This document shows positions 1-64,000 of a DNA stretch of 64,000 nt, in pieces. How positions within the stretch are numbered: the first letter of the stretch is position 1; the number at the start of each line of letters is the position of its first letter. The notes beneath the pieces were generated by a model. The model saw nothing but the letters and a program-made list of their open reading frames with translations, was not told where the DNA came from and made no database searches. The stretch is from Rhizophlyctis rosea. Taxonomy: Eukaryota; Chytridiomycota; Chytridiomycetes; Rhizophlyctidales; Rhizophlyctidaceae. The translations under genes and the position numbers were made by a program. The DNA lies in assembly GCA_027596075.1 (NCBI GenBank), contig JADGJC010000028.1:62001-126000 (forward strand). Reading direction: 5' to 3'.

Positions 1-1306
1 CTATGCCATCTCGGTGGAGTCTATAGTTGGAGAACGCAAAAGTGAGCATTATGGCAAAAAGTATCCAAACGAGCTGAAGTAAAGAAGGGCTAAGTTCTTA
101 CCTCGTGGCACTTCACTTCCCCGCGGGTATCTTGCCCCAAGTGTGAAGAAGTCCAATGGTCAAGATGTGTGCAACATGGACCGACGAAAGACTTGTTTAG
201 GGCAGTAGGGCACGGGGGTGGAATACGAGTGAAGGAGAAGAAGAACTGAAACAGGAATTTGGTGATCATTTATTTGGCTGTAGGCAATCCGCGGTCGTGT
301 GACTCGGTGGCTCATGGCTTAGCTAATGTGGCTGGTAAGGGTGCAACAAGGTCCACTGCTTGACCACTTGAAATGATAATCCAATCCGAATATCTGATTC
401 TGACAATGCATTTTCGAGGACAAATGCGGGTGGGGGCAGTTGTTAAGCTTGACAGTGCATGTGCTGAATAAGCCGGGCTAAAGCATCTGGCCGATGGAGC
501 ATGGAGACCAATCAGCATCAATTGTACTGTCAGTTCTTCCTTGCGCTGATACATCAGTATGCTCAATGAGCACACTACCTTCATAGGCGAATACTCTCAT
601 GTCAGCTGACGACTTTGATAAGGTGGACAAATGCTCGACACCACCATTTTGTACTTCTCTTTCTGTCGGAGTAGGAGGCGACATGCAGCAATCCAATCAC
701 AACTGGAACGTCCGTTTACATTACCAATCTGAACTTCAAAGTACATCAATTTCCTATCTGTCGGCTTGCACGTCTGTCCGCCAGACTTCCATCCCTGGTG
801 TATAGTTTACTCTATGCAATATCTGGGCCCCCTGCGATCCCCCCCAACTCCAATCTACCTACTTCCCAATCCCAACCGTGCCCCTCTCCCATTTTCCTTT
901 CCTGACCGACAGTGGCGTTCCATTGAGACCGTGGATCTGGGTCACACACAACCGCAACTCGTCCGAAATCTTCCACGACTTTAGGGATTATGTAGTTGTA
1001 GCGATCTACTCGGTCGCTGAGTTTGGAATGAGACCACTTGCGTGTACATCGACAAACGAAGGGCGAGGTAGGAACGGAGTAGTCGTGGATAGAGTTGTCA
1101 GCGTACATATCATCAGATTGTGAAGGGACCAAGACGGGGGAAGCTTCTGCACTTTCTGCGGCGTAAGCATAAAGAGCCTCCCCTTCTTGCAAAGTGCCGT
1201 GATGTTATTGCATGCATCAATAGGCGACTGCAACACATTCCCAATCGCGCCGAGCGACCTCACATCCATCCCGCCAAAAAGACTTGTCATGCTGTAGTCC
1301 CCAGCC
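1..1306. other. No confident gene
   Basis: I find no recognisable gene start or family here. Between about 812 and 1306 the minus strand holds open stretches in two frames that could be 3' exons of the HET-like gene at 1307-2011. A donor-like GTAAGG begins at 1310, and a plausible 52-nt intron would rejoin the minus strand at 1258. I could not settle the splice pattern. From 1 to 800 there are only short unrelated open frames. Confidence 0.4.
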
Positions 1307-2011
1307 TTACCACTGAGCATCGATGGCGAGACACAATGCCTCCGTGACGTCAATGTCATATACTGCAGGAAGGGAGTCTAAACACTTGACAAGTCCCTTA
1401 CTGAAGTACACCAGATCTTGCTGATAATACGATTTTCGGGATGCACTAAGAGTCAGAGCTTTCCACAGCATCCAATTCCTACCCCACCGCAAACCGTCGA
1501 TTGAACCTTGCACAGTCTCCATCACCGCCCCCGACTCCATAAGCTCGTGCTCGCCCTCGAAAACCAGCCGGTTTGACAAAATCGCCTCTTGGATGCTCCA
1601 CCTCCTAGTCATCCACCCCGCTTCCAACAACTTCCCCCGATCCCCTCCGCCAATCACCACCGTCACTTTCGCCGCCACATAGACCTTGCACATCGCATAC
1701 GTAGAATCCCGAATAGCGAACTTGTTGGACTGGTCCACGCACAGGATGTCAATCCAAAGATGAGTGGTAGCTGGGTTGGCTAGCGCAAGAACACAGTCGG
1801 CGGCTTTTTGAACCCTCTCGACGCCCCGGGGAAGGAGTTGCTGGTTGTTGTCGTGAGAGTCGTGCGAGGGCCACAAGTGGGATATTGCGGCAAAGGAGAC
1901 TTCCCGTTGTTCTTGGCCGTAGCGTCAGCGGAATGAGTCGATGTTCTTGGTGGTGATGTTGAAGAGCTTCAGCTCCCAAGCCCAATTGACAGGATCAGGC
2001 GATGTGGTCAT
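1307..2011 (-). pseudogene. HET-domain-like gene with an in-frame stop
   Basis: Reading from an ATG at 2011, the minus strand encodes the order of conserved blocks seen in fungal heterokaryon-incompatibility (HET, PF06985) domains: an N-terminal KLFNITTKNID-like block, FAAISHLW (HET: YaiLSHrWG), LWIDILCVDQ (HET: WIDalCInQ) and RRWSIQEAIL (HET: RaWTlQE). The frame is interrupted once, by TGA at 1925-1927 (codon 29), between the first two blocks. No GT...AG pair around it offers a simple intron. Downstream the frame is open to 1307, where TGG-TAA overlaps a good donor (GTAAGG at 1310), so the gene probably continued into 812-1306. HET proteins mediate non-self recognition and cell death in filamentous ascomycetes; function here is unknown. 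It could be a young pseudogene, a sequencing error, or a gene starting after the stop and lacking the first block. Confidence 0.6.
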
Positions 2012-2862
2012 TACGGGGGATACTGGAATGGTAAATTTTCCAAAGATGGACTGTTTGAAAGTTGAACGAATGCAAAGTGGATTTGCGGGCGACGGGGATT
2101 GGCAGCTCCGATGATGAGAAAAGTAGAAGTGTGCTCACTGGAAATGAGCTTTTGTGGTATATATAAAACCTGCCGACCAGCATCCATCATATTTATGACC
2201 CTTGGCATCAGTATGGAAAAAATGCAATTTTTTCGCCAAATACCAGACTTGGCGAGTTTGGCGCTCTTGGAAAACTGCAACATGAGCAACACATCATGGA
2301 AGTGCGAAAATATTGCTCAAGAACTCAGACCACAGGAATCAAGAAACAGGAGCCCACATGTGGGGGGAAGCCCCCTCCGCTGCGCATCCAAAACTCTCGC
2401 ATGACGCGAGACACAAGGCTGGTTTATAGATGTCTCCCACATCCCTCTATTACTCGTTGGGTGACGTTGCATACATACAATCTATGCGGGTCGCATAAAG
2501 TAATGGAATAAGTATGTATGTTTTGTGCTTATCGAAGCCACCCCATTTCGTGAATTCTTCAACGGTCATTCATCCACACGTCGCTTATCCCTTCCAGGAG
2601 CCGTTCTCTGCCACTTCTCGAACCGTTCCATCTCACCGCAATACCCATTGCAACCGCCCGCCCCGATCCTCCACGACAACATCAATATATCGTTTAAGGG
2701 GTCCCGCAACTTTAATTCGGAAAATTGCCATTCTTCTCATGTTGAAATCTCCAATGTTGAGAAACTGTTGAATGCACTCGACAACCGTAAGGGAAGGATA
2801 TGACTGATATATTGAGGATGAAAGATACAATGATATGGATGATGTAAAAAAGTGCGCACTGC
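2012..2862. other. Intergenic, no gene seen
   Basis: Lies between the HET-like gene start and the 3' end of TMA7. A TATA-like tract (TATATATA) near 2158-2166 sits about 150 bp upstream of the HET-like ATG and could serve it. No coding signal recognised. Confidence 0.4.
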
Positions 2863-3338
<476 letters not shown>

Positions 3339-3617
3339 GTTGGCTCGAATTCGTACCGGCTATTGGAAACGGCGAAGTGTGAAAAGTGGGAGAAGCCATT
3401 CAGGGTGGGTCCAAAGTCGTCTCGGCTGAGGTGGCTCATCTTGGGCTTGATAAACCAAGCCCGGTACCACCATTATCGTAAGCAAGCCGCGAAATTGGTG
3501 CGGCAGATGGCAAATGGATGGCAAATGGCCTTCCCATGGCATTCCGTGAAGTTGGAAACCCTCTCCTACCTTTTGTTCACACAAAACCTGAATTTGGTTC
3601 AAAAATTGGGCATAGGA
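3339..3617. promoter_or_regulatory. Shared divergent promoter region
   Basis: The 279 bp between the TMA7 and SLC4-like start codons must hold both promoters. I see no clear TATA box or other specific motif. Confidence 0.4.
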
Positions 3618-5549
3618 ATGGACGCTGGGATAGGGAAACGGGTAAGAAGACCTCCTTTCACGGCTATAAGGGAGGAGGTTGCTCTACGTATCCCTCTATA
3701 TCTCGGCGACTGGGTCGACGGGTTCAAGAACAAAAAGGTTCTGGCCGCCGCTATCTATATATGTGAGCCTGTCTTTGTTTACTTCCCATAAAACCTAGAG
3801 TTTACTTCTCTGACACTGCTTCTCCAAAATTTAGTCTTCGCCTCCATAACACCCGCTATCACCTTCGGCTTCCTTCTAGACGATCGAACAAACCATGCAG
3901 TTGGCGTACTAGAAGTGCTGTTCTCCACCTCCCTCTGCGGTATCATATATTCCATCCTCTCTGGCCAGGCGCTGACAATTGTTGGTGTGACGGGTCCTAT
4001 ATCCATTTTCACCATCACTGTATATACCGTGGCTAACACTATTGGAATACCCTTTCTTCCTTTCCTTTCCGTTACAACGCTATGGGCTGCTGCAATGCAT
4101 GTGGCGTTGGCGGTTGCCAATGCGTGTGAGCTTGTCAAACTAGTGACAAGGTTTGCGTGTGAGGTGTTCGGGTGTTTAATTGCGCTGGTAAGTCTGGGAC
4201 GGAGTTGCATGTACATGGATCACCAGTTTGTATTGACATGGTTATTCATTTAGGTCTACCTTTACAGCGGAATACGTGAGATAGTACGAGGATTCCAAGA
4301 TGGGACCATGGAAGTAGGCCTCCTGTCTCTTGTTTTTGCAATCGGAACATGTTGGGCAGGACACTTTATGGCCAACGCACGACATTGGCACGTACTGCAT
4401 AGGTGGACAAAATCCCTCATTGCAGACTACGCAATCCCCTTGTCCGTCATCCTAGCCACCGTCCTATCTGTGGTCATATCCAGGATCCACCACTCTGGCC
4501 TCGACCGCCTAGTAGTCCCATCAGACAAACCCTTCCTCACAACCACCAATGGTCGCTCATGGCTCCCCGACTACACCTCCCTACCCACATGGGCAATCTT
4601 CGCCGCCATCATCCCAGCAGCAATCCTGACCGTCCTAATCTTCTTCGACCACAACGTCTCCTCCCTCCTGGCCCAAAGATCCGATCACAACCTCAAAAAA
4701 CCCTCCGCATACAACTACGACTTCTTAATAGTGGGTCTCTCCATGATTCCCTGCGCCCTTCTTGGCCTCCCCGTAGCTCATGGTCTAATCCCCCAAGCAC
4801 CCCTCCACGTCCGTGCTCTTGCTAAGATCCGCCGTGTCCCTGCACCAGACGGCAGCGGCCAACATATTGAAGTGTGGGAGAAAGTCGCCGAGCAACGTCT
4901 ATCATCTTTAGGACAAAGTGTGCTCATCCTCATCTGCCTGATACCCGCAGTCTTGAATCTCGTCGGACAAATTCCACGCGCCGTCTTAGCAGGCTTGTTC
5001 CTTTACATGGGGATCGCCTCCTTCCACAACAACCAATTCGTCCAACGTGTCATCCTCCTCTTTGTTGTCGATCCAACTCACGCTGTGTTTCCACTCTCCC
5101 GTCACGTATCGCTTAAATCCTGTCATAAACTCACGCTGGTCCAGATTGTTGCTCTGATTGCTACATTCGCGATTACAGAATCAGATAATGCTGTGGCGCT
5201 GACGTTCCCTCTCTTCATCGCTGCGCTGATACCAATCAGAGTGTGGTTTCTGCCCTGGTGGTGTGGACGGAGGGAACTGGCAATCTTAGATGCGGATGAT
5301 AGTGTCACGATTGCGGATGAGGATGGGTCTGATTTGGAGGGGTCGACTGAGGGAGAGACGGATGTGGTCGTTGCGGGGCAGATGGGGAGTGCTGGATATG
5401 ATGGTGTTGGGGCTGGTGTGGGAATACATAGCGTTGAGGAGATTGCTTTGGAGGTTGGTGGTGGTGAGAATGAAAGTGGGGTTTCACTGCAGGAGAGAAG
5501 GAAGGCGGAAAAGGAGAAGGAGTTGGGTTCAGATGTTCATTCGCCTTAG
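3618..5549 (+). CDS. SLC4/Bor1-family anion (borate/bicarbonate) transporter
   Basis: join(3618..3762,3835..4187,4254..5549), 597 residues. The start MDAGIGKRV is the last Met before the family's N-terminal block (PPFTAIREEVALRIPLYLGDW, as in PF.GI..D...R.P.Y.SDW of Bor1). SPLICED sequence then gives FFASITPAITFGFLLDD, SGQALTIVGVTGP and a series of hydrophobic segments typical of the HCO3- transporter fold, including the GLPVAHGLIPQAPLHVRAL block and a final FPLFIAALIPIRVW helix. The C-terminal 80 residues are acidic, glycine-rich and probably cytosolic. Fungal members are plasma-membrane borate or anion exporters; substrate here is inferred only from family. The large N-terminal cytosolic domain of animal SLC4 proteins is absent, as in yeast Bor1. 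Confidence 0.9.
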
Positions 5550-5829
5550 TGTGATTTTGCTACATGTATATTGTTTTTTAGTTGTTGTTAGAACCAGTGT
5601 CAGAGCGACCGGTGCAGCCTTATTTCCATATGTATTTCACTACATAATATATTGCCTTATATGTTGCAAGTTCCTGCGTATCTCTCCATCAACTGCAGCA
5701 TCACAGTGGAAACCGATGTAACTCCAATTACAGATTATATCAAGTTCATCTCCATTTCCGGGTGGAGACGGAAAGGGCACATATTGACGCCAGTATCGGC
5801 ACTATTTCGTCAGGTATATATCCCAAGTA

Positions 5830-7350
5830 TTACTGATCTAACCGACACCTAAAGGCAAACTCCTCACAAACATCCGTTAGCGCCGTCTCCAAGACCCTTT
5901 GTCGTTGGTTCTCCGCCCACTTCGCCAACCTCTTACTAGCCCCCTTCGCGCTCTCATTCCCTCCCTGCCCACCCACCGCTGGCGCCGCATCCCGCATCAG
6001 ATCATCCTCCCGCTCATGAACGACGCTCTGCGATAATGTCGACGCGACATGAATGGCATCGTCGGCGACGAGGAGGACAAAGTATTGAACGTGGGGTTGT
6101 TCGTCGAAGAGAAGGGATGTTACTTTTATTGTGTAAGGTTGGACTACTAGGAAGACGGATTGGGAGTTCGGGTGGGTGGTTGTTGGGGAGGTTGGGGAGT
6201 CGTTGAGGGCGTTGGTATCGGCGAGTTTTTGGAGACGTTCTACTGTGGCCTGTTTGATGCGATGTTAGCAGATGATGAAGCAAAATTGCAGATGTATGTT
6301 TTTCACACTTGCCTCTACCAAAGCGACAGCCTCCTCCAATGTTGATGCAACTTTAGGCACAGGGTCCTTCACGCTGTTCACTATCACCTTCTCACATAGG
6401 GTAACTGCATTGCCAAGCCACATTTCCGAAACCGTCGATTGAAGGAAATCATGAAGTAGGTCAAGATTCTCGCCACCCGCCGCTTCTGCGCAGAACCATA
6501 CTGTGATAGTTGACGCGAAGAGCGAAAGATTGTTTCCTCGAAGATACAGACCACCCCCGCCTCCGTGAGGGGAGATGGGCGGCGCGATAGTGTCAACAAA
6601 CGTTTGACCGAGTTTTGTTAGGTCCGTGCCTATATTCGCGCGATTTCAGAAAAATACTCTTCGTGATGACTATTCGCATGAAGCTTTACCAATTTTGCCA
6701 ATCTGTTCACGGTTAACATTCGTGATGATTCCTTTCACCGACTCGTTTTCCGATACGGCCTTGGCTGTCTCCACTGCCATGGCACGCGCCGTTACAAGAC
6801 TAGTACTTGCCACGGCGCTGACCTTCGCCGCCTGAGACCACAGACTACCCCATAAGCTGCCCTCGCCTTGCTGTTGCTTTGTCGGGGAGAGAGGTTGTGA
6901 CAGGGCAACTTGTGGCTTTGCCGCAGCAGCGGCCGGTGAAGCATTTACTGCTGGAGGCCTATTGGCAGGTGACTGAGGAGCTTCCTGACGGCTACTCGGC
7001 CTGGAAGTAGGCTGACTGGTCGGCTTTGGAGGAGTGGCGCCGGGTGCTCCGCTTGGGGTTTCAGGTAAGGTGTATGGAGCAGTTGGCGGTGGTGGGAGGG
7101 GTTGTTGCTGCGCAGCGGACGGTGGTGGTGTAGATGCTGCAGGAGCGTCCAGTTCGTTCAGAAAGCTTAGGACATCTTGAGTTGACGCGGCGGGGGCGGA
7201 AGAAGTGGCCGCGGTTTGGGGCGCAAGATTGTCCAACTCATCCAGAAACCTGTGAAGATGAAGGATTTAGGGACCAAATGCACAGTTGACTTTCTTTAAA
7301 CACGCGACTTACTGCAAAACCTCCTGATGTGCGCTGCCTCCTGTTGCCAT
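5830..7350 (-). CDS. MTC1: MTC1 (maintenance of telomere capping 1) family protein
   Basis: complement(join(5830..6249,6313..6629,6690..7249,7313..7350)), 444 residues. An N-terminal FLDELD motif precedes a long Pro/Ala/Ser/Gln low-complexity region (about residues 30-150), then GSLWGSLWSQAAKVSAVA, as in the SxWGS block of fungal Mtc1 (DUF5427 type). Further family landmarks are TFVDTIAPPISP, a central structured region, and a C-terminal KWAENQRQRVLETAL block matching the conserved WA.....L end. Exon phases are consistent. The third intron in gene order (6250-6312) is GC-AG with a textbook GCTAAC branch site. The biochemical role of the family is unclear; yeast Mtc1 is linked genetically to telomere capping and localises to early secretory membranes. 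Assignment rests on motif order, not a search. Confidence 0.75.
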
Positions 7351-9363
7351 TAGAGTTATGGCCGTTGAAGTGACAGTAAGTACGCAATGTGTTTGTAGGT
7401 GGAAGAGGATGGGAAAGTGGTGAAGTTGTGAGGGTTTCAAAGGACTTGGCGTGGCGCGACTTCGAGCCAGCTTGAAGTTCGACGCGGGCCAACGTGGTCA
7501 GTCATCTTCCTCCCATTTCCCTTCCCAAAGGTTACCAATCGCAAAGTATTTACTCAGGTCTAATACCTATCACGGACCTCTGAAAGGTCAGATCCAAATC
7601 GACACACGCGTCAACACCAAGGCATAATGTATTTACAGTGAAGTTCGGCGCCTACTTGCCTCAGTTTAACTCTTTCCCTCACTTAGGGTTAAGCCGAAAA
7701 GCAAGTCAAAGGGCACTCCCAAAGCGTCTCCAGCCACCCCTTCCGCCAAACGACTAAAGGTGTCATCCTATCGAAGACATCCAGACTTGGAACCACGTCT
7801 GACTTTCCCCTTCCTTGAATAGCTAGAAGACGGTTCTTCCGTTGACGTTCTTGAACCGTCCGAACCAGGTCTTCCCGAACCAATCGCCAGCCTTGAAGTC
7901 TCCCGCCTCAATAAACCTTTCAAGAATCCAAACTACTCCACTCCCAAAAAGTTCAAGAATTTGAAACAAATCGCTACATTGGAGAAGGCACAGACGAATG
8001 ATGTGAACTTTCCAACGTGTAGGTGTCCAATGCATACAAACATTTAACACGGTGTTCTTATCGAAAGCACTGTATCACACAGATTGGAACATCGAATCCC
8101 CACCGTCTCTCATCCCCCAGAAAAAGTATTGTGACATAACGGGCTTGGAGGTACACCTACGCAATCGCTTGCAGCGATTCATTCTTGGCACAAACCGGCT
8201 CATCAAACTGGACAGGCCCCATACACCGATCCCAAAACAGGATTGAGATACCATAACGCGGACGTATACCAATTCATTAAAACGCTGAATCAAAGCACCG
8301 TCCAACAATATCTGGCGATGCGGAATGCGCATGTTGTTTTGAAGTGAGGTATAAAACTCGTCCATCGCTTGCCATGAAGCAGATACCTGTCTGACATCAA
8401 TCAGAACATGCAAGCACCCCACGAGCGGCTTGACCTATACGCGCTCCATAAGTTCGAGGCACAAACTGTTGTGGGCGGTCCAATTTCCGAACGTGGCTGG
8501 TTCCGCTCAGCCGTGACCGAAGCGACATGTTGATGTGGTCACACCTGGACCGCGAGGTAGGAGCAGAACTAATCCGAGGCGGGTGCAGGGACGAACAGAT
8601 TTTCGGCATAACTTCGTTGCTTGATTTCCCGTCCCTCCCCTCATGCTGTAAGCTATCCCTTATGGCGTACCGTCAAAATGCTATAATACACAGAACATAC
8701 TACTCCGCGGCCTCTCCATACCCTTTTCAGGGGATGACGTTTGTCGACTGATGTAACAAGATTTTGACCTCAGAATCCTAAGACCATCCGCAGGGGTGCA
8801 CTTGTAATGGGATGCGGCACTTGCATCGTTGAGGCACACAGAATGCGAGAAGAAGTTGGCTCTGGATGGTCATGCTAAAAGATGGGGAGGCGAGGAAAAT
8901 GCCGGCTTGGTTGTAGTTATCGATGCGGGAATCTTTATCGGTCAATGTTCATGCCACTAGCAAGAGGGACATTTCTAATGACAATTGCGTCCAAAGCGAC
9001 TGGTGAGAATACGGTCTCTGTGCCACCCTTGGAATGCAGCATGCCACCCAATCAACGCGCGTTGTTGATGACTTACAACCAGGCTCTTCAAGTGCTGTCC
9101 TGTTCACTTCACTTTCCTGGAAAATTCCCTTCTTGGTGTCCCCTTCCCAACTTCTACTTCCCAAAGTTTTCCCAGCATTTCGGTCTTCGCAAGCCTATTC
9201 CCTGCGCTGCTGTATCCCCTTCCTCACACCCGCCACCTTCCTTCCTTAAATCTTTTCACTCCCATCTCCCCCTTCCCACCACCAGACCTGCCTCGTTCCT
9301 TGCGCTGTTCAAAAACCTGACCTCTTGTCGACCACGTTTGAGGACGGTAACAATACCAGATCC
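7351..9363. other. Intergenic, possible degraded ORFs
   Basis: About 2 kb between MTC1 and the ArsH-like gene. The minus strand from 8609 to 7689 holds four successive open stretches of 60-115 codons in different frames, which may be remains of a broken gene. I could not match any of them to a family. From 8610 to 9363 the sequence is pyrimidine-rich and only random short frames occur; part of it should be the promoter of the downstream gene. Confidence 0.35.
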
Positions 9364-10245
9364 ATGTTATTCCGGCGCTCACTAGCTTTCGCATTGAACC
9401 ATACTCGCCAGATGTCAAACTACAAACCCTTTCGAGTAACTGGCGACGCAGCATCGACGGATTGGGTGGCTTCACTGGAATTGCGTGGGGCAGAGGCTTT
9501 GGGAAAAGACAAGGAGGTCGTGAAGGTGCTCGTTTTGTACGGCTCCCTTCGCGAAAGGTCATACTCTCGACTCCTGGCCTTTGAGTTCGCTAGAATATTA
9601 GATAGATTGGGGGCTGATGTGCGTGTATTCAACCCGGAAGGCCTTCCCGTCAAAGACGATCGGTCTCAGGATCATCCAAAAGTACGGGAACTGCGAGACC
9701 TTAGCACCTGGTCGGATGCACAAGTTTGGTGTTCACCGGAGCAGCACGGAGCTATAACGGGAGTTTTCAAAAGCCAAATTGATTGGATCCCGTTGCAGTT
9801 GGGATCAGTTCGACCAACACAAGGGAAGACACTGGCGGTTGCGCAAGTCTGTGGGGGGTCGCAGAGTTTTAACACCGTCAACACTCTCCGGCTGCTTGGT
9901 CGTTGGATGCGCATGTTCACCATTCCCAATCAATCATCTGTACCTAAAGCTTGGACGGAATTTACGGACGATGGACGGATGAAGCCTAGTTCATATCGGG
10001 ATCGAGTCGTTGATGTTGCGGAAGAATTGTTCAAGTTCACGGTGTTGCTGAGGGGGCATAGCGAATTTCTGGTGGATCGGTACAGCGAGCGAAAGGAATC
10101 TGAGGAGAAGGGAAGGTTATTGTCGCAGGCAGAGAAGGAGGCGACTAAAACTGGCAAGGTTGATCCCATTGAGGAGACCTCATGGTATGTGCATCCCTAC
10201 CCGCAAATATCTGTGCTTGCTGCTTCCGCCACAATTGTTGTCTAA
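9364..10245 (+). CDS. arsH: ArsH-type NADPH-dependent FMN reductase
   Basis: An intronless frame of 293 codons from ATG 9364. The core matches ArsH closely: [20 protein letters not shown] (flavodoxin-like FMN phosphate loop GSLRxRSxS), [60 protein letters not shown] and [17 protein letters not shown]. ArsH reduces flavin and oxidises trivalent organoarsenicals or quenches oxidants. The first 24 residues are basic and hydrophobic and could be a mitochondrial presequence; Met at 9412 is an alternative start. Near the end, TCATG|GTATGT resembles a donor with an acceptor at about 10271, and splicing there would end the protein at ETS-stop. The encoded end is therefore uncertain by about 20 residues. 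No other ars gene is in the window. Confidence 0.92.
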
Positions 10246-10677
10246 TTGAATGGCAATACTTTACCCCTGCAGAACACACAATTACAGGCGTTGCAAATAG
10301 GCGTAGCTAGTGGTAGAGTCTCTATAGATGTACATAGATCATAGTAGGATACAAAAATCAAAACACTCAAGCAGATTTGCGTCTTGTCGAGTTCAGAGCA
10401 CAACGGTGCTCAATCAAGTCAAGCTATCTCTGATAAGGTGTGGGGTAATTCATGGCCCAGTCCGCCCGTGGCCCACATTCCACCATTCGCAGAACAACCG
10501 GACGAGCCGATTGCCCAATCTTGCATTACAAGCCTTTCCCTCCAACTTCCAAATTGATTAATAAATCCATACCAATTGAAGTATCTTCAAAACACGATTG
10601 ATTTGACTGTACAATGAGGTCCAAATGTTTATGTTCCAAAGTTACTGGATATGTACAAGCCCAAGCGTTGAAAGTTT
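10246..10677. other. Intergenic 3'-3' region
   Basis: Convergent region between the ArsH-like and arrestin-like genes; should hold both terminators. Nothing else recognised. Confidence 0.5.
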
Positions 10678-12537
10678 CTACTCTTCCCTGTAAACCGGCA
10701 ACGGCTCACCCGCCCCCACCGCAGTCTTCGGTGCCCCAACAGTAGTAACAGCCCCATGCCCACTCGCAACCATAAACAACTTCCTCTTCGTCACTTCCGG
10801 CGCCTTGGTCGGCTTCCGATGCACCTTCACCCTCAAATCATACTTCACCAACTCCTCCGAACTCCCATACTTCCATTCCAACTTAAACGGGTACTTGTGC
10901 GTCCCAGCGTACAAGTACTGTGTGGTCTTCCACCCGTTAGGGTGCACCCAAACTGTTGTTTCCGACCCTTTTACTTCGACTTCGATGGTCCCGCCCTTGA
11001 TTCTCGGGTGCGCTTCTTTGCGGAATAGGTCGATGGTGATGGTGCTTGCTCCTTCGAGGGTTCGTTTAAGGGTGAGTTGGATGTAGCCAGTGAGGTGGGT
11101 GTTTGAGAATGGGTAGAAGGTATCGGATGGGTGGTCGAGGAAGACTTCAAGGGATTCGACGACGGGACCTCCAACGACGGAAGAGTTACCGCTTGTGGGG
11201 CCCTTTGAGAATCCCTGTCCGCCATCAGTAAGGATAGATCCTCCAATGCCGTCCAAGAAGTCGAGAGCGGCATTGCCTTTTTCTTCGGCGCCTGGGGTGT
11301 AGCTTGCCTTCACGGGACGGGGTCCATGAGCAGTGGCGGCGGTTTGGATGGTGCAGGGACTGAGGGGGTAGTTTAGGTATTGGTGGGTATGTTGGACTTC
11401 GTTGGCCGGCATGCTGGATGCGGCTTCCATGATGGTGGCTGCCGGAGTGTTGCGAAGGCGTTCTTGGCCGAGGTCGTAGATGATGATCGGGGTGGATACG
11501 TGGAGTTCGGCGCCGGATTTAGACCGCATGGTGATGTGCATGGTGTGGGTGACGCTGAATGGGGTTTTGATATCGGGTTTTTTGAATAGGCGCGTGGAGA
11601 TGACTTCAGCTCTTGGAACCCAGCCACTCAGGCTGAAAGTTGACCCATCCTGCACGGTTGGCACATCAGCTTTGAAAACGACGTCCGTCCAGTCGGCGAT
11701 TCTTGGGGTATCGGCGGAGTAAGCGTCGACTCGGGATGATACGTTTCTGATGTTGATCTCCTGCTTGATCTCGGCCGTGATTGATGCGATGTTGGACGTG
11801 ACTTTGACCATGATTGGAACCGACGCGTAACGTTTGAAAGTCAGACCTTCGGGGAACGTTACGTCGCCCCATGGACCAGCAGCCTTATTGGATTCAGCCG
11901 TCGGAGGTAGGTTGGTTGGTTCGCCTGCGATCCAACCGGGTGCGGGTGATGGGAGGTTCTTCGTAAGGGCGTAGACAACAGGAGGGAAACGGAGGTCGTA
12001 GGATTTGAGATCAATTTTCTCGTTCGCAACAACTTCATTCGTCGAAAATGCGCCTAAAATTCCCTTCTTCGCAACCCCAACCTCCACCCGAATCATATAA
12101 TACGTCCTGATCTCATGCGGGGATTTAATCGACGTACTGTGCGGCAACCAAACTGGCCCACCCTTCGCCGGCCCCGGAACAATGATCTTGAAAGGAGCCT
12201 CGAATGATTCCCCTGGCGCGAGCGACTTCCCCGCCTGTATGGCCTCCCCCTTCTGATTCACATGGTCTATACTCCTTGGGAGGCTGACTTCTGCATCGCC
12301 AGTCATCATAGCGAAGGCATTCCCTACCCCGTCCTTCCCACCGTTGAATGTGATGTAACTCACAGAAGTCCCTCTGAAGGATACCGCCATTGTTTTGATG
12401 GTCACCGTCTTGCCGTTTTTGGTATTGTTGGTGATTGTGAGACGACCTGATACGGCGAAGGACAAAAGACCGGGAGCGCCTTGGATGTATGCATTGTTGT
12501 TTTCCTCGAGTGGTTGGAAGGTAATGTCGACGGGCAT
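10678..12537 (-). CDS. Arrestin-like protein
   Basis: A single uninterrupted frame of 619 residues from ATG 12537. Residues 1-180 have an arrestin_N-like beta-sandwich pattern: FQPLEENNNAYIQGAPG, GRLTITNNTKNGKTVTIKTMAVSFRG, and LAPGESFEAPFKIIVPG before a LP.S...P..IRTYYMIRVEV strand. Residues 220-360 resemble a second sandwich (VPIMVKVTSNIASITAEIKQEINI). A third beta-rich segment follows after about residue 455, with FYPFSNTHLTGYIQLTLKR. Fungal arrestin-like proteins act as adaptors for ubiquitin ligases on membrane transporters, but I see no PPxY motif for Rsp5 WW domains; the C-terminal LPVYREE is only partly similar. Adaptor function is therefore not supported beyond the fold. Lack of introns contrasts with most neighbours. 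Confidence 0.7.
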   Translation of the reverse strand: MPVDITFQPLEENNNAYIQGAPGLLSFAVSGRLTITNNTKNGKTVTIKTMAVSFRGTSVSYITFNGGKDGVGNAFAMMTGDAEVSLPRSIDHVNQKGEAIQAGKSLAPGESFEAPFKIIVPGPAKGGPVWLPHSTSIKSPHEIRTYYMIRVEVGVAKKGILGAFSTNEVVANEKIDLKSYDLRFPPVVYALTKNLPSPAPGWIAGEPTNLPPTAESNKAAGPWGDVTFPEGLTFKRYASVPIMVKVTSNIASITAEIKQEINIRNVSSRVDAYSADTPRIADWTDVVFKADVPTVQDGSTFSLSGWVPRAEVISTRLFKKPDIKTPFSVTHTMHITMRSKSGAELHVSTPIIIYDLGQERLRNTPAATIMEAASSMPANEVQHTHQYLNYPLSPCTIQTAATAHGPRPVKASYTPGAEEKGNAALDFLDGIGGSILTDGGQGFSKGPTSGNSSVVGGPVVESLEVFLDHPSDTFYPFSNTHLTGYIQLTLKRTLEGASTITIDLFRKEAHPRIKGGTIEVEVKGSETTVWVHPNGWKTTQYLYAGTHKYPFKLEWKYGSSEELVKYDLRVKVHRKPTKAPEVTKRKLFMVASGHGAVTTVGAPKTAVGAGEPLPVYREE

Positions 12538-13596
12538 GATGGTGTTTGGTGATGGGATGGTGGGAGATGCTGCTGGAATTGGTTATTGAGAAGGATGAGG
12601 ATTGATCGCTGTGGGAAAACTTGGTGTTGTGTGGGTATTCTGGTGTGTGTGCAGGTAAGTTCTGGAATGGACTTTTATACTTTTGAAGGGGAACTGACAA
12701 ACTCGCCAACTCTCGCCGCGCACGGGAAGCGGTGGCAAGTTTGGAATCTCGCCCAGTTTCCCCTTGGCTTCTGTTCTCGCCTTTTTGGGAAAGTCGGCAG
12801 CTTCCATCTGCACATGCGGGGAGTGGAGGACCGCACCGCCACTGTGGGCGAGAGTTTGTGGCACCTCTTTTGGAATTCGTTCGGAGCTGCGCATTGGAAA
12901 CTTTGTGTTCGACCGCATAGAGTGCATTGTGCTCACACACTCCAGCAGCATCGCATCTGCGTTTCTGAAAATGAAAGTCATCGACGCGAAACGGGCTTGC
13001 ATCCCAACATACGTTTGTAGAAGAGGTGCAGGAACCACCGGACGGAAAGTGAACAAGTCAGCGGTCGACTGCGCGGCAAATCCATCTCCAAATCAAGCAA
13101 AAGCACGGGCCAAGGGAGCACAGCGACGACAGCCCTGCCCTTCGAAACGGAACAATCCCTTCGCAGCTCGGGAATTGCCATGAGTAATTGCAGTGTTCAA
13201 GAAACACAAATTTCGAAACGGTTATGCGGTTGGGTGGTGCCAACTGCACGCTCTCTGTGTCCACAGCGCAGACCATGACCCATGGGCCTACTTAACCGGG
13301 GAACGACGCAATTCAAATAGCTCGTGGCGGCCCAAATAGAAAGAAGGAGTTTACACAGCTCAGGATGGAAGTTTTGAGCAGTTTTGCCACCCACCGACTG
13401 CGCCAGTCCGACCTTATGGCTTGTGATGACAACAACCATTCAGTTGACTCGAGAGGAAAACCACTCTTGTTTACGATCTTTGTTTACTATCAGAAGTATG
13501 TCGGTGGGCCGCAATGATGGGGCAAAAAAATATCGTAAGCAAAATGGAACAGTATTTATGGGGCAAAAAGGTTGCGCATGAAATTGGACTGGTTAA
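12538..13596. other. Intergenic, no gene seen
   Basis: Upstream region of the arrestin-like gene and downstream flank of the tRNA gene. Both strands have medium-length open frames around 12580-13180, but they overlap one another and show no family motif. I treat them as chance. Confidence 0.45.
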
Positions 13597-13669
13597 TGGA
13601 GGTGCGGGGTATCGATCCCCGTGCCTCTCGCATGCTAAGCGAGCGCTCTACCATCTGAGCTACACCCCC
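13597..13669 (-). tRNA. tRNA-Ala (anticodon AGC)
   Basis: Read on the minus strand, 73 nt fold as a complete cloverleaf. The acceptor stem GGGGGTG pairs with CACCTCC (one G-U), discriminator A is at 13597, and the D arm contains TAGCTCAGATGGTAGAGC. The anticodon stem CTCGC/GCGAG encloses loop TTAGCAT with AGC, and the T arm has GGGGATCGATACCCC. There is no intron and CCA is not encoded. The A-box (TAGCTCAGATGG) and B-box-like GGATCGATACC serve as the internal RNA polymerase III promoter. Confidence 0.96.
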
Positions 13670-13997
13670 GAGTTGATTGCCTCCAGTATCTGTGTTATAT
13701 ATACTTGACACACAGTCGCAAACACATTGACTGTGTTCTTGAAGTTATAGAGGGAACGGAAACTGCAGAGCATTTGTGCACCGAAATTTCCTCTCAACTT
13801 CAAATACCGATTGTTTACATTTCCTAAACAGTAAAAAACGAAACATCACAGCCCCTACATACTCTACACCCTACATCGAACTGCTAAACAAAAAATCCTA
13901 CTCCTACACTAATACCAAAAGGCTACACCGCACAGCGGTTGGCTAAACAAACTAAGAAGAATCACCACGATCTATGTCCATGCAACAAAACTCTACT
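13670..13997. other. Intergenic, no gene seen
   Basis: 5' flank of the tRNA and 3' flank of the P450 gene; AT-rich, with several ACTAC/CTAC-rich repeats around 13855-13920, otherwise nothing recognised. Confidence 0.4.
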
Positions 13998-16195
13998 CTA
14001 AATGTCCCTCCTTCGGAAAAGAAGCTTAGTGTGTTCGTACGGCCTCAAGGTGATCACACTTCGAGAGTTCAAGACTTCCTCGATCTTGGCGCCCGGTTGA
14101 GTGGTCCAGGTGTATCTAAGGAAAGAGAAGAAATAAATAATCAATGGACAACGTCGTAAATCAGGATTAAGACAACACAGTTTCGAATGATCCATACCTT
14201 TGCGCAATCATAGCCAAAGCACACACAAACTCGATCTGAGCGAACCTCTTCCCAATACACCCCCTCGCCCCCTCACTGAATGGAACGAACGATCCAGGAA
14301 CCGGTCGCTTCAATGTGGACGGGTCAGCAACTAATCCGCCATCAACCGATGCACCATTGCCCGAGTCGTTGCCCAAACCACCGGGTTGCGGGGTGGCCGC
14401 ACGCGAGTGGGGAGCCGAGTCTGGGTTTTCCGATTTGAGCCAGCGCTCGGGCTTGAAGGGCACCGGGTCGGGCCAGGCGCGAGAGTTGTGGTGGAGACCC
14501 ATGGTGTGCAAGGAGACGTAGGCGCCCGCGGGGATTTGGAGTTTGCCGGAGACGGTGGAGTAGAGATATTGGGTTGTGGCTGTGGATTTGGGGATGGCGA
14601 CGACTGGTGGGTAGATTCGGAGGACTTCGTTCATGACGGCCTGATGGTTGGAATGATTTTGGTCAGTCCGTATTCCAGCGTTCTGAGTATCTTTCACACT
14701 CACCAGAGTGTAAACAAGCTCAGCTTGTTGTTTGTATGTCGGAACTTGACCCTTCATGACGCGATCGACTTCTTCATGCAGACGGGCCTGTTTTTCGGGA
14801 TTGAACGCTGTATTCGAAGACATGAGTGCTTTCCGTTCCCCTCGGAATTTCTTACAAATATACACCCACCCAACAAAGCCAAAGCATAAGCCAATGTCCC
14901 GGCAGTTGTCTCGTGACCAGCAAACATGAAGATGAAGACGTTGCCCAGAACTTCAGACTCAGTAAGACCCTGTCCGATGGCAGCGGACGGCGACCCTTCG
15001 CGGGTTGCTTCCACCAACGATGAAAGCAGGTTGTCCTTCGCCCCCTCCGTGTTGTCGACTTGACGAATCAACTCAATCAAGTAACTTTTGAATTCTAGAG
15101 AGATCGCGTGTGAGGTCCAAGTGAATATCAAAACAATCCCACGCGACGTGCATGCGCGTACCCTCAAAAGATATTTCAGTCAGCCTCAATTTCTCAATCG
15201 GAAGTTTAAATGCCCAATTCGGCGTGACGAGTTTCAAGTTGAGGTTGTGCACAGCCGTCTGCATCGCATCCACAAAGCTCATCCGGTGACCAGCGGGAAT
15301 GGCGGCCTTCCGTCCCTCATAACCTTCATCGGCGTCCCAGTCGAGGAACTTTCCAAATCCGGCCGACGAGATGACGTGCAATGCGAGCTTCATCATGTCT
15401 GCAGTGACGTCCACAAGGTACTCTGGTTTTCCATCCTTCTCGGAATGCGCGGTCTTCTCCCAAGCTTCGAACATGTTTTTCGAGATGCGAGCGGTTTGGA
15501 CGTGGACGAGGGCGTTGTTCTTCTCTCCAAAGCGCGGTGCGACGATCTTACGGTGACGTCTCCATTCATCTTGCTCAACGGTCACAACGTTTTTGCCTGT
15601 TATCCGAACGAACGCTTAGCACCTTCGAATACACATATGTGTGACTTCCATCAAATGACTTACCGAAGAGGTCAAGCAAACCGTACATTTCGATGGGCTT
15701 CGGGAAATCCTTATTTCTGGTTACAATCTCTTTGCAATATTCGGGGTCACCGACTGAGATCACGATGCGGCCAGGATTCGCAAAAGCAAGGATGCCATGA
15801 GGACTGGGAAAGTCACATCGATCCAGTTAAACCCTTGTCACTCGCCCAATCGCTTCGCATGCACCTACTTGTTGTCATACAATTCGCCCCTGGTCGTGGC
15901 TTCCCACCCCTTGGGCAAACCCATCATCTTCTCATAAACCGAAGGTGGCAAAATCTAATGCCATGCAAACACCCCGTTCCGTACAATGAGAACAACTTCC
16001 GTACATCGTTGAAATCCAAAACTTCCATACCTTCAGACTCGCCAGGAGATTGAAGAGGTAAAAGTCAATGTAGAGCACTTTCACAGGAATATCGGGGTTA
16101 AGAGCTTTGAACTCCGCAGCTCGAGCTTCGGCCCGCCATTTCGCCTGCAGGCAATAGGCTCCAGCGATAACCACTGGCAGCAGTGCGTACAGCAT
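13998..16195 (-). CDS. Cytochrome P450 monooxygenase
   Basis: Eight exons, complement(join(13998..14115,14198..14640,14704..14807,14870..15094,15162..15596,15664..15803,15869..15954,16031..16195)), 571 residues. An N-terminal membrane anchor (MLYALLPVVIAGAYC) suggests ER localisation. P450 hallmarks in order: EQDEWRRHRKIVAPRF in the C helix, the I-helix oxygen-binding motif AGHETT, the K-helix E..R (NEVLRIYPP), a PERF-type FKPERW, and the heme loop FSEGARGCIG with the axial Cys. Between PERW and the heme loop lies an extra stretch of about 45 Ser/Gly/Pro-rich residues (about 14290-14430). All splice phases agree. The protein is class II-like and needs a CPR partner. I cannot name the CYP family or substrate, and no biosynthetic cluster surrounds it. 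Confidence 0.92.
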
Positions 16196-18705
16196 GGTGA
16201 TGGAACTCGTGCACGGCAGTAAGATGAGGTTTAGCTATTATTTACGGGTAGAGGTAATGGATATGAAGCCAGAATGGTCTGTTGGTATGGAATAGTGGGG
16301 TTTTGAGTCTGATGGGAAGACCAAACAAAGGAAGGGAAGATGGGCGAATTTTTCAAGGACAGCGAGGGGTTGCCTGTGAGCGTGTTTTGCCGCGTCACCC
16401 GCGTTTGATCGAGAAGGGGTTTTCTTGTGTCAGGGTGTTGAAGCCCTCCGCAAAAAGGCGGAAACCCGACACCATCACATTATATGTAGGAAACGAAATC
16501 AACCAAAGCACAGAAGCACTATGACTGAAAAAGGGGTTTTGCACAAGCGGAGATCCAATAACTTTCCGTGCGAGCTGCGCCATTTGCATTTCCATGCATG
16601 CACCCCTTGCATTGGATTCGTTGGATGATGAAATTGCACCCCTTTTTGGGGGAAGCGTCACTCTGGGCAAAAACGCGCCTCGAAGCCGATTTACCCAGAT
16701 CGTGGGGCTCGGAAGAAAGAAAGTTGGCGTCCCCTCCTTAGGGGGATATTCCATCTCCCGATTCCGCGCCACGTGAGAAGCCGCTCTGGACCAGTGAACC
16801 CTTGAATTCATTTTGATTTATCAACTTTGTTTCAAGCGTACCGCAAATGTACTTCTTGCTGCGCATTTCACTTATCGCAGTGCTTGCAGTCGCGAGACAT
16901 GGAAGATTTCAGAGTCTTCGCATGCTCAGAGGGCTCTTGAGGGGTGACTCTGCCGCAACAACAGCTTGGGTGGGCGTTATTAAAGAACCTTTAATCAGCT
17001 CCAATTAGGAATGGGAAATGTTGACGGCGCTGGATGTTGAGCGTCCAAAAAGTATGCAGCACAACACCTCGCATCACACTGCCGTTCAAATATGCCAAGT
17101 GTACAAAGATTTTGATCGGTATGTCTGTAAGCGTGCTCTTGTGCACAAGAAGATCAATGCAACTACCATGCTTTGCATTAAGAGGAAGAATCTTGAGCCG
17201 CATCTGGACAGTTCATTATCGTATGCCAATGTCTTGCAGTACCCCAGCGATTGCAATGCCCCATAAACTAGCATCTCAAGGCTTAGCCAAATTGCCTGGA
17301 ACATGGTCCGGCATGCGCTTCAGGCATATGGTGAACATCAAAGAATGTAAACAAAAAGTGTTCTATAGCGGAGCACAAAGCTACAATCAACCTGCACCGT
17401 GGTTTACCTCGTTTCGTTCCCATCATCCGCATTTGGCAATGCTGCATCTGAGGCTATACGTAGGAGTGCTTTTGACCAAATTGTATTGCGATTGCGAACC
17501 CATGAATCTTGTCCGTGGCAGACATCACATGCTCAAGCGTCATAGGTGTCAGCATCGGGCCTTTATTGTGGAGCTCAAGGAACAGCTGAAGATATGATGT
17601 AGTAACATTTTAGGAACATTGCAGCGAAGCAGCAGCAACACCGCAGTTGATTAACATGAATGACACCCAGCGAGACCAGTTCAAAAAGACACAGACCATA
17701 CTATTTCTCCGCTCCAAGTTATATATGCAGCTTTAATGAATGCCAACATCATTCAAGGAAAAGGCAGCAAATAGCACCCGGTAGGGAGAATAGTATCGGT
17801 GACAGGAAGGAAGAACGAGTAGTTCAAAATCATAAGAGAAATGGTCCAGATGGACCAATACCATTCTCCAATATCCAAGTTAGGCGTGAGAGGATTGACA
17901 GGTGGTCCTCACAGGCGGAACGAGGACAGGAGTGTGGTATCTGATGAAGAATCGGGGCAGTGCACAGTGTTGATGGGAGCAGACTATCCGGTTGTATGAG
18001 ATTGAGCTTGATGAGGTCAGAGAGGGGAAGGACACCCACATCATATTTATAATATTCCTAACGTACACAGCTCTCACCCCTGCTCGCAACTACCAATTCG
18101 AAAGAGGCCAAGCAATTTCATTTGCTTGCCACCTCAAATTCAATTTCGAACCATGCAAGCAAGCACAAGTCAAGCAAAGCGCGTCTGAAGGTCTCCAGGC
18201 GCAGATGCAAAGAGGTGGAATGTGTGGGGATGGCCCAGCACCCAGTGCACAATTCATGCAGGCGCGTGAAGTCGCGATCACATGGGGAGGAGTTGTGCAA
18301 AAGCATATTCTTTCAAAGCCACTCCAGGGATGAGCGAAATGAATTTGATAATTGGACTGCGCTGGTGGGACTGTTACCGGACATCTTCGCGGGGTAGTTG
18401 CATGTACTGACAGTCATTTGCATGGCGCAGTGGTGCTTGCCACTCTTGCCTTTGAAATGTCCATTTCATTTCACCCACTGGAGGATGTCCGACATCTTGC
18501 TTTGTCAGCATTGTGCGGTCAGCATCACATCAGTCATCACATCACCCATATCCATGACTCACAGATGATCATCCATCGGATTGCGAACTCCGACATCTGT
18601 TTATTTTTGGCCTCTGATAAACAATTCCACTTTCCCATAAAGAAACCGTTCCCACCACGTTTTACAACACCCTCATTTACGTAGATCTCTTTCAACATCA
18701 TCAAT
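16196..18705. other. Gene-poor region, no gene seen
   Basis: About 2.5 kb between the divergent P450 and LYS1 genes. The longest open stretch (17034-17597, plus) begins at a non-ATG codon and has no recognisable motif. I see no tRNA, repeat array or transposon ends. The flanks must contain the two promoters. Confidence 0.45.
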
Positions 18706-20198
<1,493 letters not shown>

Positions 20199-20434
20199 TC
20201 CCCACAACAATAGACTGTACTCTTCGATTGTTTAGAATATGTTATTATTACAAATGTACTCGCACTGGCACTCTTGCTAAATAAAGGGCTGGGCTATATA
20301 TAATCTCACCCTAACTCGGATTGGGACGGTTTATGGGTGTGATGTGTGCAAATGACTCTGTACAGCTATACTACAAATAAAACGAAAATCTACATAACAA
20401 TCAACCCCACCTCTACTACAGACAAACTACACCC

Positions 20435-22238
20435 CTATCTCCGTCTAGGCTTTCGACTCTCATTCACATTCCTCCTCCCATACCCAATCGTCGGCCCGCC
20501 ACCCATTTTCCTTCCCTTCCCATTCAACGGCACGTAATCCACATCAAACACGTCGAACGACGACTTCTGTCTGCGTTGGCTCGCGAGGGCCTTTTGGTAC
20601 TCCCGTTGATCTTCGCGGAGGATGAGGTCGTTGTTTTGGCGGCCGCCTTTCATTGCGGGGATGCTGAACTGTTTGTTGGGTTGAGTGAAGGAAATTAGGA
20701 TGTGTGGGTGGGGATGGAGCATGTGTATGGGGAATTGTGGAAAGAAGGATAACATACCTTTGTACCACGGACATTGTACTGGAAGTTCTTTTTGAGATAT
20801 AAGGTGACATTACCCTTCGAGTCGATGCCCATTGAAGTTCTGATCAGAGTGTTGTTACCGCAGTGGGGGCAGAACTTCTTTTCCATGTCTTTTGTGGTTC
20901 TGCAAGTTGAAAAGAAAGGCTTGAGTATTAGCGACCATTGGACCTTCGACCAGGCCGCACGTGAAAGGAGCAAAGGAAATAAAAACTCACTTGTAACAAG
21001 CATGACACCGCAAAATCCAGTGTTTCAATCTGGTGATGGCTACGCCATCCACGGAAAGGAGGCGGAGGTTCATTTGTAGAAGAACGTTCTGGACGAATCA
21101 GGCAAGCGTGAGCTTCGACGCCATATACCACGAATATAAACAAAGTGCCCATACCTGCATGGCGAAATCCGAAGTTATACAAGCGACAGGAATGAGCTCT
21201 GGCTCCTTCTTTTTCTTTCCCTGTCCGTACAGGTCCTTAGCCTTATGGCGAGCGACGTTCTTCGGTGTGATCCAGCCGTCGTCGTCGTCTTCGTTTTCAG
21301 CAGTGGTATTTGGTTGGTCGTTTGATAGGCTGTTGGTGGAAAGGGAAGCCAGGCGGGCTTGGGCTTCTTGAATTTCGGCTTCGGTTGGTTCTAGGTTGGG
21401 GCGAACGCTGAGCGTTGCACGAGACCAGTGTGGATATATGTTTTGAATGTGACCACACACCTTCTCCATTTTCGTTCTCTTCGTTCTCTATGGAGTCCCC
21501 CTCTTCAAGAGCTTCACTGGACCCTTCTGCTTCACCAAATTCCTCCTCTCCTTCCTCCTTGTCCTCTTCATCATCGTCCTCTTCCTCCCCGCCCCACGCG
21601 GCATTTGCCTCTTCTTCCAGCCGCGTCTGTTCTTCAGACGCCGCATCACCTTCAGCAGTCTTCTCTTCAGAACCATTCACCTCCACACCCTCCGCACGCT
21701 CCTCCTCCTTCTCGGCGCCCGCTGCCGCCTGAGCTGGTACCGGTGCCTGTTGCCCACCAGACTTAGCCTTCTTCCCACCCGCCTGCGTGACCGGCTTGAT
21801 CGGCTCCGTCCTCAAATGCGCAACCCCACGCGCCTCCTTCTCCATCATCCAAGTCAAAGCCAGCACCTTCAAGTCCGTAGCGCTCAACGACGCATAGTCT
21901 CCCGTCTTTTTGGAAAAGGCTACCACGGCTGCGAGAGCTTCTTCTGAGGGAATTTTGACTTCGAGTTCGAATGGAAGGGCGGCAAGGTTTTGGCGGGCTT
22001 GGCGGTCACGGACTTCGCGCATTACTTCAGGTATTGTTATAAAGCGGGAGGCGAGGTGGGAAATGTTTCGGGATTGAAGTAGGGGAGCGGTGTCGACTAC
22101 GAGTGTTTGGACTGTGTCTCTGCCGTGCGAAATTGCAGCTGTTGACGTCGACATGGCGGGCAAAGGTGCAGCACCGGTTTGGGCAGGTGGTTGTTCCGTC
22201 GTCGTTGTTGTCATTGTCAAAATTTCCCGTGTCGACAT
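20435..22238 (-). CDS. NOB1: 20S pre-rRNA D-site endonuclease NOB1
   Basis: complement(join(20435..20668,20758..20899,20991..21088,21155..21390,21461..22238)), 495 residues. Nob1 is the PIN-domain nuclease that cuts 20S pre-rRNA at site D to form the 18S 3' end in cytoplasmic pre-40S particles. The PIN domain begins with VDTAPLLQ (first catalytic Asp) and continues through ITIPEVMREVRD and TGDYASLSATDLKVLALTW (SxTDLKVLALTW is diagnostic). A long Ala/Glu-rich acidic linker follows (about residues 130-260), then the Nob1 blocks DGWITPKNV and CITSDFAMQNVLLQM. The zinc ribbon is CHACYK...FCPHCGN, and the C terminus has GGR and FDVDYV blocks. Start: Met 22238 is the first Met near the domain, but in-frame Mets at 22214 and about 22154 are possible and the leader is not conserved. 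Confidence 0.95.
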
Positions 22239-23363
22239 GTGGTGGAGAAGGAACACACACCTTTGCGCACACCACAAATTGCACCAAAAATATCGTGGAG
22301 GTGGTGCTTGGCTTGTGCCAATCAACTCCCAGGCAAGCTGCATGTGCCACCAGTTTATACTTTTTGGGGCTATATGGACGCTGGCATGGTGAGGTCATCG
22401 GTGGCACAGCAACAGATATGAAAACTGCCAAAGCAACGAAGTTTTCAACACAACAAGATATTCATGATGGGGAACAGTGGGAACCACATTACCATCGTTT
22501 TTGAACAATGGAGTGAGTCTGACATGCACCATATACTATGGAGATGCTCATTATTGTGCTGCGCTTCTCATACCCAATTCCCACAGAGTGGCAAACTACG
22601 CGGATCCATCCATGTAAGCTTGCAGAATGACTGCCTTCCGTCGTATCGAATTCGGAGGGGTACACTTTCGTGATCATCTGGGTGTGAATAATATAAGATT
22701 GAGTCTGTGTGGTTGTGTACACAGTACACCATAAATGAAGTGTGCCAGTGCCGGGCCAAAAGAACCAAACTTGCGACACCACATGCGAGGGTGCAATGAG
22801 CCAAAGCAGCAGCTCCACCTGCACCGATTGATGAAGCCAAGCCACCTCAGAAGACGCGCTTTCGATCCTGCTTGAAAACCCTTTGCGTCTTCCCTTGCTT
22901 CATTTCGATGGACCGTGGGAAACCTTCAGCATATCCATACCTGGTTGTTGGCAAAGTCTCGCTCCTCCTGACATACTTTGACCTCGTATGCAATTGCTCC
23001 CACACGTAAACCTCACCCACCTGACGGCAGCCACTTACCACATCGTATTGTCGCATTCCCACGCTCTCTGGACCCTGTTGCCTTAACTACTACCGCATCG
23101 CGTTACCCCTTTCATGCTCTGACATCTTCGACCCGACACTTTTGACATTCAAACAACAGAACTGTAGACGACAGCACGCGAATATTCCGTTTCGCTGCCT
23201 GAGCTCGCGACTTCTGGTAAGGGACGATTCCGCAACTCTCATTGTCGGCCCGCCGGTTTGACAACAAAAGCTGAACACCTCTGACATTCTCCACAGGAGT
23301 CAACCATCCAACTAGCCACACCCCGTGCACCCAACTCTCATCACATACCACACTCTTCCGCAA
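22239..23363. other. Intergenic, no gene seen
   Basis: Divergent spacer of about 1.1 kb between NOB1 and the GCK-III kinase. It must contain both promoters; scattered short frames show no family motif. Confidence 0.45.
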
Positions 23364-25446
23364 ATGGCCACGTCACGAGCTGACCCGGAAGATCTGTTCA
23401 CGAAGCAAGGTAATATGCAGCAAGGACTCGACAGTAGGAGCTGGACACTAACCTGTTTCAACAGACCGGATAGGGAAGGGGTCATTCGGAGAGGTATGTC
23501 CGTCATTGCGTTGTGCTCCTTGATTGGCGAGTGACAGGACGAATCGACGCGTTTCAGGTGTTCAAAGGAGTAGACAAGGAGACAAAAGAGCCGGTAGCGA
23601 TCAAAATCATCGACCTTGAAGGTGAGCAGTCCATACACACCGGAGATATTCATTGCTGAGAGCTCATTGGGTTTTGTTCCAGATGCTGAGGACGAAATCG
23701 AGGATATCCAGCAGGAGATCAGCATTCTATCTCAGTTGGATTCACCACACATAACGAAATACCACGGGTCCTTCATCAAAGGTTCCAAGCTATGGATTGT
23801 GATGGAGTATTGTCAGGGTGGTTCGTGCTTAGACCTGGTATGTTACAAGGCAATTTGTCGTGTAATCATGCCCTAATGAATTAACGCTCATTCCTCCACG
23901 ATGGCGACAGATGCGACCAGGGAATTTCGAAGAGGTTTTCATCGCCATAATTCTGCGGGAGTTGTTGAAAGGGCTGGAGTATCTGCATGGGGAGAGCAAA
24001 CTGCATAGGGACATCAAAGCGGCGAATGTCCTGTTGAGTTCGGATGGAAATGTCAAGCTTGCCGACTTTGGTGTATCGGGGCAACTCACGGCTACGATGA
24101 CGAAAAAGAACACCTTTGTTGGCACGCCGTTTTGGATGGCGCCGGAGGTCATTAAGCAGTCTGGATATAACGATAAGGTACGTCATACAAGTGCCCAACT
24201 ATATCTGAATGTCGAAATCAACCATGAATCTACGCGCAGGCGGATATCTGGAGTTTGGGCATCACGGCAATAGAACTGGCCAAAGGCGAGCCACCATATG
24301 CAGATCTCCACCCCATGCGCGTTCTCTTCTTGATTCCGAAAAACGACCCACCACATCTTGAAGGCAATTTCTCCAAAGCTTTCAAGGACTTCGTTTCCCT
24401 ATGCTTGATGAAAAATCCGGAAGAGGTTCGCAGTCTCGTACAACCATACTTATACTTTGAGAATGTCTTATTAATAGTCAAATGCAGCGTCCACCGGCAA
24501 AAGAGCTGTTGAAACATCGCTTCATCCGCGCAGCAAAGAAGACCTCATTTCTGACGGAGCTCATCGAGCGGCACGAAAGATGGTTGGCCGAGGGAGGTCG
24601 ACACGAGGAGTCGTCCGAAGACAATGGCAATGAGTATGTAGCTTGCGCTTCAAATATCCCTCCCAACGGTGTACTAAAGCTCTTGTTCTACTTCCAGGGA
24701 GGAGGTGGAATCAGAGGGAGATGGATGGGATTTCGGCACCGTCAGAGCCCCATCCGGCGCACCCGCACCAACAGCCATACCCGTCCGACAGCAACCACAG
24801 AACGAACGCGAACGCTCCTCCTCCACACCTTCCAGCCGACCTTCCACACCTTCCACACCACGATACGACTCAGGCAGCATGTCATCGCTCAGCGGGACTG
24901 TCCGAAAACATGTCGCGCCCACCATCCCGCAAACACCCGCACCAGTATTAGACCGGGTAGGTTGGGTGATGGATATCAATGGTTTCGAAATGTTGCGCGT
25001 CAATGTTGAGATTTTGTTTTTTCATGTTCGCCAGCCATCTGTCGTCAAGATGCCCATCACACCCTCGCCTCCACCCCTTCCGCAACGGCCGCCATCGGTG
25101 TCAGATGAGGAACCGATGCGCAATGGCAAATCCAATATCGTCACAACGGTGGTCGAACCTGCAATCAATAAGGTATGTATCAATGTCATAATTTCACCCC
25201 AAAAGTGACCTTACACCGAAACTTCGCTTCACTCGCTCTCCACAGTTCCAACATACTCTAAGAGGGTCCACCATCATCAGTTTGAAACGCGCCTTTGAAG
25301 AAGCCGAAAAGGTAAATGCTTTCTGTATGGGTTTCTTATCAAACTTCCTTGGGCTAACAAGTACACTTTTCCGACACAAGGAAAATCCGGGAGTCGTCAA
25401 GCAACTGCTAGCGGAGATGATGGGACAATTGGACGTTGCGCAATAG
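23364..25446 (+). CDS. GCK-III (MST3/YSK-like) STE20-family serine/threonine kinase
   Basis: join(23364..23409,23465..23493,23558..23621,23683..23837,23911..24177,24240..24425,24488..24633,24698..24956,25035..25172,25246..25311,25381..25446), 473 residues. The kinase domain starts almost at the N terminus, as in MST3/STK24: ADPEDLFTK, glycine loop [21 protein letters not shown] (catalytic Lys), [20 protein letters not shown], activation segment [14 protein letters not shown], and [15 protein letters not shown] Ser/Pro-rich regulatory tail follows, ending in a short helical [17 protein letters not shown] block like the MO25-binding/dimerisation tail of GCK-III kinases. Such kinases act in polarity, septation or cytokinesis (S. 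pombe Sid1/Ppk11, N. crassa MST-1) and work with Mo25/Pmo25. Eleven exons all keep phase. Confidence 0.94.
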
Positions 25447-26197
25447 TTTCGCCGCCGCCACCATTTGCGCAATCACATCTATCTCCTTCCCAGTCTTGTT
25501 ATCTTTTCTTTTTGTTGCATCATCGGCGGGATGCATTTGGAAGAGATGGCGCGACATATCTTTTGCTTATACTCACGGTTTTCTATGCGATGGGACGGTC
25601 CTTTTGGGTTTTACGGCGGGTGCGGGGTGGGTGCGTGGGTGGTATTTATGTGCGATGTATCGGGGGTGGAGGTTTGGAAGGAAGCTTGTTTGGATATCAT
25701 TGTGAGCAATCATAGCAAGTAATTGGGACCTTGGATGCGGGCTGGAATAATCGCGGTTGATCTCACCACACATTTGTATATTGGATTTTTTCTTCTTCTT
25801 TGTGTCTTTCTGTTTGATTTCTTGTTTTTTTCCTTTCCCATTCCATTGTTTGTTTCCTGGGGTCCGGTGCTGGCGAGTAGGTTGAAGAAACGGGGCCTGG
25901 CTTTTGCGGAATTACTCTCCTTGTACACATATTTTTTGTTTGTGGTCAATGTTGATGATATAGTTTTTTTCCTTCTTTTGTTCCCTATATTCCGCGAACC
26001 ATCTGTGCATTGGCTTTTTCGCAATTGTGTATTATGCGCTTGTTCAGTGGGCAAGACCTTGTGTTTCTCGCTTTGCCGCGGAATACGCTCATCAGTTTGC
26101 CCCCGAACTTGCGCCCGTCTTCCCACAGACCATCCGCTGTCTTGTTGGTGGAGACCCTATATAGTGGTTCAATGCATGCCACAACGTGTCTTGGAAC
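25447..26197. other. Convergent 3' flanks, T-rich
   Basis: Between the stops of the GCK-III kinase (+) and RAD1 (-). Strongly T-rich plus strand around 25780-26000. No gene recognised. Confidence 0.5.
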
Positions 26198-27476
26198 TCA
26201 ATAATCGTCTTCGTCGACCATTGGCAGGATCTAAGTTGAAAGCATTGGTATCTGGTCTGCACATGCATGGATGAATCAAAGAGCGCATATACCCAGAAAT
26301 CAATGAAGTTTGTGTCAGATTTTGACTTCCAGGGCATCATAAACTGCGGTTGCACAAATGATAAGAATTACTTGTATTGTCACCCTCACTGAATGGTCTG
26401 CATCTGCCGTACCTGCATTTTCATCAGCCCCGTTGGGTCGATCTGGATCTTTGTCGTAGTGCTTGTCGTCAGCGCGCGCAAACATGGTTGCAGGAGACTA
26501 AATTTGTAGCTGTGACATGCAGTCCGGACGCATTCGAAAGTTACGAAAACGTCCGTGTCATTTGGGTAGTCCATTTCCGCTTCGCCTGTTAGACCTGATG
26601 CGGATAGACGGAAGAACGGCGCTCGTGGGGAGACGAGTATTGTGATGGATGTGGCTGTTGAGTCTAGTTCGGAGAAGGCTGATTTCAGCCATGGGGACTG
26701 AAGAGAGAGGAGGGTTAGATTGGGAGGAGCCTGCTCCTGACTTGAGCGCCATCATTACCTTGATAGTAATGGTGCATTCGGCCTTATCGGATAAATCTGA
26801 TTGGAAGTCTGTCTGAGGATCTGGATCGTATGTGCTTATTTTGCATTCTGTAATGACGCCACCGCTGTTGAGTCTAAATGCGGTCAGGGAATGTGAGTCT
26901 ACATCTCATGATGCATATGTCCGATGATCGGCGCATACGTGAAACATAGATCCGTCCCATCTGGATTGCATGTCATCTCCATTGGGACAGGTTTTTCGTC
27001 CAAATCTGCATGGCGTTTCCATGGCGGAGCCTGTGTTGGTATATCGAGCGAGTCGTCGGTGGAATCAAAAGGTTGAAAGGCAGAACTTGGACCACCAAAA
27101 ATGGTCAAGCAGTCTACTAATGTGTGGATATCAACTGAGAATTCGATATGCTGCACTGGAGTACTTTGCGAATCTTGTGGTAGAAGTGGGAAAGTGAATT
27201 CGCGAAAGCGTTCTGCTACGAGACTGAAGGCCGTTTTTGCAGATTTTGCTTCTTCCACAGCGAACAGTAAGCCATTGGTATTTATACGACAAAACGCTTT
27301 CTGAATGTGTGAGTGTGATCAGTGGGAGTGGAGGCTGCTGAACGGGTTGCGAGTGAGGGTACCTCTCTATGCAATAAGGAACGTAGTAGAGCGACCAGGT
27401 GACGGACGTTATCCAGCTTTGCAAAGTAGGGTTGAGGCTGCGTGCCGGACAGCGCTTGACTTCGATTGTAAGACAT
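26198..27476 (-). CDS. RAD1: Checkpoint clamp (9-1-1) subunit Rad1
   Basis: complement(join(26198..26230,26293..26343,26413..26697,26759..26873,26939..27300,27363..27476)), 319 residues. Rad1, Rad9 and Hus1 form the PCNA-like clamp loaded at DNA damage to activate ATR/Mec1 signalling. Family landmarks: LVALLRSLL near the N terminus, INTNGLLFAVEEAKSAKTAF, IEFSVDIHTLVDCLTIFGG (the central Rad1 signature), LNSGGVITECKI, PFFRLSASGLTGEAEMDYPND (human Rad1 ...HLDYPKDSD), SYKFSLLQP, and a C-terminal NFIDFWILPM followed by an acidic end. Exon 2 was ended at 26939 (TTCAC|GTATGC) because this gives a 65-nt intron and restores the conserved block; reading on would need a 29-nt intron. It shares a 388-bp divergent promoter with the UBX gene. 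Confidence 0.93.
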
Positions 27477-27864
27477 GCGTTGGAGAGAAGTTGCTGATAT
27501 CAAGAGCGCACCCTTACGGAGATGAAGTTTTGAGGGAGAGAAGGAGAGAGCGGGAGAGAAGGCTCAGTAGCCTCGAGTGACCTCAAATGTCAGTTGCTGC
27601 GCCTGTCCGAACCCATTTAGCCTTATATAGACAACACGTGACCGCTATCAGACATCTGGCCCCTGTCGGTGTCAAATTGCGCGACACCAACTTTTTCCTG
27701 TTCCCTTGCCTCAAAACCCTGTCAAACAAACTTCAATCAGGCGTCCGTTCCCACGCACCATTCTTTTCCCCAAACCTTGAGAAAACAATCTGATTCACAT
27801 ATTTTACGCGTGTCCTTCCTGAAAAGCGTTTGCGCACATCCCATTGCCGTCTTATTGGTCAACC
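27477..27864. promoter_or_regulatory. Shared RAD1/UBX promoter
   Basis: 388 bp between two divergent start codons. A palindromic CACGTG (E-box, 27635-27640) lies near the middle, next to a TATATAG at about 27624. CACGTG is a known bHLH (Cbf1-type) site, but use here is inference. Confidence 0.45.
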
Positions 27865-29952
27865 ATGGCTGACTTCATCGACGACGAATCCATTCTTCAC
27901 TTTTGCGAAATTACGGGAGCCGCCCCGGACGTCGCGAAGACATACCTTCAGGTGTGGCCAGATCCGTGCTCTCAGACGTCGCTGAGAGATATCACTCAAC
28001 GACGTATAGGTCTCGGAGGGCAACGTCGAAGCAGCAATTACGTTGTTCATGGAAAGCGGAGGTGCACCGCTCACCAGCGAACAGTCAACGAGGCCCACAA
28101 CCTCAGCGTCAAACGGAAGCAGTGACTCATCAGGATCTTTTGGAGTGGAGGGTGTACGAGCTCCTATTGCGCCAAAACGGGTAATTATAAAAGACCATAA
28201 CGATGCTATGAGCAGTTACTACAACATCTTGTTGAACATAGAGCGTTCTGGTTGGTGGAGACGATGATGAACATGACCACGGTGGCCCGGTATACTACGG
28301 TGAGCATCTGCTCGACGCAGACAGGCTTGATGCATGCGCTAAACTTCTTTTCAGCACCGCCTCCACGACGAACTGCTGGCCCGAGTGCTGCCGCGCCACT
28401 TCCAGTGGATCCCTTTAGGAACTACGAGCAAGAGTCGCAATTTGTGAGGAACTTGCGTGCAGCGGGAAGGGGTAAGTGCAAGTATTGAGTGACGTTCCAT
28501 ACAGACACTCATGTGCTCCCTGTGCGTTTAGAACCCGGTGGAGACCCGGAAAGAGCCGACCGCCTTGCCAACCTCTTCAGGCCTCCGTTGGAGATCATGT
28601 TCCAAGGCGATTTCGAAAAGGTCACACCCAAGCTGTGCAAAATATACTGCTCTTCCACCCGCTGATACCGTATCACAGGCGAAAGCTTCGGCACGCGAGA
28701 AAAGCAAGTGGCTCATGGTCACCATTCATCGCGCGGACGAGTTCCAGTCTCAAATGATGAATCGCGATCTCTTCAGCAAGCAGGGTAAGTTCGAAGAGAC
28801 GGTGGTAATCCCTCAGTCGTCATCAGCTTAAAAATCGCCATAAATACTTCAGAGGTCAAGGATGTGATCAAAGAGAATTTCATCTTCGTTCTGGTACGTT
28901 GCCCACATGAGAAACGATGGATCAATTTGTTGATGAGTGTTGTCCCAAACAGTGGGGTTCGGAAAGTAACGAGGGCCAGATGCACGCTGTGAGGTATCCC
29001 TTCCAGCAGTACCCCTATCTGGCCATCATCGATCCCTTGACCGGTAAGCTTAGAGTATATCTTCTTGTTTGGTTTACATGTATTCAGCAATAATACAGGC
29101 GAACGTGTGAAGCAATGGAATACAGTGCCGAGCGTCACCGACTTCATCGTCGAAGGTCGGTTGGTGGTTTGCACGTAGCCATTGAATTCTACTGATATCG
29201 CAGTTTCCAGTCACGGACTTCCTCGATGGTCGCATTGATGCCAAGCCCCCCAGCAAGAAGAAGAAGACAAAGGCAAGAAGGGTTGCATAGATGATTGTAG
29301 GAATAATGCTGACCGATCGCGCCCAGACGGTCACCGAAATGTCCGAAGATGAACAACTACAAATGGCTCTGGCAGCCTCGATGGGAAGCAATGAGCCCAT
29401 TGTCATTAACGATGATGACGTAGCTCCTGAAGCAATGGCGGAAGATGATTTCGTCAAGACTGCCCCACAAAAGCCGGAAGAGGGTTAGTTACGTCCAGAA
29501 GTACCATCACATACTCTTCAATCTAACGTCCGACTCAGTGTGGGCCTACATCCAACCTGTGAAACGGCCTGAACCGACATCAGATGCTGCGAGAATTCAA
29601 TTCCGCTTGCCAGGTACGGTGTTGAGCATTCACACTGCATAAAGGTTCAATCTCATAACGGAATGATGCGCAGATGGGAGTCGAATCGTTCACAAGTTTG
29701 GCAAGACCGACCCGATCCGGCACTTGTTTGAGTTCGTCAAGTCCGAAGTACCGCAAGCAAAAGAGCGGCCTTTCGATGTAAGGAAATTGGTTGCGACAGA
29801 GGGATCTCTACATTTCGAGAGGCTAACAGCTTCATACCCTTGCGCTGCAGCTCATCGATATTCGCAACCCGTTGCTCGTCAAGATCGACGAGTCAATCAC
29901 GGATGCGGGACTGGGGGCTGCGGCATCATTGTCAGTTGTATTCTCTGATTGA
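27865..29952 (+). CDS. ubx5: UBA-UAS-UIM-UBX Cdc48/p97 adaptor (UBXN7/Ubx5-like)
   Basis: Fourteen exons (first 27865..27951, last 29851..29952) give 438 residues. Domain order is that of UBXN7/Ubx5. First is an N-terminal UBA-like helix bundle (SILHFCEITGAAPDVAKTYL...GNVEAAITLFME). APIAPKR and the FR-P-LEIMFQGDFE block come next. The UAS thioredoxin-like domain has KWLMVTIHRADEFQSQMMNRDLF, ENFIFVL and YPYLAIIDPLTGE. A ubiquitin-interacting motif follows (SEDEQLQMALAASMGS), then a C-terminal UBX beta-grasp (AARIQFRLPDGSRIVHKF ... LIDIRNPLLVKIDESITDAGL). These proteins bring Cdc48/p97 to ubiquitylated or neddylated cullin-ligase substrates. The intron at 29273-29326 is GC-AG. The stop is only 108 bp from the stop of the convergent carotenoid gene. 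Phases agree throughout. Confidence 0.92.
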
Positions 29953-30060
29953 AGCCAATTTCATTTGCTTATCAGGCCAACTCCCACCGGAACTCCCCAA
30001 CGCATTCATCGCTTGTGTACATTGCGCAAAACCCCTTTGTATATTAATTGATTATGTAAA

Positions 30061-31944
30061 TCATATGTACAGCGTCTTCAGCAAAGTTCCAATCTTCAGC
30101 CATCTGCTAGTTACAGCTCTTGCCGGGTATCGGGGAGAGGCGCGGATGACATCCCCAATGGACATGTAGATTTTGAGAGCGGCAGCTGTCACTCGTTTGA
30201 AAATGGGTGGGAGTCGCTCTGCACCGATGGCGGCGGATTCTGCATAAGGTTCCGCCGCTTGCAAGAAAAGCTCGGCGAATTGACGTAAAGCCTTCTCATT
30301 CTTCCATGGATCCTCTATAAACTTGCGCCGAGCCGCTTCTACCTCCCCATCCGAAACCACACCGCCCTTCTCCCCTTTGCTACACAAAACCTCCCGCACC
30401 CACCCATCCGGCACATACAACCGCCCAAATTCCTTTGCATCCGTCGCTACGTCCCTCGCCATGTTGACCAACTGCAACGCGACACCCATGTCCCTTGCTC
30501 TTTGCACCGTCTTTTGCCCTTCCTCGCTGGTGGGGTCCCAGGTAGGGTCATGTGTGCGCATCATGATGTTGCAGCACGCCTCCCCAACCGACGACGCGAC
30601 CATGGCGCAGTACGCTACGAGGTCGTCCACCGTCCGGACCTGTTTAGAGTCGTCTAGGTCCCATGTGTATCCGTCCAGCAGCTCGTGGATGGCATGTTTG
30701 GGGACGTATGGGGGGATGTAGATTGCGAAGATGCGGAGGGCGGCGAGTTGTGCGTCTGAGAAGATTCCTGAGGATTCGTATGCTGTCCAGTCAATGGATG
30801 TTGTGGTGTAGATCGTGTCGACGAATTGGCGGCAGAGGGACAGGGCTTCTATGCGGGCTTTTGGGGTTGTGGAACCTTCGTCGGCAATATCGTCCGTTAC
30901 GCGACAGAAACTGTATAATGCTGTGATTATTTCGCGGACGGATTGTGGGAAGAGGAGGGCGGCTGTTGAGAAGGATTTTGAGCCGTTGGAGAGAAGGTTT
31001 GTGGCTATTTGGAAGTTGGAGATTGTGGATTGAGGGAGGGCGTCGTCTGCAGTGAGGATGGCAATGATGTAGGGTTTGAAGACTTCCGTTAAGGTAAGAG
31101 GTGCGGGTGATTTGGGAGCGTGGTGGTTTAGGAGGGAGACGGCAGCAAGGACGCGGTGGGAAGTGAAGACTCCACAAACTACCATGCAGTTTGAGAGGAA
31201 AAAGAAGAGGGCTTCTTCGAATGGCAGGTGCTTTGTTATCATCCATCCGGTTGAGGTCCCCGAATGGATGATCCATACCCCCTCTCGCAGTGCGGTGTGA
31301 TCAACGAAGCACAGGTAGGCGGTAGGGAGCATGATCCCGAGGACCGCCTTCCGCCTGTTCCGCCAAATGTATGTCCCGGCGATCCACCACTGGAATGCCA
31401 AAATGGGCATAACCCACCAACAAATGGATCCCAAGTAAAAGTTCAACGATGATGGCTTTCCCGCCGTCCATCCCCACACGGCTAAGGAAAGAGCTGCCGC
31501 GATCGGACCGTAGCGCACTGCTGGTGATGTGCCTTCCGAGGAGGTTTTCAATGTAAGAACGTGCAAATCCCATCTCGTGACAAGGATTGCGAACAAGGTA
31601 GACATGAATGTTTGGACGACGAAGAAGAAGTATTCTTCTACGGGAACGTAGCCGAATGGTGAATCCGTCGCTCGGCCGGGAGGATAGCTCCATGCTCCTT
31701 GGGAGATGATGTAGTTGTCCCAGGGTGTTGTGTAGAATAATGCGCATGTAAGAAGGAATATGAGGATGATTCTTTCGGGGGTGTATATTAGTGGGCGGGC
31801 CAAGAGGAAGAGGAGCGTTGCGATGGGTACGGTGAAGAGTGCGTGGACTTGGGCATAGGTGAGGCCGGTGGGAGTTGGAGGTTGGATGGATGGGCCTTGG
31901 GAGGCCGCAACGTAGCCGTGATGGCTGAAGGGGCTGAAGCTCAT
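30061..31944 (-). CDS. crtYB: Bifunctional lycopene cyclase / phytoene synthase
   Basis: Intronless, 627 residues from ATG 31944; the frame is open a little upstream but only through a non-ATG codon. The N-terminal half is the fungal lycopene cyclase, two CarR repeats of membrane helices with PWDNYI, GYVPVEEYFFFVVQT in the first and LPFEEALFFFLSN in the second. The C-terminal half is phytoene synthase: ITALYSFCRVTDDIADE with the first DxxxD, VGEACCNIM, and NMARDVATDAKEFGRLYVP with the second Asp-rich motif. This fusion (crtYB, carRP, al-2) is specific to fungi. It joins two geranylgeranyl diphosphates into phytoene and later cyclises lycopene ends in beta-carotene synthesis. No desaturase (crtI/carB) or rhodopsin gene is in the window. 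Confidence 0.96.
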   Translation of the reverse strand: MSFSPFSHHGYVAASQGPSIQPPTPTGLTYAQVHALFTVPIATLLFLLARPLIYTPERIILIFLLTCALFYTTPWDNYIISQGAWSYPPGRATDSPFGYVPVEEYFFFVVQTFMSTLFAILVTRWDLHVLTLKTSSEGTSPAVRYGPIAAALSLAVWGWTAGKPSSLNFYLGSICWWVMPILAFQWWIAGTYIWRNRRKAVLGIMLPTAYLCFVDHTALREGVWIIHSGTSTGWMITKHLPFEEALFFFLSNCMVVCGVFTSHRVLAAVSLLNHHAPKSPAPLTLTEVFKPYIIAILTADDALPQSTISNFQIATNLLSNGSKSFSTAALLFPQSVREIITALYSFCRVTDDIADEGSTTPKARIEALSLCRQFVDTIYTTTSIDWTAYESSGIFSDAQLAALRIFAIYIPPYVPKHAIHELLDGYTWDLDDSKQVRTVDDLVAYCAMVASSVGEACCNIMMRTHDPTWDPTSEEGQKTVQRARDMGVALQLVNMARDVATDAKEFGRLYVPDGWVREVLCSKGEKGGVVSDGEVEAARRKFIEDPWKNEKALRQFAELFLQAAEPYAESAAIGAERLPPIFKRVTAAALKIYMSIGDVIRASPRYPARAVTSRWLKIGTLLKTLYI

Positions 31945-32822
31945 GGCTGCAAAGATGAATTCGCCCAAGCGATTAGAACAACATTATTCGAATCGCTCAT
32001 CATTTCTTCCTCTTTCTCAAGAATATGGATTAGATGCATCCTACTCACTTTGCTCAGCCATCGTTGCTCTATGAAAATTCGTTTCACCGTTTCGAAATTA
32101 GACGTGTTTACCATGCGCCAGAAATGATAAGTTTTGGAAGACACAGCTGGATGAAAGGTGCCCTCAACACTACCACGCACTTATTGTACCAAAACTTGAT
32201 AAGATCCCTCATGGATGCTCTGCATAACGGCCGTTGGGAATATTTAAAGCCGAGGCCTGCCGAGCCATGAAAAAGCAAGAGATTATCCGCCACCTTCTTG
32301 TTCAACGTGAAGACCAGCCATTCGACATGCAAGGTTTGCCTTTGCACTTTCGGCAAAACAAGCCCTTGGGCTTGGATCAGTTTCGGAGAAGATGGCTCGT
32401 GGATCCAGCTGCATGCGGTATAACACCTACTATTGTCCTATTACCGGATCTTTAAAACGTCAGTTAATGAGATCTGTTTATTGATGAAGCAGATCGATTC
32501 TGGCGTGTGCCCCTACTTCCGTTTTGTTTACGGCTCCTTGGGCCCGTTTCACAAGCCTCTTGTGATCCCCGATCCGATTTCTCCGCGATCCGTGTCCGAT
32601 AATTGTTCATGTCCGGAGTGGCTGGGAGTGCTTACGCTCAAGCCTGGCTTGCCTTGCTAATGATGATTCCAGCCACAAATTGGAGTCGGCAACATAGGCC
32701 TTCTCCCTCTTGAAATCGTAAACAATGAACATTCACCAGTGATCTCCAATTTTCACACCACTTCAGACCTTCAGATCTAAACGACGCGCAAACTGGGGGC
32801 AATCTACTCTGTGTTGGACTAC
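31945..32822. other. Intergenic, divergent promoters
   Basis: About 880 bp between crtYB (-) and NAA25 (+). Contains an AT-rich ATATTTAAAG at about 32239-32249 that could be TATA-like. No gene or clear repeat. Confidence 0.4.
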
Positions 32823-35800
32823 ATGTCGAGCATAACTGACGTTCAAGAGTGGAGACTGCGGCCAGTCTATGGTACTTAGCCGGAAGGAGTTTGCGTTAAG
32901 TCTTGCTCTGTGGCCAAAAATAACACACACTACAGATGCTCTCGACAACGGCGCGTATAAGCAGGCAGTCCAAATATGCAATAAGCTGCTCAAAAAGCAG
33001 AGTGACGCGTTGATCCTCAAAGTGAGCCTATTTCACGTTGTGGTAGTCTCAAGATGGGTCCTGACGATATGAACGACCTTTGCAGGCACTTAAGGCGCTT
33101 GCGTTGGACCGTCTTGGGAAAGACGAAGAGGCTGCGCAACTCTGTGATGAGGTGACGAAGACCACAACCACAGATGAAGCAGTGTTGCAGGCGATAACAA
33201 TGGTGTATAAAGCACAAGGCCGACGTAAGTCCACAACTATCGCCGATAACATCGCCTTAAAATTGAATCTTCAATGGGTTGGATAGATGATCAAATTGCT
33301 GCCACGTATGAGTCGGCTTACAAGCTCGCGCCGAATAATGAGGAGCTCGGCAATCACTGGTTCATGGGATTGGTGCGGGGAAAGGACTTCAAAACTTTGC
33401 AACAGGTGGGAAAGGAGTTGGCTTGGCGAAGGGCTTGGTCAACTGATGCTTGGATAGGCAGCGATGAAGCTCAACAAGCAGTTCAAAAGCGATCGATACT
33501 TCTTCTGGACCGTGATGTGCATATTCCTTCAGGTATGCATGATGTGACTGTCACCGGAAATCCAGGATGAGAACATATCTCTTGCAGGGACGCGCCAATC
33601 CGATCAATCAAAAAATCTTCTATCCGCTGGCAGAAAAGATGATGGCGAAAGCAGTCGATGAGGGAAAGATTCAGGATTTCGAAGGTGACCATACCTGATG
33701 GTTCGTTTGCATCGAAATAGGACTGATCTGTATTGGCAGTCCTCCAATTGTATTTGATGATCCTATTGGAACAGAAGAAAGTGAAGGACGCTATAGACAT
33801 CATGAATGGACCCCTTGGGAAGACTTGCAAGGTGGAAGCCGAACGACACCGAATCCTTGTTGACTTGGCAAAAAGCGCCGAACGATGGGATGATGTTGCA
33901 TCGGTGTCGCGGATGATGTTGGAGAGCCAGTAAGAACTGTGATGTTTCGAGCACTCTGAAATGAGGTGTATTCACCGCTCGACACAGTCCAGATGATTGG
34001 AGCAGCTACCTGAACTACATCGAAGGCGTTTTGAAATCAGAAGGAAAAGAGAATGCTGATAGGTGAGGCAAGATCTTGATTTTGATGATCTGAAGCCAGC
34101 GGGTCATGACCTTTTCACGTAGTTTTTTGCAAGCCATGGATGTATTGAAGGCCCATCAGGAACGCGCATTGAAGGACAAAACCCCCATTCGCGGGCCGTT
34201 CTTGGCAGAGATGGAATTGCTCAATCGAAGTAGGTACGATTTTTGAGACTTTGCTGCTCTTCCCATAGTGCTCACACGCGTACATAGATGGAAGCGATTC
34301 AAAGCTCTCACCAGTAGTGAAGGACTATCTTCAACGATTCGGAAGTGCAAGTTGGTGCTTCGATGACTTGCGGCCGTACTTGCATGCTATTTCCTTGATC
34401 GAAGCCGAAGAATCGCTCTCAGAAGGCTCACTGACAACCGAGGTTCGTGAAAACGGTGAGCAAAACTTGCCAACTGCTGATTGATATCAGCAGGCCATAT
34501 CGGTCGACCAAGTCCGGAGATCCATCAATTTGAGGAAGATTCGTCGATTCCTTGGAGCGTCCGGCAAAGAACAGAAACAGGAGGAAGTCCGGGGCTTGCT
34601 GAAGTTGTATATTTCGGCCATTCCTCTCGGTAGGTTTATTAGTGTGTATTCATTTATCCGAGTTCAGTCATCAATGCATGTCGGAAACAGGACAGAAATT
34701 GGATGAAAGAGAGCTGCAACCCGGAGATGACTTCCTTGTACTGGCAGCACATATCTTGGTTGATCTGTACGCGGCAAATCGAGGTATACCGCATATCTGC
34801 CTCTGACGCAGAGCTTCCCATTAGGCAGATGTCACTGACACATGTGCAGACAACGAAATCCCCTTGTACGAAGCTGCGGCCATTTTGGAATACGGATTAT
34901 TACGAAGCAAGTTCAACTTTCAAATCAAACTCATACTGATTCGAGTTTACTATGAGCTGGGTACGTGTTTTACGATTGGGAACCGAAAATACGGACTGTT
35001 AATCGTGCGTTGTTTAGGGGCGTACCAAAAGGCATTAGCATTAGCCAGCACCCTTGACATTAAGCACATACAAAATGATACATTGAGGTATCGTTCGGTG
35101 TTTTCGTTGACTATATGGGTGTGTACTCACCTGCACCATAGTTTCCTCTTCACCGATGACCTAGAACTACTGGCGTGCTTTGACAAAGCGGTTGCATCAT
35201 TCATGAAAACACTGACCATATATACTAGCAATGACCGAGAGGTTCGCACCAGTCCGTCATCGCGTCCGACGCTCATTGCTGACCTCCTGAATTAGACGCC
35301 GGAAATGATCGTGCAAGCGTTCAAGTTTGCCACGTTCTCCAAAGTACATTGCATTTGCTGGCTACGATGCGGGAATCCCATTCTTACTGAATGTCCAGAT
35401 TCCAGAATTCCTAAACTTCCATGAACGGTTGGGGCGGTCGCTGCAAAGGGCTGTCTCGAAGCGGCAATTGTTGCGCGTGGAGCTTTTGCGGCGCTCAGTG
35501 TCTGATGGGTGCGAGTATTTGCGGGATGTGGATTTGCAAACGGACTTAAAGAATGGTAAGCAAAATCGATGAAATCCCAATGGTTCAGTGTTCACCCTGT
35601 TTTCTAGATGAAACCGAAAAAGACTTCCGCGATAATAGAGATCGTACTGTCATAATACATTGGAACGCGTCGAAGGAAGATCTACCGTCCATCCTGCATG
35701 GCGAAGCCTTCCCTCGTCCGCGGGTATGCATCAATCCGCGCTGTAACAATATCACGTTTCTTGACATTTCGTATCTTAGGATCCATGGCTTCAAGTACAG

Positions 35801-36772
35801 GCTATAATACCGCAACTGCTCAATGCTTTGAAACAAAACCAGGACTCAGAGGACCTCCGGAAACGATTGGAAAGCGTTTCTTTCGCGAAAGATAGTGAAG
35901 TATGTAAAATGTCAATGTTTGAAAAAGGTCACAAATCGCTAAGGATGTTTTGCAGGGAACGGATTGCAAGCTGCAAGCGGAGTGTCTTGCACATGTCGCT
36001 GCGGCGGTGAAGGGCAGCCGAGGTGCAATAGATGCTGCATCAATAGGTGACTTTGAGACGTTGCCACAATCCATCTAAATCAATTCTAACATATTAATAC
36101 ATATTTGCTACAGATAAGGCATGGGACGCATCTCTCGGCACGCTAGAAGGTACATGTGATTGTCAGGTTTCCATGAAACATAGTCCTAAATTCAAATCCT
36201 TAGCATCCTGGCAATCCTTCAAGACTGCGGATGTGCGAGCTTCGCGGAAGCAGCTGGGTCAATGGGTGCAGCTGCTTGAGGTAACCGTAATTCGTATTCT
36301 TTGTAAACTAGAAATTGTCTAAAAGCGCAACCGTGCAGCTGTGCAACTATATATGTATCGGACTCTCTGTAAACGGCGACGATCCCAAACGCAAGACAAA
36401 GGTCAGGCCAGAAGCGACTGAAAGCAGTGTAAGGAAGTGGGATTTCTCAACAATGGCATACAGGGCGCGGACGTATATAAGAACGTGCGGCAGCGATTGC
36501 AGGACGTATTAGTTGCTTTCAGGGAGAAACTTGATGAAGGACTGTCGTTATTGACAAAACAGGGCGCATTCAAGCATAAATCGGCATTGCTTGAGGTTCT
36601 TGGGGAGGAGGTGAGTTGTTGACAACAGGAGCATAACACTCCATCAAATGATTGACACCTAGTTCGGCAGGGTGAGAAGGCAATGGAGTCGGCAGCGAGG
36701 AATGTTTGGGAGAGCCGACTTTCTTCTGTCGGGGAGTTGATCAGTGCACTTAGCGGAAGAATACGAGTTTGA
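32823..36772 (+). CDS. NAA25: NatB auxiliary subunit NAA25/Mdm20
   Basis: Twenty-five exons (first 32823..32871, last 36671..36772) yield 845 residues, in the range of Mdm20/NAA25. The N terminus reads VQEWRLRPVYDALDNGAYKQ and continues ICNKLLKKQSDALILKALKALALDRLGK, the diagnostic start of NAA25 with its TPR-like helices. Later blocks are NHWFMGLVRGKDF, RYFFWTVM, YLQRFGSASWCFDDLRPYL, QPGDDFLVLAAHILVDLY and YEAAAILEYGLLRSKFNFQIKLILIRVY. NAA25 scaffolds the catalytic NAA20 on ribosomes, where NatB acetylates Met-Asp/Glu/Asn/Gln N termini, including actin and tropomyosin. Donor of exon 9 was set at 34230 to keep the conserved frame; exon 11 may start 3 nt later. All other junctions keep phase. 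Confidence 0.92.
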
Positions 36773-37182
36773 TACTTGAATGGAGGAGACATAACTTTTT
36801 GGAGTAGAAGAGCTGAAGAGTGATAGTAATGGTATCAAATGGAGTAATTTATGTCGTGGTATAAACTCGAAGGGTGTTGGTTTCAGGTCAGCTGCATGAG
36901 ATGAAAATCCTCGGGTAACAAAGACAGGTGAAGATGGTGAGGTGGGAATGAATCAGATATGGGGGAGGAGAATATGTAAGCGTTGGGGGACATTGTGGGC
37001 GTCCAGGTCTGTGTCGAATATGCTGGAAATCCAGCCACATGCCTCAGGTTTGTACCACGCCGGCATCCGCTCCTATCATTATGCATTCGCTCTCACATCA
37101 AGTCATTGCGCCTTGCGAATCATGGTCCCGCAGGGGGGTCTTATACTTTTTATTTGACTGTTTGCGCTACCTACACAACTGA
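36773..37182. other. Convergent 3' flanks
   Basis: Between NAA25 (+) and the F-box/ankyrin-like gene (-); nothing recognised. Confidence 0.45.
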
Positions 37183-37830
37183 TCAAACCCCGCAAGCCAA
37201 ACGTGCGGCCTCGAGGAAGAATCTCGCTTCTTCACTTTCCGCCCCATACTCCAGCAGCTTGTTCACCGCCGTATCAATGCTGCCTTCAGCCAGCTGGATA
37301 GAAACAACACACATACATGCAAGCTGTCCCATAGTGATCCATGGCCACGCGCAACCCAACACGGTGTCGAGTGCACATCGACCAATGACACTGCACTTGC
37401 CCAAGTGGCGTAGGTCCGAAGGTTGCATACACTCTGCCTCTTCCCACTGCGGTCGCAGATGCATGATGTCTTGAGCAACCTTGTCCATGTAATCACTAGT
37501 GACATTGCCAGGCACGAACGCAATCAAACGCCTTAACACCCCTTCGTCGACTCGGGAAACAGCTTCTTTGATTGCACTTCCGAGCGCGTCACCGGGCACC
37601 TTCGGTAGGTAGGCGAAGAGGACGTCGAGCTGCCAGGTGCGTAGCGCCCATGCCCAGCAATTCGCGTAGCCCTTCGTGGCGTATCTCCATCCTGCTTCGG
37701 CGAATACGAGGTCGTCTGAAACGATGAGAGCGCGTGCTTTGCGGCAGGTTGCGCGCAAGTTGCGGCCGGCGATTGGGTCACAGACTCTGACGATGTTGGG
37801 GAGGAATTCGAATGGTAGGGTGGCTTCCAT
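37183..37830 (-). CDS. F-box/ankyrin-like hypothetical protein
   Basis: A single-exon frame of 215 residues from ATG 37830. The first 45 residues (LPFEFLPNIVRVCDPIAGRNLRATCRKARALI) look like a divergent F-box: Leu-Pro start, hydrophobic helices and a conserved Cys-Arg. The rest is helical with imperfect repeat-like units of about 30 residues (LDVLFAYLPKVPGDALGSAI, VLRRLIAFVPGN, DTAVNKLLEYG), typical of degenerate ankyrin repeats. Such short F-box-like/ankyrin proteins form large families in some zoosporic fungi. F-box proteins recruit substrates to SCF ubiquitin ligases, but binding is not shown here. Coding status is supported by length and composition; family placement is tentative. Confidence 0.6.
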   Translation of the reverse strand: MEATLPFEFLPNIVRVCDPIAGRNLRATCRKARALIVSDDLVFAEAGWRYATKGYANCWAWALRTWQLDVLFAYLPKVPGDALGSAIKEAVSRVDEGVLRRLIAFVPGNVTSDYMDKVAQDIMHLRPQWEEAECMQPSDLRHLGKCSVIGRCALDTVLGCAWPWITMGQLACMCVVSIQLAEGSIDTAVNKLLEYGAESEEARFFLEAARLACGV

Positions 37831-37864
37831 TATGGTATGGAACGTGTGATAGTCGATGCTTCGT

Positions 37865-38245
37865 TCAGGGAGGAAGCGTCAAGATGTAGAACTTCGTTGG
37901 CAACAAAGGGTATTGCGAAATCTGTGAACTGGCGGGTGACACTGTAAGAACCTCGGTCTGGTAAATTTCGCCCGCCACCACCAAGACCGTGCCTTCCACA
38001 GCAGTCTTCACCTTCAGAAAGACAATTCCTTCCACCTCAGCGTTCACTGTATGCAGAAGATTGCTCTTGAACGACCAATGGCGGTGATTGCAAAAATAGA
38101 TCTGAGTTTGAGCGTGGGAAAGAACTGGGGACCACTGTACCCTGGCAATAAAGTTGCGCCCAACCAGCCCCTTGAAAACCGCGTCACAGATATGATCGGC
38201 AATGTCACCATGAATGGAATGAATATGACCATTTTGGGGATATAT
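37865..38245 (-). CDS. Uncertain ORF without ATG
   Basis: An open frame of 126 codons between in-frame TAA (38246-38248) and TGA (37865-37867). Its composition looks protein-like, for example QTQIYFCNHRHWSFKSNLL and VNAEVEGIVFLKVKTAVEGT. There is no Met in frame, so it would need an upstream exon or is chance. A possible acceptor (CATACAG) at 38048 would start an exon at 38047. It lies 34 bp upstream of the F-box-like start codon on the same strand. I recognise no family. Confidence 0.3.
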   Translation of the reverse strand: MYPQNGHIHSIHGDIADHICDAVFKGLVGRNFIARVQWSPVLSHAQTQIYFCNHRHWSFKSNLLHTVNAEVEGIVFLKVKTAVEGTVLVVAGEIYQTEVLTVSPASSQISQYPLLPTKFYILTLPP

Positions 38246-38248
38246 TTA

Positions 38249-38643
38249 TCAACCACACGTCATCGTTCACATCTCGGCTCGGTGGGAACGGTGGGGTACA
38301 ATTCGGAAAGGGGAAACTGCAAGGGGACAGGAGGAAAGGAAACGTGAAGAGAGATGGATGGGATTGGCTGGGGATAGATGGCAGGTGGCACCAGCAAAGA
38401 ACGTGGGCTGCACCAAAGATCATTCATTGATGAATAGAAAAGCTATCAATAGGCAGACCCCTTCTTGCCTCGTTATTTCCCACACTGTTTACCCTGAAAA
38501 GTCGCGTGGTACGCACCATACTATAACCAAACAAACAAGCACTGGACATATAAATAGGATCAAGGTATGCTGAAGTGGTTGGCTAGCACAACTTGGAACC
38601 ATACACATAAACTAAACTTGCCCGATATCAATCCACAATAATC
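38249..38643. other. Intergenic upstream of PGM
   Basis: Promoter side of phosphoglucomutase. Two GA-rich tracts (about 38280-38370) and an AT-rich ATATAAATAG (about 38547-38557), roughly 90 bp before the ATG, which is a reasonable TATA element for the PGM gene. Confidence 0.45.
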
Positions 38644-41282
<2,639 letters not shown>

Positions 41283-43013
41283 ATTGATTGTTATCAATTG
41301 TTATGCGATCTGTATGCAGTGTATAATAGAGATTTTTGATGGATTGATGATTCGTGTTCTGTGATGGTGCCAATAAGAATTACGCAACGAATCCCGAGGG
41401 TAATCTGGGAGTGGGATCGAACCACACCATGAAGCACCAAAGTGCAACACCTTTGACAGATCTGGGGAAGGGAAGTCGGCGCGGAATTGCTATGAGTTTT
41501 GCAAACTGTCACCCATTGGCCTGCTGCAACTCATTCCAAATAAGCTGCACACCATTCTCAGCTACCGCTCCCGCCATTCGCTAGGCGGTGCTGCTAGACT
41601 CCCACAACATTTCGCCCCGCGAACATATTGTAAATCACCAGCGAATGTTTGACCGACACGAACATCACAACATCTATGACAAACCCCTCATATGTCCGCC
41701 CACAGATTGTGCCTTGTCCAATTGCTGGGACGGCCGCGACTCTGCGCACTAGGTGTGTCCGATCTTCCAAGGCCCTTCGTTGCAATGTTCATTTCCAACA
41801 GCTACAGGATCTCCCTGGTCCAGGCCTAAGAAACGAGCGCAACACCGTATCTTGACATTTCACCGCACAGGCGAAACACAAGGTCCCCCAGACACCAAGT
41901 GTGAACCCAGGGTTCTTCGATGCCAAGGCGTCTGATGGGGGTGAGAAGCCCTTGTCCCAGACAAAGCCACCAACAGCCCAACACATTCACACTATGCTCA
42001 AGACGCCTTACCGCTGCCACCAGTACAACCACAGAGCGGATAGGACGAATGTGAGGCAAAAAGCTCAGCATCCAGTTGCCTACCACTAATGGAACCCTTC
42101 CTCAGATATACCGAGGAGGGCTGCCCGGCCCAATCACAAGTTCGGACGCTTCCGCATCGTCAGGACGAGCCTCTGTTAGTCGTCTGACGTGGAAAAACTT
42201 ACGGCCACGTAAAGGATGGTGTTACCAATTAACACTTCCTGAACATGTTTCGGATAAGGAGGAAAAGAAAGTGGAACCATGTCCGGCCCTCTTGTGTCTC
42301 GTTACATGCTACATGCTGGGGTTCCTAGCAAAGACTTCCCCAACCCAATGCAATGGCAACTGCAGCGCGTGTCAGGGTCCTTGGTGGCTTCTTGCAGGGT
42401 CCCGACTCCCGGACTTCGCTAAGTTCACTTCCATTTGACGCCATGCCGCAATTGTGGGCCAGGGTGTGTGTGACCGAAATTTGTGGGTCACAGAAGGTGA
42501 CTCATAACGACTAATTCCTGAATGTTGATCCAGCCGCTAGCCGCACCACTCCAGCAGGGGACCAGAGATCTCATGCTCATGTGAAAGAACCTGCTCTTCC
42601 TCATTATCGTTTCGAACAGACAACCCCGTCAAAACTCACATCGAAACATTCCTTGTTAGTATCAATATAATATGTGTGTGCAGCTGTCGATGGCCGACGG
42701 ATGGATGGTGGAATTGTGGGGGGAATTTTGATGGATGGTCAGGATGGATGGATGGACGGAAGGGGCGGGTGGGATGGGGTTAGGAGTCATGGAAGGCGAG
42801 TCGAGAATGGCTGAATGTCGGAAACCGAGGACAAGGAGGGAGAAGAAGCGTGGACTTCGGGTGGAAGGGGTTGTGAAGAAGGGGTGCTGTTGGGCGCAAT
42901 TTGAATGGCATCGTTGCCATCGGCTGCGGAATGGTATCTCTTTCCGGCGTTATGCAAACGAAATGCTAACAAGCTTTCTTTCCTCTCTATCAACTATTTG
43001 CTTCTTTTAGCAA
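41283..43013. other. Intergenic, no gene seen
   Basis: About 1.7 kb between PGM and RPS2, both on the plus strand. Open frames are short or lack ATG. A minus-strand TGGTTCGATCCCA near 41410-41422 resembles a tRNA T-arm but lacks the rest of a tRNA. A GGAT-rich simple repeat lies at 42698-42761. The pyrimidine-rich stretch just before 43014 fits a ribosomal-protein 5' leader. Confidence 0.5.
42698..42761. repeat. (GGAT)n-like simple repeat
   Basis: Imperfect tandem GGAT/GATG units (ggatggatggtgg, then gatggatggtcaggatggatggatgg), interrupted by a G-run. A low-complexity tract upstream of RPS2 with no assigned function. Confidence 0.8.
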
Positions 43014-44140
43014 ATGGCTGATCAAGTCTCGGTAAGTTTTTGCCATGAGTTAAGCTCTTCTTTTTTTGGTGGATACTAAACGCCATCCTGTTCTGCACTC
43101 ATAGGCCGAAGGGCGCGGTATGTTACGAATCAAAAGGTTGACAGTGAGGGATGATGAATACTGATGGAATATTGTTGAATAGGGCGCGGAGGATTCGGAC
43201 GCGGTGGACGCGGCGACAGGCGTGGACGCCGTGGTGACCGCGGAAGGGGCAGGGGTCGGGGACGCAAGGACGACGACAAGAAGGAATGGTGAGGGGTCTT
43301 TTTTGGAAGAGAACTTTGATGGGAGGACATGGCGGCTGACCGAATATGTTGGATATCAGGACCCCCGTCACCAAGTTGGGTCGTCTCGTCAAGGATGGCA
43401 AGATCAAGACCATCCAAGACATCTACTTGTTCTCTCTCCCGATCAAGGAGTACCAAATCGTCGACTTCTTCTTGCCTAAGCTTAAGGACGAGGTCATGAA
43501 GATTATGCCCGTCCAGAAGCAGACCCGTGCCGGTCAACGTACCCGCTTCAAGGCGTTCGTTGTTATCGGTGACTACGATGGCCACGTCGGTCTCGGTGTT
43601 AAGTGCTCTAAGGAAGTTGCCACCGCTATCCGTGGCGCTATCATCCTCGCCAAGTTGAGCGTTATCCCCGTCCGCCGCGGCTACTGGGGTACCGTTCTTG
43701 GTGAGCCTCACACCGTCCCCGCCAAGGTAACCACATTCTGTCTACCGCTTCGCGTCATGTCGTGTGGCTAACCTTCGTATTTACAGGTTACCGGCAAGTG
43801 CGGTTCCACTGTCACTCGTCTCGTCCCGGCTCCCCGCGGTACCGGCATCGTCGCCGCCCCTGTCCCCAAGAAGCTTCTTCAGCTCGCTGGTATTCAAGAC
43901 TGCTACACCACCGCCCGTGGGTCTACTAAGACTCTCGGCAACTTCGTTAAGGCCACTTTCATGGCCATCGCCAACACCTACGGTTTCCTCACCCCTGACC
44001 TTTGGGCTGAGACCAGGTTCGAGGTTTCTCCTTACCAACAATGGTGCGTATCAAAGATGTTAGTGCGCAATGGTAGATTTAGTTCCTGACTCCATTGCTA
44101 CAGGTCCGACTGGCTCAGCAAGACTGGCAAGCGCAACTAA
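43014..44140 (+). CDS. RPS2: 40S ribosomal protein uS5 (S2)
   Basis: join(43014..43031,43105..43117,43183..43288,43360..43726,43787..44043,44104..44140), 265 residues. The first two exons are tiny (18 and 13 nt) and exon 3 encodes the RGG-rich tail typical of eukaryotic S2. The core is nearly invariant: [75 protein letters not shown] and RRGYWG, then [18 protein letters not shown]. It ends [11 protein letters not shown]. uS5 helps build the mRNA entry channel of the 40S subunit; the RGG tail is a known arginine-methylation region in the family. Identification is certain. Confidence 0.98.
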
Positions 44141-44957
44141 ATGTGCTCTATCTATTAGTGGATGGTAGCGGATGGTAGCAGGATGAGTGGGGGTTGTTTG
44201 TGTGCGGATGGGTGGGTTTGTAGAAACGGAATAAAGGTGTTTTGATTTTCACCTCATGTGTGATCTCTTGTTTTTCATTGAGAGGAGTCGTGTCTGTCGT
44301 GATGAGTGGGATTATTCCAGTTATGATGTCATGACTGTGGAAAAAGGGATGTGGAGCCTCTCCCGTTTGACTTCATGTGGATAGGGGGTTTCTGTTCGGG
44401 GCGGACGGTTGACTTTGATTATTCCCGAAGGGAAAGCACAGATGTTCGGTTTTGGCGAAGATTTGCGGCGTGGCAAAATGCTTCGAAATTCCATATGACC
44501 GTATGGCGAAGATGCACCAAACCGATCATCAGGCGATGCCTGCCAACGACATCTGCGGTGCTATCAACATGCACGGTGGGGTTCCCTCGTACTTCGTCAG
44601 GTGCCACATCGTTTGCTTGTTATCTGCCTTTGATTTGCCCATGCAACTCTACGACCCCACTCGCGCATTTGAAGCAGATATCTATCTATGCCTCTTCATT
44701 GGAAGTGAAAGGAAGCAAGTTCTTACACTTGTTACATACAATGACATGATTGATGTGGAAGAATTGGCGGGACAGAGAATTAGACGGGATCCTGGCTGTC
44801 ATTTTTGGTTTTGCCACTTCATACTTCTTTATTCTTCTTGTATCAGCGGTGTACAGGTATACCCGTGAGGGCTCCGAGCTCCTTCGCAACTGGCGGTTTG
44901 ACAAGTTTACATTTGCTTTACACATTCTGCCGCGCATACTTTACAATTGTTTACATT
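44141..44957. other. Convergent 3' flanks, no gene seen
   Basis: Between RPS2 (+) and the aldo-keto reductase (-). One ATG-started frame of 138 codons (44452-44868, plus) has no recognisable motif and I do not call it a gene. Confidence 0.45.
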
Positions 44958-46495
44958 CTAAGAATGACCCCAAATGTTTCTGGGCACGTAGGCTTCCTCC
45001 AATGCCTTTAAATCCCCCTCATCCAACTTCACCTTCAAACTACCAATCAAGTCATCAATGTACTCTACTTTGCTGATTCCGACAATAGGACTTGTAACAC
45101 CCTTGGCAAAGAGCCATGCCAAACAGACTTGGGACTTTGTGCATCCCTTCTTTTCCGCAACATCTGAGACAGCCTGTGCAATCTTCTGGATGGCTTGCTC
45201 AACATGAGGAGGCACTGATGGCATACGGAAGGGGTCAGTTTGAGAACGAGTGGTTTGGTAGCCGGAGGAGGTTAGCAATCCGCGTGCTGGAAGAGAATGT
45301 CAACATTGTGAACCATACTTCTGACACGATGAAGATAACAACTCACCCAATGGCGACCAAGGGATCAATGCAACTTGAGAATCAAGGCACATAGGGTTCA
45401 TCTGAAAGCAAACACATAAGATGTTTTGTGATTTACGACAGCAGCAGTGCATACCAACCTCCCGCTCTTCCTCTCTGTATGCCAAATTGTAGTAATTCTG
45501 AATGGACATGCTGTTAACCTGCAGTTGTTCAAACCTAAGATTTCTAACATCGTACCTGCATTGAGACAAACTTGGTCCATCCATGCTTCTCAGCGACAGC
45601 CTGTGCTTTCGAAAACTGCCATGCCCACATGGAGGATGCTGTTCAGGGTTTTTAGGGTGAGACGAATTCACCCTGCAGCCTTGCCGATGGAAGCCATGAT
45701 CTTACCTCCAATGTAGCGAACCTTGCCCATACGGACCAAATCATTCAATGCTTCCATTGTTTCCTCTATAGGTGTGTTCTTGTCCCATCGATGGATTTGG
45801 TACAAGTCAATGTCTGAGCAAGTTGTGAGATCTTGAATTTGATGTCCGAAATTGAAACAGACAATCACATACAGTCAACCCCAAGACGTCGCAGGCTGGC
45901 ATCCACCGCATCGAAGATGTGCTGCTGTATTGTTAGTAAACAAAACATACGGAAGCCACACACCACGCATCCTTACTTTACGCGACAATCCACCCTTGTT
46001 CACCAGAGGCGGACGGTTGAATGGCTTGCCGTCAATACGGAATCCGGGATTCTCCTCAATGGCGGGATTGTAGACCTTGGACGCAATCACAATTTGATCG
46101 CGCGGGATGTTGAACTTCTTGAGGGCAACACCAAGAATGCGCTCACTTTCGCCGTTGCTGTACATATCCGCGGTATCGCTTCATGATGGAACCGGGGGAT
46201 TAGTTAATGCATGAGATAATTGGCGATCAAGGTCAAAACTAACAAGAAATTGATCCCAGCATCCCAACATGCTTTGATGATGTTCAAAGAGGCTTCCTCT
46301 TCTAGAACCCATTTCATCCACTGAAAGTATATGCCTCAATATTGTGCCAATGTTGAGTGTGTTCGATGAGAAGGGTCTTACAGTGCTCGAGCCGAAGGTC
46401 ATGCACCCTGCGCAAATTCGCGAGACGTACAGTCCCGTACCTCCCAGACGAACATACTCCATAGGGCTGTCGCCCTCCTGGTTTACCGCCACCAT
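44958..46495 (-). CDS. Aldo-keto reductase
   Basis: Nine exons, complement(join(44958..45286,45347..45401,45459..45497,45556..45638,45706..45813,45873..45921,45977..46178,46244..46320,46382..46495)), 351 residues. It has a TIM-barrel AKR of the Tas/YajO/aryl-alcohol dehydrogenase group: [24 protein letters not shown], the catalytic [14 protein letters not shown] (Asp, Tyr), ASKVYNP (catalytic Lys), [18 protein letters not shown] (catalytic His), [25 protein letters not shown], and a C-terminal [17 protein letters not shown] for the NADP phosphate. It should reduce aldehydes or ketones with NADPH; the substrate is unknown. The fourth exon start was chosen at 45921 to read RKHIFDAV as in relatives. 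It is divergent from the cis-prenyltransferase. Confidence 0.94.
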
Positions 46496-46931
46496 CTTTT
46501 TGGGTAGAAGTTCGGAAAATGTGGGTAGATGAGTGTGGGGGAAGGACTTCCCCCTCCAGACATGCAGGTGTGCCTCTTGAGTGGCGAGTTCCCTGTGGCT
46601 TGGACCTGCCACTTGAAACTTCAACTGCCAAGATTTTGGTCCCATCTATTTCTTCTTGCCCTCAACACATCTATCTATTCAGAACACTATAGGGCGCCTC
46701 CCACAGCTGTCAATGCACGCATACTGAGATATGTTACCGACTGAGCTGCTTTAAGTGTATGTTACTGTCGAGAACTAGGGCTACGGCCAAACTTCAAGCT
46801 AACTCAACGTCCGCCGCAGAGAAGTTTGTTTACTGACGAACATTCTGTTTGTTTACTTTCCAGTCCTTACCCCCCGACCGCCAACTTCCATAACCAAACC
46901 GACATACACCATCCTCTATGAACCTCCCACT
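46496..46931. promoter_or_regulatory. Shared divergent promoter region
   Basis: 436 bp between the aldo-keto reductase and cis-prenyltransferase start codons. No specific motif recognised; two TTTACTG-type repeats occur near 46830-46860. Confidence 0.35.
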
Positions 46932-48263
46932 ATGAAATCACAACACGAGTTTCCTTCCACAGGCACCTCCTCCCCTCCCCTCCCTGAAATTCCCTCCTCA
47001 CCCACTTTCTCGACACCGGTAATATGGCTTCTAGCTGTTATCCTTCTCGCTGGCCCCATCCTTGCTCTCTTAGCACATTTCCGCCCAATCCTTTCCTTCC
47101 TATCTCCTGACTTTCGCCGCACATCACGAAATGAAGAAGGGCGACCACAGCCCAACATCCTGGTGCGCATTGCCTTGAACCTCTTTAGCATTGGTCCAAT
47201 TCCCAATCATATTGCGTTCATTATGGACGGCAATCGCCGTTATGCCCGAAAAGTGAATGTGCATACGGGTGTGGGGCATGAGACTGGAAGACAAGTTCTC
47301 ACAAAGGTTGGTCTGTCATTGCATTTGCGGGTTTGCGTCTAATCGTGAAACTCATATATCGTTGTGCATGCTCAAGACTCTGGATTGGTGTATGCGTTTG
47401 GGTGTACGGGTAGTAACGGTGTATGCATTCAGCATAGAGAACTTCAAGCGTAAACCGGAAGAGGTCGAGCTCCTGATGGATTTAGCTGCACATGTCTTTG
47501 AAGAGTATGTCCAAAACAGGTGAGAATCACTCTTCCTACAACCAAATTCCGACTTGAGACTCAACCATTGATTGCCAACAGCGAACTCTTTGGTTACCAT
47601 GGAATATCTATTCGAGTAATAGGGGACCGCTCCCTCCTACCAGCTCAAGTCAATCAAGCTGCGGCACGAGCCGAAGCAGCAACCAAGCACAACACACGTG
47701 CCATTCTCAATGTCTGCATACCTTACACATCACGGCATGAGATGACACAAGCGATGAGTAGGGTGGTGCAAGGGTTGGAGAGGGGGTGGATTGGGGATGA
47801 TGATGTATCGGCGGAGCTCATCACGGGGTGTATGGATGTTGGGAATGGAGGGTCAGGGAGGATCGTTTCCAATATCCATAGGGATGATACTCTGGAGGGG
47901 AGGGCGGGTGATGAGGACGATTTCGGGGACGAATGTGCGATGACTGCCATGGACACGGGGGTAGACATCCTGGTACGGACATCGGGCGAAGTTCGATTGA
48001 GTGACTTCTTGCTCTGGCAGGTCTGTGATAATTGCCAGATCCACTTCCTGGATGTTCTGTGGCCAGAATTCACATTCTGGCACATGCTGCCCGTGTTGCT
48101 TGCTTATCAAGTGAAGATGGCGCGACAATGGATGGAGAGGTCCGGAAAGCGAGAAACAGGAGGGAGGGGAAGTTTGGCGGCGCACGATGGTCGAATATCC
48201 CAATTTTTGGATGCCATTCATCAAGGACCAGATCCTTTGATATCAGACAATAGTATTCAATAG
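46932..48263 (+). CDS. RER2: Dehydrodolichyl diphosphate synthase (cis-prenyltransferase)
   Basis: join(46932..47306,47377..47519,47582..48263), 399 residues. It extends farnesyl diphosphate with isopentenyl units to the polyprenol for dolichol, at the ER. A single N-terminal membrane helix (VIWLLAVILLAGPILALLAHF-type, about residues 29-50) precedes the catalytic domain. Motifs: HIAFIMDGNRRYARK (catalytic Asp and diphosphate-binding Arg), LGVRVVTVYAFSIENFKR, and VDILVRTSGEVRLSDFLLWQ followed by FLDVLWPEF. Between NVCIPYTSRHEM and the RTSG motif there is a long acidic insertion (around HRDDTLEGRAGDEDDFGDE) not in the core family. The yeast orthologues are Rer2/Srt1; which one this equals cannot be told. 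Confidence 0.95.
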
Positions 48264-48648
48264 AGTCAATATATTACCTGTTGTTCTAGGACATTACTTT
48301 TGCGAATTGAGTAGCCTGAGATAAGCTATCAAGTAAAGCATGAGCTATGAATAGACTACCTCTCGAAGTCTATGTAACTAAATCAAAATAGATGCTTCTA
48401 CAGCACAAATGCGAGAATTCTGTGGACGCCCAGTTGCATTATGTGCGCATGTTGACTGGTAACTAGCAATGGCAACTTTTGTAGCATGTGAGGCGAATAA
48501 CGGCGCGGGTCCGCTATCACGAATGGCGAATCAAAAAGAAATCTATTCTGCCATGCTTTTGTACAGTGAGAGAACCAACAGAAAATACAAAAAGGAATCT
48601 AATGCAAATCAATCTCCTCACCCACCATATCCCATGTTTGAACCCCGA
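48264..48648. other. Convergent 3' flanks
   Basis: Between the cis-prenyltransferase (+) and synaptojanin-like (-) stops. Nothing recognised. Confidence 0.45.
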
Positions 48649-51600
48649 TCAGTCAAACGCATAAAATGGGTTCTTCTCATTACCCTCCCGCGGAATCCAA
48701 GCTTCGTCAACCTCCCGCTCCCACCATTTGTTGGTATCCGACGACGGTGGTGGCAACCCTGTTGTGGACACTTGCGCTTGCGATGGGGGAAATGAGTCAC
48801 GGAACATTGAACTGTCCAATGTTTCGAGCAAGGTGAATGGACTGGGATTGATGGGAGCGGTGATGACAGGCTTCGGCGGCGATGGGGGCTCCGCCAAGTC
48901 AATCAGCAAGCCCGTGGACGGCGGTCGGTGGTGGGCTAAGCGATGATCAACTTTGGGCACAAGTTTTACGGGTTGCGCTCCTATACTGTCCCCGCTCTTC
49001 ATCCGTCGCAAGTACACTTCCTTCTCCAAGGCGTCCCGCCGCTCATGGTCAATGATGGCGGTCTGGTCGCAATTTTAGCTTGGAAAAAATAAGCAGGAAC
49101 AACGTCCCATGCAGGCACTCACTTCAATGTCAAATACACCCCTAACAGGCCTATGATCGGACATTTGGCACTCTCCCCGTGCGTATTCGCGGCAGTTGAT
49201 CTGAGCCAACGATGATGAGCATGCTTCGATTGATTGTCTGGACGGGGCAGCCAAACCTACATGTCGCCCCTTGAATAATACTCTGAAGAAAGAAATCAGA
49301 AACATGGAAGATATAGTGGGATTCAAAGGCATCAGCTTACCTATCCGTCCAAGCAGGAATTCTGGCCTTCTCACTACAACCCAAAAAGTTAATGGACATT
49401 TCCACATCTACAAGATAGTTTCCTTACCTAGTATCATATATATCTGTCCCATTATCATACTTGTAGGTTGGGTTGAAGTTGATTGGTGCTTCTTGGAAGT
49501 CAACAAACGCATTTCCAGCGGCGCGCGATAGAACCAGCTGATAATGATATTGTCAATGGACGCGTCGTGCCTTCGTCAAATTTCCGAGTGCACTTACTTG
49601 ATCATTCATATACAAAAATTGTAATTGTTGTGACATGATGGCACTTCGGACCTGATGAGAAGATGTTCGAAAGATGATTCACTCAATGTTACAAAGGTTC
49701 ACGATTGTACCTCCTCATTTGACATGTTGATGCGGTAATTGAAGTCGCCCAACCAAAACACCATGCTGGAATGAATGAGAGATCAGTGGTGCCCGTGGAT
49801 AGAAGTACATCAAGTACATCCTCCTCACTCATGATCATCCAAACGGCGACCCCTGAAGTTCAAGCCCATCGTTATTGTCCAAAAATCGCGATTACGATCC
49901 TCTGTAGCACCTTGGCCTGTAAGAGACATCGGTAAAAATGTCTGCGCGAAGACAACAAACAATGCTCTCTCCGAGATCGACTTACCGGCTGCCAAATGAG
50001 CGGTGACAAAGGCTATCTTCGTGTCGTTAAATTGCAAACTCACACCAATCCCGCCTGCAGGCATGGTTACGCCGTAGCTCATATAGTAATCTGCCAAAAA
50101 TGATACCTTTGTTTGCTGCCATGCCGCCCAGTCCTGTCTAAAATCGAGCGTCTAATTGATACTCGATCAATAGCAAGCGTCACAAAAAACTCACCTTCTT
50201 AGTGGATGTTTCCACATTCCGAACAAATGACGTACTATCCGCTCTTACAAAAATGAAAAGGCCCAGAGCAACAAGATGTATGGATCGCAGCAAAACATAT
50301 TCCCCGCCGCCAAGTGCATTAACGGCTCGCATCAGGACGTTCTCCCAAAATAGCCGCAGTTTGTCCGTATCTGATGTTATGTACTGTAAACAAGTGAGTT
50401 ACTCTCCCTCAGCATGATACGCAATGTCCAAGAACTTCCACATCCATACCTGGCCGGGATTGAGCTCAATGAGCTCCTGAATGCCAATGACGTATAAGTG
50501 CGGTTTCCCGGCTGAACAAGGTCAAGTTAATGCCGAGTGCAGGTGGAATACACACTCTGCCCACCTTTTGATGACGTCAGCCAATCATCCAACCGTTCCC
50601 GTTTTAGCATCTTCCCGTTCACATTCCACGTCCCCAGAAATAAAGAGACTTTCGAAGGGTACGAATATTCTCCCATTCTAGAAGGACACTGTCAGCACAG
50701 TCAGCCCAAAGCGTTTCGAATGACCACAACCACCTTTCCGTCATCTCTTGCTCCACTGCCTGGTGTAAGGGATTGCGCAGAAGAAGTGACTCTCCTTGCA
50801 CCATTTTGCCGAGAAGTATATCAATCGCTTCCTGCCTGTTCAATGATGAGTTTCCAGAGTACGCCATTCCATAGAACTTTTGACATACCTCGCTTTATCT
50901 TGAAAGTTATTGATAACAAATCTGTTGACAGACTTAGCCGCATCGTCCAACAGTCCTGCATGGATGATTATGAAAACGAATTCAAAATGACTTCGCCCTT
51001 ATGGTAATCGCAGAGACGTACCAAACACGGTCTGTTTCCCTTTGCGAGTATACGATGATTTCAAAGCCCCTGTGCCGGCTGCATTGCACAAGATTTAGCA
51101 TCTTTTGGCATTCAGCAGCTGCATAAGGCCTTACCATAAATCTTGCTAAGCCAATCCCCATTCTGTGCACAGCCGATGAGTCCCTCTGAATCCGAGTACT
51201 TGAAAAATCAAAAACCCACATCTGCCCATATGTTATTGAAACATATGGAGAATGCCTCTTCTTCCGACGGGCTGAAGTACTGTCCAAATGCTCGCAGTTG
51301 CGTTTCGAGGACATGGCGGGCCAGACGACTATGCATGACATGAGCAAGGTGTTGCCGTAGAAGATCTCAAATCAATTGCTTGAACTTACGTCTGCACGAC
51401 ATTAGTTCTATCAAGGCAATCTAAGCAGTTGGTCCGAACAATTCCATGCTGAGTGAATACAAGGCTCCCTTGGTGGTCCGTAACAAAGCACCCGTAGCTC
51501 TCTAGTGGCCGTTGCATCATCACCACAAGATCGCTCAACTGTACGGAAATGCTTTTAAGAAACGGAGACGCTGCTGGCTAAAACACTGATCTCGACTTCA

Positions 51601-53220
51601 CCTTCTCATAGTTGTCGCGCTTCACAATCGCATGGAAATCGAAACCCGTAAAGCTGATGACATCATTTAGGTCGGTCAACCGCGAAACGCACAGCCGATA
51701 GGCTTCGCTCAAGGTGCATTCGCTACTATTTTCCTTCTGACTGAGCAGATTGACGATGTGTATTCGTTCGTATCGCTCTTTCAATTCCTGTAGACTCTGT
51801 AAACACACACAAATATATCATGCAAAAAACATGATTTCGACATGCCTCGAAATGCTTGCGAGCAGCAGGAAGCGTTGATTCTGGACCGCGGCTGATGGCC
51901 ACTTTGTGCGTCATCTGTGCGCCGAAAGTATTCAGCCAGTGTGTCTTCACAATAATTCACACTTCCGTTGTTTACCTGCACACCCGTCTGCTCCCAAAAC
52001 ACTTCAACAACAATCAGCAATCAGCAAAAGAAGTCATATCTGCAGGAACCGAAACGCATCTTACATGGGACTTTATAGATCGAATATCAGTATATTTATT
52101 GATAGAATCTCAAACATTAAGCGAACGTACCACTGCCTCTGATTTGCACGAACGAAAAGTTGAAAACTGGACTATATAACAAGAATTCGGACTTGGACGT
52201 GAAAGAGAGGCCGATGATGAGTTCGCCGCATCCTCATTGTGCGAACCACGATGTGCCCACCTCAACAAAATTCGACACATGCCCATCATCATTGATCCCC
52301 CGAGCGTTGAAGCGCGTTCCAGCACGCTTACAACTCAAACGAGATATGATCGCCATCCGGCACGGCAACGCATTGACAGCAAAGTCGATCATCCCAACAT
52401 ATCCCTGAATCGCCAAAATCAGCATTCCACCACTATCTAGATCTTCCCGTTGCTCCACCGACAACTCCTGTTCCCGAATTTGCAACAGCCCGCCCAACAT
52501 GAACTTATTCCACACAAAATGCGAGTCTGCACACTCAAATAAACTGGAACGAGACGCGCCGTTGAGTTCGTCCAATGTTCTCCGTTGTGCAGAGCGAGTT
52601 AGATCCATCGTTGGGCTGAAGTAGAAGGATCCAGTGGATAGGAGCTTGATGAGCGGTTGGCATGGATGAGCAAAGTTTGGTGGCGTGTTCTCCAACTCAA
52701 AACCCAGTCCGGTAGACGAGTTTGCTGCTATAGCTCGTACGGCTTCATTTTGCTCCTGGACAGCTCCGGGATAATCATATCGATTGGATAATAACGAGTA
52801 GAATGCAACGCGTTGGATTCGATATATGGCCGACCCTTCCAGTTCCGCAACCTGACACGATCATCTTAATACAACGCAAGGTCTGCTGTTGCGAAGCAAG
52901 TTACCTTCGTTGCCTCCGTCACGATTCCCAAGAAGATATCTGAGGTAGCGGTTTGAGTGCCGCTGGTCAAGTCCCGGAACAGTCTTCACGCGAAACTCAC
53001 CACTTGCCACGTGTATAAGACCCAAGCAACCGTATATCGGTCGACTCTGCAACAACTCAAAGTTGGCATAGTCCAAAGTTTCCGAGGGTTGGAAGCGCGC
53101 AGTGGCCCTCTCCCCCAAACAGTCAAAAACCAGAGCAGTTTTCGAGAGGTTGACTGCCGGTCTCAGAACAAGCGAACGCGAACCCTCCTTCACAAATAAT
53201 ATGGATTGTCGTTCCGCCAT
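48649..53220 (-). CDS. Synaptojanin-type SAC / inositol polyphosphate 5-phosphatase
   Basis: I reconstruct 26 exons and about 1030 residues from ATG 53220. The N-terminal SAC domain has YGCLGLIHVASGDIFLGIV, RAGTRFNARGINDDGHV, FVQIRGSVPLFWEQTGVQ and the intact catalytic RTNCLDCLDRTN (CX5R). It continues through GLLDDAAKSVNR to the 5-phosphatase domain: FLGTWNVNGK, GIQELIELNPGQ, GLGGMAANKG, FVTAHLAAG, WLGDFNYRI, SEKARIPAWTDR and SDHRPVRGVFDIE. The tail is proline-rich (PPSPPKP) and ends with NPF (KNPFYAF), an EH-domain ligand. Such enzymes (yeast Inp52/Inp53) dephosphorylate PI4P and PI(4,5)P2 during endocytosis and vesicle uncoating. Exon 5 is only 6 nt (52065-52070). The intron 51797-51845 is GC-AG. 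Confidence 0.93.
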
Positions 53221-53501
53221 AGTCGACCACGTCCCCCCGTTGTCACTGATTGCGATACGCGCGAACTGTGCAATGCAGATGAATTGTGTGGAAAGGCGAC
53301 GGGGGGCAGAGATAGAAGTGACGTGTTCAGGCTGCCTTGCCAGCCTTGGCTTAATTGCCCTTTAGAAATTATGTCTGTTGCTGACATCATGCAGGCCACA
53401 AAACCTATTTATAGACTTGGCCACTTTTATGGCTACAACTTGCAGGGCTTTTTCTGCCACCTGACACCACATGCCCCAAATTCTCAGCTTTTCCACTCCC
53501 A
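53221..53501. promoter_or_regulatory. Divergent promoter region
   Basis: 281 bp between the synaptojanin-like start and the orphan ORF start. A TATTTATAG at 53407-53415 could be a TATA element for the plus-strand ORF. Confidence 0.4.
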
Positions 53502-54275
53502 ATGTCTAACTTTTGTCTGCTGGCTGCCAAAAATTCATCTCTGCCTCTTTCCCCTGCATCTCACATCTTTGCTCAAACTTCTGCTTCACACATCATGGAT
53601 CAGCAAGCATCCTTACTCTTCATGGACTTCCCCAATTCCAACCACAACCCCACATACTTTCCCTCTCCACCTTCCTCTCCAGAACAACTCAACTCCCTCT
53701 CCTCCAGTCCTGATGCTAGCTGGGACTTCTTTTGGACCCAAAACATCCATGTGCTGAGGCACATTGATGCTGAACAGTTCCCTGCTGGTAGGGGTGCTTC
53801 ATCATCATTTTACGCCTTTAACATCGCTAACAATAACCCTCCATCAGACACAATTGCCCCAACCCAACTCCACACCTCCCCTCCCCTCTCCACCTCCACA
53901 CTGCCATACATATCCCCACTCCTCACCTTCTGCCTCCATCACAACATCAAAACCAGAGGAAAGCCATCAGACACAACCAACCCCTTCCAACTCCATGGGC
54001 CCTCCCTCCTACATGCCTTCCTCCTCTCACCACCAACATCATACTCCAACCTAAAATTGCACAATACCATCTCGCAAGCAGCGTCACGCTTCATCAAAGA
54101 ACGGGGCGGAGAGTACGGGGAGAAAAGTTGGGTGAACTGGCAGTACGGGCGGGAGTTTGTTTGGGGGGTCAACAGTGATGTGCTGCGGAAGCAGAAGGTC
54201 GATTGGGGCGTGGTGATGGAGTTTTTGTCGGTAATGGATCGGGAGGTGGAGCTGTTGGTGGAAAGGAAGGGTTAG
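53502..54275 (+). CDS. Orphan hypothetical protein
   Basis: A single-exon frame of 257 codons from ATG 53502; Met at 53595 (MDQQASLLFMDF) is an alternative start. The first 130 residues are Ser/Pro/Asn-rich and probably disordered. The second half is more ordered: LPYISPLLTFCLHHNIKTRG, GPSLLHAFLL, ASRFIKERGG, WVNWQYGREFVWGVNSD and a charged C-terminal helix (VVMEFLSVMDREVELLVERK). I recognise no family. Length and the ordered C-terminal half argue for a real gene; C-rich bias of the plus strand could also hold a chance frame open. Confidence 0.5.
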   Translation: MSNFCLLAAKNSSLPLSPASHIFAQTSASHIMDQQASLLFMDFPNSNHNPTYFPSPPSSPEQLNSLSSSPDASWDFFWTQNIHVLRHIDAEQFPAGRGASSSFYAFNIANNNPPSDTIAPTQLHTSPPLSTSTLPYISPLLTFCLHHNIKTRGKPSDTTNPFQLHGPSLLHAFLLSPPTSYSNLKLHNTISQAASRFIKERGGEYGEKSWVNWQYGREFVWGVNSDVLRKQKVDWGVVMEFLSVMDREVELLVERKG

Positions 54276-54606
54276 TTGGGATCTGGGGTAACCGGTAGGG
54301 GAAGGCGTTCGGAACGGGCGCCCCGGCGAGGCTACGCGGTCGACCCAAGTTTGAGGGAGATGAAGGGTTGCGGGGCCGGTGTATTTGCATCTTGCTTGAT
54401 TATGTATGTAGCAATAAGCGCGAGGAAGTTATGTGCTAACTTTTCCTGTGTTAGCAAATATATCCATTTGCACAACACGACCATCGAAGCGCATTGCACA
54501 TATGACAATAGCTATTGCTGTGGACAACTATACATGCACATTACTACATTACTATGACCCATACTCAATGCGTGCGTGCGAACACGTTCCAACATGCAAC
54601 CCCGCC
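54276..54606. other. Convergent 3' flanks
   Basis: Between the orphan ORF (+) and CSC1 (-) stops. Nothing recognised. Confidence 0.45.
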
Positions 54607-57600
54607 TCAAATTTGGACGTCCTGCCGTCCCGACCACTCCGCAATAACTTCATTCGCGACCTCAACTCGACCTTGTTCATCCATACTGGCCCCCTGCGTG
54701 CTAAATACCGCAGCGTCACCGCCCTCAACTTCACCCTTCAATTCCGATTCCGCCACATTGTGATGATCCCGAGGTACCCACACGGTCAACTTGTCATCAC
54801 GAAGCGCCGGATGACTGAGTGCACGGCGGATGTACTCATCATCCGTGACATCATTTGAACCTTGGCCGCTTGCCACATCCCCCGGCGTCCAAGCCTGCGG
54901 CGTAGAGCCGCTCGGCTTACTGAAATCTACCGGTCCCGTGCTCTCCCCGTTCCCTTCCTCTTCATCTTGACGTATGGTGTTGGTCGAGAACGTCTTGTCC
55001 AAGCTCCCACTCCTATCCGCAAACCGGCCGAGCAACTTGGGATTCCCCCCGGTCGCCCGTGACTCGTCCAATGCTGCCTTTGCCGGCACCGTGAACATCA
55101 GGTTGGTGTACAGCTCTGCGTGCCTGTGGCACAAAGCAGTCACGGCCAAGGCAATTGCCATCAGGACAGCCTGTCCCCAGGCAGTTTTTAGGAGGAAGAT
55201 AGCGAACATGACCACTTCGTGAATGTACAGAGCGACAAATAGCTGTTTTGCTGCTGAGTGCAGGTACATTCCGCCGGAGGCTTTCCAGACGTACACAAAC
55301 CTATTGAAGCAGAATGAGCTAGAGGAACTATGGTCACTTCCGCACAAATCAAATACTCACTGCATCTGGTACAGGTAAGCCAAGTACCAAAGCCCAAAGT
55401 AGATGGCCGTGAAGATGCTCACAAGAGGAGCGATGGTCATATAGGTGATTCCGACGGTGGCGATGAAGGAGTGGTTCGCCAATGTGCGACCGATCTCGAA
55501 AATGGGCGGCCGACGCTTCTCAAGAACTTGTCGTGGAGTCTTAGCCAAGAACCGCAACATAAGGGGCTTGAGGATGAGGTTGCCAACTTGCAAGAGTTCC
55601 GACGCCGGGCCAGACAACGCAAGCAACATCACGTAGTTGACGAAGAACGATGAGATGGTAGGGATCGAAGTGGCCAGCATTTCAACAATTTCAGGCGGGT
55701 TGTTGATGATGGTGTTGAGGACCCTGAAGATCGATCCAGCAATGGTTACGATGAACAGGACGTTGAACACGAGGAAAGCGTAGTATTGGTTGATCAGCAA
55801 ACGTTCGATCTCAGCAGATGTCGGCACGCCACCGAATTTGCTGATGACTGCAAATGGACATTCACTACCAACTGACGGATACCTTTACACGAAAAAGCAC
55901 TTACGTCTTAGTAATACCGGAATCAGTGCGAACGCAACGGCGATCACCACTTGAGGCAGGACACCCTATTGATGAACATTATATCAATCTTTCCATTAAT
56001 GTAGGACTGGCAAATGAACAAACATACCTGCACGATTCCGGTGGCGGGAGGTGACCACTTCGTAATTGGATCAAGGAATGGCAGAATTGCCACCAGGTTA
56101 TCGAGAGTAGCGATGGAGCTGAGGAATGTAGCTGTATCCGCCAGTCAGTATATCTGCTGCTTCTCGTGAGCATCTACATGCTAAAGCGGGACACCACTTA
56201 CTGAGGGCACCCCAGAACACCACCAAAGCCACCACCAGCACCAACGCAACCATCCTTCTACCCTGTCGTTGGAAATAACCTAATCCTAGATTATCCCAAA
56301 TCACATCATCTGCATCCACACCCGCGACTTTATCCGCCATCCCCTCCGGACTGATGTACAAATTCGTTCCTGCTGCAACGTGCGGCGCAAACAGGTTGGA
56401 GAACACCACAAAGGCAGCAGAGTCGGGAGGAAGTTCGTTTTGACGGCCGGCGGCAAGCTCCACTTGTTCATGCCTCAATTTTCCCAAGTGGGTATCAATG
56501 GCATCGTGTGGTGAACCTGCTTCATATGTGTTAGTGAAGGGCGTGAGATCTTATGTTGCCATTTGCAATACAACCCAACAACAAGGTCCGTTCTGTCGGA
56601 CGGTCCTCGCGATGTTGTCGGCCGTGGTCATATGCTCCGTCAGCATGCCCCTTCGTGATCTTCAGAAGGTATTTCGTCAGATAGTTTTCAAGCTTCAAGC
56701 GTTCCTGTCGACGGTGTTTGTCCAACTTTTGGAGGTTGTCAAGCTTCTTCGTCAAAACCACGGCTCGAACCTGCGCGATGAGGTGATCACAGTCAGTGGT
56801 CAAGACAAAATTCCATAGATTTCACGACATTGACTTACAGCATTGGGTTGAACCGTTTCAAATAGAGCGCGCAATTCATCTTCAGATCTCATGTTTGGAG
56901 GAACGTCCCTAACCAGCAAAGTGTAGCCGGCGAGATGGTTCTTCGAGTATTCGGAGAAAAAATAACGATGACGCAAGGTCGCGGCTTTTCGGAGGAGGGT
57001 GACGATCACGAACAGGATAACACCTGTGGAAGACAATTGTGGATGAGCAATGCGAATACTGGCCGAAAGAAATATATACTTTACCAATGAAGATCCAACT
57101 CAAAATCAAGTTTGCCCACAGACGAGCCTGCTCTGACTGGGCTACATTTCCAAGGGTCAATCGGTCCAATCCTTTCATTCCTACACTGCTGGTGGCATGA
57201 ACCGGGAAAAGGATTGCCGCCCCAACGATGGCCACGAAGATGAAAATGCGCAGCAACCATCGCATGTAGAATAGAACCGAGAATGCGTCCTCTCCGGTGG
57301 AATCCATGAGCCTCTGATCTTTGAACTTCAGCGCGCTGAACCACGCAAATACGCCATTCTGGAGACGCTCTGGCCGGGATTCCTCCGGCACCAAAAAGGT
57401 TCTTGGAGCATAGATCAAAGGGAATTTGCGGCGCAAGATCATGAAAGCAGATAGGAGGGCCAAAGCAACGGCTGCGTTGAAGACAAGGGACGAGACAAAT
57501 CCGCTAACACTGGCATTCTGCGGAGGTCCGCCAGTTCCGTTTAGCTCCCCGGCGTTGCGATCTACAGTTTGAAAACCCAGCACCATACCTGTTCGTTATT

Positions 57601-57672
57601 TTGGTCGTCCGGGTTTGCAGGCTTCTGCCGTTTGGCAAGGTGCACAAGGATGGCAACTGGGATAGGAGCCAT
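54607..57672 (-). CDS. CSC1: CSC1/OSCA/TMEM63-family osmosensitive cation channel
   Basis: About nine exons from ATG 57672 (exon 1 57589..57672, exon 2 from 57517). An extracellular N terminus is followed by the first helix (VSSLVFNAAVALALLSAFMIL), then PRTFLVPEESRPERL and a helix pair. The large cytosolic RNA-binding-like loop has YTLLVRDVPPNMRSEDELRALF and VVLTKKLDNL...DRPTERT. The 7TM region follows: SAAFVVFSNLFAPHVAAG, DDVIWDNLG, TTFLSSIATLDNLVAI, GVLPQVVIAVAFALIPVLLR, IPTISSFFVNYVML and FGLWYLAYLYQMQFVYVWKASGG. The C-terminal 150 residues are a polar tail. The family forms Ca2+-permeable, hyperosmolarity- or tension-gated channels of plasma or vacuolar membranes. Exon 1-2 junction (CAG|GTATGG...CCGCAG|AAT) uses a GCTAAAC branch and keeps phase. 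Confidence 0.93.
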
Positions 57673-58602
57673 GCCGCCAGGACGTAAACAAAGATTTTAT
57701 ATTGTGGGCGTAGATCACTAAAAAGGGAAGCTTCGAAACTTGAGTATGCCAAGCACTTTCCTTATCCCTGCCAGCGGGATAATACGTGGGAAAGAGAAGT
57801 GAAAGGTTGGACTGAAGTTTGGGCGGGTGAAGTGAGCAGTAAGAGAGTTATAGAGTTTCGTGTACCGATGGCGAGTGATGACGCAAACACAGTGCCCGCG
57901 CCACAGACCCTGAATCCCAAGTCATGACGCGTTTCAGGGTCCAAATGCTTCATTCACCGCACTTACAGATCGACCGACACATTCACATTGGGTGACATGA
58001 CACTAATACTACTAATGACAGGCAGTCACAACCGTCAAGCAACAAAATGTCATAGATAATTAAGATATCACATTGGTCTCGAGTGTTCCCTTGATGGGAA
58101 CTTTGATTGTGATATTGTTCGATAGGGTTTCGTTTCATGTGAAGCATCCTAATGATCCAACTTCTCATTGCAGTTAGGCCAAGCACATGTGCAAATTAAA
58201 CTTGGTGTTCGTTACAAATATCCATGATATCCATGCGCAACCAAACTTAATTGGTGGGTCTAACGTCAAAGCCAAGAAGGGGTGTTGTTGACCGTGTTGG
58301 AGTGAGCAGGTGGTCATTCTCCTTCATCCTTTCCTGCCTCATGATTCTGATTGATTTGAGAGGTCATACAGCCAATGCAGAAGACTGCTTACTGTATCCC
58401 GCACCCGTGGCAACCGATCAGGGAGCGCCGCATCCATAGGGGATGCAGCTTCTATGTCAAAGTTCATGGCCTTTCTGTGTTCAAACCCGCAGGCGGCACA
58501 AAACTCATGTGAAAAAGCTGACCGCCAGCACTTTATCAAAGCACTCATCATTAGATTTATCTTCACACTAGTGCTCACTTCCTGAGTGAATGCCCGAGTA
58601 AA
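57673..58602. other. Intergenic, divergent promoters
   Basis: 930 bp between CSC1 (-) and the kinase-RhoGEF gene (+). No gene recognised; short frames only. The start of the plus-strand gene lies at the very end of this region in an exon that would otherwise be 5' UTR. Confidence 0.4.
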
Positions 58603-61600
58603 ATGGTATGTTGTAATAAGACTTGAATCATAAAACATGATACTTACCATATTCATCGCAGACATCGGCAAAAACGAGGTATCTCGGTAGACACTTCCCA
58701 CCACCCTTCCACGACTGACATAAGTTCATTATAGGGCTGTTTTCGCCAAGTATGATACGGATCAGGATGGATTTTGGACAGAGCAAAACTTTGGCGATGT
58801 AGGAACAAGCGGTGCTATAATCTGAGGGCTTTTACTCATTAATGCGGCCATACTTCAGTTCCTATCAGACCTCGGCAAAGGAAACATTGGACAGGATCGC
58901 ATCCGCGCATCCTTCCAGTATCTGGATACATCGAAATCGGGCAAGATAGATGCCGCTATGTTTGAAAGGTACTGCCCGTCAGAATCAGAAGTCCGCACAT
59001 GCAGCTCATCGCAAACAACAGAGGCATCAATCTGCTGTACGAGTACGATTTCGATTTTGGAAAAGCATACGCGGCAGATGATCTTAGTTCGTCTCGAGCG
59101 ACGATACGTCTGGGCAAGCATCGAGTCGTTGTAAAGCCGGAGGTGTGGAGGTGAATGGGTTGTCCAAGGAGGCCATTCCAATAACCGAGCATCTTATAGG
59201 CATCCGATCCCATGGAACTGTGGACACTAATAGAAAAGGTCGGGGAGGGATCATATGGCGAGATTTATAAAGCGTGGGTACCCGCCCTTTCATTGCTACC
59301 GTCTGCCTCTATCTATCGTAAACACGCGCTTTCCAGCATTTCCAAAACATCCCCTCAAATTGTAGCACTGAAAATCATCGATCTTGAACGCACCACTGAT
59401 GACTTGGAGGACCTTCTAGCCGAAGTTGATTTCCAAGCGAAATGTTATTCTCCACATTTAGCACGCTATTTTGGTATGTATCCGATACAATGTCTTATAC
59501 ACCATTGCAAAGCAGATACTCAATGCACTATGACCAACACATTGCAGGATCATGGATGTGGGATTCCAAACTGACGATTGCAATGGTAGGCCGTTTCATT
59601 CCTGATCATTGTGCTCATGATGATCTCTAACCGCTCAGCATGCAGGAATTTCTTGGGGGTGGGACGGCAGAAGATTTGGTACATTGAGCACAGCTGGTCA
59701 ATAACGGCGGGTGAAAACACTGACAGGTCCCTCCCTCGGCAGTTAAAACATACGAGATTAAACGAAGAACAATGTGCCTACATCCTTCGCGAATGCGCAA
59801 AAGGATTGGAATACATGCATGGGGAGGGAAAGATACATCGAGATATCAAGGGTATGACTCTCCGCTGCATTTCATCTCATGAAAAACAGCAACTAATCAT
59901 TATACCACCATTCATTCCTCAATAAGCTGCAAATATTTTGTTCGACAATAGCGGTGCAGTGAAGGTGAGAACTTGCTCAAACCATTGTAGTTCGAAAACA
60001 AATCTCAAACCTATCCGACATAGCTTGCAGATTTCGGAGTAGCTGCACAATTGACTGCAAGGCAATTGCAAAGGACTACGTTTGTTGGAACTCCGGTTGG
60101 TGCTACATGATCTCCAGTTGCGCCCGTGCATTTGACTGACAGGCGACCCTTAGCTATACATGGCACCAGAGATCATCCTGAATCAGCCGTATGGACCAAA
60201 GGTACTGCATAACACTTTGCAATCACGATTTGTACATTGCTCAAATTGTTTTGCAACAGGTGGATGTATGGAGTTTGGGGGTTATGGCAATCGAATTAGC
60301 AACTAGGAAGGCCCCCAGATGCGACATGCATCCAATGGATGTAAGTGCACGTTCGAGATGTACCATTGCTTATGAAGATGCCTGATGCCAATTATTTATG
60401 CAGGTCCTGTACGCAATCCCGACAACGCCATCACCTCAATTAGACGCAAGTTTCTCACCAGAATTCAGGGATTGGGTAAATCGATGTTTGCAGAAAAGCC
60501 CAGAAACGGTAAGGTTTTGAAGGGGGTTTGATCATGCCTTTCGAAGAATATTGATTGCAATCTCAATAGCGACCGATGGCAAAAGATCTGTTGCAGCATC
60601 CTTTCACTTCCATTGAAAGAGATAAGAGTCTTGTGAAAGGGATTATTGAGAATATTAGATTGAAGAAAAATGATACAACGGAAGCTGTGGACCGCAAGGC
60701 GACGTGAGTCACCATGATATTTCTACCTTGAGTTGTTTTTGCATGGGAACAAAATCTTACTTTCACCACCTACAGAGGGGACGACTGGTGGGTACAATAC
60801 AATAAAGTAAGCTCTCCCAATCTTGCCTGCGAACTATATTGTATTGGTCAATGACACCATAAGTAACAGCAACAAGAAGCTCGGAAGGTAGCCCAGTCTC
60901 CTGTACCCACTGGCCCGGTTGCGTCTGCAGAGGCCCGAGCCACCATTCGGCCGGATATGGCCCAACTGGATACGAAGCAAACATATGGCCGGCGACAAGC
61001 AAGGGAAGCAGCCCATCAGCGCGGAGCGGCCATGGGGCCTGTTATGCGGCGGGTCGGGGTTCCGGATGGTGCAAGGGGCAGAGGGGGCTTCGCTGCTCAA
61101 GCAGGCGGGCAAGCACAACCGCAGCCAGAAGGAGTGCCCCACCCGGAGAGAATGGGGAGGGCTCCTGAACGGATACCAGCGCCCAGTGAGAGAGCGCCTG
61201 AACGAAGACCATCATCCGACCTATCAGTCGGCGGCCAACCAACACCATTCAGGCCTGCATCACCTGGTCCAACTGATCAGCGTCCTCCTGGCACTCGTCC
61301 TCCAGCTCGAGCTCCTTCTCCAGGATCAGCAATATATGCTCCAGGCCCACCGCCACCTTACTCGGCTGTTGCCCCGCATCCTATACCTGCACCTCAAATG
61401 CCAGCACCCATTCGCACCAGCACCGCCGGCATGCCAGTGCCATCTGTCGGCGGGGGCCGGCCCTCATCAGCTCAATCTCGCACGCCGGCAGCAAACCTAC
61501 CTCCCCCCTCAGTTCCTGTCTTCGTACCCTCAGCAGGTCCAGCACCTGATACAGGCAAGCCGCGGCCATCTGGCACATATGCACAGAACCCCTCTCGAGT

Positions 61601-63228
61601 AGAAACACCAGGCCTCCGCCCATCACCCATCTACCGCCAGGAGTCTGGAGACAACCTTGATAGGAATAAACGATTATCAGTGCAAGCTCCACCCCGACCC
61701 CCATCTGCCGAAGGAAGCCGTGGCCGACCCGTCTCAGTAGACTTCAAAGCAATCAGCCGTGCCAACTCCGGCGAACTCCTCAAAAACCCTCTGCCCTCAC
61801 CAAACATACCCTCAATCCCAAGCGAAGACGTCCTATCACCCAGTCCAGTAGACGTCAGCAAACTCGCTTCAGCCATCGGTCGCCAAGCCCAACAAATTCG
61901 AGCCACAAGCCCAGGCGATCCTCGATTCAAAATCCCTGGTCGTTCTCGTTCAGCGTCGGAGTCCCTGCCCCCAGACCACGGTCTCTCCGAAACTATAATC
62001 AAACTCCTCCCGCCAGAGTTATTCTCACCGTCATCACGTACCATGCGCGTGCTAAGAGTTATTGATGAACTGCATTCATCGGAACTGCGATACATGGAAA
62101 CACTCCAATCTGTGATGGAGGTCTATGTGCGGCCATTAATCACGGCAGCGAGCGGGCGTAGCGCTATCTTGAAAGAAGACCAGATCAAAACCATCTTTGT
62201 GAACTTTAGCGCTTTGCATCCGTTTTCGGTGGAGTTTCAGCAGATGGTGAGGGAGACGATTATGGATTCTAATGATGCTATGTTGGATGTCAAGATTATG
62301 AAGGCGTTGGAGGATAAGGTTGGTGTTGCGAACATCTCGTTTCATTCAAACGTAAGTACTAAACATGTCATCGTTGTGCAATCAGATGCCAATGGTAGAA
62401 CAACTCTTCAGCGCCTACGCCAGTCATCTGACTTCAACACTGTGGGAGGTTCACAAGGCCCTGCGGGATAGCAGCAAGTTCCGGGACTTTGCTGTTCATG
62501 CCCGATTGGATAGACAGTGCGGAGATCGGTCGCTGTTTGAACTGCTTACTGTCCCCGTTGGCCGCATTGCTCAATATGCCATCTTGTTTGAAGGTTGGTC
62601 AAAGCGCATCAAAGGGGATTAAGCGACATCCATGGCTAACGATGGTACCACACAAGAATTGGCAAAGGCAACCAAAAACCCTTCATTCGCGCCCATCGTG
62701 ACCGAAATGCGCAAGCTGTCCTTCGAAATGGCCGGAGCGGTCGATAATTGTGCACAACTAATTTTGATGCTAGTTCATATTGCCGATATTCCCCATCCGG
62801 TAATATCATCATATATCAGTCATCAACATGTCATTCCTCTGACATTCATTTCCCACACACAGATGATCCTGAAAAACAAACAACAACTCCTCATAGCGGA
62901 GACTGTTGAGAAAGTTGATCTTGGAAGCGGGGGCAGCATCAAGAAGCGGAGACCGACACGGTTATATCTTTTGAAGGACGCTATAGTCATTGTCAAGATG
63001 CTGAAGGAACAATGCGAACCCTTCGATTGGCTTTCATTATTTGAGCCAAAACCCATCAAACTTCCCAAACCGGCACTGCAGTACAAGGAAATGCTCATAC
63101 GGGAGTTTGTGGAAGCTGAGGTTGTGGAGTCGAAGGAGGGTGAGTTGGGTTTCATCGGTGGTAAATCTTTGTGGACCATTGAGGCTGACTTGCATGCTTT
63201 GCAGGAGAAGGGAAGTTGTTCTCCCTAA
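58603..63228 (+). CDS. EF-hand-like / STE20-GCK kinase / RhoGEF (DH-PH) fusion protein
   Basis: Twenty-one exons, all in phase, predict 1148 residues. Exon starts include 58603 (ATG only), 58662, 58735, 58859, 59022, 59200, 59337, 59548, 59646, 59743, 59927, 60024, 60154, 60260, 60404, 60570, 60776, 60870, 62386, 62624 and 62863. Residues 1-105 hold two EF-hand-like loops ([29 protein letters not shown]). Residues 106-375 are an MST-like kinase: [67 protein letters not shown] linker of about 400 residues is rich in Pro, Arg, Ser and Gly. A DH domain starts near residue 792 ([20 protein letters not shown]; later [20 protein letters not shown]), then a PH-like region ([16 protein letters not shown]). 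Kinase residues for catalysis are intact. It probably couples phosphorylation to Rho GTPase activation; that is inference. Confidence 0.85.
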
Positions 63229-63520
63229 CAGTCAACGTGAAGAAAGGGAAAACACACTGCTTCTCTGCTCCTAATCAAGCAAGTAGAGATCGATGGATTG
63301 GAATGACTAGGATGGAGAGAGACAGCACAACGGAATAAGTTGGATGTTTTTGATGGACGCGTGATTGTAAATAAACAATGATGTGTTTACGTGTGCCACA
63401 CCGGGACAACCCTTTTGAAAGTCGCCAAAAGGGTTATATAGAGTGAACAAAGTATATATGCACTCTTCACTGTCCACTTTCAGGAAATCTATATCATTAA
63501 AGTTCACACACGGCATCAGA

Positions 63521-64000
63521 TCATCGGTCCGCCTTTTCCAGTCCACCTTCGTCATTTGCAAATTTGACTAGCTCAGTGCCCTCCAATCGGAATGATATCC
63601 ACTCATCCAATGACTTTGCACCCGCTGCTCTGTAGAAGTTGAGCGCTGGCGTATTCCTATCATGGACTTAATGGTGCTTTGCCGGGAAATTGCATCTATG
63701 GAACAAACTCACCAATCCAACGCCATCCACTCGAATCGGGCACAATTCTCATTGACGGCCTTCTGAGCCAGATATCGCAACAACCTTTTGCCAACTCCCA
63801 TATGACGGTGTTCTTCCCGTACAATTAGGTCTTCGAGGTATATGCCTGGCCGTCCTTCCCAAGTGGACTTGTTGTCCCGCATATGGAGAAAGTTAGGACC
63901 CCAACCCATATGTGAGCAAAGATCAGTCTTACGTAGTTGTAGAAGTATAAGGCCATTCCGACTTCGCCAGCTCCGGGCAATTCAGCAAAGACAACTTGTG
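63521..64000 (-). CDS. GNAT acetyltransferase (diamine N-acetyltransferase-like), 5' end cut off
   Basis: complement(join(63521..63656,63713..63867,63933..>64000)); the start lies beyond the window. The protein reads VVFAELPGAGEVGMALYFYNY, then STWEGRPGIYLEDLIVREEHR, VGKRLLRYLAQKA (acetyl-CoA pyrophosphate loop, here H-M-G-V-G-K), FEWMALDWNTPALNFYRAAGAK and a C-terminal block. YF.NYSTWxGRxGIYLEDLxVxxxxRxxGxG is the signature of spermidine/spermine N1-acetyltransferase relatives. It should transfer acetyl from acetyl-CoA to a small amine; polyamine specificity is inferred. The first intron seen has a CCTAAC branch site. Confidence 0.9.

Follow-up and report, generated by a model that had tools for sequence, protein, structure and literature searches.

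Genes and features of the locus

The window, i.e., the whole stretch of 64,000 nucleotides analysed here (Rhizophlyctis rosea contig JADGJC010000028.1, positions 62,001 to 126,000 of the forward strand), contains a gene of 22 exons whose predicted product joins an EF-hand pair, a protein kinase domain, a long linker, a RhoGEF (DH) domain and a PH domain, in this order (Table 1). The order had been proposed in a first-pass annotation of the same DNA, and it stands: Pfam recognises the first three domains, and the PH domain is indicated by the structure model and a structure match. The gene model is identical to a deposited R. rosea protein (P0001), named 'Serine/threonine-protein kinase 25', a name that mentions the kinase only; a second deposited R. 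rosea entry (P0002) is an N-terminally cut version. The proposed start, ATG 58603, was exact; it forms a coding exon of 3 nt with an intron directly after it. Two other proposed boundaries had to be moved. The gene does not end at 63228 but reaches 63338, with positions 63140-63204 spliced out as an intron and the end of the PH domain encoded in the last exon, and the end of the exon preceding the DH junction lies at 62318 instead of 62351. All 21 introns are of the GT-AG type and 53-75 nt long, and 13 of them give an in-frame stop codon if retained; thus, the long frame hinges on the splicing pattern. At the level of sequence, a single gene is confirmed, with the open frame, the splice sites and the domains all present.

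Table 1. Coordinates of the fusion gene, its parts and the second kinase gene (positions in the window).
Feature	Position	Strand	Basis or remark
Whole coding span	58603..63338	+	Encodes P0001 exactly; 1141 aa from 22 exons
EF-hand pair, residues 3-72	58665..59043	+	EF-hand_6 31.9 bits (cut-off 25); two helix-loop-helix units in model
EF loop 1	58754-58789	+	D-x-D-x-D-G, Asn at position 12
EF loop 2	58925-58960	+	Degenerate, ligands missing
Protein kinase domain, residues 114-362, MST/GCK-like	59224..60605	+	Pkinase 216 bits (cut-off 31.7), motifs; nearest solved STK24/25/26
Linker motif DDWWVQYN, C-terminal to kinase	60780..60803	+	Exon 17
376-aa Pro/Ala/Ser/Arg-rich linker	60804..61994	+	Low model confidence
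Second conserved linker motif, AxAxASIRxDMAxIDxxxTYGK-like	60918..60992	+	Alignable in all ten aligned rows
DH (RhoGEF) domain, model residues 794-998	62034..62778	+	RhoGEF 78.9 bits (cut-off 27.6)
PH domain (predicted), residues 1014-1132	62887..63308	+	Model and structure match; ends within last exon
Last exon with stop codon	63205..63338	+	Gene reaches beyond 63228
Kinase part of the second kinase gene, a plain STK24/25/26-like (GCKIII) gene	23364..24633	+	Same window, approx. 34 kb from the fusion gene

The domain search suggested earlier placed PF00069, PF00621 and an EF-hand family above their cut-offs, and the DH region thus scores as a known domain; no family reached its cut-off in an NCBIfam scan. 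The structure model of P0001 has a mean pLDDT of 56.8, and values fall below 50 over most of the kinase (residues 71-195, 227-275 and 311-321), a part that was not used for any claim.

Upstream, the EF-hand kinase gene is adjoined by a divergent gene (approx. 56909-57595, reverse strand) with an RSN1_TM domain (121.8 bits), which we take to encode a CSC1/OSCA-type membrane protein; some proteins of this type are calcium-permeable channels. A GNAT acetyltransferase reading frame lies downstream of the fusion (approx. 63709-63998, reverse strand), and a tRNA-Ala (AGC) gene is located at 13597-13669 on the reverse strand.

The kinase domain and its relatives

The predicted kinase domain is a complete Ste20-type domain of the germinal centre kinase group, as anticipated when it was called catalytically complete and MST-like. 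In P0001, residues K142, E159, D233, D251, T267 and E278 are all present. The P-loop, Lys, alphaC Glu, DFG and APE are found in every family member with sequence there, and the activation-loop Thr in every readable member except the Nowakowskiella protein P0010, which has Ser and whose kinase model also lacks the HRD motif. Among solved structures, STK24/25/26 are the best relatives of the P0001 kinase (299.6 bits), followed by MST1 (255.4) and PAK (222.1); by these scores, the fusion kinase is closer to MST3/YSK1/MST4 than to PAK. A Pfam scan of P0001 and seven other family members gave no PBD (CRIB) match, as the first-pass annotation had stated for this gene, and the Pfam matches include no C-terminal CNH domain, unlike GCKI kinases.

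According to the available part of a study of MST4 and its kin, these kinases combine Ala-Ala or Ala-Ser within KxxN, Val at DFG+1 and five to seven acidic residues (PMC6445471). In the chytrid family, Val occupies DFG+1 in 11 of 11 readable members, and the beta3-alphaC stretch holds 5-6 acidic residues among the 11 counted from LE of IDLE (six members counted); the KxxN motif of the ten readable members has Ala-Ala in five, Ala-Glu in three, and Pro-Ala and Ser-Ala in one each. The fit to this signature, judged from sequence, is therefore good but not complete. The DFG+1 Val and the acidic stretch are shared with STK24/25/26 (MST3, YSK1 and MST4; GCKIII), to which the fusion family adds N-terminal EF-hands and C-terminal DH-PH.

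The plain GCKIII kinase in the same window, 76% identical to the EukProt protein P0026, reads GTPFWMAPE where P0001 reads GTPLYMAPE. In a first kinase tree (37 proteins chosen from 126, plus the window's GCKIII kinase, with the fragment P0002 and the broken kinase model of P0011 dropped), ten family kinases fell on one side of a branch with support of 100/100. When two R. rosea outgroup pieces were included and P0010 and the metagenome protein P0017, both long rows in the first tree, were dropped, eight family rows stayed together (98/99). A tree joining the family with the sampled GCKIII kinases was not rejected (p-AU 0.262), and long branches are present; both kinase trees were midpoint-rooted, for drawing only. 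The idea that the fusion is a tandem duplicate of the neighbouring GCKIII gene was unsupported, as the trees leave the two unpaired. Another R. rosea kinase, encoded elsewhere in the genome, resembles PAK by eye. Since R. rosea thus also has a plain GCKIII kinase and one that looks PAK-like, the fusion appears to add to this repertoire rather than to replace a member of it.

The EF-hand region and the linker

The EF-hand-like module proposed earlier matches Pfam above cut-off, and its loop 2 is degenerate. An EF-hand match lies N-terminal to the kinase in seven of 11 family proteins: above the Pfam cut-off in P0001, P0003 and P0006 (scanned) and in P0004 (as listed), and below it in P0007, P0008 and P0010. 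The Pfam scan found no EF-hand in P0009 and P0011, and P0002 and P0005 begin too far C-terminal for an assessment. D1, D3, D5 and G6 of loop 1 are kept in all seven members; at position 12, three of the seven have Asn and the other four Asp, with Glu in none. Yeast Kic1, which binds the EF-hand protein Cdc31, offers a parallel for the pairing of an EF-hand with a GCK.

According to the structure model, the 376-residue linker is probably disordered. The WWxxY motif at its kinase end is present in 11 of 12 family proteins, P0005 being the one without it, and the Met of the second linker motif (RPDM) is replaced by Leu or Phe in five of ten rows.

The DH-PH region

Residues 778-1138 of the model match DH-PH crystal structures in a fold search. 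A PH domain directly after the DH domain is predicted from the model and this structure match, with Pfam PH families scoring below cut-off only; the modelled domain has seven strands and a closing helix, with pLDDT of 79-91 (blocks of ten, 1011-1130). The closest known DH-PH tandems are those of LARG, NET1, p115, intersectin and ECT2. The next R. rosea match to this DH-PH outside the fusion gene scores 22.9 bits (among the best candidates).

Three positions bear on the predicted exchange activity. The CR1 Glu (E810) is present in all ten rows. The CR3 Lys/Arg position, however, is not basic in any of the ten readable members (Gln in eight, Thr and Glu in one each; Q951 in P0001), whereas a script found Lys or Arg in every one of 15 other DH domains of R. 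rosea, and reading by eye added three more (L040-L042). This control comprises 18 of the 28 R. rosea RhoGEF matches in the assembly (44.1 Mb in 634 contigs), the remaining ten including the window's own two. GEF activity of the predicted DH domain is thus not assured. As a separate observation, one R. rosea reading frame (L005) combines leucine-rich repeats (LRR_1 just at cut-off, LRR_8 under it) with the start of a RhoGEF domain.

At the third position, the alpha-6 Asn, the profile alignment places Ala, not Asn, from which loss of the catalytic residue had been proposed; this was revised, since Asn988 stands 36 residues after the anchor Tyr. Asn is found at Tyr+36 in eight of the ten family members and at +38 in one, with Ser at +36 in P0011; the anchor Tyr is replaced in P0007, P0008 and P0010, where anchors were set by alignment. 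Each of the eight other R. rosea DH domains that extend to this position shows the same spacing, although the control pieces end at the Pfam match end, which favours Asn at Tyr+36 (of the 15 control loci, six stop short of this position and L027 is interrupted by an intron). Read by spacing, the Asn (N988) therefore appears to be kept in nine of ten members, although the HMM alignment disagrees. We take E1047 and N1232 of Tiam1 to be the equivalents of the CR1 Glu and the alpha-6 Asn. In the available part of a Tiam1 paper, both residues touch the Rac1 switches (PMC7884829).

Distribution among chytrids and known systems

The search for the same architecture in other chytrids, suggested earlier, was productive: among the matches listed by the profile searches, at least ten deposited proteins from five chytrid orders carry both Pkinase and RhoGEF, namely those of R. 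rosea (P0001 and P0002), Spizellomyces, Geranomyces, Borealophlyctis, Thoreauomyces, two Synchytrium species, Lobulomyces and Polychytrium. The lists covered the best 120 of 1718 and the best 120 of 311 matches, each drawn from 7993 scored candidates; PF00621 was seen in no other row among these 120 per search, and the fact that Batrachochytrium and other orders do not appear in them is no evidence of absence. On the predicted sequences, a kinase and a RhoGEF in one chain also occur in other chytrids and are not an accident of one genome. Two further proteins fall partly within the family: P0010 has a weak EF-hand match, a kinase and a C-terminus that aligns to DH-PH without a Pfam score, and P0017 contains the family kinase and ends before the DH domain. 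The P0011 model (Polychytrium aggregatum) appears by eye to be fused to an unrelated N-terminal protein, its kinase domain being broken. Outside the family, a GCK-type kinase of Rhodotorula paludigena (P0125) is listed with PF00462, which we take to be glutaredoxin, in the same deposited protein.

Single-chain kinase-RhoGEF proteins are already a known kind, best known from animals, in which Trio, Kalirin and obscurin carry DH-PH and a protein kinase in one chain, the DH-PH being N-terminal to a kinase of the CAMK type. Compared with these proteins, the chytrid order is reversed, as noted previously, and the kinase is of the Ste20/MST type. The earlier view that such combinations are animal proteins has to be abandoned, as the Dictyostelium kinome, in the part of the paper available, includes two kinases that bear RhoGEF domains, one of the LISK type and a 'unique' one of the STE group (PMC1420674). 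The latter, compared by description only, has a RhoGEF in the same chain, as in the chytrid family, and this paper is the one precedent met in the literature searched. Nonetheless, the open-licence papers searched gave no conserved EF-hand/GCK/DH-PH family of chytrids, the available part of PMC4102429 being without an EF-hand/kinase/RhoGEF architecture, and this signalling protein is apparently undescribed so far.

A parallel drawn earlier with yeast Cdc24, Cdc42 and Ste20 is not the best one, the fusion kinase being nearer to MST3/YSK1/MST4 than to PAK and R. rosea having another kinase that looks PAK-like. Closer is the pair formed in Ustilago maydis by the Cdc42 GEF Don1 and the Ste20-like kinase Don3, which, in the part of the study available, make up one Cdc42 module acting in septation and on actomyosin rings (PMC3098242). 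However, Don1 and Don3 are two proteins, and they are likened to the chytrid single chain by described function, not by sequence.

Proposed function and alternatives

By computation, the analysis yields a single frame that equals the deposited protein and contains intact kinase motifs and a DH-PH fold, and it finds kinase and RhoGEF in one chain in five chytrid orders. The reading that we prefer, and to which we give about an even chance, is that of a single-chain signalling protein made of an EF-hand pair, an MST/GCK-type kinase, a long linker and a DH-PH RhoGEF. The PH and DH domains would direct the protein to sites on the membrane, at which the DH domain would bind and switch on a Rho-family GTPase (Cdc42/Rac/Rho class), and the linker-tethered kinase would phosphorylate partners at the same site. 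The kinase may also phosphorylate the linker or the DH domain in cis, tuning the GEF, and may itself be tuned by the EF-hand. One chain would thereby do the work of the separate Don1 and Don3. The likeliest setting would be a process based on actomyosin, for example the partition of the chytrid sporangium into zoospores.

Several observations weigh against this reading: in addition to the loss of the CR3 basic residue in 10/10 members, these are the alpha-6 Ala of the profile alignment and the Ser of P0011, the restriction of the Ala-Ala form of KxxN to half of the readable members, and, in R. rosea, the Asn12 of loop 1 and the degenerate loop 2. The earlier proposal of activator and kinase in one chain holds for the kinase with a DH domain in ten proteins, whereas the activator part is weakened by the lost Lys/Arg. 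Work on obscurin, as far as its available part goes, bears both on the idea of phosphorylation in cis and on a docking role: exchange activity of the obscurin DH-PH was undetectable in vitro, and MST2, which phosphorylates the SH3-DH and the extended DH, but not the bare DH or the zebrafish DH-PH, did not turn obscurin into an active GEF (PMC10118190). Regarding the setting, actomyosin tension drives chytrid cellularization, but a term search of the paper, in its available part, found no mention of Rho, Cdc42, GEF or kinase (PMC11974727).

It is possible, although we doubt it, that the DH-PH binds a Rho GTPase and/or lipid without exchange and merely places the GCK-type kinase, the protein being a targeted kinase. 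Such docking would agree with the family-wide CR3 replacement, which sets these domains apart from the other R. rosea DH domains, with a divergence of the DH that extends to the loss of its Pfam match in Nowakowskiella, and with the obscurin precedent. However, the CR1 Glu throughout and the alpha-6 Asn read by spacing speak against it, and ECT2, an active RhoA GEF, likewise lacks a basic residue at the CR3 position, where the alignment shows Ser.

A protein that is mainly a kinase, in which GTPase or membrane docking relieves autoinhibition, EF-hand calcium sets the threshold and GEF output is minor or a feedback, seems improbable to us. The placement of an EF-hand match before the kinase in most family proteins and the conserved D1, D3, D5 and G6 would suit it, whereas the absence of Glu at position 12, the lack of ligands in loop 2 and the two members in which no EF-hand was found speak against it. 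That two neighbouring genes, a kinase ending at an intron 16 stop and a separate DH-PH gene, have been misjoined is very improbable and was set aside, since, although read-through of intron 16 meets an in-frame stop and the deposited models, by their names, come from automatic prediction, the identical join recurs across five orders in ten deposited proteins, the two halves are separated by two conserved linker motifs and the RPDM Met is not a conserved start.

For the single-chain signalling protein, a wider role can also be imagined, which we consider unlikely: chytrids would long ago have invented a chain that unites calcium sensor, GCK kinase and Rho activator in a switch complete in itself, and this switch would trigger or position the contraction of actomyosin as the sporangium is cut into zoospores. 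In that case, the fusion would be a 'Rosetta stone', indicating that the pairing of a GEF with a Ste20-like kinase elsewhere in fungi, of the Don1-Don3 type, is a physical module.

A conserved kinase-RhoGEF chain in early-branching fungi, with another kinase type and the reversed order, suggests that this combination arose more than once, and the fusion is a physical hint of a link between GCK-type kinases and the activation of Rho. The gene is a candidate regulator of chytrid cellularization, testable in Spizellomyces punctatus, a chytrid described as transformable in the available part of the report (PMC7213984).
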